This document shows, piece after piece, positions 1 to 41,885 of a DNA stretch of 41,885 bases. The DNA comes from a virus. Below the pieces are notes generated by a model, which had not been told where the DNA came from, did no database searches, and saw only the letters and a list, made by a program, of their open reading frames with translations. A program made the translations under genes and the position numbers. Every line of letters begins with the position of its first letter. Position 1 is the first letter of the stretch. The stretch is taken from the IMG/VR virus record IMGVR_UViG_3300032050_000287, positions 1-41,885 of that record. One strand, 5' to 3'.

Positions 1-8
1 CTGTTACA

Positions 9-365
9 CTACTTAATAAACTCATCAAGGGCATCAAGATCATCTTTAAGTTCTTGTTCCCTTTTCTTGTCGTGATAATAAGACCATAGAGCATTATGAA
101 CATCCATCAAATGATCTATCCAAAACCCAGAAGGATAAATTCCAAGATCATCCATCAATCCTCTGTGACTGGTTCCCTCACTTTCTGCTTTACACATAAT
201 ATAGCAGATTGCCTGAACCATATCAAGTTTATCTTCTTCAGAAAGCATAAAATACTTTCCTACTGCACGTTGCTTTGCTTCTTCATTTGCCTTTTGCATT
301 TGTTTACAGGCATCAGAGTCCCACCATTCTTTTAGTGCCTTGCCGAGTTCGTTAGGTTCAGTCAT
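9..365 (-). CDS. hypothetical protein, 118 aa
   Basis: I do not recognise a family. The frame is open further upstream (to 458), but I start it at the ATG at 365. That ATG has a GGGAAAG ribosome site just before it and overlaps the previous gene's stop as ATGACTGA, the coupling used throughout this region; the longer start would lie deep inside the previous gene. The protein is soluble and mixed-charge, Trp/Lys-rich near the N-terminus (KEWWDSDACK) and acidic at the C-terminus (DDLDALDEF). No membrane segment or metal site is visible. It is the last complete gene of the minus-strand run in this window. Confidence 0.75.
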   Translation of the reverse strand: MTEPNELGKALKEWWDSDACKQMQKANEEAKQRAVGKYFMLSEEDKLDMVQAICYIMCKAESEGTSHRGLMDDLGIYPSGFWIDHLMDVHNALWSYYHDKKREQELKDDLDALDEFIK

Positions 366-585
366 CTTTCCCAAAAATAGTTCCAAAGAAACCAGAGTCT
401 CCTGGTTTACGGTTTTCAAGTTTATCAAGAAGAGAATCAGTCGTTTGTAGTGTTTCAATACGACTAATCATATCAGCAATCACAGAACATACCATAGGAC
501 GTTCATTTTTTGCTGCCCAATGTAGAGCATTTCTTAGGCACCCCTCTGCTTCTTTTAAGTTTTCTTCAACTTGATTTGTCAGCAT
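358..585 (-). CDS. small hypothetical protein, 75 aa
   Basis: Helix-rich small protein (ENLKEAEGCLRNALHWAAKN) with a Gly-rich tail ending FFGTIFGKDD. It is the first gene after the GIY-YIG endonuclease and is coupled by an 8-nt overlap to the next gene. No strong Shine-Dalgarno precedes ATG 585. Function unknown; the real-gene call rests on the coupling and on codon continuity. Confidence 0.72.
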   Translation of the reverse strand: MLTNQVEENLKEAEGCLRNALHWAAKNERPMVCSVIADMISRIETLQTTDSLLDKLENRKPGDSGFFGTIFGKDD

Positions 586-609
586 TTTAAATATTTCAAC
601 TTAATTTCA

Positions 610-1404
610 TCATACCATTTCTCTCATGCTTTTGTCAATCCCTCTATTATTTTGAAATCTTGAGAGGGCATTATAAGTTGAAATATGCCCTGTAATGAGA
701 CATCTCCATTTGATTTTGTTTTGTTTTTTAGCATTTTCACTTCTTTGTTCTTTTGTCAATCCACATATACCTATCTTAAATTCTTTACAAGTATTTCCTT
801 GTTTTTTACCTCCTGCTATTCTTGCTTTTTTCATATCTTCATCATTCATTCCAAATAAACCTTTACCTTCTTCATACAATTTTTTACCTGCTATTTTTCC
901 ACCATTACTACATATTTCCATTTTTCTTTCTTCTGCCAATCCATATATTCCCACTTTATTAATTTTGTTTATTTTTGATGCCTCTTTACCACCTTTTGAA
1001 AGAGATTCTTGTTTTAAATATTTTCTTGCATTTTTTGCATTTTCTATTCTTTGGTATTCACTAAATGAATGAATACCCTTTTTACTATCTCTAACACTTA
1101 TTCCATTCTGCCTTTTTATTGATATAGAATAAGAACCTCCACATCTTTCATTAAGGCAATAAGAATCATTAAGAACTGGTTTTATCAATCTATCTTCAAG
1201 TTTTCTACATTCTTCATAACCTTCATCAGTATAATCAAATACTTCTAATATTTGTTTCTTTGGAGTATAAAGTTCCCAACACCACTTATTTGTTATTGGA
1301 GAACCCCAGTATTCCTCATCAAATACTTTTTCTTTCTTACTTCCATAATAGTAGTAAGGAACTTCTTCAAAGGTAATTTTGTATGTGTAGATACGTGGTT
1401 GCAT
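610..1404 (-). CDS. GIY-YIG homing endonuclease with NUMOD3-like repeats
   Basis: Likely a free-standing homing endonuclease of the Seg/GIY-YIG type, which cuts DNA lacking the element so that repair copies the gene in. The N-terminal 10-100 residues carry a GIY-YIG-like nuclease core (TYKITFEEVPYYYYGSKK, then EYWGSP and a conserved E near LEDRLIKP). From about residue 145, repeated NUMOD3-like DNA-binding motifs follow (GIYGLAEERK, GLFGMNDEDMKKAR, GICGLTKEQRSENAKKQ). The C-terminus has a W-C-TGH-x-LSRFQ-x-RGID motif typical of phage GIY-YIG proteins. It sits between two small genes as an insertion. Upstream lies a terminator and a late promoter inside an inverted repeat, suggesting late, translationally gated expression. 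Confidence 0.85.
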   Translation of the reverse strand: MQPRIYTYKITFEEVPYYYYGSKKEKVFDEEYWGSPITNKWCWELYTPKKQILEVFDYTDEGYEECRKLEDRLIKPVLNDSYCLNERCGGSYSISIKRQNGISVRDSKKGIHSFSEYQRIENAKNARKYLKQESLSKGGKEASKINKINKVGIYGLAEERKMEICSNGGKIAGKKLYEEGKGLFGMNDEDMKKARIAGGKKQGNTCKEFKIGICGLTKEQRSENAKKQNKIKWRCLITGHISTYNALSRFQNNRGIDKSMREMV

Positions 1405-1431
1405 AGTTCTACTCTAATTTGCTCGCATATC

Positions 1432-1439
1432 TATTTATA
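1432..1439 (-). promoter_or_regulatory. T4-type late promoter TATAAATA
   Basis: Exact match to the T4 late promoter consensus on the minus strand, 28 nt before ATG 1404. T4 late start sites lie about 6 nt downstream of the box, so this transcript would begin near 1426. It would contain the proximal arm but not the distal arm of the surrounding inverted repeat. Confidence 0.75.
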
Positions 1440-1441
1440 TT

Positions 1442-1470
1442 AAAAAGGAGGGACTTTCACCCCCCCCTCC
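1442..1470 (-). terminator. Rho-independent terminator
   Basis: On the minus strand GGAGGG (1470-1465) can pair with CCCTCC (1452-1447), followed directly by TTTTT (1446-1442). It would end transcripts from the upstream small-gene run before the homing endonuclease. Confidence 0.6.
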
Positions 1471-1497
1471 CGATAAGTGCGAGCAAATCAGGTAATA

Positions 1498-1668
1498 TTA
1501 TTTAGTGCCATTTAATCGATCCTCACATTTAGTATAAAAAGTTCCATTTACATAACAAGACTTACCTGCTTCATAGTATTTTACCACAGGTATTTGTGTT
1601 CTTGGATATTCTACCACATTTTTTACATGACAGAATAGATTATAACCACAAATAAGAGTTTCAAGCAT
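1498..1668 (-). CDS. small hypothetical protein, 56 aa
   Basis: Starts MLETLICGYNLFCHV and ends CEDRLNGTK. Its ATG overlaps the stop of the AbrB-like gene as TGATG. It has four cysteines spread over the length but no clear CxxC pair, and a short hydrophobic start that is too short for a confident signal peptide. Last gene before the terminator at 1442-1470. Function unknown. Confidence 0.65.
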   Translation of the reverse strand: MLETLICGYNLFCHVKNVVEYPRTQIPVVKYYEAGKSCYVNGTFYTKCEDRLNGTK

Positions 1669-2261
1669 CAACACTCATCCATTCCAAGTGGTTTAGACAC
1701 TTTAGTAAGTGTATAAGATCCATCGCCATTATCAACCCATTCAACCTGATCACCCTCCTTTAGGTTTGCTGCTTCAAGAAGGTCATCTGGGAAAGTTACA
1801 AAACATTCACCACTTGGTTCTAATTCAACAGGAAGTTGCCACTTTACAACCTTATCTGCTTTTTCTTGTTTTTCTGCAGCATCACACATTGCATTCAGTT
1901 CCTCATCAGTGTACCGAACACTACTTACGGTTGAACCAGTGCTTTCCCAGAAAGAGTTCCAAGCATCTTTGCATTCGGGTGATGGATCATCTTTATCACA
2001 AGTCAGAGGGTTTTTTACATCACCATCACGCAAGTCACCAACAGTTGCCTGCCAAGCAAGTTTAAACTTCTCATCAAACTCCTCAATGAAGTATCCAAGA
2101 AACTCATATGCTGCCATTGTCATGGCCTCTGCACGTTCTTGTTGATTGTTACTGCAACATTCGTTTGCAACATCAATCATTTCACGGGCAGAGACGACCT
2201 TTGCAATGATCATCTCAAGATCATTCATTGTATCCCAAACTTTCTGATACTTAATTGCCAT
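1668..2261 (-). CDS. protein with C-terminal AbrB/MazE-like DNA-binding domain
   Basis: A 197-aa protein. Residues about 1-110 are an unrecognised helical region (DLEMIIAKVVSAREMIDVA). The last 50 residues resemble the swapped-hairpin AbrB/SpoVT fold (WQLPVELEPSGECFVTFPDD, then LKEGDQVEWVDNGDGSYTL), which binds DNA in MazE-type antitoxins and AbrB regulators. I start at ATG 2261; a TTG at 2282 is in frame but sits over the GAGGAAG ribosome-binding sequence. It overlaps the previous gene's end by 11 nt and the next gene by TGATG. No toxin partner is recognisable next to it, so a regulatory or host-directed role is only inferred. Confidence 0.75.
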   Translation of the reverse strand: MAIKYQKVWDTMNDLEMIIAKVVSAREMIDVANECCSNNQQERAEAMTMAAYEFLGYFIEEFDEKFKLAWQATVGDLRDGDVKNPLTCDKDDPSPECKDAWNSFWESTGSTVSSVRYTDEELNAMCDAAEKQEKADKVVKWQLPVELEPSGECFVTFPDDLLEAANLKEGDQVEWVDNGDGSYTLTKVSKPLGMDEC

Positions 2262-2415
2262 GACGTTTGAGTTCTTCCTCAATTGCTTGCTGTACTATAA
2301 TGGAAATCTCTTTGGATGTCAACCCATTTAACCATTTCCAATTTGGATCTTCCTTGTCCCAATCCATTGTGAACGATCCATCCTCGTTCTCTGTTATTTT
2401 AAGTGAGTCTTCCAT
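2251..2415 (-). CDS. small hypothetical protein, 54 aa
   Basis: Too short for a 60-residue ORF cut-off but well supported. The ATG at 2415 overlaps the previous stop as TGATG, and the end overlaps the next gene. It starts MEDSLKITENEDGSFTMDWD and ends with a helix (VQQAIEEELKRHGN). From memory this ENEDGSFTMDWD pattern recurs in cyanophage small proteins. Function unknown. Confidence 0.75.
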   Translation of the reverse strand: MEDSLKITENEDGSFTMDWDKEDPNWKWLNGLTSKEISIIVQQAIEEELKRHGN

Positions 2416-2615
2416 CACATATCAATATGAATATCATTTATCCAAGTTTGTTTTTCTGCTTTACGAAGTTTTTTCAATTCTTTCAGCATTTCTTTAATTT
2501 CTTGGTATGCTACTTCGGGAGACATCTTATCAGAAATTTCAAGTCCTACAATATATTGCACTTTGTCCCCGAATCGGGCAAGTGCTCTTTCAAATTCAGT
2601 TAGAGTTTCGTACAT
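2415..2615 (-). CDS. small hypothetical protein, 66 aa
   Basis: Helical, charged protein (ALARFGDKVQYIVGLEISDK; KEMLKELKKLRKAEKQTW) that could form a short coiled coil. ATG 2615 touches the previous stop (TAATG). No catalytic motif is visible. Function unknown. Confidence 0.75.
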   Translation of the reverse strand: MYETLTEFERALARFGDKVQYIVGLEISDKMSPEVAYQEIKEMLKELKKLRKAEKQTWINDIHIDM

Positions 2616-2842
2616 TATTTGTTAAGTGAAAATCTATCAAGATTATAAGGTTCGGATGCAAGGATGTCAATACGTGCTTCAAGACTGTTAAAAATTTCGT
2701 ATATTGAGTTAGTCGTATTGATATTCTCTTCTTCAAGAACTTTAACACGTTGCTCTAACTCAACAACTCTGGTATAGAGTTCATCAATCAAAACAGGATC
2801 TTCTAGTCCCCATTTCTTTTGAAACCAATTTGTTCCAATCAT
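2615..2842 (-). CDS. small coiled-coil protein, 75 aa
   Basis: Residues 20-65 form a heptad-like coiled coil (YTRVVELEQRVKVLEEENIN). It begins MIGTNWFQKKWG. ATG 2842 overlaps the previous stop as ATGA. Probably oligomeric; function unknown. Confidence 0.75.
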   Translation of the reverse strand: MIGTNWFQKKWGLEDPVLIDELYTRVVELEQRVKVLEEENINTTNSIYEIFNSLEARIDILASEPYNLDRFSLNK

Positions 2843-3003
2843 AATACACCTACAGATTTAAGATAGTTTCGATATCCCATATATCTTCTCATATTTGGTT
2901 GATCTTTAACATCTAGTTGATGACAGATCTCACAGTAACATAACCACTCATACCATGGCGTAGTAGGATCTAAAACATGATATGGATGATCAGAGTTTTC
3001 CAC
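2839..3003 (-). CDS. small Cys/His-containing protein, 54 aa, GTG start
   Basis: GTG start at 3003, lying inside the end of the previous gene. It reads MENSDHPYHVLDPTTPWYEW, followed by CYCEICH, a compact Cys/His cluster that could bind metal. It ends in TGA overlapping the next ATG. Function unknown. The GTG start is the only one that spans the frame. Confidence 0.6.
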   Translation of the reverse strand: MENSDHPYHVLDPTTPWYEWLCYCEICHQLDVKDQPNMRRYMGYRNYLKSVGVL

Positions 3004-3196
3004 CTACAGTTCCTTCATGAGTTTTGGATTCAGGGAAACCTTCCTGCCGTCCTTTAAGAACATAACGGGTTGCTGATACACATTGCTCTTCAGTGAGAGA
3101 CGTGACCAGTCCGTTACCATCTTTGTCGGTAGAATCCCAGAGTCCATACTTTTTTTGCTCAACATAGAAGCAATCATCAATCAGTTTTTTTTCCAT
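2990..3196 (-). CDS. small hypothetical protein, 68 aa
   Basis: Starts MEKKLIDDCFYVEQKKYGLW and has a Gly-rich C-terminal tail (THEGTVGGKL). It overlaps the preceding 54-aa gene by 20 nt and the following GTG-start gene by 14 nt. No recognised domain. Confidence 0.72.
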   Translation of the reverse strand: MEKKLIDDCFYVEQKKYGLWDSTDKDGNGLVTSLTEEQCVSATRYVLKGRQEGFPESKTHEGTVGGKL

Positions 3197-3341
3197 TTTT
3201 CAAATCAGGATGAGGTGCATAGAGTGGTCCTTCATAATTACCAGCAAACAAAGATAGATTCTTGACTGCTTCTACAACAGCAGGAGTTTCTTCCCAGTTC
3301 CACTCATTACCATGCTTATCAACAAAAGTTCTAATTGTCAT
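3177..3341 (-). CDS. small hypothetical protein, 54 aa
   Basis: Begins MTIRTFVDKHGNEWNWEETP and ends PHPDLKNGKKTD. ATG 3341 overlaps the previous gene by 11 nt. No domain recognised. The coding call rests on the coupled overlaps on both sides and the lack of any other frame here. Confidence 0.72.
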   Translation of the reverse strand: MTIRTFVDKHGNEWNWEETPAVVEAVKNLSLFAGNYEGPLYAPHPDLKNGKKTD

Positions 3342-3504
3342 ATTTGTAACTTAATTGAATGTCTTTCTTTTTAAGGTTGTAGCGATCAATGTGCTTTTTA
3401 CGATGTTCTTCTGTTTGAAAGTAACATTTACGTGTTTCTTTTCCATCCTTATGAATCAACTTCCATGGAAATTGATCAAACGGAAACTCTTCGCTGTAAT
3501 CCAT
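3331..3504 (-). CDS. small basic hypothetical protein, 57 aa
   Basis: Begins MDYSEEFPFDQFPWKLIHKD, then a strongly basic stretch (EEHRKKHIDRYNLKKKDIQL). From memory this sequence type is common in T4-like cyanophages, with no known function. ATG 3504 overlaps the previous TGA (TGATG). Its basic character would suit nucleic-acid or membrane contact, which is inference. Confidence 0.78.
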   Translation of the reverse strand: MDYSEEFPFDQFPWKLIHKDGKETRKCYFQTEEHRKKHIDRYNLKKKDIQLSYKYDN

Positions 3505-3665
3505 CAGGTAGGTTGCTCAACACGTTGAGTATACACGGCATCAAACAATTCGTCAAGCACCTCACCACAGGTATGATACTCTTTACTGTTCAGCACGGTC
3601 TTATCATACTGATAACGACGCACAGCAGTGTAAATGAGTTTATATTGTTCAGGTGTAAAGTTCAT
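3504..3665 (-). CDS. small hypothetical protein, 53 aa
   Basis: Begins MNFTPEQYKLIYTAVRRYQY and continues with a helix around CGEVLDELFDAVYTQR. It resembles a recurrent cyanophage small protein from memory. ATG 3665 overlaps the previous stop as ATGA. Function unknown. Confidence 0.78.
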   Translation of the reverse strand: MNFTPEQYKLIYTAVRRYQYDKTVLNSKEYHTCGEVLDELFDAVYTQRVEQPT

Positions 3666-3844
3666 TCAGTTCCTCCATAAAGTCGTTGTCCTTCTTCATA
3701 TCCTAGTTGATATGCCGCTTGTAACCACTTGATGATTGCTCCGTAATCATTTGTTTTAGCAGCATAATCAAAGTCATCATAGAACCGCTCAGAGCGGAAT
3801 GAGAACCCTTCCATCTCTTCAAACCAATCATTAAAATTAGTCAT
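3662..3844 (-). CDS. small hypothetical protein, 60 aa
   Basis: Acidic and aromatic-rich (NDWFEEMEGFSFRSERFYDD), then a helix IIKWLQAAYQLGYEEGQRLY. The ALGYEEG-like segment is common in phage helical small proteins. It overlaps the previous gene by 8 nt. Function unknown. Confidence 0.75.
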   Translation of the reverse strand: MTNFNDWFEEMEGFSFRSERFYDDFDYAAKTNDYGAIIKWLQAAYQLGYEEGQRLYGGTE

Positions 3845-4007
3845 AAAGATGCTGTTCGTGTTGCAACTTATCTAGGTGATGATAAATTGTCTGTTGTGAA
3901 TACTGAAACTCTTCAAATCGTTGTGGTTTCTTCTGCTCCATTCGAGTGAGCATATTGATCCAATCATAATGAGTATTGATTACCCAACCATAATGTGCAT
4001 CATTCAT
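3837..4007 (-). CDS. small hypothetical protein, 56 aa
   Basis: Begins MNDAHYGWVINTHYDWINML and ends HHLDKLQHEQHLYD, unusually rich in His and Gln. A second in-frame ATG lies four codons from the first as read on the plus sequence, so the start is uncertain by a few residues. Function unknown. Confidence 0.68.
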   Translation of the reverse strand: MNDAHYGWVINTHYDWINMLTRMEQKKPQRFEEFQYSQQTIYHHLDKLQHEQHLYD

Positions 4008-4008
4008 T

Positions 4009-4185
4009 TTAGTTCAAGTGTTTGGGTTTTTCTGTATCAAATTGGTAGAACTTTACATCTTTCATATCAAGACACATACGGATAGTTTCGTGCTCTCGGT
4101 GCTCTCTAGCAGTGCCTTTATATAATGCTCTGCGTTGGTATGCACAGCACCAGATGTTATAGAATATTTTAGATTTCTCATTCAC
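4009..4185 (-). CDS. small basic protein, 58 aa, GTG start
   Basis: GTG at 4185 overlaps the previous TGA as GTGA. It reads MNEKSKIFYNIWCCAYQRRA, then Arg/His-rich TAREHREHETIRMCLDM. An ATG frame in the same place gives only 39 residues and breaks the coupling pattern, so I prefer the GTG frame. Function unknown. Confidence 0.65.
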   Translation of the reverse strand: MNEKSKIFYNIWCCAYQRRALYKGTAREHREHETIRMCLDMKDVKFYQFDTEKPKHLN

Positions 4186-4394
4186 TGCCCTAACCTCAAC
4201 TTACGTTCAGGTGAAATAGTGCGATTGAATGGGTCATCATAAGGAAAAATATATTCTTGCATCCAACCATAAGAAAGTGCTTCCCAAAAATCATCTGGAA
4301 AGTGCTCAATAGTATCATAACTATCCAAAGCATACCAGAAGTTATGGAAACCATCAAGGAAGAGTTCCCATTTTGTTGGGTTTTCAAATCTCAT
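4182..4394 (-). CDS. small aromatic-rich hypothetical protein, 70 aa
   Basis: Begins MRFENPTKWELFLDGFHNFW and has many Trp, Phe and Tyr residues through the middle (DDFWEALSYGWMQEYIF), with a basic end. The distribution suits a folded soluble protein better than a membrane span. It overlaps the preceding gene by 11 nt. Function unknown. Confidence 0.72.
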   Translation of the reverse strand: MRFENPTKWELFLDGFHNFWYALDSYDTIEHFPDDFWEALSYGWMQEYIFPYDDPFNRTISPERKLRLGQ

Positions 4395-4608
4395 TTAGAT
4401 TACCTGTATTAGGAGACCATAAGGTGCTTAACTTCTTACCTTTCACTATAACATTAAAGTGATCAATCTGTCCATTTTTACGAGTAATCCCAATCCACAC
4501 ACTATCAGGACCCATCACTTCCATATGAAATGTATCAATATCCCGCACGATAATCTCATCGGGATTCTTACATTCTTCCTTTGGAAAATCGTTGCGGTCT
4601 TCTGTCAT
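4384..4608 (-). CDS. small hypothetical protein, 74 aa
   Basis: Predicted beta-rich centre (FHMEVMGPDSVWIGITRKNG, HFNVIVKGKKLSTLW). ATG 4608 overlaps the previous stop as ATGA. No motif recognised. Confidence 0.72.
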   Translation of the reverse strand: MTEDRNDFPKEECKNPDEIIVRDIDTFHMEVMGPDSVWIGITRKNGQIDHFNVIVKGKKLSTLWSPNTGNLNEI

Positions 4609-4901
4609 TTCAAAACCTCATAAACATCAACGGCATCATAATCTCCAATACCAAGTTTGAACCTTACAAAATCAGTGAGGTCAGTAGCATCACATTCATA
4701 GACACAATACCCACCATTATTATCACTTTGAACATAATTGGTGTAGTAATCATCAATCACCACCATAATTGCAAGAGCACGGGATTGGTCGTGCTCTGTG
4801 ATGGTTTTATGAGGATGTGCTACGATATTCGTGATACACTTAAAGAGTTCTTCTCTTGTGTATGAGAATGCTTTTGCTTCTTGGTTGAGTGAATAAGTCA
4901 T
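4605..4901 (-). CDS. hypothetical protein, 98 aa
   Basis: I start at ATG 4901, which overlaps the previous stop as TGATG; the frame opens one codon earlier with a TTG. The first half is helical (EELFKCITNIVAHPHKTI), followed by a hydrophobic AIMVVIDDYY strand and an acidic end. No catalytic signature visible. Confidence 0.74.
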   Translation of the reverse strand: MTYSLNQEAKAFSYTREELFKCITNIVAHPHKTITEHDQSRALAIMVVIDDYYTNYVQSDNNGGYCVYECDATDLTDFVRFKLGIGDYDAVDVYEVLK

Positions 4902-5137
4902 CAAACCTCTCCGTATGCTTCCAGAATAGCACGGGCAACTGCGATTGCCAAATCCTTCTGTGCGATACTCATATCCTCACGAGCACCCCCTTCACAGGAA
5001 GTAATGAAGACACCAGCATTATCTACTGTAAGTTCTACCCGATGAAAAATCTTTTCATCATCAGGGTCAGACATCGTGAAGACATCAATCTTACTGCGGA
5101 GCACATCAGTTCCAGGAAGTTTTGTGTAGAAAGGCAT
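4901..5137 (-). CDS. hypothetical protein, 78 aa, first gene after an early promoter
   Basis: Begins MPFYTKLPGTDVLRSKIDVF, contains beta-like RVELTVDNAGVFITSCEGG, and ends in the helix DLAIAVARAILEAYG. AAGGA lies about 8 nt before ATG 5137, and a sigma70-like promoter (5164-5192) lies just upstream, so it is probably expressed early together with the genes down to 1498. Function unknown; early cyanophage genes of this size often act on the host, which is inference. Confidence 0.76.
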   Translation of the reverse strand: MPFYTKLPGTDVLRSKIDVFTMSDPDDEKIFHRVELTVDNAGVFITSCEGGAREDMSIAQKDLAIAVARAILEAYGEV

Positions 5138-5163
5138 TAGGGAGTTCCTTTGTGTATGAGACT

Positions 5164-5192
5164 ATTATAGGGCATCAAGTGGCATCTGTGGA
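5164..5192 (-). promoter_or_regulatory. sigma70-like early promoter
   Basis: Minus-strand -10 TATAAT (5164-5169), spacer of 17, -35 TCCACA (5187-5192; 4 of 6 to TTGACA). The -10 is followed by AGTCTCATAC, a string shared with the sites at 15222 and 26389. Confidence 0.7.
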
Positions 5193-5444
5193 GTGCTCTT
5201 GTGCCACTTTCATAACTGTCTCATGCCTCTTGTTGCTTTCGTTTCCTTGTTCTTCAATCAGGTCAGCAAGGTTGTTCAAATCTTCTACAGAAATACTCTC
5301 CTTCATATTATACTTACGGGCAAAGGCATAAAGCACAGCACGAATTGTGGTTGCCTGCAAATGTTCCATGCTGGTAAGAGAACCCCAAGGAGCAGCAGCA
5401 CATTCATCGTTGTAGTATTCGTTATATCGGTCTATGAGTCTCAT
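5175..5444 (-). CDS. hypothetical protein, 89 aa
   Basis: Helical protein (TTIRAVLYAFARKYNMKE; VEDLNNLADLIEEQGNES). ATG 5444 overlaps the previous stop as ATGA. The 3' end of this gene contains the promoter for the next gene, so the operon is internally re-initiated here. No domain recognised. Confidence 0.74.
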   Translation of the reverse strand: MRLIDRYNEYYNDECAAAPWGSLTSMEHLQATTIRAVLYAFARKYNMKESISVEDLNNLADLIEEQGNESNKRHETVMKVAQEHSTDAT

Positions 5445-5710
5445 GATAAAAATACCTTGAGTGTACGTCCTTCATCTTGTTCTGATATTTGAACATTAGA
5501 GCAGTCATATTGAACAAACTCTCGTCCATTCTTACCAATCACTTCTACACGATTGATAAGTGGATAAGACTTGATGTAATCACCATTCGGTGCATAATAA
5601 TCTACATCGTCTTCACCCTCAAAATCACCATAATCAATTCCAAGTGATTCTAAGGCTTTGTTTTCTGCTTCTCGTTGTGCGGCAACTTCTAGCATTTCCT
5701 CATGGGTCAT
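5441..5710 (-). CDS. acidic hypothetical protein, 89 aa
   Basis: Start chosen at ATG 5710 (MTHEEMLEVAAQREAENKAL), which overlaps the previous stop as ATGA; a GTG 12 codons upstream is in frame but breaks that pattern. The middle is very acidic (GDFEGEDDVDYY), and the C-terminus is beta-like (RVEVIGKNGREFVQYD). Function unknown. Confidence 0.73.
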   Translation of the reverse strand: MTHEEMLEVAAQREAENKALESLGIDYGDFEGEDDVDYYAPNGDYIKSYPLINRVEVIGKNGREFVQYDCSNVQISEQDEGRTLKVFLS

Positions 5711-5901
5711 ACACTCCACTCCCTTGCTTCCCAATCCATCAGGCACATGTTAGTTTGCTCCTTATCAGTATAGTTGTCGTAAGCATACTGACGACACTCT
5801 TCTTCTGTGCCCTCAAACAGCATTTCATACATCTTGTGGTCTCCATCGTAGGTAAACTTATAAAGCCCCCACTCATCATAGCAGTCGGGAAAGAATGGCA
5901 T
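5707..5901 (-). CDS. small hypothetical protein, 64 aa
   Basis: Begins MPFFPDCYDEWGLYKFTYDG and includes ECRQYAYDNYTDKEQ and a Trp-rich end (DWEAREWSV). ATG 5901 touches the previous stop. No recognised domain. Confidence 0.73.
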   Translation of the reverse strand: MPFFPDCYDEWGLYKFTYDGDHKMYEMLFEGTEEECRQYAYDNYTDKEQTNMCLMDWEAREWSV

Positions 5902-6488
5902 TATCGTAGTTTCCCCTTAATTTTCTTGAGACAATCGTTGAAACCATCTACCGTGCATTCAACATACTCATTTTGAGAACCAGCAGAAGATTGTTCTTTC
6001 GGTAAGAACAACTCAATCCTATCTACCAAATCCTCAATAGAAGTTTCCATATCATCATTACTATTGGTTGTAAATACATCTTCCCACCAATCATAAATCA
6101 AATCAGTAAGATTTTGTGGTTTAGTAGAAGATGAAACTACACCTTGCTTGACTGCTTCCCTGAATGCTCCTTTCAATCCATCAGCAACTTGCTCTGGTGT
6201 TTGTGGAGTTGGTTCCCACTCACTCACATTTTGTTGATAAGCAAACTCATAACCTGCTTGGAAACTTTCACTCACTTTCTTTTCTTTTGAGGCATTATAT
6301 CCCATTTGAAATGCTCTCCACCTAATATCAAAAATATTATCAACACTTGGATTAGTTGGAGGATACACACCCATCCAATCTTTATATGCTTCTTCTACTG
6401 GTGATTTTGTTTTTTCCAGTTCTTCAAGGAAAGAGAGTTTCTTTTCAAGCACTTTAATTTCTGCTTTTGTTTTTTCAATTTCAGTCAT
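5901..6488 (-). CDS. hypothetical protein with N-terminal coiled coil, 195 aa
   Basis: Residues 1-30 form a leucine-heptad coiled coil (EIKVLEKKLSFLEELEKTKS). Next come a Trp-containing segment (RWRAFQMGYNASKE) and an acidic C-terminal half ending in a basic tail (KKIKGKLR). It is the largest gene of the small-gene run and overlaps its neighbours by 1 and 4 nt. I do not recognise the family. Confidence 0.75.
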   Translation of the reverse strand: MTEIEKTKAEIKVLEKKLSFLEELEKTKSPVEEAYKDWMGVYPPTNPSVDNIFDIRWRAFQMGYNASKEKKVSESFQAGYEFAYQQNVSEWEPTPQTPEQVADGLKGAFREAVKQGVVSSSTKPQNLTDLIYDWWEDVFTTNSNDDMETSIEDLVDRIELFLPKEQSSAGSQNEYVECTVDGFNDCLKKIKGKLR

Positions 6489-6649
6489 TTCCGTGCCTCC
6501 ATTTTTATGCGATACTCACACCATTCTTCGTGATTTTCCAAGTATCCGTTGATTTGTGGATCACTAATCTTACAATAAGAACAACGATAATAAGGATTAT
6601 CACCACCAATAGGTTCTGTTGGGTAATCGCAGTAATACTTTTCAGTCAT
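6485..6649 (-). CDS. small putative zinc-finger protein, 54 aa
   Basis: Starts MTEKYYCDYPTEPIGGDNPY, followed by RCSYCK, then HEEWC: a C-x2-C ... H-x4-C arrangement that could bind one zinc. ATG 6649 overlaps the previous stop as ATGA, and its own TGA overlaps the next ATG. A nucleic-acid or protein contact role is inference. Confidence 0.7.
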   Translation of the reverse strand: MTEKYYCDYPTEPIGGDNPYYRCSYCKISDPQINGYLENHEEWCEYRIKMEARK

Positions 6650-6858
6650 TTTGCCTCCCAATACTTACCTTCCATTCCACATCCGTGATACTTTCTCATA
6701 TTATCACAAAAACCACCATTAGATTTCCCAGTCACAACATTTCCAGACAGATGAGGATTGAGGCATAAGTCAAATGTGTCTCCATATCCAGTAATACGAG
6801 CACACCAATCTTTCTTGTAGTGCTTACAATCCTTACATAGACGAATGGGTTCAGTCAC
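6646..6858 (-). CDS. Cys-rich small protein, 70 aa, GTG start
   Basis: Start taken as GTG 6858, overlapping the previous stop as GTGA; the longer ATG start would lie inside the previous gene. It reads MTEPIRLCKDCKHYKKDWC, then CLNPH and NMRKYHGCGMEGKYWE, a C-x2-C...C...C...C pattern known from small phage proteins that probably bind zinc. Function unknown. Confidence 0.74.
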   Translation of the reverse strand: MTEPIRLCKDCKHYKKDWCARITGYGDTFDLCLNPHLSGNVVTGKSNGGFCDNMRKYHGCGMEGKYWEAK

Positions 6859-7076
6859 AGAGGTTCTCCACAATCACAATCAAAGTCAAGGTATTCTATC
6901 ACAGGTTTCCTCAAGAAGTTACAAAGGTGCCACTGTGCTTCTTCAAATGTAGAATAATCACCATCCCTATATTCATCTACAAATATATTATACCAGAACA
7001 ATCCAAATCTTTTGTGTTGTGGGTAATATCTGGTTGAGTGTCCGTCTGTGACTTTTTTGATACGATAGTTTTTCAT
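6855..7076 (-). CDS. small hypothetical protein, 73 aa
   Basis: Tyr/Phe-rich beta-like protein (YYPQHKRFGLFWYNIFVDEY) with a C-terminal DFDCDCGEPL, a possible metal-binding Cys pair. ATG 7076 overlaps the previous stop as ATGA. Function unknown. Confidence 0.73.
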   Translation of the reverse strand: MKNYRIKKVTDGHSTRYYPQHKRFGLFWYNIFVDEYRDGDYSTFEEAQWHLCNFLRKPVIEYLDFDCDCGEPL

Positions 7077-7258
7077 ATATCATACGGCATTTGAGGGTCT
7101 TTAGTCCACACTTTTGTATACACTAACCACTTCTCTTGTCTGTTATCCATTTCTGCTGTCCAGTGATACCCATTCTCATCAATAGCATCAAGGTAATGAA
7201 TACCTTTTGTGATGTCAATAGTTCGTGTAACAGTTACAAACTTTACTTTCTCAACCAT
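7073..7258 (-). CDS. small hypothetical protein, 61 aa
   Basis: Beta-rich short protein (MVEKVKFVTVTRTIDITKG; HWTAEMDNRQEKWLVYTK). ATG 7258 touches the previous stop. No recognised domain. Confidence 0.73.
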   Translation of the reverse strand: MVEKVKFVTVTRTIDITKGIHYLDAIDENGYHWTAEMDNRQEKWLVYTKVWTKDPQMPYDI

Positions 7259-7503
7259 TAGAGTTCATCGTCCTCCAACTCATCAGCAAGACGCAGTATA
7301 GCACCCTTTACCCACTTCTGTCCCTTGATGAAATAATTTTTTTCCATACTCAATTCTCGGTCAGGGTCTGGTTCAATATTGAGACCCTCCACTACTTCAC
7401 GGAGAGCAGCAGCAACGGCAGCATTATCATAATAATTTGGACCTGGACCCAACTTACTATAATACTCATTCATTACTTGTTGTGCTCTGTTTTTTCTACT
7501 CAT
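7258..7503 (-). CDS. small hypothetical protein, 81 aa
   Basis: Begins MSRKNRAQQVMNEYYSKLGP and contains AAVAAALREVVEGLN. It ends acidic (ADELEDDEL). Its N-terminal helix and length resemble those of the preceding gene (7500-7691), but I see no clear sequence identity between them. Function unknown. Confidence 0.73.
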   Translation of the reverse strand: MSRKNRAQQVMNEYYSKLGPGPNYYDNAAVAAALREVVEGLNIEPDPDRELSMEKNYFIKGQKWVKGAILRLADELEDDEL

Positions 7504-7691
7504 AGTGCTTCTACCTCATTGGCAAGTTCATACAATACATCAACAGGACTTTGAAGTTCTCCACAATCAGTACAAAGTCGTGCTGCTGCTTCGTTGATGA
7601 TAAAAGCAATCAGTTTCTTGCGGTCATCCTTCTGTGGTCGCAATGTGAGTTCCATAGAAGCATCTAGGAGTTCTTGTGCCCTAGTCGTCAT
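7500..7691 (-). CDS. small hypothetical protein, 63 aa
   Basis: Helical small protein (MTTRAQELLDASMELTLRPQ) with a single C-x2-C pair (LCTDCGEL) near residue 40. ATG 7691 overlaps the previous stop as ATGA. Function unknown. Confidence 0.73.
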   Translation of the reverse strand: MTTRAQELLDASMELTLRPQKDDRKKLIAFIINEAAARLCTDCGELQSPVDVLYELANEVEAL

Positions 7692-7951
7692 TTGTGTTCT
7701 TTATACCAACGAAGGTCTCTTGGTTTCCAATCAACTATACTACAATCAAATTGAAATCGTTTGTATCGGATAAAACCACCGAACAAATGACTGGAACCAA
7801 TACTCAACTGAAATGCTGGGAATAAATCATCACATCCATAATCATCCCATTGGAGAGTAATATCCAACAGAGCAAATCTGCGGCATGAGAGAACTTGGAG
7901 AAACCATTCTTTCCCATAGTCCTCATAGGTTTCATAGTCAAAGAGTTTCAT
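7688..7951 (-). CDS. hypothetical protein, paralogue of the gene at 9918-10202
   Basis: Start set at ATG 7951, which has GGAGAGG 4 nt upstream; an ATG 7 codons earlier lacks such a site. The 87-aa protein begins MKLFDYETYEDYGKEWFLQV and shares with the gene at 9918-10202 its start (MKL..., DYGKEW), a CRR/GRR-(F/Y)-(A/S)-LL segment and a W-(K/R)-(P/D) end. A duplicated gene is the simplest reading. It is beta-rich with many aromatics, without a recognised fold. Confidence 0.75.
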   Translation of the reverse strand: MKLFDYETYEDYGKEWFLQVLSCRRFALLDITLQWDDYGCDDLFPAFQLSIGSSHLFGGFIRYKRFQFDCSIVDWKPRDLRWYKEHK

Positions 7952-8387
7952 CAATCCTCTCCATTTTAGCAAGGGGTTCGTGTCCCCATTTCATAGGGTC
8001 ATCATAGCATACCTGCATCATTTCAGGCCACTTTCTTTCCGAATCCTCACTCTCAATAATACCTTCTTCTACTGCCCGTTCCCAAGAAAGTTTCTTACGA
8101 ATAACACAGTGAAGGTCATAAAGAACTCCATTATTCTTGGGAAGGTCTGGATGCCCAATACCCAAAGAAACTTGAGGACAATCAATATCATCTACCATAT
8201 GATTGCAAAGAATATTGCCAATCGTGCGTGTGTCTTCGTGAAGTTTGGTATAATCAGTCGGTTTTTTAAGAGGCAACCAATCCACAATCTCTTCCCACTG
8301 CCCCAACTGAACTCGTTGGAGTACATCAGTAGCATATTGCAGTGCCCGTGCCTGTTCTTCTGTGATAGTGAGAGTGTAGGTTTTCAT
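7938..8387 (-). CDS. conserved phage hypothetical protein, 149 aa
   Basis: Begins MKTYTLTITEEQARALQYAT, followed by LQRVQLGQWEEIVDWL. From memory this YTLTITEEQA...GQ(F/W)EEI start recurs in small proteins of unrelated tailed phages, with no assigned function. It ends in a gene overlap that carries the ribosome site of the next gene. No catalytic residues can be named. Confidence 0.77.
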   Translation of the reverse strand: MKTYTLTITEEQARALQYATDVLQRVQLGQWEEIVDWLPLKKPTDYTKLHEDTRTIGNILCNHMVDDIDCPQVSLGIGHPDLPKNNGVLYDLHCVIRKKLSWERAVEEGIIESEDSERKWPEMMQVCYDDPMKWGHEPLAKMERIDETL

Positions 8388-8674
8388 GGATTTGTAGGTT
8401 GTTCAGGTGGCACAGGGGGTGGTGCTACTGGAGGTAGTATAACGGGTTGTTGAACTGCTTGCACTTGAGGTTGTGCCACTTGCTCAACTGGTTGTGCTGG
8501 TTGTGCTGGTTCTTCTAGTTTCTTTTCAAGTTCTTGGATTTTCTGTTCCAGAGTCTGTTCCAGAGGAGCAGTTTGTGCGTTTTTAATATCCTCAGAAATC
8601 TTCCAACTTGCAAGACCCACACTAAAAATACTAGCAAGGGCAGCAACAACAGAAACAGTTTTAGAAAAACTCAT
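8384..8674 (-). CDS. membrane-anchored Pro/Gln-rich protein, 96 aa
   Basis: Residues 5-26 are a hydrophobic segment (TVSVVAALASIFSVGLASWK) that should act as an uncleaved signal anchor. A coiled coil follows (LEQKIQELEKKLEE), then a low-complexity Pro/Gln/Val tail (residues 56-96). The layout of anchor, coiled coil and Pro-rich periplasmic tail is reminiscent of spanin-like or envelope proteins, but length and motifs do not prove that. ATG 8674 overlaps the previous stop as ATGA. Confidence 0.74.
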   Translation of the reverse strand: MSFSKTVSVVAALASIFSVGLASWKISEDIKNAQTAPLEQTLEQKIQELEKKLEEPAQPAQPVEQVAQPQVQAVQQPVILPPVAPPPVPPEQPTNP

Positions 8675-8853
8675 TGGTATTCGTCCTCAGGAAAAGTAAA
8701 GTATTCGTGAATCGCAGACATCACAGCATCTTCAATATGCTCAATCACAGCACCTTCACTGGGGTTTTCTACATGTTTGTGTGCCCGATGCCATCCTTGA
8801 CGCACACCCTCTTCAATTGCCTGTTCTAAAATGACATAAAACTTAGGTTTCAT
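8671..8853 (-). CDS. small hypothetical protein, 60 aa
   Basis: Helical and His-containing (EQAIEEGVRQGWHRAHKHVE), ending HEYFTFPEDEYQ. It is flanked by ATGA overlaps on both sides. Function unknown. Confidence 0.72.
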   Translation of the reverse strand: MKPKFYVILEQAIEEGVRQGWHRAHKHVENPSEGAVIEHIEDAVMSAIHEYFTFPEDEYQ

Positions 8854-9023
8854 TCTTCTTCCTCACAAGGGAACATAGCATCATACTCTTCATCGGTCAG
8901 AGTCAGGTACTGAACATCAGCATCTTGGTGTTCTTCGGCATACATCAGTTGATAGTGTGCGAAGTCAGAGAGACTTGTGCTCCCATATTCTACCAGACCA
9001 TCAACCAAGCACAAGTAGTTCAT
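8850..9023 (-). CDS. small acidic hypothetical protein, 57 aa
   Basis: Start at ATG 9023 (MNYLCLVDGLVEYGSTSLSD), preceded by GGGAGG and overlapping the previous stop as ATGA. The ATG four codons earlier lies over the ribosome site and is rejected. Ends MFPCEEEE. Function unknown. Confidence 0.74.
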   Translation of the reverse strand: MNYLCLVDGLVEYGSTSLSDFAHYQLMYAEEHQDADVQYLTLTDEEYDAMFPCEEEE

Positions 9024-9220
9024 AATACCTCCCAATCACATTCCCAATGACAATCGTTGTTTACATTGACCCAGAAGAAGTATTTCTGATTCTCGGATGC
9101 AAGAAACATCATACCATCACCCTTGTCTTGCTCAACAATACAAACAGGATTGTTGCCCATCATATTACACAGACGGTTCTTCGCCTTGCTGCTTTTGGGT
9201 CTTACGGTTACTCTTTTCAT
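9020..9220 (-). CDS. small conserved cyanophage protein, 66 aa
   Basis: Begins MKRVTVRPKSSKAKNRLCNM, a basic start that I recall from other T4-like cyanophages, then a beta-like, Trp-rich second half (YFFWVNVNNDCHWECDW). Its start overlaps the previous gene out of frame by 56 nt, so both proteins are encoded by the same DNA there. Function unknown. Confidence 0.74.
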   Translation of the reverse strand: MKRVTVRPKSSKAKNRLCNMMGNNPVCIVEQDKGDGMMFLASENQKYFFWVNVNNDCHWECDWEVL

Positions 9221-9437
9221 TTTCAATCTCTAGTTTGAGTTTACGAATTCCAGTAATGAAGTAAGCAAAGTCACGGGTCTCTGTGATAGGTTTGGTTTCA
9301 CCACACACATCACAGGTTGACGTATAAACAGAAGAACAACCTACCGAATAAACACCATAGGTTCGTCCACAATCCATACAGGTATTATAAGCAGTTTCAA
9401 GTCTCTTGAGAAGTGCTTTCTTTTCTTTGAGGTTCAT
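9165..9437 (-). CDS. putative zinc-ribbon protein, 90 aa
   Basis: Start at ATG 9437 (MNLKEKKALLKRLETAYNTC). Two Cys pairs, CMDC and CDVC (C-x2-C ... C-x2-C about 25 residues apart), followed by GETKPITETRDF, match a zinc-ribbon-like small protein common in phages. The C-terminus is basic (NEKSNRKTQKQQGEE) and is encoded in the long overlap with the next gene. The open frame continues upstream to 9545, but that part is antiparallel in character to the previous gene's frame and is not needed. Confidence 0.76.
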   Translation of the reverse strand: MNLKEKKALLKRLETAYNTCMDCGRTYGVYSVGCSSVYTSTCDVCGETKPITETRDFAYFITGIRKLKLEIENEKSNRKTQKQQGEEPSV

Positions 9438-9591
9438 AAGGTCCAAGTTCAACACGGGGTTTTGTGTCTGCAAGGTAATCATACAGCATCTGGGCGAACC
9501 CGTACTGGGGTTTTGTGCCAGTTTCAATACTGGATGAGGTGGCAACAGTCCACATTATATCAAGTTGTAGTTTATCAGGTAAGTTCTTCAT
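9397..9591 (-). CDS. small hypothetical protein, 64 aa
   Basis: Begins MKNLPDKLQLDIMWTVATSS and ends YEPQRKESTSQET. It overlaps the previous gene by 17 nt and the next by 41 nt, a longer overlap than usual here. No domain recognised. Confidence 0.65.
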   Translation of the reverse strand: MKNLPDKLQLDIMWTVATSSSIETGTKPQYGFAQMLYDYLADTKPRVELGPYEPQRKESTSQET

Positions 9592-9925
9592 CTAAATCAA
9601 CATCAATACCATCAGTAAGGTCTTTCAATCGGTCAAAGAAATCTTCATCAAGTGGATATACCTTTTCTTCTCCTCTATCAATTCTATCACACATTTCCAT
9701 CAGGTACTCAAGAAACTCTTTGGGGTAGGTTTCATCTAGGTTGATACTTGTCCAAAACCACTGGTAACATTCTTCATATGGGTCATCAGTTGGAAGTAGA
9801 GCATAGTCCTTATAGTTTCCACTGATGAGGTCTCTCCACATCTTGAAGTTATTCCACATCTCTCTCCAACCAGTTTGGAAGCAGTGACCAAAGTAATATT
9901 CAAACCAGTTTAGTTTTTTAGCCAT
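9575..9925 (-). CDS. hypothetical protein, 116 aa
   Basis: Begins MAKKLNWFEYYFGHCFQTGW and is rich in Trp, Tyr and Phe over the first 60 residues; the C-terminal third is acidic (LTDGIDVDLDEELT). The aromatics are interspersed with charges, so a membrane location is not indicated. Overlaps the previous gene by 8 nt. Function unknown. Confidence 0.74.
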   Translation of the reverse strand: MAKKLNWFEYYFGHCFQTGWREMWNNFKMWRDLISGNYKDYALLPTDDPYEECYQWFWTSINLDETYPKEFLEYLMEMCDRIDRGEEKVYPLDEDFFDRLKDLTDGIDVDLDEELT

Positions 9926-10202
9926 CTTTCAACTTCATATAATCTCTTGCACGGTAAAACAATTCATCACGCCAGTTACGACCACAAATATCAAAAGTGA
10001 AACCTAACCGACCAATAGAAAATAGAAAGGAGAATAGTCTTCCATATCCCATAGAGATTTGAAGATAAGGAAATTCAATCCATTTCCCATACTCTCCATA
10101 ATCAAAAGCAAGTTGAAGTAGTGAATATCGTCTTCCAGTACAAAGAGTCATATACCATTCTTTTCCGTAGTCGTTTCTTTCGCCAAATTGAATGAGTTTC
10201 AT
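9918..10202 (-). CDS. hypothetical protein, paralogue of the gene at 7688-7951
   Basis: Begins MKLIQFGERNDYGKEWYMTL and contains CTGRRYSLLQLAFDYGEYGK, matching the layout of the 7688-7951 product. The two copies are separated by eight genes, so the duplication is not recent or was followed by shuffling. It follows the promoter-proximal gene at a distance of 2 nt. Confidence 0.75.
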   Translation of the reverse strand: MKLIQFGERNDYGKEWYMTLCTGRRYSLLQLAFDYGEYGKWIEFPYLQISMGYGRLFSFLFSIGRLGFTFDICGRNWRDELFYRARDYMKLKDG

Positions 10203-10204
10203 AA

Positions 10205-10408
10205 TCAGTAAGGTAACGACTTCAGACCATCTAATACTTCTTGGAATCTTTCGGCACGACTCTTGTGGTGCTCTACATTCTCTTCCAATACACCTACAAT
10301 ATCGTCCAGCACAACATCCAGAGAGGCATCAGTATCAAAGTATTTCTGGATTGCTTCGGCAAGGTATCTCCTCCGACTCCATTCCATACTATAAGGACGA
10401 TAATTCAT
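10205..10408 (-). CDS. hypothetical protein, 67 aa, first gene of an early operon
   Basis: Begins MNYRPYSMEWSRRRYLAEAI, mostly helical (VLDDIVGVLEENVEHHKSRA). It lies 22 nt downstream of a consensus sigma70 promoter (10430-10458) and heads the run of small genes leftward, which marks it as an early gene. Function unknown. Confidence 0.76.
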   Translation of the reverse strand: MNYRPYSMEWSRRRYLAEAIQKYFDTDASLDVVLDDIVGVLEENVEHHKSRAERFQEVLDGLKSLPY

Positions 10409-10429
10409 AATCAGAAAGTATATGCAGGT

Positions 10430-10458
10430 ATTATAGGGTATCTAGGGCAGTTTGTCAA
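10430..10458 (-). promoter_or_regulatory. consensus sigma70 early promoter
   Basis: Minus strand: -35 TTGACA (10453-10458), spacer of exactly 17, -10 TATAAT (10430-10435). Both hexamers are perfect. The expected start is near 10423, 15 nt before ATG 10408. The -35 overlaps the last codons of the Cys-rich gene upstream. Confidence 0.88.
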
Positions 10459-10658
10459 TCTTTGTTTTTTCTATCATACTGATGCCACTTGCACCAACCA
10501 TCGGCAGCAATCTTTCCTTTTACTGCGGTACAGGCATTCGGTGGTCTCCACATATTACAATTGGAGCACTTCTCATTGCCCTTCGGATGATTTTGATATT
10601 TTGCTGTTTCCTTAGAAGACTTTTCTTCTTCTGCTATAAACTCTTGATAGGATTTCAT
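10455..10658 (-). CDS. small Cys-rich protein resembling a HiPIP-type Fe-S domain, 67 aa
   Basis: Four cysteines spaced C-x2-C-x8-C-x12-C (KCSNCNMWRPPNACTAV, then IAADGWCKWHQ). The GWC ending and the spacing follow the high-potential iron-sulfur protein signature, except that the last aromatic is His. A zinc site is the alternative. No signal peptide is seen, so if it binds a 4Fe-4S cluster it would be cytoplasmic, unlike classic HiPIPs. The promoter for the next gene starts at its 3' end. Confidence 0.72.
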   Translation of the reverse strand: MKSYQEFIAEEEKSSKETAKYQNHPKGNEKCSNCNMWRPPNACTAVKGKIAADGWCKWHQYDRKNKD

Positions 10659-10661
10659 TGG

Positions 10662-11135
10662 TTAAGTTGTCTCTTGTAACATTTTTCTATAACAATCTCT
10701 GGCAATAATTGCTTCATCTATCGTATCATAAGTGCCAACATAGTAGTTAATCTTTTTATGCCACATATTGACTTGATATTTACCAGATGGGACTTTTTTT
10801 ATATTTCTCAACTCACCATTGGGACATCTGCGATTTATATTTTGTGTAGAGTTGTCTGCCCATCTTATATTGCCAGGAATATATCCAGAGTTGTTGTTTA
10901 TTCTATCAATAGAATATCCTTCTGGTCTTTCACCCAAATTTTCATCAATATATTTTAGAAACTTTATAAAACCTGGCGGAGTTTGTGTGGTGCCGTGAAA
11001 CCCTCTTTCAGACCACTCTTCAAAAATTTCTATCCCACGAGCACCATACTCTGAATAGTTTATATTTTTTGGATCTTTACATCTGCGTATCATACCATTC
11101 CAAGTATGATATAGGGGGTGTTGTGATACTTTCAT
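10662..11135 (-). CDS. HNH homing endonuclease with AP2-like C-terminus
   Basis: A 157-aa free-standing homing endonuclease. Residues 6-45 (HPLYHTWNGMIRRCKDPKN, YGARGIEIFEEW) and the HNH-like core (GYSIDRINNNSGYIPGNIRW, residues about 92-111) match the HNH/AP2 family of phage endonucleases. The C-terminal 45 residues (GKYQVNMWHKKINYYVGTYD, DEAIIARD) resemble the AP2/ERF DNA-binding fold. It sits as an insert between two small genes. Its start is only 2 nt from the arm of an inverted repeat with a late promoter in the loop. Confidence 0.88.
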   Translation of the reverse strand: MKVSQHPLYHTWNGMIRRCKDPKNINYSEYGARGIEIFEEWSERGFHGTTQTPPGFIKFLKYIDENLGERPEGYSIDRINNNSGYIPGNIRWADNSTQNINRRCPNGELRNIKKVPSGKYQVNMWHKKINYYVGTYDTIDEAIIARDCYRKMLQETT

Positions 11136-11137
11136 TG

Positions 11138-11213
11138 TAAGTCTTGGCGTGACTGATACTATTTATAATAACATATGTGTGGGTCTTACGCAACATAATT
11201 CCGCCAAGACTTA
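11138..11213 (-). repeat. inverted repeat able to mask the HNH gene start
   Basis: Perfect 12-bp arms TAAGTCTTGGCG (11138-11149) and CGCCAAGACTTA (11202-11213) with a 52-nt loop. On the minus-strand RNA the proximal arm ends 2 nt before ATG 11135, so pairing would cover the initiation region. The late promoter at 11160-11167 lies in the loop. Confidence 0.85.
11160..11167 (-). promoter_or_regulatory. T4-type late promoter TATAAATA
   Basis: Exact consensus on the minus strand, 24 nt before ATG 11135. A transcript starting about 6 nt downstream would lack the distal arm (11202-11213) of the inverted repeat and leave the start codon open. Confidence 0.78.
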
Positions 11214-11229
11214 TTGTTGCTGCCCACCA

Positions 11230-11553
11230 TCAATCACGAGTGCGCCAATCAGTGTCATCTTCATCTCTCTTAAACCAATCGTGTAAGTCATCAGGAGAAT
11301 CAAAACCACGACGACCAAATCTTTCGTGACCCAATCCACCAATATCTAATTGATTCATAAAGTCGTCTAAGTCACCTTCTACCATATCTGGATTCTCTGC
11401 TCTCCTTCTTGCCTGACGAAGGATTGTTGCAGCACTTCGGTTTGCTTTGGCGAGTTTTTCACACCAAATCATTTCACTTAATTCAACTGACTCACCTTTT
11501 ACAATCTTATCACAAATTGATTCAAGTCTGAGTCTGTATTGTGTGGAAAGCAT
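11230..11553 (-). CDS. hypothetical protein, 107 aa
   Basis: Begins MLSTQYRLRLESICDKIVKG, with a helical basic middle (NRSAATILRQARRRAENP) and a very acidic end (DDLHDWFKRDEDDTDW). I recall similar proteins in other cyanophages without a known role. GGAG lies 11 nt before ATG 11553, with a late promoter at 11575-11582. Confidence 0.77.
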   Translation of the reverse strand: MLSTQYRLRLESICDKIVKGESVELSEMIWCEKLAKANRSAATILRQARRRAENPDMVEGDLDDFMNQLDIGGLGHERFGRRGFDSPDDLHDWFKRDEDDTDWRTRD

Positions 11554-11573
11554 ATTCTAACTCCAGATATGGG

Positions 11574-11807
11574 TTATTTATTTTTGTATTCATCCATTAA
11601 CTCTTTTGCGAGTTTCATAGACCGACGCCACATAAGATACTTCACAATCGGATTTGCAGGATTATGTAATATCCACCACTTTGTCTTTTCATATTGAACT
11701 CTTGCAAGTTGAGTGAGCATATAAAACCCTCTTGCGACTGATTGATCGGTGATAATCAGATATGCGATGCAAAAGAATATGATAAAGTAAATGTATGAGG
11801 TACTCAT
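11574..11807 (-). CDS. single-pass membrane protein, 77 aa
   Basis: Residues 4-22 form one transmembrane helix (YIYFIIFFCIAYLIITDQ), followed by a basic, Trp-containing cytoplasmic-type region (MWRRSMKLAKELMDEYKNK). Positive charges after the helix predict an N-out, C-in topology. No holin-specific features beyond size and one span, so that role cannot be claimed. Confidence 0.75.
   Translation of the reverse strand: MSTSYIYFIIFFCIAYLIITDQSVARGFYMLTQLARVQYEKTKWWILHNPANPIVKYLMWRRSMKLAKELMDEYKNK
11575..11582 (-). promoter_or_regulatory. late promoter AATAAATA fused to a stop codon
   Basis: NATAAATA on the minus strand, 22 nt before ATG 11553. The TAA stop of the gene at 11574-11807 overlaps it. 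Confidence 0.65.
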
Positions 11808-11977
11808 TGTCTTAGAGTTTTGAGATATTCTAACACATGCTCACGAACAATCATGAGTTCGTTGTAACATTCTTGATTATGAGCACAGTTTCTCAATTCA
11901 TGATCTGGTTTCAGAACACTCTCTTCAAATAAAGTCAAACCACGATTCCATTTATCGGATTGAGATTCATTTTGCAT
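11804..11977 (-). CDS. small hypothetical protein, 57 aa
   Basis: Begins MQNESQSDKWNRGLTLFEES and ends in a helix (VREHVLEYLKTLRQ). It overlaps the previous gene by 11 nt and the next as ATGA. Below the usual length cut-off, but coupling on both sides supports it. Confidence 0.74.
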   Translation of the reverse strand: MQNESQSDKWNRGLTLFEESVLKPDHELRNCAHNQECYNELMIVREHVLEYLKTLRQ

Positions 11978-12137
11978 CTTTTTTAATCACCACAGGGCAG
12001 GATGGAATAGTTTCACGAATGAGATTGATAAGTTCTACTTTGATTTCATTCGATAACATTTTATGTGTTCGAATTCGATTGATAACATCATGAGCTTGAC
12101 CGCAGGTGATAATCGTAGTGAGAAACAGAGCAGTCAT
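11967..12137 (-). CDS. small protein with signal-like N-terminus, 56 aa
   Basis: Begins MTALFLTTIITCGQAHDVIN, a short hydrophobic start resembling a signal peptide or lipobox-like ITCGQA, then a charged helix (IKVELINLIRETIPSCP). GGAGAGAG lies right before ATG 12137, a strong ribosome site, and a late promoter lies at 12159-12166. I recall the same layout in other cyanophages. An envelope location is inferred. Confidence 0.78.
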   Translation of the reverse strand: MTALFLTTIITCGQAHDVINRIRTHKMLSNEIKVELINLIRETIPSCPVVIKKDAK

Positions 12138-12158
12138 AGCTCTCTCCTATTCTCAAAA

Positions 12159-12166
12159 TATTTATT
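12159..12166 (-). promoter_or_regulatory. late promoter AATAAATA fused to a stop codon
   Basis: Minus-strand NATAAATA 22 nt before ATG 12137. The stop TAA of the gene at 12162-12368 lies inside the box. Confidence 0.68.
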
Positions 12167-12368
12167 GACCAAATCCCTTGCTCTTAACCTTTTGTTTATC
12201 TTTTACGATGATAACATCTAAAAAATCGGGGATCTGGCAGTTCTGGAACCAGAACCCCTGAGCATCCGTCCAATTGTCGAAAAATACCTTTTTGTCATTT
12301 TTCAGGACAACTTCATAGGTATGTCTATCATAAGGGACATCAGATGTGACTTTAAATGTCTGAGTCAT
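12162..12368 (-). CDS. small hypothetical protein, 68 aa
   Basis: Beta-rich N-terminus (MTQTFKVTSDVPYDRHTYEV), a Trp-rich middle (FFDNWTDAQGFWFQ) and a basic end. ATG 12368 overlaps the previous stop as ATGA. Recurrent in cyanophages from memory; function unknown. Confidence 0.76.
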   Translation of the reverse strand: MTQTFKVTSDVPYDRHTYEVVLKNDKKVFFDNWTDAQGFWFQNCQIPDFLDVIIVKDKQKVKSKGFGQ

Positions 12369-12586
12369 AGAAATTTGTCCAGTGATGAGACTGATTTGCC
12401 GTTCATTGCCTTCTGAATATAAGACTTGGCAGTCTTATAGGTGCTGGCAGTGTGAACTTGCTGCCCATTGTGAATGATAACAAACTTTTTACCATAAGGA
12501 ACGGCAGCCCACATGCCATCCTTAGTCACATATCCGTTGGGGTCTCCTGGTTTAGGATTCAGAATACCTTCATTTTGTATATTCAT
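12365..12586 (-). CDS. small hypothetical protein, 73 aa
   Basis: Contains GYVTKDGMWAAVPYGKKFVI and HNGQQVHTASTYKTAKSYIQ, a beta-beta-helix arrangement as in small phage DNA-binding or AP2-like modules, though I cannot assign it. It starts 2 nt after the methyltransferase stop. Confidence 0.74.
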   Translation of the reverse strand: MNIQNEGILNPKPGDPNGYVTKDGMWAAVPYGKKFVIIHNGQQVHTASTYKTAKSYIQKAMNGKSVSSLDKFL

Positions 12587-12587
12587 T

Positions 12588-13376
12588 TCAGTTAAAAAAT
12601 TGATCTAAAGGATTAAAAGATCGGATTCGTTCCATTGCCATATTAACATACTCCTCATGAATTTCAACTCCAAGATACTTCCGTTTCAAATCAATACATG
12701 AAATTGCAGTTGTCCCAGATCCCATAAAAGGATCAAGAACTAAATCACCAATGTAACTGTAATACTTAATGATACGATCAGACAGTTCTTTTGGATAGGG
12801 CGCTAAATGATCTGAATGTGTTTCTGGATTGATCTTCCATACGTTAGATCGTTCATAGTCTTCATTGACAAGTGATTGCTCTAATACATCACCATCATAA
12901 GATCGAACAACTTTATCAATTAAGAATGGTGCTGGTTTCTGAAATACAAAGATAGTCTCAGTTACAATGTTTGGTTTGTATGCAACTGGTTTGCGATGTT
13001 GAAAGAATCCACCATTACGATTAATTGATGCACCCTCAGGTTTTAACCAGATAATATCATCAATGTATTTCCATCCCATTTGTTCCATTAAAGTAAAAAA
13101 ATGAAATGGAATTGCAAGACGTTTACTCTCATGTGCCCGTGATTGTCTTGCCTCAATCACTGGAGAAAGATTTACAACACACATTCTACCTGGTTGAGTG
13201 ACTCTTAACACTTCAAGAAACACATTTCTCAAGAAGTCAAGATACTCTTGGTAAGTTGGCCAAGTTGAATATTCTCTGGCGTTATAATATGGAGGAGAGG
13301 TGCAAGTAAGATGCACACTCTCACTTTCTATTTCTTTTAAAAGTCGGGATGAATCTCCCTGTAAGATCTGATCCAT
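12588..13376 (-). CDS. DNA methyltransferase, amino-type (SPPY)
   Basis: A 262-aa S-adenosylmethionine-dependent DNA methyltransferase. The catalytic motif IV SPPY is at residues 27-30 (LTCTSPPYYNAREY) and the AdoMet-binding motif I FMGSGTT at 217-223. The order IV-before-I places it in the beta class. SPPY is typical of N4-cytosine enzymes, but N6-adenine enzymes of this class are not excluded. HLAPYPKEL (190-198) is the usual motif X neighbour. It would protect phage DNA from host restriction or serve regulation. No matching restriction gene was recognised; an HNH gene overlaps its start by 40 nt. Confidence 0.9.
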   Translation of the reverse strand: MDQILQGDSSRLLKEIESESVHLTCTSPPYYNAREYSTWPTYQEYLDFLRNVFLEVLRVTQPGRMCVVNLSPVIEARQSRAHESKRLAIPFHFFTLMEQMGWKYIDDIIWLKPEGASINRNGGFFQHRKPVAYKPNIVTETIFVFQKPAPFLIDKVVRSYDGDVLEQSLVNEDYERSNVWKINPETHSDHLAPYPKELSDRIIKYYSYIGDLVLDPFMGSGTTAISCIDLKRKYLGVEIHEEYVNMAMERIRSFNPLDQFFN

Positions 13377-13795
13377 TGAATTTTTCTACTCGATGCTTTG
13401 TTACTATCACAATCACCGTTAATTAGTGATTTTCGACCATGACACAGTTTACAATAAGTTTTAACATTGTCTGGAATATTGTTATGATGATCGCCATCTA
13501 GATGGTCAAGATCCAAACTGTTTTCAAATCCAACCCATCCATCTTTAGGAACTGGACAAGTCCATCCAAGATGTCCATCATGATTTTCACAATATGATTT
13601 CTTATGAATTGTAACTCCAGGAATTACTTTACCATTCTTTCGAGCACTAGTGCAACGGGAACATTCGGATTTGAAAGACCAATACTTCCATTCTCGCACA
13701 AGAACTTTATTATTACAACCATCATTGACACATGTAGGAAGTTCATGCCCTTCGACAAAGAACTTCTCTTTCATTTGTTTGGAAAGACTCAACAT
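13337..13795 (-). CDS. HNH endonuclease family protein with zinc-binding Cys
   Basis: A 152-aa protein started at ATG 13795 (a TTG two codons earlier is less likely). It has paired cysteines (TCVNDGCNNK; ECSRCTSARK) and an HNH core (LDLDHLDGDHHNNIPDNV, then TYCKLCHGRKS) with a structural CxxC. This resembles HNH/endonuclease VII-like nucleases found in T4-like cyanophages. It overlaps the methyltransferase start by 40 nt and begins right at the end of the previous small gene, so it is an integral operon gene and not an obvious homing insert. Confidence 0.82.
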   Translation of the reverse strand: MLSLSKQMKEKFFVEGHELPTCVNDGCNNKVLVREWKYWSFKSECSRCTSARKNGKVIPGVTIHKKSYCENHDGHLGWTCPVPKDGWVGFENSLDLDHLDGDHHNNIPDNVKTYCKLCHGRKSLINGDCDSNKASSRKIQWIRSYREIHPDF

Positions 13796-13797
13796 AA

Positions 13798-13938
13798 TCA
13801 AAATACAATGTTAGAGGACATTACACGGGCATTTGGATATTGTGCAAGAGCAACTTGTATTGCTTCTTGACGATTGCGGGCATAACACTCAACATAGAAT
13901 GTTTGTCCACTAACCATGCAGGTGACACGATGCTTCAT
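13798..13938 (-). CDS. small conserved protein, 46 aa
   Basis: ATG 13938 has GAGG 7 nt upstream; the longer open frame to 14067 lies within the helicase gene and is rejected. It reads MKHRVTCMVSGQTFYVECYA, RNRQEAIQVALAQ, NPNARV-like YPNARVMSSN: a beta-beta-alpha-beta type small protein that I recall downstream of helicases in cyanophages. Function unknown. Confidence 0.78.
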   Translation of the reverse strand: MKHRVTCMVSGQTFYVECYARNRQEAIQVALAQYPNARVMSSNIVF

Positions 13939-13945
13939 AATTACC

Positions 13946-15208
13946 TCAGCGTTTGATGGTGGAGATTGCAGGTTCGCCTTGAACAAAGATCGTCTCAGCG
14001 ACACTCTGCAAACGTTTGGCAGTTGCGATGCCAACGTTACTATACACGGGAACATGAATGAACCCATAGGACTTGTGATAGTCCTTCAACTGTCCAGGCA
14101 CCAAAGAACCCTCTGAGAGGCGCTTAGAATCGTCTGGATGGAGGCGAATCACACGCCCAATGGTCTGTGCCATAGCAATGTAATCCATGTTCCTCATGAG
14201 GACGCAGGAGGTCAATCCAGGACAGTTGATACCCTCAGAAAGGATGCTGTAGTGAAGAATGATGAACTTCTTCTCAGGATCCTTACCCCATGCAGTCAGA
14301 GTGTCAAAAAACAGTTCACGGGAAACCTTTTTGTTGTTGATGAATGCACCATACTTTGCAGTCACCCACAATACATCATAACCATGTGACTGAACTTCTG
14401 TCATAAAATCAGTCTCAGCAAGCATTCGAACCAACACTTTAGTATTGGGTGCTGCTACCAAAACCTTCTGCATATTGTCCTCATTGAGAATCTTATCCAG
14501 AAGAGTCATGCAATCACGCTCTGCTGCATCATCTTTGTCACGAATTGCATTGATCTGACTCACACAAACCTGAGGAGGAACAATGAAACCACCTTCAACC
14601 AATTCAGGTGCAGCAACATTACAAATTACTTGACCATATACAGATCCATCATTCATGCCAGGTTTGGAAATAGTAGCAGAATGCTTAGGAGTAGCAGTGA
14701 AGAAATAGCAGCGGTTAGCAGTAGCAGAGAAGTGTTTTGTAGCAGGGAAAAAATGACTCTTAACACTGTTGTGTGCTTCATCAAAGTAAATAGTGTCAAT
14801 ATGAATGTCTGCTTGCTGTAGACGCTGTAGAGAGTTGTAGGTAGTGAAGATCAGTTTGTGTTTGGGAGCATCAGGATTGAATGCACTAGTCACAATTTGA
14901 TTCCAATACTGAATCTCAGAGGGTTTTGTAGTGCTAAAATGCCTTGTTTCCCCCGAATGGATATGAATAACAGATGCATTAGTAACATACTCCAAGAATT
15001 CAGCAGACAACTGTTCACTCAAAAGAATACGAGGAGCAACTACAACAATAGTTTGAGGATCGCTATTGGAAAACTCTTTGATCGCATCAGCAATCATGGT
15101 CAGAGTCTTTCCAGCACCAGTCGGCATGATCAATTGACCAATACGATACTTGAGCATTGCTTCAAGACCGCGTTGCTGGTGAGGACGGAGTTGAATCACA
15201 GGGATCAT
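13946..15208 (-). CDS. superfamily 2 DEAH-box helicase
   Basis: A 420-aa ATP-dependent helicase or translocase. From the start chosen here, Walker A (MPTGAGKT) is near residues 28-35, Walker B DEAH near 143-146, motif III FFTATP near 169-174, and motif VI QTIGRVIR in the C-terminal RecA-like domain. The family is close to UvsW/RadD-like phage helicases, but T4 order does not place uvsW here, so I give no symbol. I start at ATG 15208 because the ATG at 15226 lies inside a -10-like element (TATGAT). A terminator lies 25 nt upstream. Confidence 0.88.
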   Translation of the reverse strand: MIPVIQLRPHQQRGLEAMLKYRIGQLIMPTGAGKTLTMIADAIKEFSNSDPQTIVVVAPRILLSEQLSAEFLEYVTNASVIHIHSGETRHFSTTKPSEIQYWNQIVTSAFNPDAPKHKLIFTTYNSLQRLQQADIHIDTIYFDEAHNSVKSHFFPATKHFSATANRCYFFTATPKHSATISKPGMNDGSVYGQVICNVAAPELVEGGFIVPPQVCVSQINAIRDKDDAAERDCMTLLDKILNEDNMQKVLVAAPNTKVLVRMLAETDFMTEVQSHGYDVLWVTAKYGAFINNKKVSRELFFDTLTAWGKDPEKKFIILHYSILSEGINCPGLTSCVLMRNMDYIAMAQTIGRVIRLHPDDSKRLSEGSLVPGQLKDYHKSYGFIHVPVYSNVGIATAKRLQSVAETIFVQGEPAISTIKR

Positions 15209-15221
15209 TGCGTATGAGACT

Positions 15222-15227
15222 ATCATA
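15222..15227 (-). promoter_or_regulatory. putative early promoter -10 element
   Basis: Minus strand TATGAT followed by AGTCTCATACGC, the same downstream string as at the promoter at 5164. The -35 position (15245-15250, TCGCAT) is a poor match, so this rests on the -10 and the shared extension. Confidence 0.5.
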
Positions 15228-15232
15228 GCAGA

Positions 15233-15265
15233 AAACCGTCCCTGATGCGACTCAGTGGACGGTTT
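15233..15265 (-). terminator. Rho-independent terminator
   Basis: Strong hairpin: AAACCGTCC (15233-15241) pairs with GGACGGTTT (15257-15265). An inner CTGA/TCAG stem is separated by a one-base bulge, with a 6-nt loop. On the minus strand the stem runs into a T tract (TTTTC). It separates the adhesin/zinc-protein operon from the helicase operon. Confidence 0.82.
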
Positions 15266-15322
15266 CCTAAGTGTCCTATGAAGCTTTAGATTCTCATCTT
15301 CAACCGGGACAAAGGTAGTCTA

Positions 15323-15655
15323 CTAGGATTGTTGTTTTTTGTCAATATCTTCAGCAATTTTTTGAAATTTTGAATCCCAAGTTTCTTTATCAGCATCCCA
15401 TTTACTTAGTGGGCATGAGTCAAGGATAATTTTTGCCTTTGCAGGAACATAGCATCCACATTCTCTGCAACGATTTTCTAATTCATCATACTTATCACAA
15501 CCTTTGCATGTTTCAATTCTTTGTTTATAAATTTCGTCAGAAACAAAGAGAATTGCATCACGATTTTGAGTTATGTATTGAACTAATTCCCAAGAAAAAT
15601 TAGCAAGATTTTTGGTTTGTTCTATAAGAGAAGGATAATTTTTATCTTCAGACAT
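15323..15655 (-). CDS. zinc-binding small protein of the tail-fibre region, 110 aa
   Basis: The N-terminal helical region is followed by a Cys-rich module, residues about 48-86: TCKGCDKYDELENRCRECGC, then DSCPLSKW. The CxxC...CxxCxC...C spacing indicates one or two zinc ions. I recall the same module next to cyanophage structural genes. It is the last gene of the adhesin operon, ended by the terminator at 15233-15265. Role unknown; a chaperone or virion component is possible. Confidence 0.78.
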   Translation of the reverse strand: MSEDKNYPSLIEQTKNLANFSWELVQYITQNRDAILFVSDEIYKQRIETCKGCDKYDELENRCRECGCYVPAKAKIILDSCPLSKWDADKETWDSKFQKIAEDIDKKQQS

Positions 15656-15678
15656 TGTTTTTATATTTCAACTAAAAA

Positions 15679-15686
15679 TATTTATT
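15679..15686 (-). promoter_or_regulatory. late promoter AATAAATA fused to a stop codon
   Basis: NATAAATA on the minus strand, 24 nt before ATG 15655. The adhesin gene's TAA stop (15682-15684) lies within the box. Confidence 0.68.
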
Positions 15687-17223
15687 GTGGTTGATAAGAT
15701 CCCTTTATAGTTGATGCATTTATTGATCCTGATATTGTATAATTTGATCCAACAATTGCCGATCCACCATTTCCTGCACCTGTAGCTCCTGTGGTGCCAG
15801 ATCCAGATGTTGCCCAATCTCCACCAGAACCACCGGATTCTCCATTTGATCCACGAGTAGCACCACAAGTTGATGGGCTATACGACAAAGTATATTGATC
15901 AACAGAGGTTATATAAATTCTTGCATTTGTATCATCTCCACTATTGTCTCTCAACTTAACACCATTATCTCTAATTAGAACATTTCTTGGATTTCCAGAA
16001 ATTTGCACCATATATGTCTTTGGAGATACATTAAAAGTATATCTTCTAATTCCATTTTTAAAATTCCATGAGAATATTTCTGCATACGCTGCAGTATTAC
16101 CATCACGAACTCTAATCGTATCGTAACATCTACCATTAGTATTTGGATTATCATTTGTATCAATTTCCATAGTAATTCGGGCAGATCCACTCCCAGTTAC
16201 ATTTAAGAAAGCATCATCATTATTTTCTGTCCAGTAATATCCGATAGATGATAAGGAATATCCAGCACCTGCAGGATCCGAACCAAGACCTCCAGGAGAC
16301 CCTAATAAAGTTCCATCTTGATTATTATATCCTCTACCATATCCACCTGTTCCTCCATATCCACCTGCTCCAGCAGTGATTGTTGAATATTGAGTACATC
16401 GACGATACTGAGTATTTTTCACACATCGTTCACAACAACCCCAGCACCAATCGCAAGTAGATTGACAACAATTCCCACCCCAAGTTCCAGCATCATTATA
16501 ACCACTACCGCAACCAGGAGCTCCGCCACATCCTTGAGTCGTATATTCATTATAACAAGATCCTGCGCCTCCAGGAGCACCTTGAGATCCTCTCTCACCT
16601 CCACCGCCGCCACCATATACTTGTGCCGATGGTCTTAATAAAACATTAACATTATTTCCACCGATGGGAGATAACGAAAAAGCGTTTCCACCATTCTCAC
16701 CTCCAGGATCAGGTGCGCCATTACCAGTTCCACCTCCTCTTCCAGAAGCACCAAAAATTTGACCAAAAACATCAATTACCAAATTATGTGCAATTGTATT
16801 CAATATTGCAGATGGAGTAGAAGTATTTACAGATCCACAGATTCCATCAATAAACAAAAATTTTCTAATGTTCTTATTTAAATTATTATTCCAAGATTGA
16901 TTTGAGATATCAAGATTAAGTTCAGTATCACTTTGAGTAAGATAATAATATTTTACTGAATTTCTAAATTGTGATGTTTTCCAATTATTTGATGTTGAAA
17001 TATTGGCATTTTCGGTAGAATCTGGAACAACTGGGTCTGTATTTGTTGTACTTATGATTCTTTTTAGTTCTGAAACACTAATTTGACCAGTATCACTATT
17101 AAATGTCTCAGTTGTAGAAGAGGTTTGTTTTCTCTGCTGAGCACGAAAATTAGATCTTAAAGAACTAAAGGAAATAGCACCTGAAGAGTAATAAGGACCA
17201 GCTTTTGATACTGTTACTGCCAT
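15682..17223 (-). CDS. Gly- and Cys-rich tail-tip adhesin candidate
   Basis: A 513-aa virion protein likely to contact the host. The N-terminus has the GAISFSSLRSNF-type motif common at the start of phage fibre-tip proteins. Residues about 160-325 are glycine-rich (GGGGGGERG, GAPGGAG, GGYGGTGGYGRG), as in T4-like gp38 adhesins with poly-glycine sandwiches. Residues 223-276 contain 11 cysteines (NCCQSTCDWCWGCCERC). A beta-rich domain at about 330-450 is followed by a second Gly-rich tail. It lies directly downstream of the halogenase gene. The adhesin call is inference from composition and position. Confidence 0.7.
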   Translation of the reverse strand: MAVTVSKAGPYYSSGAISFSSLRSNFRAQQRKQTSSTTETFNSDTGQISVSELKRIISTTNTDPVVPDSTENANISTSNNWKTSQFRNSVKYYYLTQSDTELNLDISNQSWNNNLNKNIRKFLFIDGICGSVNTSTPSAILNTIAHNLVIDVFGQIFGASGRGGGTGNGAPDPGGENGGNAFSLSPIGGNNVNVLLRPSAQVYGGGGGGERGSQGAPGGAGSCYNEYTTQGCGGAPGCGSGYNDAGTWGGNCCQSTCDWCWGCCERCVKNTQYRRCTQYSTITAGAGGYGGTGGYGRGYNNQDGTLLGSPGGLGSDPAGAGYSLSSIGYYWTENNDDAFLNVTGSGSARITMEIDTNDNPNTNGRCYDTIRVRDGNTAAYAEIFSWNFKNGIRRYTFNVSPKTYMVQISGNPRNVLIRDNGVKLRDNSGDDTNARIYITSVDQYTLSYSPSTCGATRGSNGESGGSGGDWATSGSGTTGATGAGNGGSAIVGSNYTISGSINASTIKGSYQPQ

Positions 17224-17240
17224 TACACTGAGTTTTTCCT

Positions 17241-18698
17241 TTATTTATGAATGGCGTTTATAATTTCTTTATGTGATATTCTTTGATTTTCTAATTTTTT
17301 AATTTTCGTATATTCATAATGTTCTTTTGCAAATTCTAAAATCTGTTGTTTATTTCTTTTTGAATTTAAGAAATCTCGAATTGCATTTTTATCAAACATA
17401 TTTAATCCGTTTGAAACTTGAATAAAATTATCAAGTGACCAAACAAATTTGGTTGAATTATTGCCTAGATTTTTAGCATCTAAAAACTCGTACTTACATT
17501 TTTCCTCAAAATCTCTGACCCATTCAGTTTTATTTTCAGTCATGTATTTCCAAAAGTCAGAATCAAATCTATTTGTATTATAATGAAGACAAATAAAATC
17601 CACGATGACTTTATAAGCATTTAGGTTTATTTCATTAAATTTTTTTCTATTATATTCCAAGAAGGTTAAATTTGAATTTAAAGAAATAAAATCTTTAATT
17701 TGATTTATGATAATGTGAATACCAGTAGACTCTAGCGGTTCTACAAATCCACTTGAAAGACCAATTGCTAAACAATTTCCAACCCATGCTTGATCATAAT
17801 ATCCAGGTTTATAGTAAATAATTTTGTCTGTTTGCAATCTAACTCCAAATTTTTCTAATAGCCAACAATTATATTTTGTTTTTGCTTCTTCATCTGAAGT
17901 AAATCTGGAAGAATAAAGATATCCAGTTCCATATCGATTTCCAATTGGTATCTGCCATATCCATCCATTATCTGTCGCTTCTGCTAACGTGTAAGATGGC
18001 ACTTCTTCAAAATCATATGGAATTTGTTGTGGAATTGCTCTGTCAATTGGCAAATAATCTGTAATGTCATTCCACTTTACCTTTAAGTTTTTAATTAACA
18101 TAGAGTTAAATCCAGAGGCATCAATATAAAAATCTGCTTTTACATTTCCACTATTTTTGAAATCTATACTTTCAATTTGATTATTTTCAATATTAATTTT
18201 TTCAGCAATATCATCAATAAAATCAATCTCGTTATTCATCTTTCCAAAAATATAATTTGAAAATTCTTGTGTATCAATGTGCAGCGCATGACTATAATCA
18301 AAAGTTTTTTTTGGTAATGTAGATGTTGCTTCATTATAAAGTAGACCACCATTATAGCAATCGTTTAGAATAGAATAGATTGCACTTGATTGATCCGACT
18401 CCCCCCAAAAAGAAACTTCTTTAAATCCATGAAAATATTCTGTATTGGGAATCCAATTTTTAAAATTTATTCCTAATTTTACACTTACATTTAAGTCTCT
18501 AATTAAATCTTCAGTTTTTATTCCCAGAGAATTAAGGAATAAATGAATAATTGGTGTAGTACTTTCACCAACACCTATATTTTTTCTTTTGGCATCAAAA
18601 TATAGAGAAACTTGAACTTTATCTCCCCAATATTTTTTAATCATTGATGCTGCAATCAATCCAGAGGTTCCTGCCCCCAAAACAATAAATTTTTTCAT
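17241..18698 (-). CDS. flavin-dependent tryptophan halogenase-like enzyme (VirX1 type)
   Basis: A 485-aa FADH2-dependent halogenase-like protein. The FAD-binding GxGxxG is at residues 8-13 (LGAGTSGL) and GVGEST at 42-47. The halogenase signature GWIWQIP is at 245-251. K74 (in VSVKLGINFKNW) aligns with the catalytic lysine of PrnA/RebH and E323 (EPLESTGI) with the active-site glutamate, so it should be active. A viral halogenase of this family, VirX1 from cyanophage Syn10, is established to iodinate varied substrates. Here the gene lies between two fibre/adhesin genes. Its natural substrate is unknown. Confidence 0.9.
   Translation of the reverse strand: MKKFIVLGAGTSGLIAASMIKKYWGDKVQVSLYFDAKRKNIGVGESTTPIIHLFLNSLGIKTEDLIRDLNVSVKLGINFKNWIPNTEYFHGFKEVSFWGESDQSSAIYSILNDCYNGGLLYNEATSTLPKKTFDYSHALHIDTQEFSNYIFGKMNNEIDFIDDIAEKINIENNQIESIDFKNSGNVKADFYIDASGFNSMLIKNLKVKWNDITDYLPIDRAIPQQIPYDFEEVPSYTLAEATDNGWIWQIPIGNRYGTGYLYSSRFTSDEEAKTKYNCWLLEKFGVRLQTDKIIYYKPGYYDQAWVGNCLAIGLSSGFVEPLESTGIHIIINQIKDFISLNSNLTFLEYNRKKFNEINLNAYKVIVDFICLHYNTNRFDSDFWKYMTENKTEWVRDFEEKCKYEFLDAKNLGNNSTKFVWSLDNFIQVSNGLNMFDKNAIRDFLNSKRNKQQILEFAKEHYEYTKIKKLENQRISHKEIINAIHK
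17242..17249 (-). promoter_or_regulatory. late promoter CATAAATA fused to a stop codon
   Basis: Minus-strand NATAAATA 19 nt before ATG 17223. The halogenase stop TAA (17241-17243) shares its last bases. Confidence 0.68.
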
Positions 18699-18709
18699 AA
18701 AATTATAAA

Positions 18710-20494
18710 TTAATGGAAATCAGTCCACCCAACTCCAGTATATCCTTGAAATTTATTTGTATCCGTATTAAAAATAAATGCTCCAGCAACAGTTACTAAA
18801 CCCACTCTTTGAGCAGTTGTTAGTCTTGGAGGTAACATATATGCTCTAGATCCAACGCCTTCACCGGGCAATAAACCTGGTGAAGATTTCCCAGCATCAG
18901 AAAAATCAACTGCAGAACGAACCGCTGTTGTTCCTACACCTACACCTCCAGATCCTCTTATATAAAGTACAGAATTATATAAGTTTGTTGTTGCATTATA
19001 TTGGACAATTGATTTTCCTTCTATATACAATCCCTCACCATTAGTGGTTGTAGTTCCAATTCCAACGTTATCACTAATAGTTTGCCCAGAAACTTTTAAA
19101 GCGACGGTAGGAATTTGTGCTGTTCCAACTCCTACATTTCCAAAAAGGGCAGTTTTTTCTCTAACATCTAGATTAGCAATTGGGATGGTTGTTCCAATAC
19201 CAACACTATTAACAACACTCAAATTACTTGATATACCAACATTAAAGAATGTGGATATTCCAGATGTATTGCTAATATTTTTATTGTTAAGGATCGTTGG
19301 TAAATCAAACGTTCCGGCTGATATTGTACCAAGTATATTTACATTTCCACTAAAAAATCCAGTTCCATTTGCATTAATTGTAACTCCAGTTCCAACTTGT
19401 AGATTTCCTTGTGGATCTGTATTCCCAATACCTAACCTTCCATCATAAGTTAGTGTCATTAATTCGACAAATGTTTGTCCATAGAACCAATTAAACCTAC
19501 CAGTGCCAATTCCCATAGGACCAGCATGTAAGTACATACTGAAATCACCAGTATCATTGTTTAAAATCTCAAGTGTCCTGTCTATATCACCAAATCTTAA
19601 AAGTGCTGTGCTTTTTCCTACTCCAACAGATTGACCAATACTAATTCTTGCATTTCCACTATTGGAAATAACTTCTAAGAGTGATCCAGATTCTTTTCTA
19701 ATTTGCAATTCTGATGTTGGTAATGCTGTTCCAACACCAATTCTCCCAGAATTAAGAGCAGCAAATGCAGTTCCTCCAGTTCCAACATGAGATCTTGTAA
19801 ATACTGTTGATACTCCAGTTGTTGAAAATCCACTATTAATTGAATTGACTGTAATATCTGCTGTTGTTGTAATTGAAGATGCAGTTGATGCTATTCCAGT
19901 TAAATTTCCATAAAAACCCGTTGTTGCTGTTATAATTCCAACATTAATATTTGATGGTAATCTTGCATTATCAATTGTTCCAGTTAATTGTGGAGCATTA
20001 AGACCAGTAAGACCAATACCAGAACCAGTGAAACTTGCTGCAGTTATAATTCCAGAATATGATGCATTTCCATTTGAATTAATTGTAACTCCAGTTCCAA
20101 TTTGTAAATTTCCTCTTGGAATCGTAGTTCCTATACCAACGCTGAAGGATGTAGAAATTGTAGAATTACTGCTGTTTACATACCATCCATCAACAGCAAT
20201 TGCATAGATGTCAGTTAATCCAGATGCACTTCCTGAAAATAATTCTGCTGTAACAACACCAGAAACTGATACATTTTGTGTTACACTCAAAATTCCTACT
20301 GTTGTAACACCAGAAACATTTAGATCTTTTGTTACTGTAGCACCAGTAACTCTAGTATCGCCATAAACATTTAACAAATATTCGGTAGGAACGGAAGTTC
20401 CAATTCCCACCAAACCATTTGCATTTACAACGAAATTATCATCATCAACTTGAACACCATTTCTAAGGTTAAATGACTTTCTATAATTTGCCAT
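18710..20494 (-). CDS. fibre-like virion structural protein, 594 aa
   Basis: Starts MANYRKSFNLRNGVQVDDDN, then many copies of a VGIGT(T/S)xP(x)xxLxV repeat (for example VGIGTSVPTEYLLNV and VGIGTTIPIANLDV) interleaved with Thr/Ser/Gly beta-strand segments. It ends with AFIFNTDTNKFQGYTGVGW, a motif often found at the C-terminus of phage fibre proteins. Such repeats are typical of trimeric beta-structured fibres of T4-like cyanophages. Expressed from the late promoter at 20513-20520 and followed 11 nt later by the halogenase. Confidence 0.82.
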   Translation of the reverse strand: MANYRKSFNLRNGVQVDDDNFVVNANGLVGIGTSVPTEYLLNVYGDTRVTGATVTKDLNVSGVTTVGILSVTQNVSVSGVVTAELFSGSASGLTDIYAIAVDGWYVNSSNSTISTSFSVGIGTTIPRGNLQIGTGVTINSNGNASYSGIITAASFTGSGIGLTGLNAPQLTGTIDNARLPSNINVGIITATTGFYGNLTGIASTASSITTTADITVNSINSGFSTTGVSTVFTRSHVGTGGTAFAALNSGRIGVGTALPTSELQIRKESGSLLEVISNSGNARISIGQSVGVGKSTALLRFGDIDRTLEILNNDTGDFSMYLHAGPMGIGTGRFNWFYGQTFVELMTLTYDGRLGIGNTDPQGNLQVGTGVTINANGTGFFSGNVNILGTISAGTFDLPTILNNKNISNTSGISTFFNVGISSNLSVVNSVGIGTTIPIANLDVREKTALFGNVGVGTAQIPTVALKVSGQTISDNVGIGTTTTNGEGLYIEGKSIVQYNATTNLYNSVLYIRGSGGVGVGTTAVRSAVDFSDAGKSSPGLLPGEGVGSRAYMLPPRLTTAQRVGLVTVAGAFIFNTDTNKFQGYTGVGWTDFH

Positions 20495-20511
20495 CTTATA
20501 TGGTTTTTTAG

Positions 20512-23500
20512 TTATTTATCCGTAAGTTTTTGTTCAAGGTTTTCAACCTTCGCAGAAAGTTCCTTGATTGCTTCAACAAGAAGTGGAACGACCTTATGAT
20601 AATCAACTGCCAAGTAACCATTATCTCTTGTTACAACCGCCTCAGGAAGAACTTCAAGAACTTCTTGTGCGATTACTCCAACATCATTTCCTTCCTTGCC
20701 AGACTTTTCATTCCAAGTATAAGTATTACCACTAATGGAAAGAACTTTTGCAAGAGGATCATCAATTGGAGTAATATTATCTTTTAGTCTCTGGTCAGAG
20801 GTATAAAATGCAGTAATATCACCAGTTACATTTAAATCGGAATTGATTTGAGTTGTTGTATTAATTGCTACCTTTGATCCAGATACTGCACTTAATTTAA
20901 GATCTCCAGATGATGTGTCAATTGTATTATCATCAGTTTGTGCTAATTTAATATTTCCAAGTTGAACAGTAGAACAATTTAATGTGCCATTAATATAAAC
21001 ATTTTTACCAATTCCTACTCCACCAGAAATAATTAAATCCCCAGTTGTTGAAGAAGTAGACTCTGCTCCTTGTGTCAGTCTGACTGTATTATTAAATGTT
21101 GTTTGTGATTTTGCTCTAATTTCTTTATTAAATGTTACGGGACCATCAAACTGAGAAAGAACTTGTCCAGATGCACCACCTTCTACAAGTAATCTCTCTT
21201 TAATTGTAACTTCATCAAATACGGCACTTAAACGATTAGGATTTTCACCAGTAACTGTTGGTTTTGGAATATCATAAGAAACAACCTCTCCACTTGCTGC
21301 AGATGTTTTGGTATTTCCATTATAAAAATCTCCAGAATTGTTCATTCCAGTATATACAACAATACCACCAGAACGTTCCTGAGAGTTCGCTAAAAAGTTT
21401 TCTTGATCATTTAGTGTTTTAACCTGAACTTGTGGCAATCCAGTCGAATAGTTACCTGGACCATATCCAAGATATTCAAAGGTGTGCCCTGACGCACGAA
21501 GAATAGAAGGTCTTCTGAACTCAATTGCAATTGGATTAATTCTACGAATCAACGAGTTGACATCATGATTTTCTTGAACTGTTCCAAGAGATCCACGAAT
21601 TACAGTTGCAGAAGTATCATTACCACTGCTGGTAATTCTCATAATTTCATTATCAATTTGAATATAACATCCAAGTGGCAATCTTTGTGCTGTTCCAATA
21701 CCAGTATGACTAATATTAATTGTGCTTCCTGTTGTTAACTCAGATGTTAAAATAAATGTTTGATTATCATAAAAAGAGACATTACGTGTTCCAAAATTTT
21801 CTCCATTTTCATCAGAAATTGCATTATTTGAAGAAAGTCCATGTTTTAAAACATATCCATTTGTTGCCGAAATTGAAGAGTTTGTAAGTGCTGTAAATGT
21901 CGTTACACTTTCTCTCTTATCGACAATGTAATCTCCTATATTATTATTATTAGAATCAATTACACGGAAACGATTTCCAGAAAGAAGACCATGAGCATCG
22001 TAAGTTGTAAATGTTGTAATACCTGCTGAGGAGTTGTATGCTGTCCCGCTAATTCTAATTGATGAGTTAACGACAAAAGCGTATTGTCCAGTTTGTATTG
22101 TTGGATCTCCAACAGTTTTAGCGATTGCAATTGATGTTGAAGATCCAATAGAAGTAATTCGATAATAACCATCTGTTACTGTTCCTGCACCGGTGATTTG
22201 AACAACGTCACCAATGTTTGTAGAAATTCCTGATGTTGAGACTGTGTAAAGAGCACCACTTCCAGCACCAATTTTACTTTGATCAAAATATAGAGATCCA
22301 GCAGTATAACCAGATCCAGGTGCCATAATTTCAACAGAAGTTACAATTCCACTACTCACAATTACTTTTGAAGTTGCACCACTCCATGAACCTGTTTGAG
22401 ATCCATTAAGAAGTTTAACATTATAATATGTTCCATTTGTATAAGATGTTCCACCATTTGAAATTGAACCAGTTACAATTCCTGAAAGACCATGAAATCT
22501 TGCAAAAGTTAATGTTGCAATTCCAGAACTTGATTCAACAGAAGAAATTGTAAGAGCAACTCCAACATTTTTAAGAGAGAGATCTGTTGTTTCACGTGTA
22601 ATACTTTTCTTTAGATCATTTGTCTCAACCGCACCAATTGGAGCACGTTTTGCAAATGTTTTTGCTGCTTGAGGGTTATCATTTACATTATCTCTATCTA
22701 ATTGAGGATATAAATCGACAGGTAATTGTCCATACTTAAGATTTGTAAAAAGATTTGCACTAATTGCATTACTTGAGTTTAAAACATATAAGTGATAAAT
22801 TCCATCTTGTTGATTGAAAATATATGGAGAAATAATTTCATTTCTGTAAACAAATAAATTACTTTGCCAATCATTCCTTTCAAATCTTGGTAGATTTTGA
22901 TCTCTAGTTGATGTTGTATCTGTAAATGTTCCAGCAGATTGTGTTACGCCCGTAATTGTATTTGTTGTTGTATATCTAAAGGTATATGCATCAATAATAT
23001 TAGATACAATGAATCTACCATTGTATCCAGAATCAAATCTTCCCGTAGAATTTGTTGAACTTTTAACATTTCTAATTGTTACTACTTCACCAACTTGAAC
23101 ATTATGTGGAAGTTCAGTTAATACCGTAACTACATTTGAACTTTCTGAACAAGATGCAATCAATCTTGGATTTTTTAAATATGCATAATCAGTGCTTGCA
23201 ATGCTAGTTCTTGTAAAATCAGTGTCAGTTCTAACACCTGTAGTGCTGGATTCTTGAAGAATAAATCCCGTTTCTGGATCTTTTGCGTTTGCAAATTCTT
23301 TTGGAATAACAACTCTCAACTTATAAATTTTTTCGTCTAAACTTCTTTCATCAGAAATACGCTTCACATAAGCAAGATCTGTTGTTGGACCAAAAGTTAT
23401 CGTTCCACCAATACTCAATGCATTATAAATTTCATTGTTTTGATTAACGTGAATAAACCAGTTATTATTTTGACTATCAAATTGAATAGGTGATCCAAGT

Positions 23501-25722
23501 TCTCCAGATTCCCTGTCAGAAACTCTACTTAAAATGTGAAGATTTGTACCACCTACAACTTGAATTGGTTTGTTTTGAAGAGCATTTGTATACGATGCTG
23601 CAAGTTTTACTGTATTATTATCTCCAGGATTAATTGCATAGTAAATTTGATGAGGATCAATATTTTCTGGCAAATCTCCATCATCACTTATGATTATGAT
23701 CTTTTCACCCGTTAACAGATTGTTAGATCCAATTGTAAATGATGTCGTAAATCCAGTTGGAGGTGTAGTGGTTGCATCATAAAATTTAACAGAACTTGTT
23801 GTTCCTAATGCAGTTGTAAGTCCAGAAGAACTAATTGCATTATTACACATGTAAATATTTGCTTCACTAGTTCCAGTTCCCAAAGGAACGTATAACTTAT
23901 CATTTAATTTTGCACCGATTCGATATCCTTGTGTAAGAGATGATGGGGCAACATTAATTGAGTTAAATCCAAAAAGATAAAGGTGACTTGAGATACCAAC
24001 TTGAGTTGTAAGTCCTACGTTTAAAGATAACCACTCAATGTTATCTTCAACAGAAGAAACTGATCTTGGTGTGACTATAGAGGTAATAAAAGCTTTATTA
24101 TCCTTATCAAATGCTTCTTTTTTAAATCCAGAAGAATTTAATGAAATTTGACCAAAGTTTGAGTTTGAGTTTGTAATTGATGCATCACCACCAGTTTCTG
24201 CATCAAAATGCTTATTAAATCCAATTGCAAATACAGAAACAATTTGAATGAAAGCATCATTTGTAATTTTAATATGACTTGTTTCCCATCCTTGACGATA
24301 GATAGCGTCTGGATCTAAATGATAAACTCTATTTGTATCTGTTTGAGATGCTCCATTTGGAAGATCTCCACCAGAAACAGTAGTGTAATCAATTTTTTCA
24401 TAAGATCTAGAAGATTTATTATATTTTGCAAAGGCACGATCATCCTTTTGAAGAGATACTGCAGTAAATTGTGCAACAACGGTGCTTCTAAATCCTGATG
24501 CTTTGCTACCATCAGCATGAAGACCATTCATACCCCAGACAGAGCGTAATGAACAGTTAAAAATGTAAGGGGATGCGCCAGATACAGTATCAGTCTCAAC
24601 TGTTACTGTCGCTCCGGCAGCACTTGGACTTGGAATTGTAGGAACTGTTGAAAGAAGGTAAGTAAATGATGTTGAACTTAAAACAGATTGAACAGTTGTT
24701 GAAACATTATAAACCCCTACACCAACTCCTTTAACTTTAATTGGAGTACCTACGTTTAAACCATGCTCTGTTGTGGTTGTAACTGTAACACGTGCGTCTG
24801 CAACACTGCCATTACCAGAAAATATTGAAGCAATTGTAATTGGATCTGAAGCAAAAGCACCGACAATTTGAAACTCTGGATCTCTCTTTGCAAAACCAAG
24901 AGGATTCGTTGGATATTTATCTTCTGCTTTAATTTCACGATATGCATTATAAGCATTTGAGACTTTGCTATAATACATATCAAGATCGGTGAGACCTGTT
25001 GCAGTTCCACCAGCACCACCAATAGGCAATGTAATATTATTTACACCATCACAAAATTCAAAACAAGTTACTTTATGGTGTGAAAAATTAGGTGTTGAGC
25101 GATAGATTGATGAAAAATCATCTGGATTTGTATATACCGTGCTACTTGCATCTGCATCAAAAATAGAAAATTGCCAAAAATAACAAGCACCAGTAATTCT
25201 AAAAATTGCAGATTTAGATACAGTATCATCTGTTGGATTTGGAACATATTTTGGACGAATTTTGGTCTTTCTTAAATCAAGACCAACAATAGAAGTTCCT
25301 CTTGGAACAACAACACCACCATACCAACTATTAAACTTATAAAGAATATTATCTTCTTGTGCAAGATCAAAGTTTGAATTTAATCCAAGTGAAAAAACAT
25401 TTGTAGCAGTATCTTGACCACCAGATCGATTGACTGCTTTTGCTCCACTGTTATTATAAACTGCATATCCAGGTCTATTATCAATTAAATGCTCACCGGG
25501 AAATAGTAAAATTGTGGTTTTTTCTACTAAATCATTATTATCTCCAGCAATATATGAGAATCTTGCCGCTTCTAATAATGCTCTTTGTATTGTTTTGAAA
25601 GGGCGAGCAAGAGAATTACCTTGATTCTCAATACTATCAGTTGAATCAAGATCATTTGGATTGACGTAAAGAATACGACCTTCTGTATTCTTGATAAAAT
25701 TGTCAAGTTTATTCAGACCCAT
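20512..25722 (-). CDS. very large fibre-like structural protein with C-terminal S74 chaperone
   Basis: A 1736-aa virion protein. The N-terminus (MGLNKLDNFIKNTEGRILYV, then ARPFKTIQRALLEAARF) looks like the first turns of a pectate-lyase-type beta-helix and recurs in cyanophages. The centre is beta-rich with GSGYT-type repeats. The last 95 residues are an S74 intramolecular chaperone: SDQRLKDN with putative nucleophile S1642, then DVGVIAQEVLEVLPEAV and a closing coiled coil. S74 domains trimerise fibres and then cut themselves off. T4 gp10 or a long-fibre role cannot be decided from sequence. Confidence 0.85.
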   Translation of the reverse strand: MGLNKLDNFIKNTEGRILYVNPNDLDSTDSIENQGNSLARPFKTIQRALLEAARFSYIAGDNNDLVEKTTILLFPGEHLIDNRPGYAVYNNSGAKAVNRSGGQDTATNVFSLGLNSNFDLAQEDNILYKFNSWYGGVVVPRGTSIVGLDLRKTKIRPKYVPNPTDDTVSKSAIFRITGACYFWQFSIFDADASSTVYTNPDDFSSIYRSTPNFSHHKVTCFEFCDGVNNITLPIGGAGGTATGLTDLDMYYSKVSNAYNAYREIKAEDKYPTNPLGFAKRDPEFQIVGAFASDPITIASIFSGNGSVADARVTVTTTTEHGLNVGTPIKVKGVGVGVYNVSTTVQSVLSSTSFTYLLSTVPTIPSPSAAGATVTVETDTVSGASPYIFNCSLRSVWGMNGLHADGSKASGFRSTVVAQFTAVSLQKDDRAFAKYNKSSRSYEKIDYTTVSGGDLPNGASQTDTNRVYHLDPDAIYRQGWETSHIKITNDAFIQIVSVFAIGFNKHFDAETGGDASITNSNSNFGQISLNSSGFKKEAFDKDNKAFITSIVTPRSVSSVEDNIEWLSLNVGLTTQVGISSHLYLFGFNSINVAPSSLTQGYRIGAKLNDKLYVPLGTGTSEANIYMCNNAISSSGLTTALGTTSSVKFYDATTTPPTGFTTSFTIGSNNLLTGEKIIIISDDGDLPENIDPHQIYYAINPGDNNTVKLAASYTNALQNKPIQVVGGTNLHILSRVSDRESGELGSPIQFDSQNNNWFIHVNQNNEIYNALSIGGTITFGPTTDLAYVKRISDERSLDEKIYKLRVVIPKEFANAKDPETGFILQESSTTGVRTDTDFTRTSIASTDYAYLKNPRLIASCSESSNVVTVLTELPHNVQVGEVVTIRNVKSSTNSTGRFDSGYNGRFIVSNIIDAYTFRYTTTNTITGVTQSAGTFTDTTSTRDQNLPRFERNDWQSNLFVYRNEIISPYIFNQQDGIYHLYVLNSSNAISANLFTNLKYGQLPVDLYPQLDRDNVNDNPQAAKTFAKRAPIGAVETNDLKKSITRETTDLSLKNVGVALTISSVESSSGIATLTFARFHGLSGIVTGSISNGGTSYTNGTYYNVKLLNGSQTGSWSGATSKVIVSSGIVTSVEIMAPGSGYTAGSLYFDQSKIGAGSGALYTVSTSGISTNIGDVVQITGAGTVTDGYYRITSIGSSTSIAIAKTVGDPTIQTGQYAFVVNSSIRISGTAYNSSAGITTFTTYDAHGLLSGNRFRVIDSNNNNIGDYIVDKRESVTTFTALTNSSISATNGYVLKHGLSSNNAISDENGENFGTRNVSFYDNQTFILTSELTTGSTINISHTGIGTAQRLPLGCYIQIDNEIMRITSSGNDTSATVIRGSLGTVQENHDVNSLIRRINPIAIEFRRPSILRASGHTFEYLGYGPGNYSTGLPQVQVKTLNDQENFLANSQERSGGIVVYTGMNNSGDFYNGNTKTSAASGEVVSYDIPKPTVTGENPNRLSAVFDEVTIKERLLVEGGASGQVLSQFDGPVTFNKEIRAKSQTTFNNTVRLTQGAESTSSTTGDLIISGGVGIGKNVYINGTLNCSTVQLGNIKLAQTDDNTIDTSSGDLKLSAVSGSKVAINTTTQINSDLNVTGDITAFYTSDQRLKDNITPIDDPLAKVLSISGNTYTWNEKSGKEGNDVGVIAQEVLEVLPEAVVTRDNGYLAVDYHKVVPLLVEAIKELSAKVENLEQKLTDK
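20513..20520 (-). promoter_or_regulatory. late promoter GATAAATA fused to a stop codon
   Basis: Minus-strand NATAAATA 19 nt before ATG 20494, overlapping the TAA stop of the 1736-aa gene. Confidence 0.68.
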
Positions 25723-25751
25723 TTTTATTGATTTTAACTCTTATTATCTTC

Positions 25752-25758
25752 TATTTAG
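25752..25758 (-). promoter_or_regulatory. late promoter-like CTAAATA fused to a stop codon
   Basis: CTAAATA on the minus strand, 30 nt before ATG 25722. The stop codon of the 25755-26060 gene (TAA) lies within it. The same 7-mer occurs on both strands between gp54 and gp4. Confidence 0.6.
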
Positions 25759-26060
25759 TTAGTCAAATCTTCCTCATCATACTCATATTCTATCTCTTCT
25801 GGCATATCTTCAGGATTTTCTAACTCAACTGGAAAGAGACAGGGGTGTGCCTCCTCATCAATCAAGTAGAAAGAACTTCTATATAAATCGTCTGGTTCAA
25901 ATGTGCGATTCTTATCTGCTTCTCTGCACAAATCTTGATCGTATAAGTGTCCCTCTGGCAACTCATCGAAGGTAAATGGAACAGAGTTGATAAAATACAT
26001 CTTCACAATCATACTGCCGTCATTGTACCAGCAGTATGCAGAATCTATACGATAAGACAT
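25755..26060 (-). CDS. acidic hypothetical protein, 101 aa
   Basis: Start taken at ATG 26060 (MSYRIDSAYCWYNDGSMIVK); the frame extends upstream into the tRNA-Leu gene, which is not credible as coding. The C-terminus is extremely acidic (PEEIEYEYDEEDL). It lies between the tRNA-Leu gene and the giant fibre gene and has its own late promoter. Function unknown. Confidence 0.74.
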   Translation of the reverse strand: MSYRIDSAYCWYNDGSMIVKMYFINSVPFTFDELPEGHLYDQDLCREADKNRTFEPDDLYRSSFYLIDEEAHPCLFPVELENPEDMPEEIEYEYDEEDLTN

Positions 26061-26080
26061 AGGGGTTTTCCCATATCTTA

Positions 26081-26088
26081 TATTTATT
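26081..26088 (-). promoter_or_regulatory. late promoter AATAAATA
   Basis: Minus-strand NATAAATA between the 3' end of tRNA-Leu (26094) and ATG 26060, 20 nt upstream of the start. Confidence 0.65.
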
Positions 26089-26093
26089 TTTAG

Positions 26094-26375
26094 TAGGAGC
26101 GGCGAGACTTGAACTCGCATAGCCGAAGCCGACGGATTTTCTTACCACTACGACTTTCGCCGCCTCATAGAGTTTGTGGTCTGGACTATACCTTCACCAT
26201 ATCTTGTGATTTAGGTGCTCCCCGTCTAGTCTCTACACCTTCATCTTTCGATGCTTGGCTCGGTATTGCCATTTTACAGGTTTCACCGAATTTGAGGAGT
26301 TACACTCATGAGGTTTCCCAAATGAGGCTCAATTTTACATAAGTCCGTTGTGTCTACCAATTCCACCACGCTCCC
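26094..26375 (-). tRNA. tRNA-Leu(UAA) interrupted by a group I intron
   Basis: Exon 1 is 26341-26375 (GGGAGCG acceptor strand, D arm GTG...CAC, ACGGA anticodon stem, loop CTT). Exon 2 is 26094-26140 (AAAATCCGT, short class II variable arm, T arm GCGAG-TTCAAGT-CTCGC, CGCTCCT and discriminator A). Joined loop CTTAAAA gives anticodon UAA. The acceptor closes with a G1-U72 wobble, and CCA is not encoded. The interruption lies between U34 and A35, exactly the site of the classic cyanobacterial and plastid tRNA-Leu intron. It reads TTA, a codon favoured by AT-rich phage genes. Confidence 0.93.
26141..26340 (-). other. 200-nt group I intron in tRNA-Leu
   Basis: P1: exon CTT can pair with the intron GAG (in AAATTGAGCC), with U-G at the 5' splice site. 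P3: CGGT pairs with ACCG. The conserved core is visible: GGCAATACCGAGCCAAGC, AGAGACTAGACGGGG, and P7 as GACTA with TAGTC (AGGTATAGTCCA). A GGC-GAAA-GTC hairpin fits P9. The intron ends in G just before AAAATCC, the expected terminal G. No open reading frame is present. The layout follows the cyanobacterial tRNA-Leu intron. Confidence 0.93.
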
Positions 26376-26388
26376 GTGATGTGAGACC

Positions 26389-26417
26389 ATTATAACTCAA
26401 AGAGTTGTAGTGGTCAA
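26389..26417 (-). promoter_or_regulatory. sigma70 promoter for tRNA-Leu
   Basis: Minus strand -35 TTGACC (26412-26417), 17-nt spacer, -10 TATAAT (26389-26394), with an expected start about 7 nt before the tRNA 5' end. The -10 is followed by GGTCTCA, like the other early sites. Confidence 0.85.
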
Positions 26418-26418
26418 G

Positions 26419-26492
26419 TGCAGGTTGTGGGGATCGAACCCACCTTAGCCGAATTATGAGTTCGGTGCTTTCAACCAGAGAGCTAAACCTGC
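26419..26492 (-). tRNA. tRNA with CAU anticodon (Met, or Ile2 if lysidine-modified)
   Basis: Acceptor GCAGGTT/AACCTGC is seven perfect pairs. The anticodon arm is CCGAA-CTCATAA-TTCGG, and the T arm GTGGG-TTCGATC-CCCAC. The D stem has one mismatch, the discriminator is A, and there is no encoded CCA. It lacks the initiator features (unpaired 1-72, three G-C pairs in the anticodon stem). Whether it is elongator Met or AUA-reading Ile2 depends on TilS modification, which sequence reading alone cannot decide. Confidence 0.9.
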
Positions 26493-26496
26493 ACGA

Positions 26497-26568
26497 TGGG
26501 AACAGCGGGAGTTGAACCCGCGCTAAGCACTTATAAGGTGCCCGCTCTAACCATTAAGCTATGCTCCC
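26497..26568 (-). tRNA. tRNA-Ile(UAU)
   Basis: Acceptor GGGAGCA/TGTTCCC (one G-U), D arm GCTT...GAGC, anticodon arm GGCAC-CTTATAA-GTGCT, T arm GCGGG-TTCAACT-CCCGC, discriminator A, no CCA. The loop gives anticodon UAU, which reads AUA directly. Most bacteria instead use lysidine-modified CAU for this codon. Confidence 0.88.
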
Positions 26569-26570
26569 AT

Positions 26571-26593
26571 AAAAAACTCAGAGTATCACTGAG
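26571..26593 (-). terminator. short terminator-like hairpin
   Basis: CTCAG (26593-26589, minus) pairs with CTGAG (26581-26577), followed by TTTTTT (26576-26571). The stem is only 5 bp, and the T run ends 2 nt before tRNA-Ile, so it may be a weak attenuator or a processing signal. Confidence 0.45.
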
Positions 26594-26759
26594 CTTCGTT
26601 GTTTAATTCAGTGTGTATTCGTATCAGATCGTCGTCTGCGGGCATCATTACTGCTGCCTTTCCATTCTCATCCACAATACCTAAAGTTTCTCCATTTTCA
26701 ACTCGTCCCATCAGTTCATCAAACCTCTCTTGAAACTCTTCCACTGTGAAAATTTCCAT
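26586..26759 (-). CDS. small Phd/YefM-like protein, 57 aa
   Basis: Reads MEIFTVEEFQERFDELMGRV, ENGETLGIVDENGKAAVMMP: a helix followed by (V)ENGE-(x)-I-x-(D)-NGK-x-A-V-x-x-P, the N-terminal DNA-binding pattern of Phd/YefM antitoxins. It ends soon after, so the toxin-binding tail is short, and no toxin gene lies beside it. Found alone, it may act as a small regulator or anti-host protein; that is inference. Confidence 0.68.
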   Translation of the reverse strand: MEIFTVEEFQERFDELMGRVENGETLGIVDENGKAAVMMPADDDLIRIHTELNNEAQ

Positions 26760-26772
26760 TTCCGATATTTAT

Positions 26773-26801
26773 ATTATAGCATCACTCGCCATAAACTGCA
26801 A
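26773..26801 (-). promoter_or_regulatory. candidate sigma70 promoter overlapping a late box
   Basis: -10 TATAAT (26773-26778), 17-nt spacer, -35 TTGCAG (26796-26801; 3-4 of 6). A TATAAATA (26766-26773) abuts the -10. Both lie very close to ATG 26759, so any leader would be short. Confidence 0.5.
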
Positions 26802-26982
26802 GGTCTGCGTATTCAATTTGATCGGGTTCAAGATTAGCAGTGACAACTTCAAGGACGTTCATAAACTCTTGAACAGTATCACATTCTACCAGACGCTCGT
26901 TGCCTTGATCACTCAGGAGCAAGAAGGTACGACTGCATACATCAATTACAATGCCCTGTACGGTCTCTTGTGCAGTGCTCAT
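26782..26982 (-). CDS. small hypothetical early protein, 66 aa
   Basis: Reads MSTAQETVQGIVIDVCSRTF, LLLSDQGNERLVECDTVQEF: a beta-rich first half, then an acidic helical end. It is placed 26 nt downstream of a perfect sigma70 promoter. Function unknown. Confidence 0.75.
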   Translation of the reverse strand: MSTAQETVQGIVIDVCSRTFLLLSDQGNERLVECDTVQEFMNVLEVVTANLEPDQIEYADLAVYGE

Positions 26983-27007
26983 GGGGTGTTCCGTTGATTA
27001 CCCCCAT

Positions 27008-27036
27008 ATTATAGGGGGTCTTGGTGCTGGTGTCAA
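27008..27036 (-). promoter_or_regulatory. consensus sigma70 early promoter with a hairpin around the -10
   Basis: Minus strand -35 TTGACA (27031-27036), 17-nt spacer, -10 TATAAT (27008-27013), both perfect. The -10 lies between the arms ACCCCC and GGGGGT (27000-27005 and 27014-27019 on the plus strand). Confidence 0.9.
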
Positions 27037-27043
27037 GAGGTCT

Positions 27044-27721
27044 TTAAGAGTAATTTTTAATTACACCAATGGACCCAACGATTCTTGTGTTTTCTTCTTG
27101 AAGATCTTTAATTGTAAAATTCTGCCCATATCTCTCAAACTCATATTCTCTTCTTTCAGTTTTAATTTGATTTGAGCTAGTAATTAAACTTGTTAGTTCA
27201 CTTCTTAAAGATACAATTTGCGATTGCTTTGATGTTATAGATGATGCGTGTGAGACGCAAACTGAAGATGTACAAGGTATTCTGTAACAAGAAGACAAGT
27301 TACCATATAAACTTCCGATTCCAGACTGTGTAGAATCATTTTGTGTGTAAACTAACCACGTACCTATACCTACATTTGATGTGACCAAAAATGTGCTAGT
27401 ACTATCAAAAGGATCTTCACCGTTATAAGTTGGTGAGGACATATTTTCACTATAAACTCTTACAACATCAGGAAAAACAGTTGAAACGCCAACAGTTGTT
27501 CCACACCCAACAGCATATGCATTTTGTGAAAGAGATACTATTTCCGTTTGAAGAACAACTATTGATGCTGCAATAGAAACTATCTTTTTATCAATGTTTG
27601 TACAAGGGGGTGAAAATGATTCGATGCTTTCTTGCGATTCTCCTTTACTCTCATTGAGGAAAGAGATTGCATCCGTATTTGCAGATAATTTTTCACTTAA
27701 TATTTCACTTAGAAATTTCAT
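27044..27721 (-). CDS. structural protein candidate, 225 aa
   Basis: Last gene of the hub operon. Helical N- and C-terminal parts (KIVSIAASIVVLQTEIVSLS; SKQSQIVSLRSELTSLI) flank a Gly/Ser/Thr-rich middle with TTVGVSTVFPDVVRV and NVGIGTWLVYT, the VGIGT string also seen in the 594-aa fibre protein. This suggests a trimeric coiled-coil/beta fibre-like part. It overlaps the S74 gene by 17 nt. Specific role unknown. Confidence 0.7.
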   Translation of the reverse strand: MKFLSEILSEKLSANTDAISFLNESKGESQESIESFSPPCTNIDKKIVSIAASIVVLQTEIVSLSQNAYAVGCGTTVGVSTVFPDVVRVYSENMSSPTYNGEDPFDSTSTFLVTSNVGIGTWLVYTQNDSTQSGIGSLYGNLSSCYRIPCTSSVCVSHASSITSKQSQIVSLRSELTSLITSSNQIKTERREYEFERYGQNFTIKDLQEENTRIVGSIGVIKNYS

Positions 27722-28379
27722 TTATTTTCTCCTTCAGTTCTTCAATTTGTTTTTGTTGTTCTTTAATTGCTTCAATTAAAAGACCGACAATGTTTCCATA
27801 TTGGACACCTTTGTATCCATCAGGATTTTCTCCAACAACTTCTGGTATGATTTGTTCAACTTCTTGTGCAATAACTCCAATTTGTGGTTGTTTAGTTTCT
27901 TTAAAGTCAAAAGATACTCCACGAAGAGCAGAAACTTTATCTAGTGCATTTTCAATTGTATGAACATTTTCTTTGAGTCGTATGTCGGAAGTTGGGAGTT
28001 TCTTACCTAATGCAAGTTCTGCTTCTAGATCCTTACCATTAATTCTAACCTTTCCAAAAAAATTAGTTCTACCAATAACGGTTAATCTTCCAGATATGTA
28101 ACTTAGTCCAAATAGATAAACTCCAGAAAAATTCAGAATTTTTCCCCTAGTTCCTATAATATTTGGAGGTGCTTTTAAATTAAATGGATTTTTAAGCATC
28201 CATAAATTTCCACAAACAGCTTGCTCACCAAGAATTAAAGAATTACTTTGTCCTATTAACTGCCCAGTGACTTTTACATTTTGATTAAAAGTGCTATTAT
28301 CGTGATAAAATTTTTCTTTACCTTTTTCAGGAAGAGTTGGAAATCCAATTAAACTGAATAAAGTATTTACTACTGACAT
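27705..28379 (-). CDS. short spike-like protein with C-terminal S74 chaperone, 224 aa
   Basis: Residues about 30-125 are beta-rich (NVKVTGQLIGQSNSLILG; GRLTVIGRTNFFGKVRING). From S131 a complete S74 intramolecular chaperone follows: SDIRLKEN, then IGVIAQEVEQIIPEVV, GVQYGNIVGLLIEAIKE and a terminal coiled coil. After trimerisation the domain should cleave itself at the Ser. It is encoded directly after the needle gene in the hub operon, so a tip or spike attached to the needle is a plausible role. Confidence 0.8.
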   Translation of the reverse strand: MSVVNTLFSLIGFPTLPEKGKEKFYHDNSTFNQNVKVTGQLIGQSNSLILGEQAVCGNLWMLKNPFNLKAPPNIIGTRGKILNFSGVYLFGLSYISGRLTVIGRTNFFGKVRINGKDLEAELALGKKLPTSDIRLKENVHTIENALDKVSALRGVSFDFKETKQPQIGVIAQEVEQIIPEVVGENPDGYKGVQYGNIVGLLIEAIKEQQKQIEELKEKINEISK

Positions 28380-28945
28380 TAACCTACTCCTACAATTGCT
28401 TTAATTGCGCCAATTACATTTAATCCACCAACAAACACATCAGTAATATATTCATTTCCTACAGGTGAGAGTGAGAATGCTCTCTTTCCAAAAGAGTCAA
28501 GAATAGCATTACCAGTCAGTGCTACTTGATCTATTTTGTTTGCTTTCATAATAATGCGACCAGATCCTGATATTGCATTAATATTTCTACCCGCTTTTAA
28601 ATCTAAATCTTCTACTGCCTCAATCATAATAGTTTTTCCTTTGATCTTCACTGTACCATTACTCATTGCAGTGATACAAATATCTCCACCCATTCCAGTG
28701 AGACAAATATCAACATTTCCCTCAGATCCTGTATTTCCAGCGACGATTTCAATTCCTTTATCATTTAAAATCTTATAAGACCCTGTTTCAGTAAAAGTCT
28801 GCAAATGAACATCATTATCATTTGTATAAGCATACATGTGATAAACAGATGTTCCATCCATTCCCATTAAGGGATCATTTGTAGTAATTCTAAATTTTGG
28901 TCCTACACTAATATAATCTCTTGCTTCGTAATTTCTATGAGTCAT
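28379..28945 (-). CDS. separate beta-helical needle protein (gp5 C-terminal-like)
   Basis: A 188-aa protein. Residues 65-140 form regular beta-helix rungs (GNVDICLTGMGGDICITA, GTVKIKGKTIMIEAVEDLDL, GRNINAISGSGRIIMKAN) like the needle domain of T4 gp5 and of VgrG. It starts with its own ATG, 1 nt after the gp5 stop, and there is no common open frame, so this is a real gene split. It should form the trimeric membrane-piercing needle on the gp5 OB-fold trimer. Confidence 0.75.
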   Translation of the reverse strand: MTHRNYEARDYISVGPKFRITTNDPLMGMDGTSVYHMYAYTNDNDVHLQTFTETGSYKILNDKGIEIVAGNTGSEGNVDICLTGMGGDICITAMSNGTVKIKGKTIMIEAVEDLDLKAGRNINAISGSGRIIMKANKIDQVALTGNAILDSFGKRAFSLSPVGNEYITDVFVGGLNVIGAIKAIVGVG

Positions 28946-28946
28946 T

Positions 28947-30977
28947 TTATGTTGGACAATCTATTGATGTTTGAATACCTACTTTATCTCTAATTGTTTG
29001 TTGAGATATTGTACCAAGAATTGGTTTCAAGATAGCACCAAATCCAGTGTCTGAGTTAACTGTAATTACAGGAATATCAGAAACCTCCAAAATATTTAGA
29101 GGTGTTGCCGAAAGTATTCTACCATTATCAACTGTTAAACTATAAGTATTTCCAAGATTATCGGTTGCAGTATCATTGTTAGAGTATTCTAATCCAGCAG
29201 TTTGTACTATAACATCAGTAACACCATAAGCATCTTGATTTTGCACTAATGGATATCCTTCACCAGAAGATAGCATATAAATTGCAGTTACTTCTCCAGC
29301 ATCATTGATTACTGCTCTACCTTTTGCACCATATCCTAATCCACAACTATCACTAAATTCAACAAAGGGTGGAAACCGATATCCAGAACCAGGATTTGTA
29401 ACTACAGATCCAATAATACTTGCAGTCTGTGTTACATTATTGATTGCATTTATGAGTGGATTTCTAGCACCAAGAATGGCAATTGCTGTTGCTCCAGATC
29501 CTCCTCCACCAAAAATGTTAATTGTAGGAGAACCACAAGTCGCTGGGAATGTTGGAATACACTCACCCAATCCGTTGACAGCATCCTGTAAGATATCGTT
29601 TGAGAATACATCTGCAATTCCTGCAACACCTTCAACTGCAGAAGTTACATCTCCAACAACACTACCAATAGTGTTTGCAATATCAAAAATACTATTAAAT
29701 GATTCTAGAGGATCTATACTACTCTTTGGACCAACTCCAACTACCCATTCTTTAGTTCCATCACACTTATTATTGCTTTGATTACAGTCAAAGAGACCAC
29801 CAGATCCACTAAATAAATCTTTTGCACTTTTAATAAAATCAACAACACTAAAAACACCACCCAATAAAGCAGAAATACCATCTAAAGCAGAAGATAATCC
29901 ATCAGCAATCGCATCGGTAATTGTATTAATAAGAGATCCGATGAATTGCTCTGCTATACAAGTTACAAATCTTTCAACATTTTCGAGAAGTGATTCAAGT
30001 AACTGAATAATCAAATCTTTAAGACCCTCAACAATTGCATTTGCGACACAAGAAAGTGCTTCTTCTAGAACTTTAATCGGAATTACAAAAACTTCATTAG
30101 ACTTATATCCTGCAGTATGTGCTGCTGCTGGACTACCAGTTGCAGCAAGAACTGACCCATAAACACTAATATACAGTGCTTGTAATGCTTTTGGAATAAT
30201 TCCTGGATTTTTCTCATCACCAACTAGATACTCATAAATTATATTAAAAATTTCACCAACTAACCAGTTGACTGCACCTTTAATTACCTCAGCAGTATTT
30301 TGAATTGCCTGTTTAAAATCAGAAATTTTTCCTTGGGCATCTTGTATATCTTTAAGTAAATTATCAACTTCGGATTTTACTGTTTTAATTGTTGTATCTT
30401 CACAAGTATCGGCAAATACAACTTTTTTTCCAATACCACTATAAGCAGATATTTCTTTTAATCTTGCTGCTACTTCTGGAGGAACTGCTCTTGGACTTTT
30501 TTGAGATTGCTCTGTTGCTTCATTTGATTCATCAGATTCTATTCTACCAGTTCCTTTTGGACTTTTTACTCTAGATGTGTGTCCAGTAAAAGGAGTAAAA
30601 GGATTTTTATATTCGGCAGTTGACCAATCACTTGTATGACCAAGTGTTCCCATAATAACTGGGATTTGTGCATTATCACCATCCATGAAAAATCCAATGA
30701 CCATATCGCCAGGTCTTATTTTTGGATTTACTGCATACTTTGCTGCACCACTTCCAGTAGTAGTTGGGAACATAACCTGCGCCCATGGAAGATCATCATT
30801 TGATAATTCAGAAACGTCTAAAGGATGGTATCCTATAATTCTAACTTTGTATCTGTATCCCCATCCACCACCATTTGCTTGCTCTTCCCACGATTCTACC
30901 GGTGCAATTTGACCTAACCACCAACGAAAACCGTCTCTACCAATAAAATGACTTTGAAGTAATGATTGATCTAACAT
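28947..30977 (-). CDS. 5: baseplate hub protein gp5, without lysozyme domain
   Basis: A 676-aa protein. Residues 10-140 match the N-terminal OB fold of gp5 (IGRDGFRWWLGQIAPVESW; PWAQVMFPTTTGSG; RPGDMVIGFFMDGD; PVIMGTLGH). The T4 lysozyme domain is absent. A helical region (about 200-460) and Gly-rich repeats with GSGYRFPPFVEF and SGEGYPLV follow, and the protein ends without a needle. The following gene supplies the needle. Position after the gp27-like gene fits the gp27-gp5 hub. Confidence 0.85.
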   Translation of the reverse strand: MLDQSLLQSHFIGRDGFRWWLGQIAPVESWEEQANGGGWGYRYKVRIIGYHPLDVSELSNDDLPWAQVMFPTTTGSGAAKYAVNPKIRPGDMVIGFFMDGDNAQIPVIMGTLGHTSDWSTAEYKNPFTPFTGHTSRVKSPKGTGRIESDESNEATEQSQKSPRAVPPEVAARLKEISAYSGIGKKVVFADTCEDTTIKTVKSEVDNLLKDIQDAQGKISDFKQAIQNTAEVIKGAVNWLVGEIFNIIYEYLVGDEKNPGIIPKALQALYISVYGSVLAATGSPAAAHTAGYKSNEVFVIPIKVLEEALSCVANAIVEGLKDLIIQLLESLLENVERFVTCIAEQFIGSLINTITDAIADGLSSALDGISALLGGVFSVVDFIKSAKDLFSGSGGLFDCNQSNNKCDGTKEWVVGVGPKSSIDPLESFNSIFDIANTIGSVVGDVTSAVEGVAGIADVFSNDILQDAVNGLGECIPTFPATCGSPTINIFGGGGSGATAIAILGARNPLINAINNVTQTASIIGSVVTNPGSGYRFPPFVEFSDSCGLGYGAKGRAVINDAGEVTAIYMLSSGEGYPLVQNQDAYGVTDVIVQTAGLEYSNNDTATDNLGNTYSLTVDNGRILSATPLNILEVSDIPVITVNSDTGFGAILKPILGTISQQTIRDKVGIQTSIDCPT

Positions 30978-32324
30978 TTACGTTTTTCTTGCCTCTACAT
31001 TGACTCCAAATGTATCACGAATGAGTTTCATAGATGTATATGAATTCTCAACATCAAAATGATGACATAGTTCTTTAATCATATATAGACCACTTGTTTC
31101 AGGGTCAAATTCTTTTGCATTTGATTGAGTGATTTTTGGAAAGTTGCATTCAATGATATCACCAGCTTTTAGATTTGTATTTGACGGTACAACAATATTA
31201 ACAACCTGAGTAAACAATGTGTTATATCTCATGAGTGATTGTGATTGATAATCTATTGGATCTGCATTTAGATTTTTAGATACATCTTTTTCCATTGTTC
31301 CAACATCTAAAATTCCAGTGATAATTCTAGTTGGAATATCTCCAAGAGTTTGACTTGAATTATTATCTAATCTTGGAAGATTAAATGATTTTCTTCCAAG
31401 ATTACTTGTTTTTCGATCATAATTACTTTGTTTGAATACTTCTTTACCTGGAGATGTGATTGTTCCATTTAATGGATTAAAGAAAATTCTATAATTTGCA
31501 TAAGTTCCTAAACGAAGTTTTTCAAGTAAATTTTGATTTTTATCAACATAGTAATTCAAAATTTTAAAATCATTATTTACTTTTTTATCATTCTCATCAT
31601 AAGATGTTTGAGATTCTGTATAAGTATAAGTTGCTTTTGGACTTTGTTTCATTAGTTCATCAAGAGATCTAAATTGAAACCCATCTTGAGTTTGATAGAA
31701 GACAAAACCAGCAGTAGCACTTCCAGAACTTTCAGGAACTGCTTTTGATGCTAACCAAACTAAAACTGTAAATGGTTTTCTTAGATTGCCAATGAAACCA
31801 TATTTGTTAGATGAAGGATTTATTGTTCCTAATTTATTTGTTTTTAATGTATCCCTTAAAATTGCCGATACAGAATCACTAATTCTTAAAGAAGTTGGAA
31901 ATTTTTTAGAAACTCTTACTGTTTCATTCGTGATTGCTTCTCTTGATACTAAATGCAAAGTAAATGTTTCTCTGTTTGTTTCAGATATTACATCAGTGAT
32001 GCTTGAAACATAAAAATAGTCATCTGCTTTCTTAGAAAAATTTAATCCTGGATTTGTTGCTGAGTTGCCAGCGATATTTAAAGAAACCCTTTCTCCCCCA
32101 CGAAGAGGAAGACCATTATAAATTGACTGCTTATCCCCACTTTTACCATCTGCTGGTGTGATAACATTTCCATTATCAATGACTTTAAGTTTTGCAGTGA
32201 TTGTTGGTGAAAAAATATCTTCATAATACTCAAATAAAATAGCACCAGTTATTAGATCAATCGTTCTTGATCCGTCATTTGATTCTAAAATAAGTTCATT
32301 GTATAAGGACTTTTTAATTGACAT
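30978..32324 (-). CDS. 27: gp27-like baseplate hub protein
   Basis: A 448-aa protein. N-terminal SLYNELILESNDGSRTIDLI and LRGGERVSLNIAG fit the tube-like domains of gp27. The middle has TNKLGTINPSSNKYGFIGNL and FTVLVWLASKAVP, and the C-terminus PSNTNLKAGDIIECNFPKI and SGLYMIKELCHHFD, all typical of gp27/gpD-type hub proteins. It should form the trimeric adaptor between tail tube and gp5 spike. Start is at the TAATG junction with the 642-aa gene. Confidence 0.78.
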   Translation of the reverse strand: MSIKKSLYNELILESNDGSRTIDLITGAILFEYYEDIFSPTITAKLKVIDNGNVITPADGKSGDKQSIYNGLPLRGGERVSLNIAGNSATNPGLNFSKKADDYFYVSSITDVISETNRETFTLHLVSREAITNETVRVSKKFPTSLRISDSVSAILRDTLKTNKLGTINPSSNKYGFIGNLRKPFTVLVWLASKAVPESSGSATAGFVFYQTQDGFQFRSLDELMKQSPKATYTYTESQTSYDENDKKVNNDFKILNYYVDKNQNLLEKLRLGTYANYRIFFNPLNGTITSPGKEVFKQSNYDRKTSNLGRKSFNLPRLDNNSSQTLGDIPTRIITGILDVGTMEKDVSKNLNADPIDYQSQSLMRYNTLFTQVVNIVVPSNTNLKAGDIIECNFPKITQSNAKEFDPETSGLYMIKELCHHFDVENSYTSMKLIRDTFGVNVEARKT

Positions 32325-34252
32325 TATAGATACGCCAGATCGAGCAAGAGTTTGTTCTTAATAAAATTATTTAACAGTTTAAATTCGGTGATTGTTGGAG
32401 TAACTGTAGGTTGTTGAGATGGGTATGATACTTGTGGTGCTTGTGCCTGTGGTTGTGTATCATCAATGAATATTATTTGTGATCCTTTTCTTTCGGGAGT
32501 CATTGCCGCTGGTTGTCCCATTCGTGAAGATGGGAAAGAAATTTGTGCGGGTGGAGTACTAGGTTGTGATGTTATTGCTCCAGGTTTAGCATATTTTAAA
32601 GGGTGTCTTTTTAACCAGGATCCTGGATCTTCAAAAGAAGTAAACTGCCCATTACTTTGTGGAGGATTATTTGAGATTTCCCAGTGTAAATGTGGTCCAG
32701 TTGATTCACCTGTGCTTCCAACATAACCCATCAAAGTTCCCTGATTAATAACTTGTCCAACACTTACAGAAGGACGATTTCTCATATGACCAAAGAAATG
32801 ATATGCACCATACATATCATCTTGCCAAACAACCCAGTTTCCGTAACCAGCAGAAGATGCAGTTCCATCTATACCAATATGAGTTACTTTTCCAGGAAAA
32901 TATGCATATAAAGGAGTTCCACTAGCAGCAGCAATATCATATCCTTTATGTTGTTTTCCCCATCTCATTCCTTTTCCTGAGGTTATTGTTGCTCCAGAAC
33001 CAGGTTTAAATGGACTATATGGAACACTTAAAGGTTTATTACCCATTGATGCACCACTTGTTCCAGTTACAGGTGTAAAACTTGTTGCTAAAGGAGTTTG
33101 TGGAGTAACCGATGGTTTTTGTGGTTGTCCTGATGAAGGTTTAAAGTTTTTAATAAATTGATTGTGTTTTCTTCTCCGTTCAGCATAAACTCCTTTAGAT
33201 GGATTCTCCCATTGTATCATCCAGTCATCTGCCGCCTCTTCTGGAGTATTAAACTGTTTTCTTAAATATAATGGAGTATTTGGATCATTCTTTATTGCAA
33301 AATCAACTTGTCCTTTCCAATTAGTTTTATAATCAGGAACTGCTTTTAAAAATGCGTTTTTTCTTGACGGAAAAGAATATTGAAATAATCCAACACCAGA
33401 TTTTGTCCCACCTTTTTCAGTAACTCCAATTTGAAATCCACTTTCTCCTTGTATATTTGCCAAAATACCAAGTGCATGAATATGGGGCACTCCCAACTGT
33501 CTTAAATATGAATAAACTGCCTGAGGACTTACTGTTCCACTACTAGCAGTATCTTCTTCAGGAAACATAGTATCAGGTCTTTCTTCATCAAGAGCAGGTG
33601 CTTGTTCTCCGGTTTCTACAGATTCATTAAGTGGTGTGGTAAAAAGTCTGAATGTTTCTGTAATTTCATCACCTAAACCTTGAACTGCAAGATTAAGTTC
33701 ATCAAAAGATTGTGCAACACTTCCCTCACTAAACGAATTAAAATCAAGTGTAATAATTGCATTGAATGAATTCTCTAAAACAGATCCAAATGATTTGATA
33801 ATATTTTGCATATTACCGACCATATTATACATCGTTCTACCAAATATCTGAATTCTAGTTACAAACTCTTGACCCATAAAAATCCAAGTCGGTAGATTTT
33901 CTACAATCCATCCAGCAGTTATAAATCCTAAAAATCCAACCAATCTCCCTAAAGGTCCCTTATCACTTCTCCCTGCAAAGGCAAGTCCTCTTGAAGGAGA
34001 TGTTGATACTCTAGAAGATTCTAACTGATCCTCAATTTCTTGTCTTTTTGCTGCTTCTCTTCTTCTAGATTCAATAAGTTGAGTATTTGCAAATAATTCT
34101 CTTTTAACTCTAGTATTTGTCGCAATAATTTTAGAGATATTACTAACAGAATCATTAACAGAAGAAACACTTCTCTTTGTTTCAAACAAAGATTTAGAAA
34201 TATTGGTAATATTAATTGATGATGTTCTAAGTGAATCTGATATTGATGCCAT
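32324..34252 (-). CDS. hub-associated protein with tail lysozyme and M23 peptidase domains
   Basis: A 642-aa protein. Residues 1-90 are heptad-rich coiled coil, and 100-165 a hydrophobic/aromatic segment (LVGFLGFITAGWIVENLPTW). Residues 245-370 match phage tail lysozyme, with catalytic-type E270 in LGILANIQGESGF and VGLFQYSFPSR. Residues 425-530 form an M23/LytM zinc endopeptidase with HKGYD (H435, D439), FFGHM (H489) and HLHWE (H521, H523). A Pro/Gln-rich tail follows. It thus cuts both glycan and peptide bonds of peptidoglycan, replacing the lysozyme missing from gp5. The gene lies between the tape-measure-like gene and gp27. Confidence 0.86.
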   Translation of the reverse strand: MASISDSLRTSSINITNISKSLFETKRSVSSVNDSVSNISKIIATNTRVKRELFANTQLIESRRREAAKRQEIEDQLESSRVSTSPSRGLAFAGRSDKGPLGRLVGFLGFITAGWIVENLPTWIFMGQEFVTRIQIFGRTMYNMVGNMQNIIKSFGSVLENSFNAIITLDFNSFSEGSVAQSFDELNLAVQGLGDEITETFRLFTTPLNESVETGEQAPALDEERPDTMFPEEDTASSGTVSPQAVYSYLRQLGVPHIHALGILANIQGESGFQIGVTEKGGTKSGVGLFQYSFPSRKNAFLKAVPDYKTNWKGQVDFAIKNDPNTPLYLRKQFNTPEEAADDWMIQWENPSKGVYAERRRKHNQFIKNFKPSSGQPQKPSVTPQTPLATSFTPVTGTSGASMGNKPLSVPYSPFKPGSGATITSGKGMRWGKQHKGYDIAAASGTPLYAYFPGKVTHIGIDGTASSAGYGNWVVWQDDMYGAYHFFGHMRNRPSVSVGQVINQGTLMGYVGSTGESTGPHLHWEISNNPPQSNGQFTSFEDPGSWLKRHPLKYAKPGAITSQPSTPPAQISFPSSRMGQPAAMTPERKGSQIIFIDDTQPQAQAPQVSYPSQQPTVTPTITEFKLLNNFIKNKLLLDLAYL

Positions 34253-34253
34253 C

Positions 34254-35870
34254 TTATGTTACCACATTATAATTTAACTGAGAATATAAAACATAAAAAT
34301 TATCAGGATTTGCAGAGTTAATCAAAGGAACATCAGATAATGCTCCACTTGTCAATGGAACATTTGCTTGTTGATTAGCATTATTTGATGATTTAATCAT
34401 TGTTATTGATGGTTGTGGTTCTGGCAACTGACCAACCTGTGTTGGTGGTTTTGCAGGTGGTGTAACTTCTGCTGGAGATGCTACAACAGCATCTGGCAAT
34501 CTCATTTCGGACCAATTGTATCCTTTAGATGCTGCCCAAGATTTTGCTTGTTGCTTTTCTTCTGGAGTCATTTTACTCCATGCATCTTCAATTCTCCCTC
34601 TTGCAAAGGGATTATTTCTATATTGCCATGCCTGTTCAAATTTTGAAACCATTTCTGGACTTGGAGCAGATGGCATCATGGTAGTTTGTGGTTGCACTGC
34701 AGCAGGAGCAGGTGCTGGTGCGGCCGCAGGTGCAGGTTCTGCTGCTGGTTTTGGAGATTCTTTTGGTTTTTCTTCTGCTGCTGGTTTTAGAGATTCTTTA
34801 GGTTTTTCTTCTGTTAAAATTCTAGTATTTGTTTCAGTTTTTCCAAAAAACTTATCATAAATTTCTTTTCCAAACTTTTGACCTGGACCATATGCAAGAG
34901 CACCAGAAATAAGTCCTGTTCCTGGAATAGGTATTAAAGATCCTAAACCAAAAGCGGCAGCAGAAGTAATCATACCGCTCGTGGCACCTGCAACTGCTCT
35001 GGCAGGATTTTCTCCTCCAGCAATGTCAAGTCCTGTCATCAATGCACCAATTGCAATATTACTTCTTACATTAAGACCACTACCAGGTTTTGGTCCAGCA
35101 GGTTTTGGTCCAGCAGGCTTTGGACCGCCAATACGAGGGAGTAATGCTGCTGCAATTGCTAAAGGTTTTGCAATTAATAATCTTGTTAATCCAAAAGCAA
35201 TTCTACCAATTGTATTTTTAACAATCGAAAATCCTGCACGAATTGCTAGTAAACCACCACCAATGATTGCAAGATTTTTAATAATATTAAATTTAATATT
35301 ATTAAAGAGACTTGTATTCTTATCTTCAGATGCTTGTATTGCTTGGACAACTTGATTTGTTAACCAACCACCAAATAAAATTCCAAGTGCAGCACCAATT
35401 CTACCAAAGACATCATCTACCTTTGGAGTTAATTTCTGAACTGGAGTAACAAGAGCATTTTGTATCTTTTGCTCTAATTCATTCTCTTTACCAATTCTAA
35501 CTTGTTGTTCTGCTAATCTTCTTTCTTTCTCTTGTTCTGCTCTTGTTCTAGATATTTCTTCAGCATTATCTTGTTGGAGAAGTGTTGCAATGCTTGCAAG
35601 ACCTGTTCCTAACTTACCAATATCAGATCTTAATGCTTGAATATTAGAATTAAATCCTAAGAGTGCTTGCTCTTGAGACTGAATCACTCTAACATTCTGG
35701 TTATCAATTTCTCTTTTTCTATTTTCAGATTCTATTAATTGATTTCTGAAAACAGATTGATCAATTATTGATTTCTTTAAAAGTGCATTTCTAACTTCTT
35801 GAGACAGAGGAGATCCCGTGCCTGGATCTATTCCAGATCTACCAACTTTTTCGGGATCTAACTCAGCCAT
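34254..35870 (-). CDS. tape-measure/hub structural protein candidate, 538 aa
   Basis: Residues 25-145 form a long coiled coil (AEQEKERRLAEQQVRIGKEN). About 155-260 holds a hydrophobic region (FGRIGAALGILFGGWLTNQV; LAIIGGGLLAIRAGFSIVKN), then a GPKPAGPKPAGPKPG repeat, a Gly/Ala-rich helical part and a Pro/Ala-rich linker. The N-terminal layout resembles that of the 642-aa neighbour. The position (after gp26 and the gp51-like frame) and the coiled coil plus hydrophobic segments suit a gp29-like tape-measure role. Sequence similarity to T4 gp29 is not evident to me. Confidence 0.68.
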   Translation of the reverse strand: MAELDPEKVGRSGIDPGTGSPLSQEVRNALLKKSIIDQSVFRNQLIESENRKREIDNQNVRVIQSQEQALLGFNSNIQALRSDIGKLGTGLASIATLLQQDNAEEISRTRAEQEKERRLAEQQVRIGKENELEQKIQNALVTPVQKLTPKVDDVFGRIGAALGILFGGWLTNQVVQAIQASEDKNTSLFNNIKFNIIKNLAIIGGGLLAIRAGFSIVKNTIGRIAFGLTRLLIAKPLAIAAALLPRIGGPKPAGPKPAGPKPGSGLNVRSNIAIGALMTGLDIAGGENPARAVAGATSGMITSAAAFGLGSLIPIPGTGLISGALAYGPGQKFGKEIYDKFFGKTETNTRILTEEKPKESLKPAAEEKPKESPKPAAEPAPAAAPAPAPAAVQPQTTMMPSAPSPEMVSKFEQAWQYRNNPFARGRIEDAWSKMTPEEKQQAKSWAASKGYNWSEMRLPDAVVASPAEVTPPAKPPTQVGQLPEPQPSITMIKSSNNANQQANVPLTSGALSDVPLINSANPDNFYVLYSQLNYNVVT

Positions 35871-36036
35871 TTGTGTTGTTCTTTAAGTTTTCTTCTTCAA
35901 TATATTGTTTGAGAAGAGCAATATAAACTTCCCTTTCCCAAGGTATAAGATTTTCTATTTCTGTCAATGAATATTTATGGTGTTGAACAAGAGAAAAGTT
36001 AGTTTTATAATATGACTCAAGATTTTCATGAGCCAT
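35863..36036 (-). CDS. 51: gp51-like small protein or frameshift extension of gp26, 57 aa
   Basis: Reads MAHENLESYYKTNFSLVQHH, then LIPWEREVYIALLKQYIEEE. The order 26-51 matches T4. ATG 36036 lies 2 nt after the gp26 stop, and its end overlaps the next gene by 8 nt. The same frame is open upstream to a slippery T TTT TTC at the end of gp26, so it may also, or only, be made as a gp26 fusion. Short W-R-E/Y helical extensions of this kind occur in tail assembly chaperone products. The gp51 label rests on position. Confidence 0.68.
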   Translation of the reverse strand: MAHENLESYYKTNFSLVQHHKYSLTEIENLIPWEREVYIALLKQYIEEENLKNNTNG

Positions 36037-36038
36037 TC

Positions 36039-36764
36039 CTAAGCGAAAAAACTTGATAACCCTTCCAGTAATACTTCACTCTCAACTCCAGTATTTGGAT
36101 TCTTGACTTTAAGTGTATGAGAAAGTTTAGGCATCGTTGCAAAAAACTTTTCAACTTCTTTGAATTGCTTTGAACTTAACTGATCAATAAATTCAGAAAG
36201 TTCTTTTGCTGTGCAATCAGATGCTGACCAAGATTCTTCTTCATTATAAACTTGTTCCACACAAGACATAATCAAATCAAAAGTATCATCAACACTCATG
36301 TTAAAGTCATTTCCAAAGTTTGTTTTGATAAACTCTTTCATTGATGGATACTTCATTCTAAGAGTTAGATTAGAATCTAATTTAATATCTCTAGAATGTT
36401 CTTCATTTACACTAATTTTAATATCATCAAGATTAATGCTGATTGGAACTTGTGTTTGACCATCATCAGGACAAGTAATTAAAACATCAACATTTTCACC
36501 AACAGACTTTCCACGAATATTAAGAAACAAATATTCAATATCAAAGGTTGCAAGTTGATCAACCTTAATTCCTTTTGTTAAAATACAATTGCTAATGACA
36601 TTTTTAACAGCATCAGCAATTTGTTTTGAGTCTTCACTCTCCATTGCAATAATCAAGATCTTTTCTTCTTTTACAAGAAAAGGGCGATATTTGATTTCTT
36701 TTTTAAGAGATGGAATTTCTAAACTATAAGACGGAGTTACAACAGTGGGTAATGGCATATTCAC
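36039..36764 (-). CDS. 26: baseplate hub protein gp26
   Basis: A 241-aa protein of the T4 base plate (gp26-type) family. Reads PSLKKEIKYRPFLVKEEKIL, IAMESEDSKQIADAVKNVI, NCIL, then ATFDIEYLFLNIRGKSVGE, and ends KNPNTGVESEVLLEGLSSFF-A. AGGTG precedes ATG 36764, with a late promoter at 36783-36790. The last codons contain GGAAGGG and the slippery heptamer T TTT TTC just before the TAG stop. Confidence 0.86.
   Translation of the reverse strand: MNMPLPTVVTPSYSLEIPSLKKEIKYRPFLVKEEKILIIAMESEDSKQIADAVKNVISNCILTKGIKVDQLATFDIEYLFLNIRGKSVGENVDVLITCPDDGQTQVPISINLDDIKISVNEEHSRDIKLDSNLTLRMKYPSMKEFIKTNFGNDFNMSVDDTFDLIMSCVEQVYNEEESWSASDCTAKELSEFIDQLSSKQFKEVEKFFATMPKLSHTLKVKNPNTGVESEVLLEGLSSFFA
36045..36051 (-). 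other. candidate -1 ribosomal frameshift site
   Basis: On the minus strand T TTT TTC in the gp26 reading frame, two codons before its stop. A Shine-Dalgarno-like GGAAGGG lies about 8 nt upstream. The -1 frame continues TTT CGC TTA GGA ATG without a stop into the 57-aa gp51-like frame. Confidence 0.6.
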
Positions 36765-36782
36765 CTACAAATCAGATAAAAT

Positions 36783-36790
36783 TATTTATC
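36783..36790 (-). promoter_or_regulatory. late promoter GATAAATA for the hub operon
   Basis: Minus-strand NATAAATA 19 nt before ATG 36764. The gp54 stop TAA (36786-36788) lies inside the box. Confidence 0.72.
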
Positions 36791-37604
36791 TATACTTTTG
36801 CAGATCCGTCCCGTAAAGAGACTCATATAAAGTTTGACCAGCAGGTAACAATTCTACACCATTTGAAGGAATAGATCCAGGAGATCTTGGAACTAATCTT
36901 GGTTTTGGATCTCTTTGTGGTTGTTGTGGAGGTTGCCCGACTTCGTTATTATTATCAATATTCTCAAAAATATCTTTACTATAAGATTTACCAACTACAT
37001 AACGCTCAATTTTAAATGTTGCTTGCATAGACATCACGTTTGATTGTGAGTATGAAACTGGAATTGATGCAATATTATAAGGATACAAACCGATAAAAGT
37101 ATATTCCAATTCTCTCTTATAATCACGATCAAATTTAATAATACGAGTGCGATTTGATTTGTAATATTCCGGATACTGCATTCTAGTAAAATATCCTTGA
37201 TCAACATTATTATTGATTGGATTTAATTGACTATCAATTGGATTAGTAGATCCACTTGCGATGAATTCCATCCAATGTTCAAGAAACTTCAAGGTTTTAT
37301 AATTTTTATCGACATAAAATTCTAGACTAATATCTTGATAGACTCTACGATGAGCAAAATTTTCTGTGATTCCAATATAGTTTCCAGAAACTTCTGCTAC
37401 TGAAAGTTGTGTTGTTGGAAGAGCAGCATTATTACATAAAAGTCCAACATCTTCTGCAATGAATCGACGATCAATTCCTTTTCTACTTAGATAAGATAAT
37501 AATTGTGGAGGAAGACCACCAAACTTTACTTCATAATGAGAAGTTTGAGCAAGGTTAGTGAATAATGGTTTTATATCCGATATTCTACGGGGTCTAACTG
37601 CCAC
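36786..37604 (-). CDS. 54: baseplate tail-tube initiator gp54
   Basis: A 272-aa protein with GTG start at 37604. Features include TSHYEVKFGGLPPQLLSYLS, a VYQDISLEFYVD strand pair, FLEHWMEFIASG and YTFIGLYPYNIASIPVSY, which suit the tube-like fold of gp54/gp19 relatives. A Pro/Gln-rich C-terminal tail (PPQQPQRDPKPRLVP) follows. T4 gp54 caps the baseplate hub with gp48 and starts tube polymerisation; gp48 is encoded just across the divergent promoter. Confidence 0.8.
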   Translation of the reverse strand: MAVRPRRISDIKPLFTNLAQTSHYEVKFGGLPPQLLSYLSRKGIDRRFIAEDVGLLCNNAALPTTQLSVAEVSGNYIGITENFAHRRVYQDISLEFYVDKNYKTLKFLEHWMEFIASGSTNPIDSQLNPINNNVDQGYFTRMQYPEYYKSNRTRIIKFDRDYKRELEYTFIGLYPYNIASIPVSYSQSNVMSMQATFKIERYVVGKSYSKDIFENIDNNNEVGQPPQQPQRDPKPRLVPRSPGSIPSNGVELLPAGQTLYESLYGTDLQKYR

Positions 37605-37644
37605 TCTAAATACCTTATATGAGTCTTATAGTATAAGTATTTAG
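37605..37644. promoter_or_regulatory. symmetrical divergent late promoter region
   Basis: The 40 bp between the gp54 and gp4 starts. CTAAATAC (37606-37613, plus) and its complement GTATTTAG (37637-37644) form an 8-bp inverted repeat abutting both start codons, with the palindrome CTTATAGTATAAG near 37625-37637. Each CTAAATA faces the opposite gene and would give leaders of about 25 nt. Confidence 0.65.
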
Positions 37645-38082
37645 ATGTCATACAAAGGAAAATATAAACCATCATTTCCAGATAAGTATCGTGGAGATGT
37701 TACAAATATCATATATCGTTCTTTATGGGAAAGAAAATTTTGCACTTATTGCGATCTAAATGAAAATATAATTGAATGGCAATCTGAAGAAAAAGCGATT
37801 CCCTACCGTTCTCCAGTGGACGGGAAGATACATCGTTACTTTCCAGATTTTCTTATTAAAGTCAAAGAATCGAATGGGTCAATCAAAAAATATATGATTG
37901 AGATTAAACCATCAAAGCAAACGGTTCCTCCTATCAAACCTCAAAGACAAACGAAGAGATATATCAGTGAGGTTTATGAGTATGCTAAAAATCAATCAAA
38001 GTGGGAAGCAGCAAAAGAATGGTGTGCTGATCGTGGATATGAGTTCAAAATCATCACAGAACACGAACTAGGTATCAAGTAA
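37645..38082 (+). CDS. 4: head completion protein gp4
   Basis: A 145-aa protein of the T4 gp4 (gp50) head completion family. Reads SFPDKYRGDVTNIIYRSLWE, RKFCTYCDLNENIIEW, and the nuclease-like core IHRYFPDFLIKVKES with MIEIKPSKQT (a D...E-x-K arrangement as in TnsA-type/restriction endonuclease folds), then KWEAAKEWCADRGYEFKIIT. It acts on filled heads before tail joining. First gene of the plus-strand operon. Confidence 0.88.
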   Translation: MSYKGKYKPSFPDKYRGDVTNIIYRSLWERKFCTYCDLNENIIEWQSEEKAIPYRSPVDGKIHRYFPDFLIKVKESNGSIKKYMIEIKPSKQTVPPIKPQRQTKRYISEVYEYAKNQSKWEAAKEWCADRGYEFKIITEHELGIK

Positions 38083-38678
38083 TGGCACTCACAGGATACG
38101 AAAAACCATTAGATCAATATAACCAAAAAGAATTAGTAGAAATTGCTAAAGAATATAATCCTTATTATCAGACAGCAAGTGGAAAGGGAAAACTTGCAGG
38201 ATATGAAAGATTAACTAAGCAACAACTGATTAATATTATTAAAGTTGATATTGATTATATTGAAGCAAATCCAAAACTTCCTAGAAGAGTTAAAGGTCCC
38301 ACTTATAGTAAAAGTAAATCAAAAAGTCTTACTGAGTTAAAAGAATCTTTATTAGGAGTAGAAACCCCCGATGAGCTCATGAATGAAATATTATCCAGAC
38401 TTAGTGGAAGTGAAACACCTCTTCCACCTGCTCCTGGAAGATATTATACTTATGTTTATTATGCTAAAACTCCAAGAATTCTTTATGATCGATACCCATT
38501 AATTATTGTTGATAGTTTATTACCAAAAGGATTTAGAGGTTTTAATTTTCATCTTGGAAAATATAGACAATACAATACTCAAGATGGAGATCGATTAGTT
38601 AGCGGATTATATGAATTGAGCAGAGATGAATTTTCAATTTTACTAAGAATTCCCTACGGAAAAATAATTCAAAACTAA
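38082..38678 (+). CDS. conserved hypothetical protein between gp4 and gp48, 198 aa
   Basis: The first 60 residues (NQKELVEIAKEYNPYYQTAS; RLTKQQLINIIKVDIDYI) resemble a Rho-N/SAP-like helix-extended-loop-helix, which can bind nucleic acid. The C-terminal 100 residues (RYYTYVYYAKTPRILYDRYP; GFRGFNFHLGKYRQYN) resemble phage protein segments that fold as small beta domains near the packaging/tail junction. ATG overlaps the gp4 stop as TAATG. I cannot name a function. Confidence 0.75.
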   Translation: MALTGYEKPLDQYNQKELVEIAKEYNPYYQTASGKGKLAGYERLTKQQLINIIKVDIDYIEANPKLPRRVKGPTYSKSKSKSLTELKESLLGVETPDELMNEILSRLSGSETPLPPAPGRYYTYVYYAKTPRILYDRYPLIIVDSLLPKGFRGFNFHLGKYRQYNTQDGDRLVSGLYELSRDEFSILLRIPYGKIIQN

Positions 38679-38679
38679 C

Positions 38680-38687
38680 AATAAATA
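38680..38687 (+). promoter_or_regulatory. late promoter AATAAATA for gp48
   Basis: NATAAATA on the plus strand, 14 nt before ATG 38702, immediately after the previous gene's TAA. Confidence 0.68.
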
Positions 38688-38701
38688 GTTAGAAAAAATA
38701 A

Positions 38702-39595
38702 ATGGCAGATTACTTCCGATATCCGATTAAAAATATTGGAAATCAAGACGACTATTTTAAGATTCAGGTGATTGAATATAAAGCACCTGGTCTTAATTTA
38801 ACGGGTGGTTTTGCATTAAGAACAACAGAAGAAGCATTAAATCAATCTGGAAATATCAAAAATTCTCTGGCAACAATTATACTTCCAATGCCAGCAAATA
38901 TTCAAGACAATAATGCTGCAGATTGGACATCTGGAACTATGAATCCAGTTCAAGCAACTCTTGCTGCAGGTGGAAATAGTGCTATATTAAGTTCCAATCT
39001 TGTAGGATCGGTTGGGGAATCAATTACAAAAGCATTTGGAAATATTACTGAAGCCATAAAATCTGGAGAAGGTCAAAAAGCAACTGCAGCAGGTGCAGCA
39101 GGTGCAGCAATGGCGGCAGCATTAGGTCAAGGAGATATTAATTCAATTATTTCCAGAGCAACTGGACAAATTTTTAATCAAAACGTTGAACTACTATTTA
39201 ATGGTGTAACTCTTCGCCCAGCATATCAATTTTCTTTTGATATGGTCCCAAGATCTCAAAAAGAGTCTGAAATGATTAAAAATATTATTAGAATATTCAA
39301 AAAGAATATGACTCCTCGAAAAGGGACACCAGACCAAAATGGTGGTGGTTTATTTGTTAAAGCACCAAATGTATTTAAGTTAGAATATATGAGTGGTGGA
39401 AAGCAGCATCCATTCTTACATCGTTTTAAACCATGTGCTTTAACACAAATAAGTATTAATTATAATGGTTCTTCACAATATGCAACATATGCTGATGCAA
39501 CTCCTGTTCATATGCAAATGACGTTACAATTCCAAGAACTGTCTCCAATTTACAATGAAGATTACAAAGAAACCGATATTGGAGTTGGTTACTAA
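38702..39595 (+). CDS. 48: baseplate tail-tube cap gp48
   Basis: A 297-aa protein: MADYFRYPIKNIGNQDDYFK, then an Ala/Gly-rich helical segment (AGAAGAAMAAALGQGDI) and the tube-type end NQNVELLFNGVTLRPAYQFS, FKPCALTQISINYNGSSQYA, HMQMTLQFQELSPIYNED. gp48 sits on top of the hub with gp54 and nucleates the tail tube. Its stop overlaps the gp53 start (TAATG). Confidence 0.88.
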   Translation: MADYFRYPIKNIGNQDDYFKIQVIEYKAPGLNLTGGFALRTTEEALNQSGNIKNSLATIILPMPANIQDNNAADWTSGTMNPVQATLAAGGNSAILSSNLVGSVGESITKAFGNITEAIKSGEGQKATAAGAAGAAMAAALGQGDINSIISRATGQIFNQNVELLFNGVTLRPAYQFSFDMVPRSQKESEMIKNIIRIFKKNMTPRKGTPDQNGGGLFVKAPNVFKLEYMSGGKQHPFLHRFKPCALTQISINYNGSSQYATYADATPVHMQMTLQFQELSPIYNEDYKETDIGVGY

Positions 39596-40245
39596 TGTCT
39601 TATTTTAGAACACTACCAAACTTAGAATATCAATCATTCTTATCAGATAAGACTTCTGTTGATGAGTATTTAACTGTAAAAAACTTATTCCGTAGAGTCA
39701 AACTTCGTGATGACTTACAAAATGTTTTTACAGTTTTTGACAAATATCAAATCATTGATGGTGCTCGACCAGATACTATTGCGGAAGAACTTTATGGTAG
39801 TTCGCAATATGATTGGGTTATTTTAATTACTGCAGGAATTACTAGAGTTAGAGATCAATGGCCGCTGTCTGATGCACAAGTTTATGATTATGCAGAGTCA
39901 ATTTATGGTGCAGATTTAAATTCAATTCATCATTATGAAACAACGGAAGTCAAAGATTCTGAAGATCGTTTAATTCTTCCAGCAGGTAAAGTTGTTGATG
40001 TTGACTTTACAATTCCAAAACCAGGAGATCCAACTGCATCTTTAAATCCAGTTGTTGGTATTTCAAACTATGAGTATGAAGTTCTAAAAAACAATGACAA
40101 AAGAACCATTTATGTTCTCAAACCAGTTTATTTGCAACAAGTTTTAAATGATGTAAGAAAGGAGATGACTTATGATCAATCATCTCAGTATGTTAATGAT
40201 AAAGTAATTAGAACTGAGAACACAAGAGCGTCAAGTCCACAATAA
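39595..40245 (+). CDS. 53: baseplate wedge protein gp53
   Basis: A 216-aa protein with the LysM-like gp53 core: YFRTLPNLEYQSFLSDKTSV, FDKYQIIDGARPDTIAEELY, GSSQYDWVILITAGITRVRD, WPLSDAQVYDYAESIYG. It joins the wedges to the hub ring during baseplate assembly. It converges with the minus-strand Mom-like gene, overlapping it by 15 nt at the 3' ends. Confidence 0.9.
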   Translation: MSYFRTLPNLEYQSFLSDKTSVDEYLTVKNLFRRVKLRDDLQNVFTVFDKYQIIDGARPDTIAEELYGSSQYDWVILITAGITRVRDQWPLSDAQVYDYAESIYGADLNSIHHYETTEVKDSEDRLILPAGKVVDVDFTIPKPGDPTASLNPVVGISNYEYEVLKNNDKRTIYVLKPVYLQQVLNDVRKEMTYDQSSQYVNDKVIRTENTRASSPQ

Positions 40246-40821
40246 TTTTAATTTCTTATCAAAAACCATCACATATCGGTGTTTGCGGGAGCGTTCTTTC
40301 CATTCTCCTGCAGCACCTTTAACTTTGCCTCTAGAGTGTTTAGTTCCGTCTGCATAATAGAAATCTTTCTTTGGATCTGAAAGTCCGCAATATTTAAAAT
40401 TACAAGCGCGATAGATTGTACCATTGTGGAAATCACTATCAGCGTAAGAGATGATTGCTTTAACTTCAGTATCCTTCCGTAACTGTCTAATCGATCTTGA
40501 AACAAACCAAGAAGTGATATTATGCTCGGTTCCTTGTGTTTCGGGGTGTATGCAAAGACGGGAAAGTTCAAAGAGTCCTTCTTGTTCATTCCGTTCTAAT
40601 CCAAATGCTCCTTTTGCAATTTCAGGTACAGGAAGTCCAGTAAAGATACAGACTCCCTGAATACCACCAATATTCAACGGGCAAAAGTCATTGCCCTTAT
40701 AAAGACCGTAGTTGTAACCTGACTTAAAGGATTTGGAAAAGTCCTTAAGATAATGAAACCGCAGAAGTAACTCTGCGGCTTCGGATTTACTTACACGGTC
40801 AATGTAGTAATCTGTTTTCAA
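40231..40821 (-). CDS. Mom-like/GNAT-fold protein, 196 aa
   Basis: The central part reads EGLFELSRLCIHPETQG, then TSWFVSRSIRQLRKDTEVKA and IISYADSDFHNGTIYRACNF, matching the GNAT-type core of phage Mom-like proteins (ELSRL..., SYAD...H.GTIYxAxxxxYxG). Mu Mom modifies adenines in DNA; most cyanophage relatives are uncharacterised. A basic C-terminal region (AGEWKERSRKHRYVMVFDKK) could contact nucleic acid. ATG overlaps the gp32 stop as ATGA, so both are probably expressed from the gp32 promoter. The substrate is unknown. Confidence 0.75.
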   Translation of the reverse strand: MKTDYYIDRVSKSEAAELLLRFHYLKDFSKSFKSGYNYGLYKGNDFCPLNIGGIQGVCIFTGLPVPEIAKGAFGLERNEQEGLFELSRLCIHPETQGTEHNITSWFVSRSIRQLRKDTEVKAIISYADSDFHNGTIYRACNFKYCGLSDPKKDFYYADGTKHSRGKVKGAAGEWKERSRKHRYVMVFDKKLKLLWT

Positions 40822-41741
40822 TCTTCGGCAAGACGGGCGAAATACGACAACGCATCATCATCGTCATCCTCCACAGGTGCCGCAGCACGGCGAGTAGGTT
40901 GAAGATTGTTGAGTTCACTGCGAAGATCTTCATCAAGGTCTTTCACAGGACCACGAGTATTATCCTCATCAAACTCTTCAGGGTCCTGATAGCGAGGAGT
41001 GCCTTTGGTGCCAAGCACATAGTCCAGACGCTTCTTCAAATCATCATAAGACTTGAACTGATCGGCAGCAACGAGTTCAGCAAGCGAATACTGCTTTTTC
41101 CAGATTGCTTCCATTGCGTCATCGTCGTCCAGAAGAGGGGCAGATGCAGCAAACTCAGAGGAGTCATAGTTACGATAACCAGCAACGTTCTTTGCCTTCA
41201 GTTTGAAGTTGGCACCTTGCCAGAAGTCAAATGGATCAATTGCTTCCTCATCTTCAAACTCAGGTTGCATTGCAGCGGTAAGTTTATCAAAGATCTTCTT
41301 ACCATACTTGAACAGGAAGACCTTACCTTCGTTGGCGGGGTTCGCAGGGTCCTTCACCACGTAGATGTTGGAGATATAAGTCAGTTTACGCTTTTGCTTA
41401 CGTGCCAGTTCTTTACCAGCATCAGTGCCGTTGTTCCACAGTTCGGAGTTCAGTTCGGACACAGGATCCTTCTGATTCAAAGTGGTGAGACTGTTTTCAA
41501 TATACCAACCACCAGAACCCTGAAATGCGTGACTGTAGAGTTTCACGAACGGCAGGTCTTCACCGTTAGGAGCAGGGAGGAAACGGATCACGGCATAACC
41601 ATTATTTGCTTTGTCGCATTCTAATTTCCAGAAGCGTTCATCACTAGAACCGCTACTAGTATTCATTTTTTCTACTTCTTTGACCAATTTGGCAGTAAGA
41701 TTGCCCAGCTTGGACTGTTTTTTAAGGTCGGAAAACGACAT
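40818..41741 (-). CDS. 32: single-stranded DNA binding protein gp32
   Basis: A 307-aa gp32. N-terminal MSFSDLKKQSKLGNLTAKLV is the cooperativity region. The OB-fold core follows: YAVIRFLPAPNGEDLPFVKL, NIYVVKDPANPANEGKVFLF, KYGKKIFDKL, FDFWQGANFKLKAKNVAGYR. The end is acidic (VEDDDDDALSYFARLAED), as needed for contacts with replication proteins. I start at ATG 41741 with GAGGT upstream; the longer frame to 41807 runs through the promoter. The zinc-binding cysteines of T4 gp32 are not present. Confidence 0.94.
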   Translation of the reverse strand: MSFSDLKKQSKLGNLTAKLVKEVEKMNTSSGSSDERFWKLECDKANNGYAVIRFLPAPNGEDLPFVKLYSHAFQGSGGWYIENSLTTLNQKDPVSELNSELWNNGTDAGKELARKQKRKLTYISNIYVVKDPANPANEGKVFLFKYGKKIFDKLTAAMQPEFEDEEAIDPFDFWQGANFKLKAKNVAGYRNYDSSEFAASAPLLDDDDAMEAIWKKQYSLAELVAADQFKSYDDLKKRLDYVLGTKGTPRYQDPEEFDEDNTRGPVKDLDEDLRSELNNLQPTRRAAAPVEDDDDDALSYFARLAED

Positions 41742-41785
41742 TTGGATTACCTCGGATAGTTTGGATTCGGGGGATTTACTTAGAT

Positions 41786-41814
41786 AGTATAGCGAAGATT
41801 GAATCACCTGTCAA
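41786..41814 (-). promoter_or_regulatory. sigma70-like promoter of gp32
   Basis: Minus strand -35 TTGACA (41809-41814, perfect), 17-nt spacer, -10 TATACT (41786-41791; 5 of 6). Leader of about 40 nt to ATG 41741. The spacer contains the stop codon of the upstream gene. Confidence 0.85.
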
Positions 41815-41885
41815 TATATTGCTTGAGTGATTCAATGGTCTTGTTCATACTACTGAATAAAACTTGCATATCAGTCTCTGGTGGG
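41804..41885 (-). CDS. 3' end of an upstream gene (partial)
   Basis: The last 26 codons of a minus-strand frame entering from the window edge, ending MNKTIESLKQYIDR and TGA at 41804-41806. Helical and charged. In T4 the genes upstream of 32 are 33 and 59, but 26 residues are not enough to identify it. Confidence 0.55.
   Translation of the reverse strand, partial: PPETDMQVLFSSMNKTIESLKQYIDR

Follow-up and report, generated by a model that had tools for sequence, protein, structure and literature searches.

A probable phage-lineage group I intron in a cyanophage tRNA-Leu(UAA) gene and its predicted spread by HNH homing

The window (the whole stretch of DNA that was analysed, 41,885 bases, positions 1 to 41,885 of IMG/VR virus record IMGVR_UViG_3300032050_000287) carries a minus-strand tRNA cluster amid phage structural genes. 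Based on ARAGORN and Rfam, tRNA-Ile(UAU) lies at 26495..26569 and tRNA-Met(CAU) at 26418..26492, in the same cluster as an interrupted tRNA-Leu(UAA) gene. Directly downstream of the tRNA-Leu gene is a small phage gene on the same strand (25755..26120; PHROG 4134, by PHROG match and synteny), which in some relatives is separated from the tRNA by an HNH gene; its listed start at 26120 falls inside the tRNA, and the true start is probably near 26060. Upstream of the cluster, another small minus-strand gene (26782..26982; PHROG 662, by match and synteny) serves as a marker of the syntenic locus, whose downstream border is the gene for the tail fibre protein (20512..25722, minus strand; PHROG 529). 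The baseplate hub and tail lysozyme is encoded at 28947..30977 (minus strand; PHROG 1922), and further PHROG matches in the window are to tail proteins, tail tube and single-strand binding protein. A gene of the tryptophan halogenase family (PHROG 2928) stands among the tail genes at 17241-18698. The nearest record in the phage collection, in which very near records may be absent, was that of S-SRM01, a Synechococcus phage from fresh water (33% of a 24.9-kb query matched at 77%). Contamination of the contig with host DNA, an objection named in the original prediction, was rejected: the tRNA-Leu gene is flanked by phage baseplate, tail-fibre and tail-tube genes, and a second IMG/VR contig, L066 (8,598 nt compared), is 100% identical to the window across the tRNA-Leu locus; as far as seen, the contig is phage DNA.

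On the minus strand, the 5' exon of tRNA-Leu(UAA) (26341..26375) ends with ..GGACTT, in which U34 is nucleotide 26341, and the 3' exon (26093..26140), which includes the long variable arm, starts with AAAATCC, in which A35 is nucleotide 26140. Both exons were delimited by the sequence, by ARAGORN with introns allowed and by the fold of the spliced molecule. Between U34 and A35 lies a 200-nt group I intron (26141..26340), identified by the Rfam model RF00028, ARAGORN with introns and covariation, with A as its first base (26340) and G as its last (26141). The original prediction had placed an insert ending in G at exactly these coordinates, between U34 and A35 of a class II tRNA-Leu with anticodon UAA; sequence and ARAGORN agreed with it, and the spliced 83-mer folded into a class II cloverleaf with the UAA anticodon. 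Without introns allowed, ARAGORN missed the gene in the window; with introns allowed, it called tRNA-Leu(taa) at c[26093,26375] with a 200-nt intron. The covariance model proposed as another check (RF00028, Infernal) matched 26350-26164 with 58.5 bits and E 1.9e-12, above the cut-off of 50. The intron was correctly described as lacking an ORF: the sole frame of at least 60 aa over it is a 77-aa antisense frame, and the window intron contains no endonuclease gene. Its site matches that of the cyanobacterial introns, as had been proposed, and the view that a functional tRNA requires splicing is supported, splicing itself being predicted.

Known introns of tRNA-Leu are generally assigned to subgroup IC3. 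To evaluate the fold by comparison, we built an alignment of 48 distinct phage introns, none longer than 232 nt, that share the insertion site (A1; identical introns and L066 left out) and counted 59 named pairs drawn on the window sequence. These pairs were formed in 91.1% of cells, against 75.8 in shuffles, and none of the 500 shuffles scored as high; because the structure was taken from one aligned sequence, the percentages lean towards it, and the two-sided changes do so much less. Two-sided changes were found in 41 pairs, with a covariation score of 0.430 compared to 0.151 for shuffles, and in slid structures only 27-42% remained paired. The 5' strand of P7 (GACUA, 26227..26231, minus strand; partner UAGUC, 26184-26188) was paired in 99.6% of cells with two-sided changes in 3 of 5 pairs, that of P3 (26294..26299, minus strand; partner 26218-26223) in 99.0% with changes in 6/6, and the GAAA-capped hairpin of the P9 domain (26150..26163, minus strand) in 99.6% with changes in 5/5. 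P8 showed two-sided changes in 3/4 pairs, and P3, P7, P8 and P9 were each paired in at least 99% of cells. The P1 U.G at the 5' splice site and the terminal G were present in 48/48 introns; P1, being invariant, yields no covariation. Helices that vary between phages were P2 (73.7% paired), P5 (79.2%) and P6a (83.1%), and the inner two pairs of the small P9a stem were formed in 27.4%. The folding energy of the single sequence was only mildly unusual (z -1.97; 7/200 shuffles as good), so that we used covariation in its place. P3, P7 and the GAAA-capped P9, the core motifs read from the letters in the original prediction, are thus correct and all covary; on this comparative evidence, which is strong, the insert was confirmed as a real group I intron.

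Viral contigs searched in two pattern scans, together with L002 and L003 from the phage collection and the window itself, yielded at least 93 phage loci with an intron in a tRNA(UAA)-type gene and at least 79 distinct introns. The anticodon is CAA in at least one of these genes (L130), and 16 encode a class I body, with fewer than 80 nt in the mature tRNA. Among the matches listed, and apart from the same virus in L066, the intron closest to that of the window was found in L092. The two introns are 97.0% identical, whereas the L092 tRNA(UAA) has 73 nt, belongs to class I without the long variable arm and is only 54.7% identical to the window in its exons. L119 (exons 98.8%, intron 91.5% identical to the window) and L067 (96.4% and 90.0%) have almost the exons of the window but less similar introns. 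Since a near-identical intron resides in so different a tRNA, intron and tRNA body move separately.

Related introns were also seen elsewhere in phages. The isolate jumbo phage Atu_ph07 of Agrobacterium has an unannotated tRNA-Leu(UAA) with a 278-nt intron (L512:1883-2244; ARAGORN and blastn). In Gordonia phage Daredevil, ARAGORN called a tRNA-Lys(UUU) with a 238-nt insert (L005:1339-1650) at a place where no tRNA is annotated; the core of the insert resembles the window intron but is below the reach of RF00028. Further related introns occupy the anticodon loops of phage tRNA-Asn, tRNA-Ser and tRNA-Arg (L082:2184-2452 and 3427-3740; L120:3837-4115; L057:1565-1841), and group I introns stand beside or between pieces of capsid genes in a deep-marine phage (L006:1446-1626 and 2155-2335) and in HTVC120P (L004:1464-1654), two of the three being near the tRNA lineage.

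For phylogenetic analysis, cyanobacterial introns were taken from an Rfam-based draw and a core-pattern scan, and introns longer than 300 nt, identical introns and L066 were excluded. A quick tree of 110 introns placed 57 of the 58 phage rows on one side (SH-aLRT 97), and 39 tRNA-Leu introns of bacterial genomes, cyanobacterial by title or draw, formed one group (94). A careful tree was restricted to tRNA-Leu introns, without five long-branch phage introns (L160, L194, L217, L224 and L197); it split 45 phage rows from 39 cyanobacterial rows with 100/100 support, and the split was present in 100% of 200 bootstrap trees, although the bootstrap had not settled. The window intron is on the phage side of this tree and not inside the cyanobacterial tRNA-Leu clade, contrary to what its proposed origin by capture of a host gene had led one to expect. 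Class I and class II tRNA bodies are intermixed on the intron tree: to account for the 11 class I rows, 9 changes of tRNA class are required, and supported branches make at least 5 of these unavoidable. The cyanobacterial and plastid trnL intron is like that of the window in its site between U34 and A35, its homologous core, its compactness and its lack of an ORF. Unlike it, the phage lineage forms a separate branch, is found in both classes of tRNA body, in part with HNH genes, and has another 3' end (GTRGTAAG and variants, compared with mostly GAGAATG-like ends in cyanobacteria; some of the phage introns had been selected by the former signature).

The common site and the homologous core would also be expected if the whole phage lineage had been acquired long ago from a tRNA-Leu intron of cyanobacteria or other bacteria and had later spread from phage to phage. 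The tree is unrooted, and an AU test did not reject a topology with cyanobacteria and the window as one side of a branch (p 0.198), a constraint that allows re-rooting of the phage part and does not put the window inside the cyanobacterial clade. Against such an origin, the phage side of the quick tree also holds the phage tRNA-Asn, Ser, Lys and Arg introns and two of the three capsid introns, several of them on long branches with unsure placement; with these non-Leu introns on the phage side, the lineage is not tied to tRNA-Leu. We consider this ancient acquisition unlikely, though it deserves some weight.

How the introns might move was indicated by their neighbours. With a profile built from eight intron-encoded members, and with distances measured by stop-to-stop frames, HNH endonucleases of one family were found inside 17 of the 31 phage introns longer than 300 nt among the at least 93 loci; the long introns of L157, L190, L207 and L210 have frames of at least 175 residues outside this profile. 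Pfam HNH_3 matched 12/12 of a chosen HNH set at E up to 0.01, and PHROG 10822 did likewise. Among the 62 short-intron loci, 21 have a free-standing member of the same family no more than 50 nt from the tRNA (downstream in 8 cases on the same strand and in 8 on the opposite one, upstream in 5), and in one further short-intron locus it is 4.7 kb away. Counted by distinct intron sequence, among at least 79, the HNH gene is inside in 15 and beside in 16. In 54 of the 93 intron loci listed, some of them on contigs that end close by, no HNH gene of the family was found inside or near, and none adjoins the window tRNA-Leu by the profile search. As a control, 314 other tRNA genes of the intron loci gave 6 HNH pairs in 5 loci within 60 nt. 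Free-standing and intronic enzymes are akin: over 148 residues, the free-standing HNH protein of L105 is 58.8% identical to that encoded within the tRNA-Leu intron of L003, an uncultured phage of 595 kb. In the window, ORFs 610-1404, 10662-11135 and 13337-13801 look by eye like GIY-YIG or HNH homing endonucleases; a Pfam search of these three ORFs gave no match, and the last of them, ORF 13337-13801, is distantly related to the HNH protein found at the tRNA (E about 5e-10 across 49 aa).

Because the intron loci had been chosen by the intron, we searched viral contigs independently with the HNH alignment alone. This search returned at least 600 stretches, and we analysed the best 80 of at least 528 relatives, which are the nearest relatives of one query and not a sample of all HNH enzymes. 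Among these best 80, 73 are inside or within 120 nt of a tRNA(UAA) gene: 38 beside an uninterrupted gene, 20 beside an intron-bearing gene and 15 inside the intron. Three others are beside other tRNAs (Leu-CAA, Leu-GAG and Met), and four have no assigned tRNA; of these four, two adjoin the 3' half of an intron-bearing tRNA that is truncated by the end of the contig, a third is located at the edge of its contig, and upstream of the fourth, L558, the sequence looks by eye like the 5' half of a tRNA-Leu. At 80% identity, the best 80 form 43 groups, of which 40 include a tRNA(UAA) case and 6 include both uninterrupted and intron-side states. Bacterial tRNA-Leu normally has a long variable arm; phage tRNAs with a UAA anticodon and a class I body (below 80 nt, no long variable arm) occur in 20 of the 38 uninterrupted HNH-side cases and at L007:3116-3188.

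Uninterrupted tRNA(UAA) genes beside HNH may differ from others in the anticodon stem. Among the matches listed, the usual G30-C40 and A31-U39 pairs were present in 11 of 34 unique genes beside HNH versus 103 of 124 elsewhere (p 3.4e-8). The difference is clear in class II (5/17 versus 72/75; by unique anticodon arm, 3/14 versus 26/29) but not in class I (6/17 versus 31/49, p 0.054; by arm, 5/13 versus 8/21, p 1), again among the matches listed. All but 6 controls were drawn with D-loop patterns and are biased in this respect, and tRNAs within 700 nt of a contig end were excluded; the pattern scans alone supplied 3 unique HNH-side cases, too few for this comparison. We suggest that the swapped stem pairs beside HNH may represent a resistant target.

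The small gene of the window at 25755-26120 is present in 37 of the 80 HNH loci (the best 80 of at least 528), and 30 of these have the same tail fibre gene as well. At this one cyanophage locus, all eight combinations of tRNA class, intron and HNH were found. With a class II tRNA, there are an intron without HNH (the window, L119 and L017), an intron with HNH (L548, L533 and L174), HNH without an intron (L536, L553 and L555) and neither (S-PM2). With a class I tRNA, there are an intron without HNH of this tRNA-side family (L050 and L092), an intron with HNH (L567 and L572), HNH without an intron (L529, L537 and L563) and neither an intron nor HNH of this family (S-SRM01). The flanking gene of S-PM2 is only 40% identical, so that its orthology to the locus is weaker. 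In S-SRM01, a different gene, annotated as an HNH endonuclease in the RefSeq copy, lies between tRNA-Ile and tRNA-Met (L007:2591-3010). In L092, a 213-residue frame weakly related to window ORF 610-1404 lies upstream of the class I intron tRNA (L092:2075-2790), and no tRNA-Met was called where this frame stands.

Collaborative homing calls for presence and absence of the intron at the same locus, and this polymorphism was found here; it also calls for an endonuclease next to the intron-bearing gene, which is absent at the window. Homologous recombination between co-infecting phages could by itself reshuffle tRNA bodies and introns, the HNH gene being a passenger of the tRNA cluster. The conserved flanking genes of the locus are compatible with this, and so is the company that related HNH genes keep elsewhere: relatives occur in 203 phage-collection records, and in 10 of 11 picked records an uninterrupted tRNA, of many isoacceptors, lies within 114 nt of the HNH gene. 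In two picked uncultured phages (485 and 642 kb), the tRNA nearest to HNH is an uninterrupted tRNA-Leu(UAA). As HNH relatives stand beside many kinds of tRNA, specificity for tRNA(UAA) is limited to the nearest relatives. Mere reshuffling accounts poorly, however, for the 73 of the best 80 at tRNA(UAA), in several orientations, and for the residence of the same HNH family inside the intron; we judge it quite improbable.

The original prediction attributed the intron to capture of the whole tRNA-Leu(UAA) gene from a cyanobacterial host. The same insertion position and the detectable relationship of cyanobacterial tRNA-Leu introns to that of the window (up to 66.4% identity) speak for such a capture. 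The likely hosts are alpha-carboxysome cyanobacteria, a group inferred here with the alpha-carboxysome gene CsoS2, which we take to mark the group of Prochlorococcus, Synechococcus and Cyanobium. Of 292 genomes drawn from the cyanobacterial phylum, 86 had an RF00028 match under strict filters and 35 had CsoS2, with no overlap (RF00028 in 0/35 CsoS2 genomes); in the family of one CsoS2-bearing genome, RF00028 matched 0/41. RF00028 is leaky: with E values up to 0.1 allowed, it failed to find the related introns of L002, L003, L004 and L005, so that its absence from hosts is weak evidence, and the uninterrupted host genes carry the argument. In the likely host family, the anticodon-arm pattern of an uninterrupted tRNA-Leu(UAA) was present in 94 of 201 genomes by a strict pattern and in 159 of 201 by a looser one, whose listed matches include a few loops of the tRNA-Leu(CAA) type, all from genomes in which a UAA-type loop was matched as well. 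Viral stretches with the cyanobacterial core 17-mer included no tRNA-Leu intron among the 120 matches listed, and one tRNA-Asn intron. S-PM2 has the same tRNA-Ile/Met/Leu cluster without an intron. The 100/100 split with its differing 3' ends, and the discordance of exons and intron, whose closest match outside the same virus sits in the other tRNA class, likewise argue against capture, which we rejected as very improbable. What stands of the earlier reading is an ORF-less group I intron in a phage tRNA-Leu(UAA) gene at the cyanobacterial/plastid site; its arrival with the whole host gene does not. That the insert is a decayed remnant that no longer splices, in a tRNA pseudogene, would suit the missing HNH of the window, but is extremely improbable given intact core helices and splice-site features, exons that fold as a tRNA, and the retention of both exons and intron in L119 and L067.

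We conclude that the ORF-less intron of the window probably belongs to a phage lineage and was not brought by a host gene, that it is predicted to be self-splicing, and that it would spread from phage to phage by HNH homing. During infection, the pre-tRNA would be transcribed and the intron would fold into P1-P9, excise itself with a guanosine cofactor and join U34 to A35. The product would be a tRNA that reads UUA, which is the most frequent leucine codon across 20 window genes (244 of 631 Leu codons). The tRNA gene that the intron presumably entered is of a type that cyanophages already possessed. An HNH enzyme lodged at tRNA(UAA), free-standing or intronic, would, judging from its distribution, cut uninterrupted tRNA(UAA) alleles at or near the anticodon arm, the part best shared by class I and class II bodies; repair from an intron-bearing genome would install the intron, which may then shield the carrier gene from cutting. 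At the window, the HNH neighbour may have been lost after the gain of the intron, or the intron may have been received without it. Because the window has no neighbouring HNH of this family, its own intron is a putative mobile element at most. Empty sites in the same cluster of S-PM2 (class II) and S-SRM01 (class I) favour homing. Against it, unrelated tRNA bodies share only about 11 nt round the site (GACTT-AAAATC, the hyphen marking the insertion site), which is short for ordinary break repair; the flanking genes common to syntenic phages could supply the homology.

A broader proposal, to which we give somewhat less than an even chance, is that phages of many hosts contest the anticodon arm of tRNA-Leu(UAA) as a homing site, with the HNH family attacking uninterrupted tRNA(UAA) genes of co-infecting phages and carriers escaping by an intron or by base swaps in the anticodon stem. 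If so, the window intron would be both a shield and a spreading element in competition over tRNA genes, and phages would display the stages of the proposed route along which an ORF-less intron and a free-standing enzyme unite into a mobile intron. As intron, endonuclease and tRNA body occur in all combinations at one orthologous locus, the origin of mobile introns from separate parts becomes directly testable, as do tRNA genes as targets in phage-phage competition.

The proposed system resembles known ones in part. In cyanophage S-PM2, collaborative homing involves the psbA group I intron and F-CphI, whose cleavage activity has been demonstrated (PMC6083498, as far as its available text goes). 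A free-standing endonuclease beside the intron-bearing gene, a protective intron and intronless targets, described there, are proposed here; that system, however, targets psbA with an Endo VII-like enzyme, whereas the phage tRNA system has a tRNA target and an HNH enzyme, on many contigs and in three arrangements (PMC6083498, same portion). SegB of T4, according to the accessible part of PMC2988022, is likewise encoded by an endonuclease gene lodged between phage tRNA genes and linked to inheritance of the tRNA region, but it is a GIY-YIG enzyme with a target in a tRNA intergenic region and no intron. The capsid introns of pelagiphage HTVC120P and Deep1-GF2-KM23-C739 are similar to the window intron in the core (78.0% over 123 nt, 91.9% over 74 nt) but split capsid genes and not tRNA genes; the third capsid intron has a long branch in another part of the tree.

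Group I introns, the trnL site and collaborative homing are already known. According to the part available of Hausner and others 2014, all phage introns then known were in protein-coding genes, despite the many phage tRNA genes (PMC3984707); in the present analysis, at least 79 distinct introns were found in phage genes of the tRNA(UAA) type. In the sections available, a jumbo-phage overview (PMC7824862) and a crAss-like phage paper (PMC7886860) likewise mention introns in protein genes, and the S-SRM01 paper lists tRNA-Leu(TAA) and suspects a psbA intron (PMC8557907). The word 'intron' is absent from the main text of a virus tRNA-gene survey (PMC6409571) and of a huge-phage paper (PMC7162821), and the accessible portions of PMC11878797, PMC11835236 and PMC13096335 contain nothing on phage tRNA introns. 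In the open-access literature, part of it available as excerpts, we found no description of an intron in a phage tRNA, nor of a combination of these known elements in the tRNA genes of phages, together with an enzyme family linked to tRNA(UAA); a report in a subscription journal would be missed.

Beyond phages, the group I core 17-mer was also seen in tRNA-Tyr introns of Omnitrophota contigs (L251, L267, L270, L310 and others) and in tRNA-Asn introns of Elusimicrobia and archaeal contigs (L242, L271, L276, L303 and L325).
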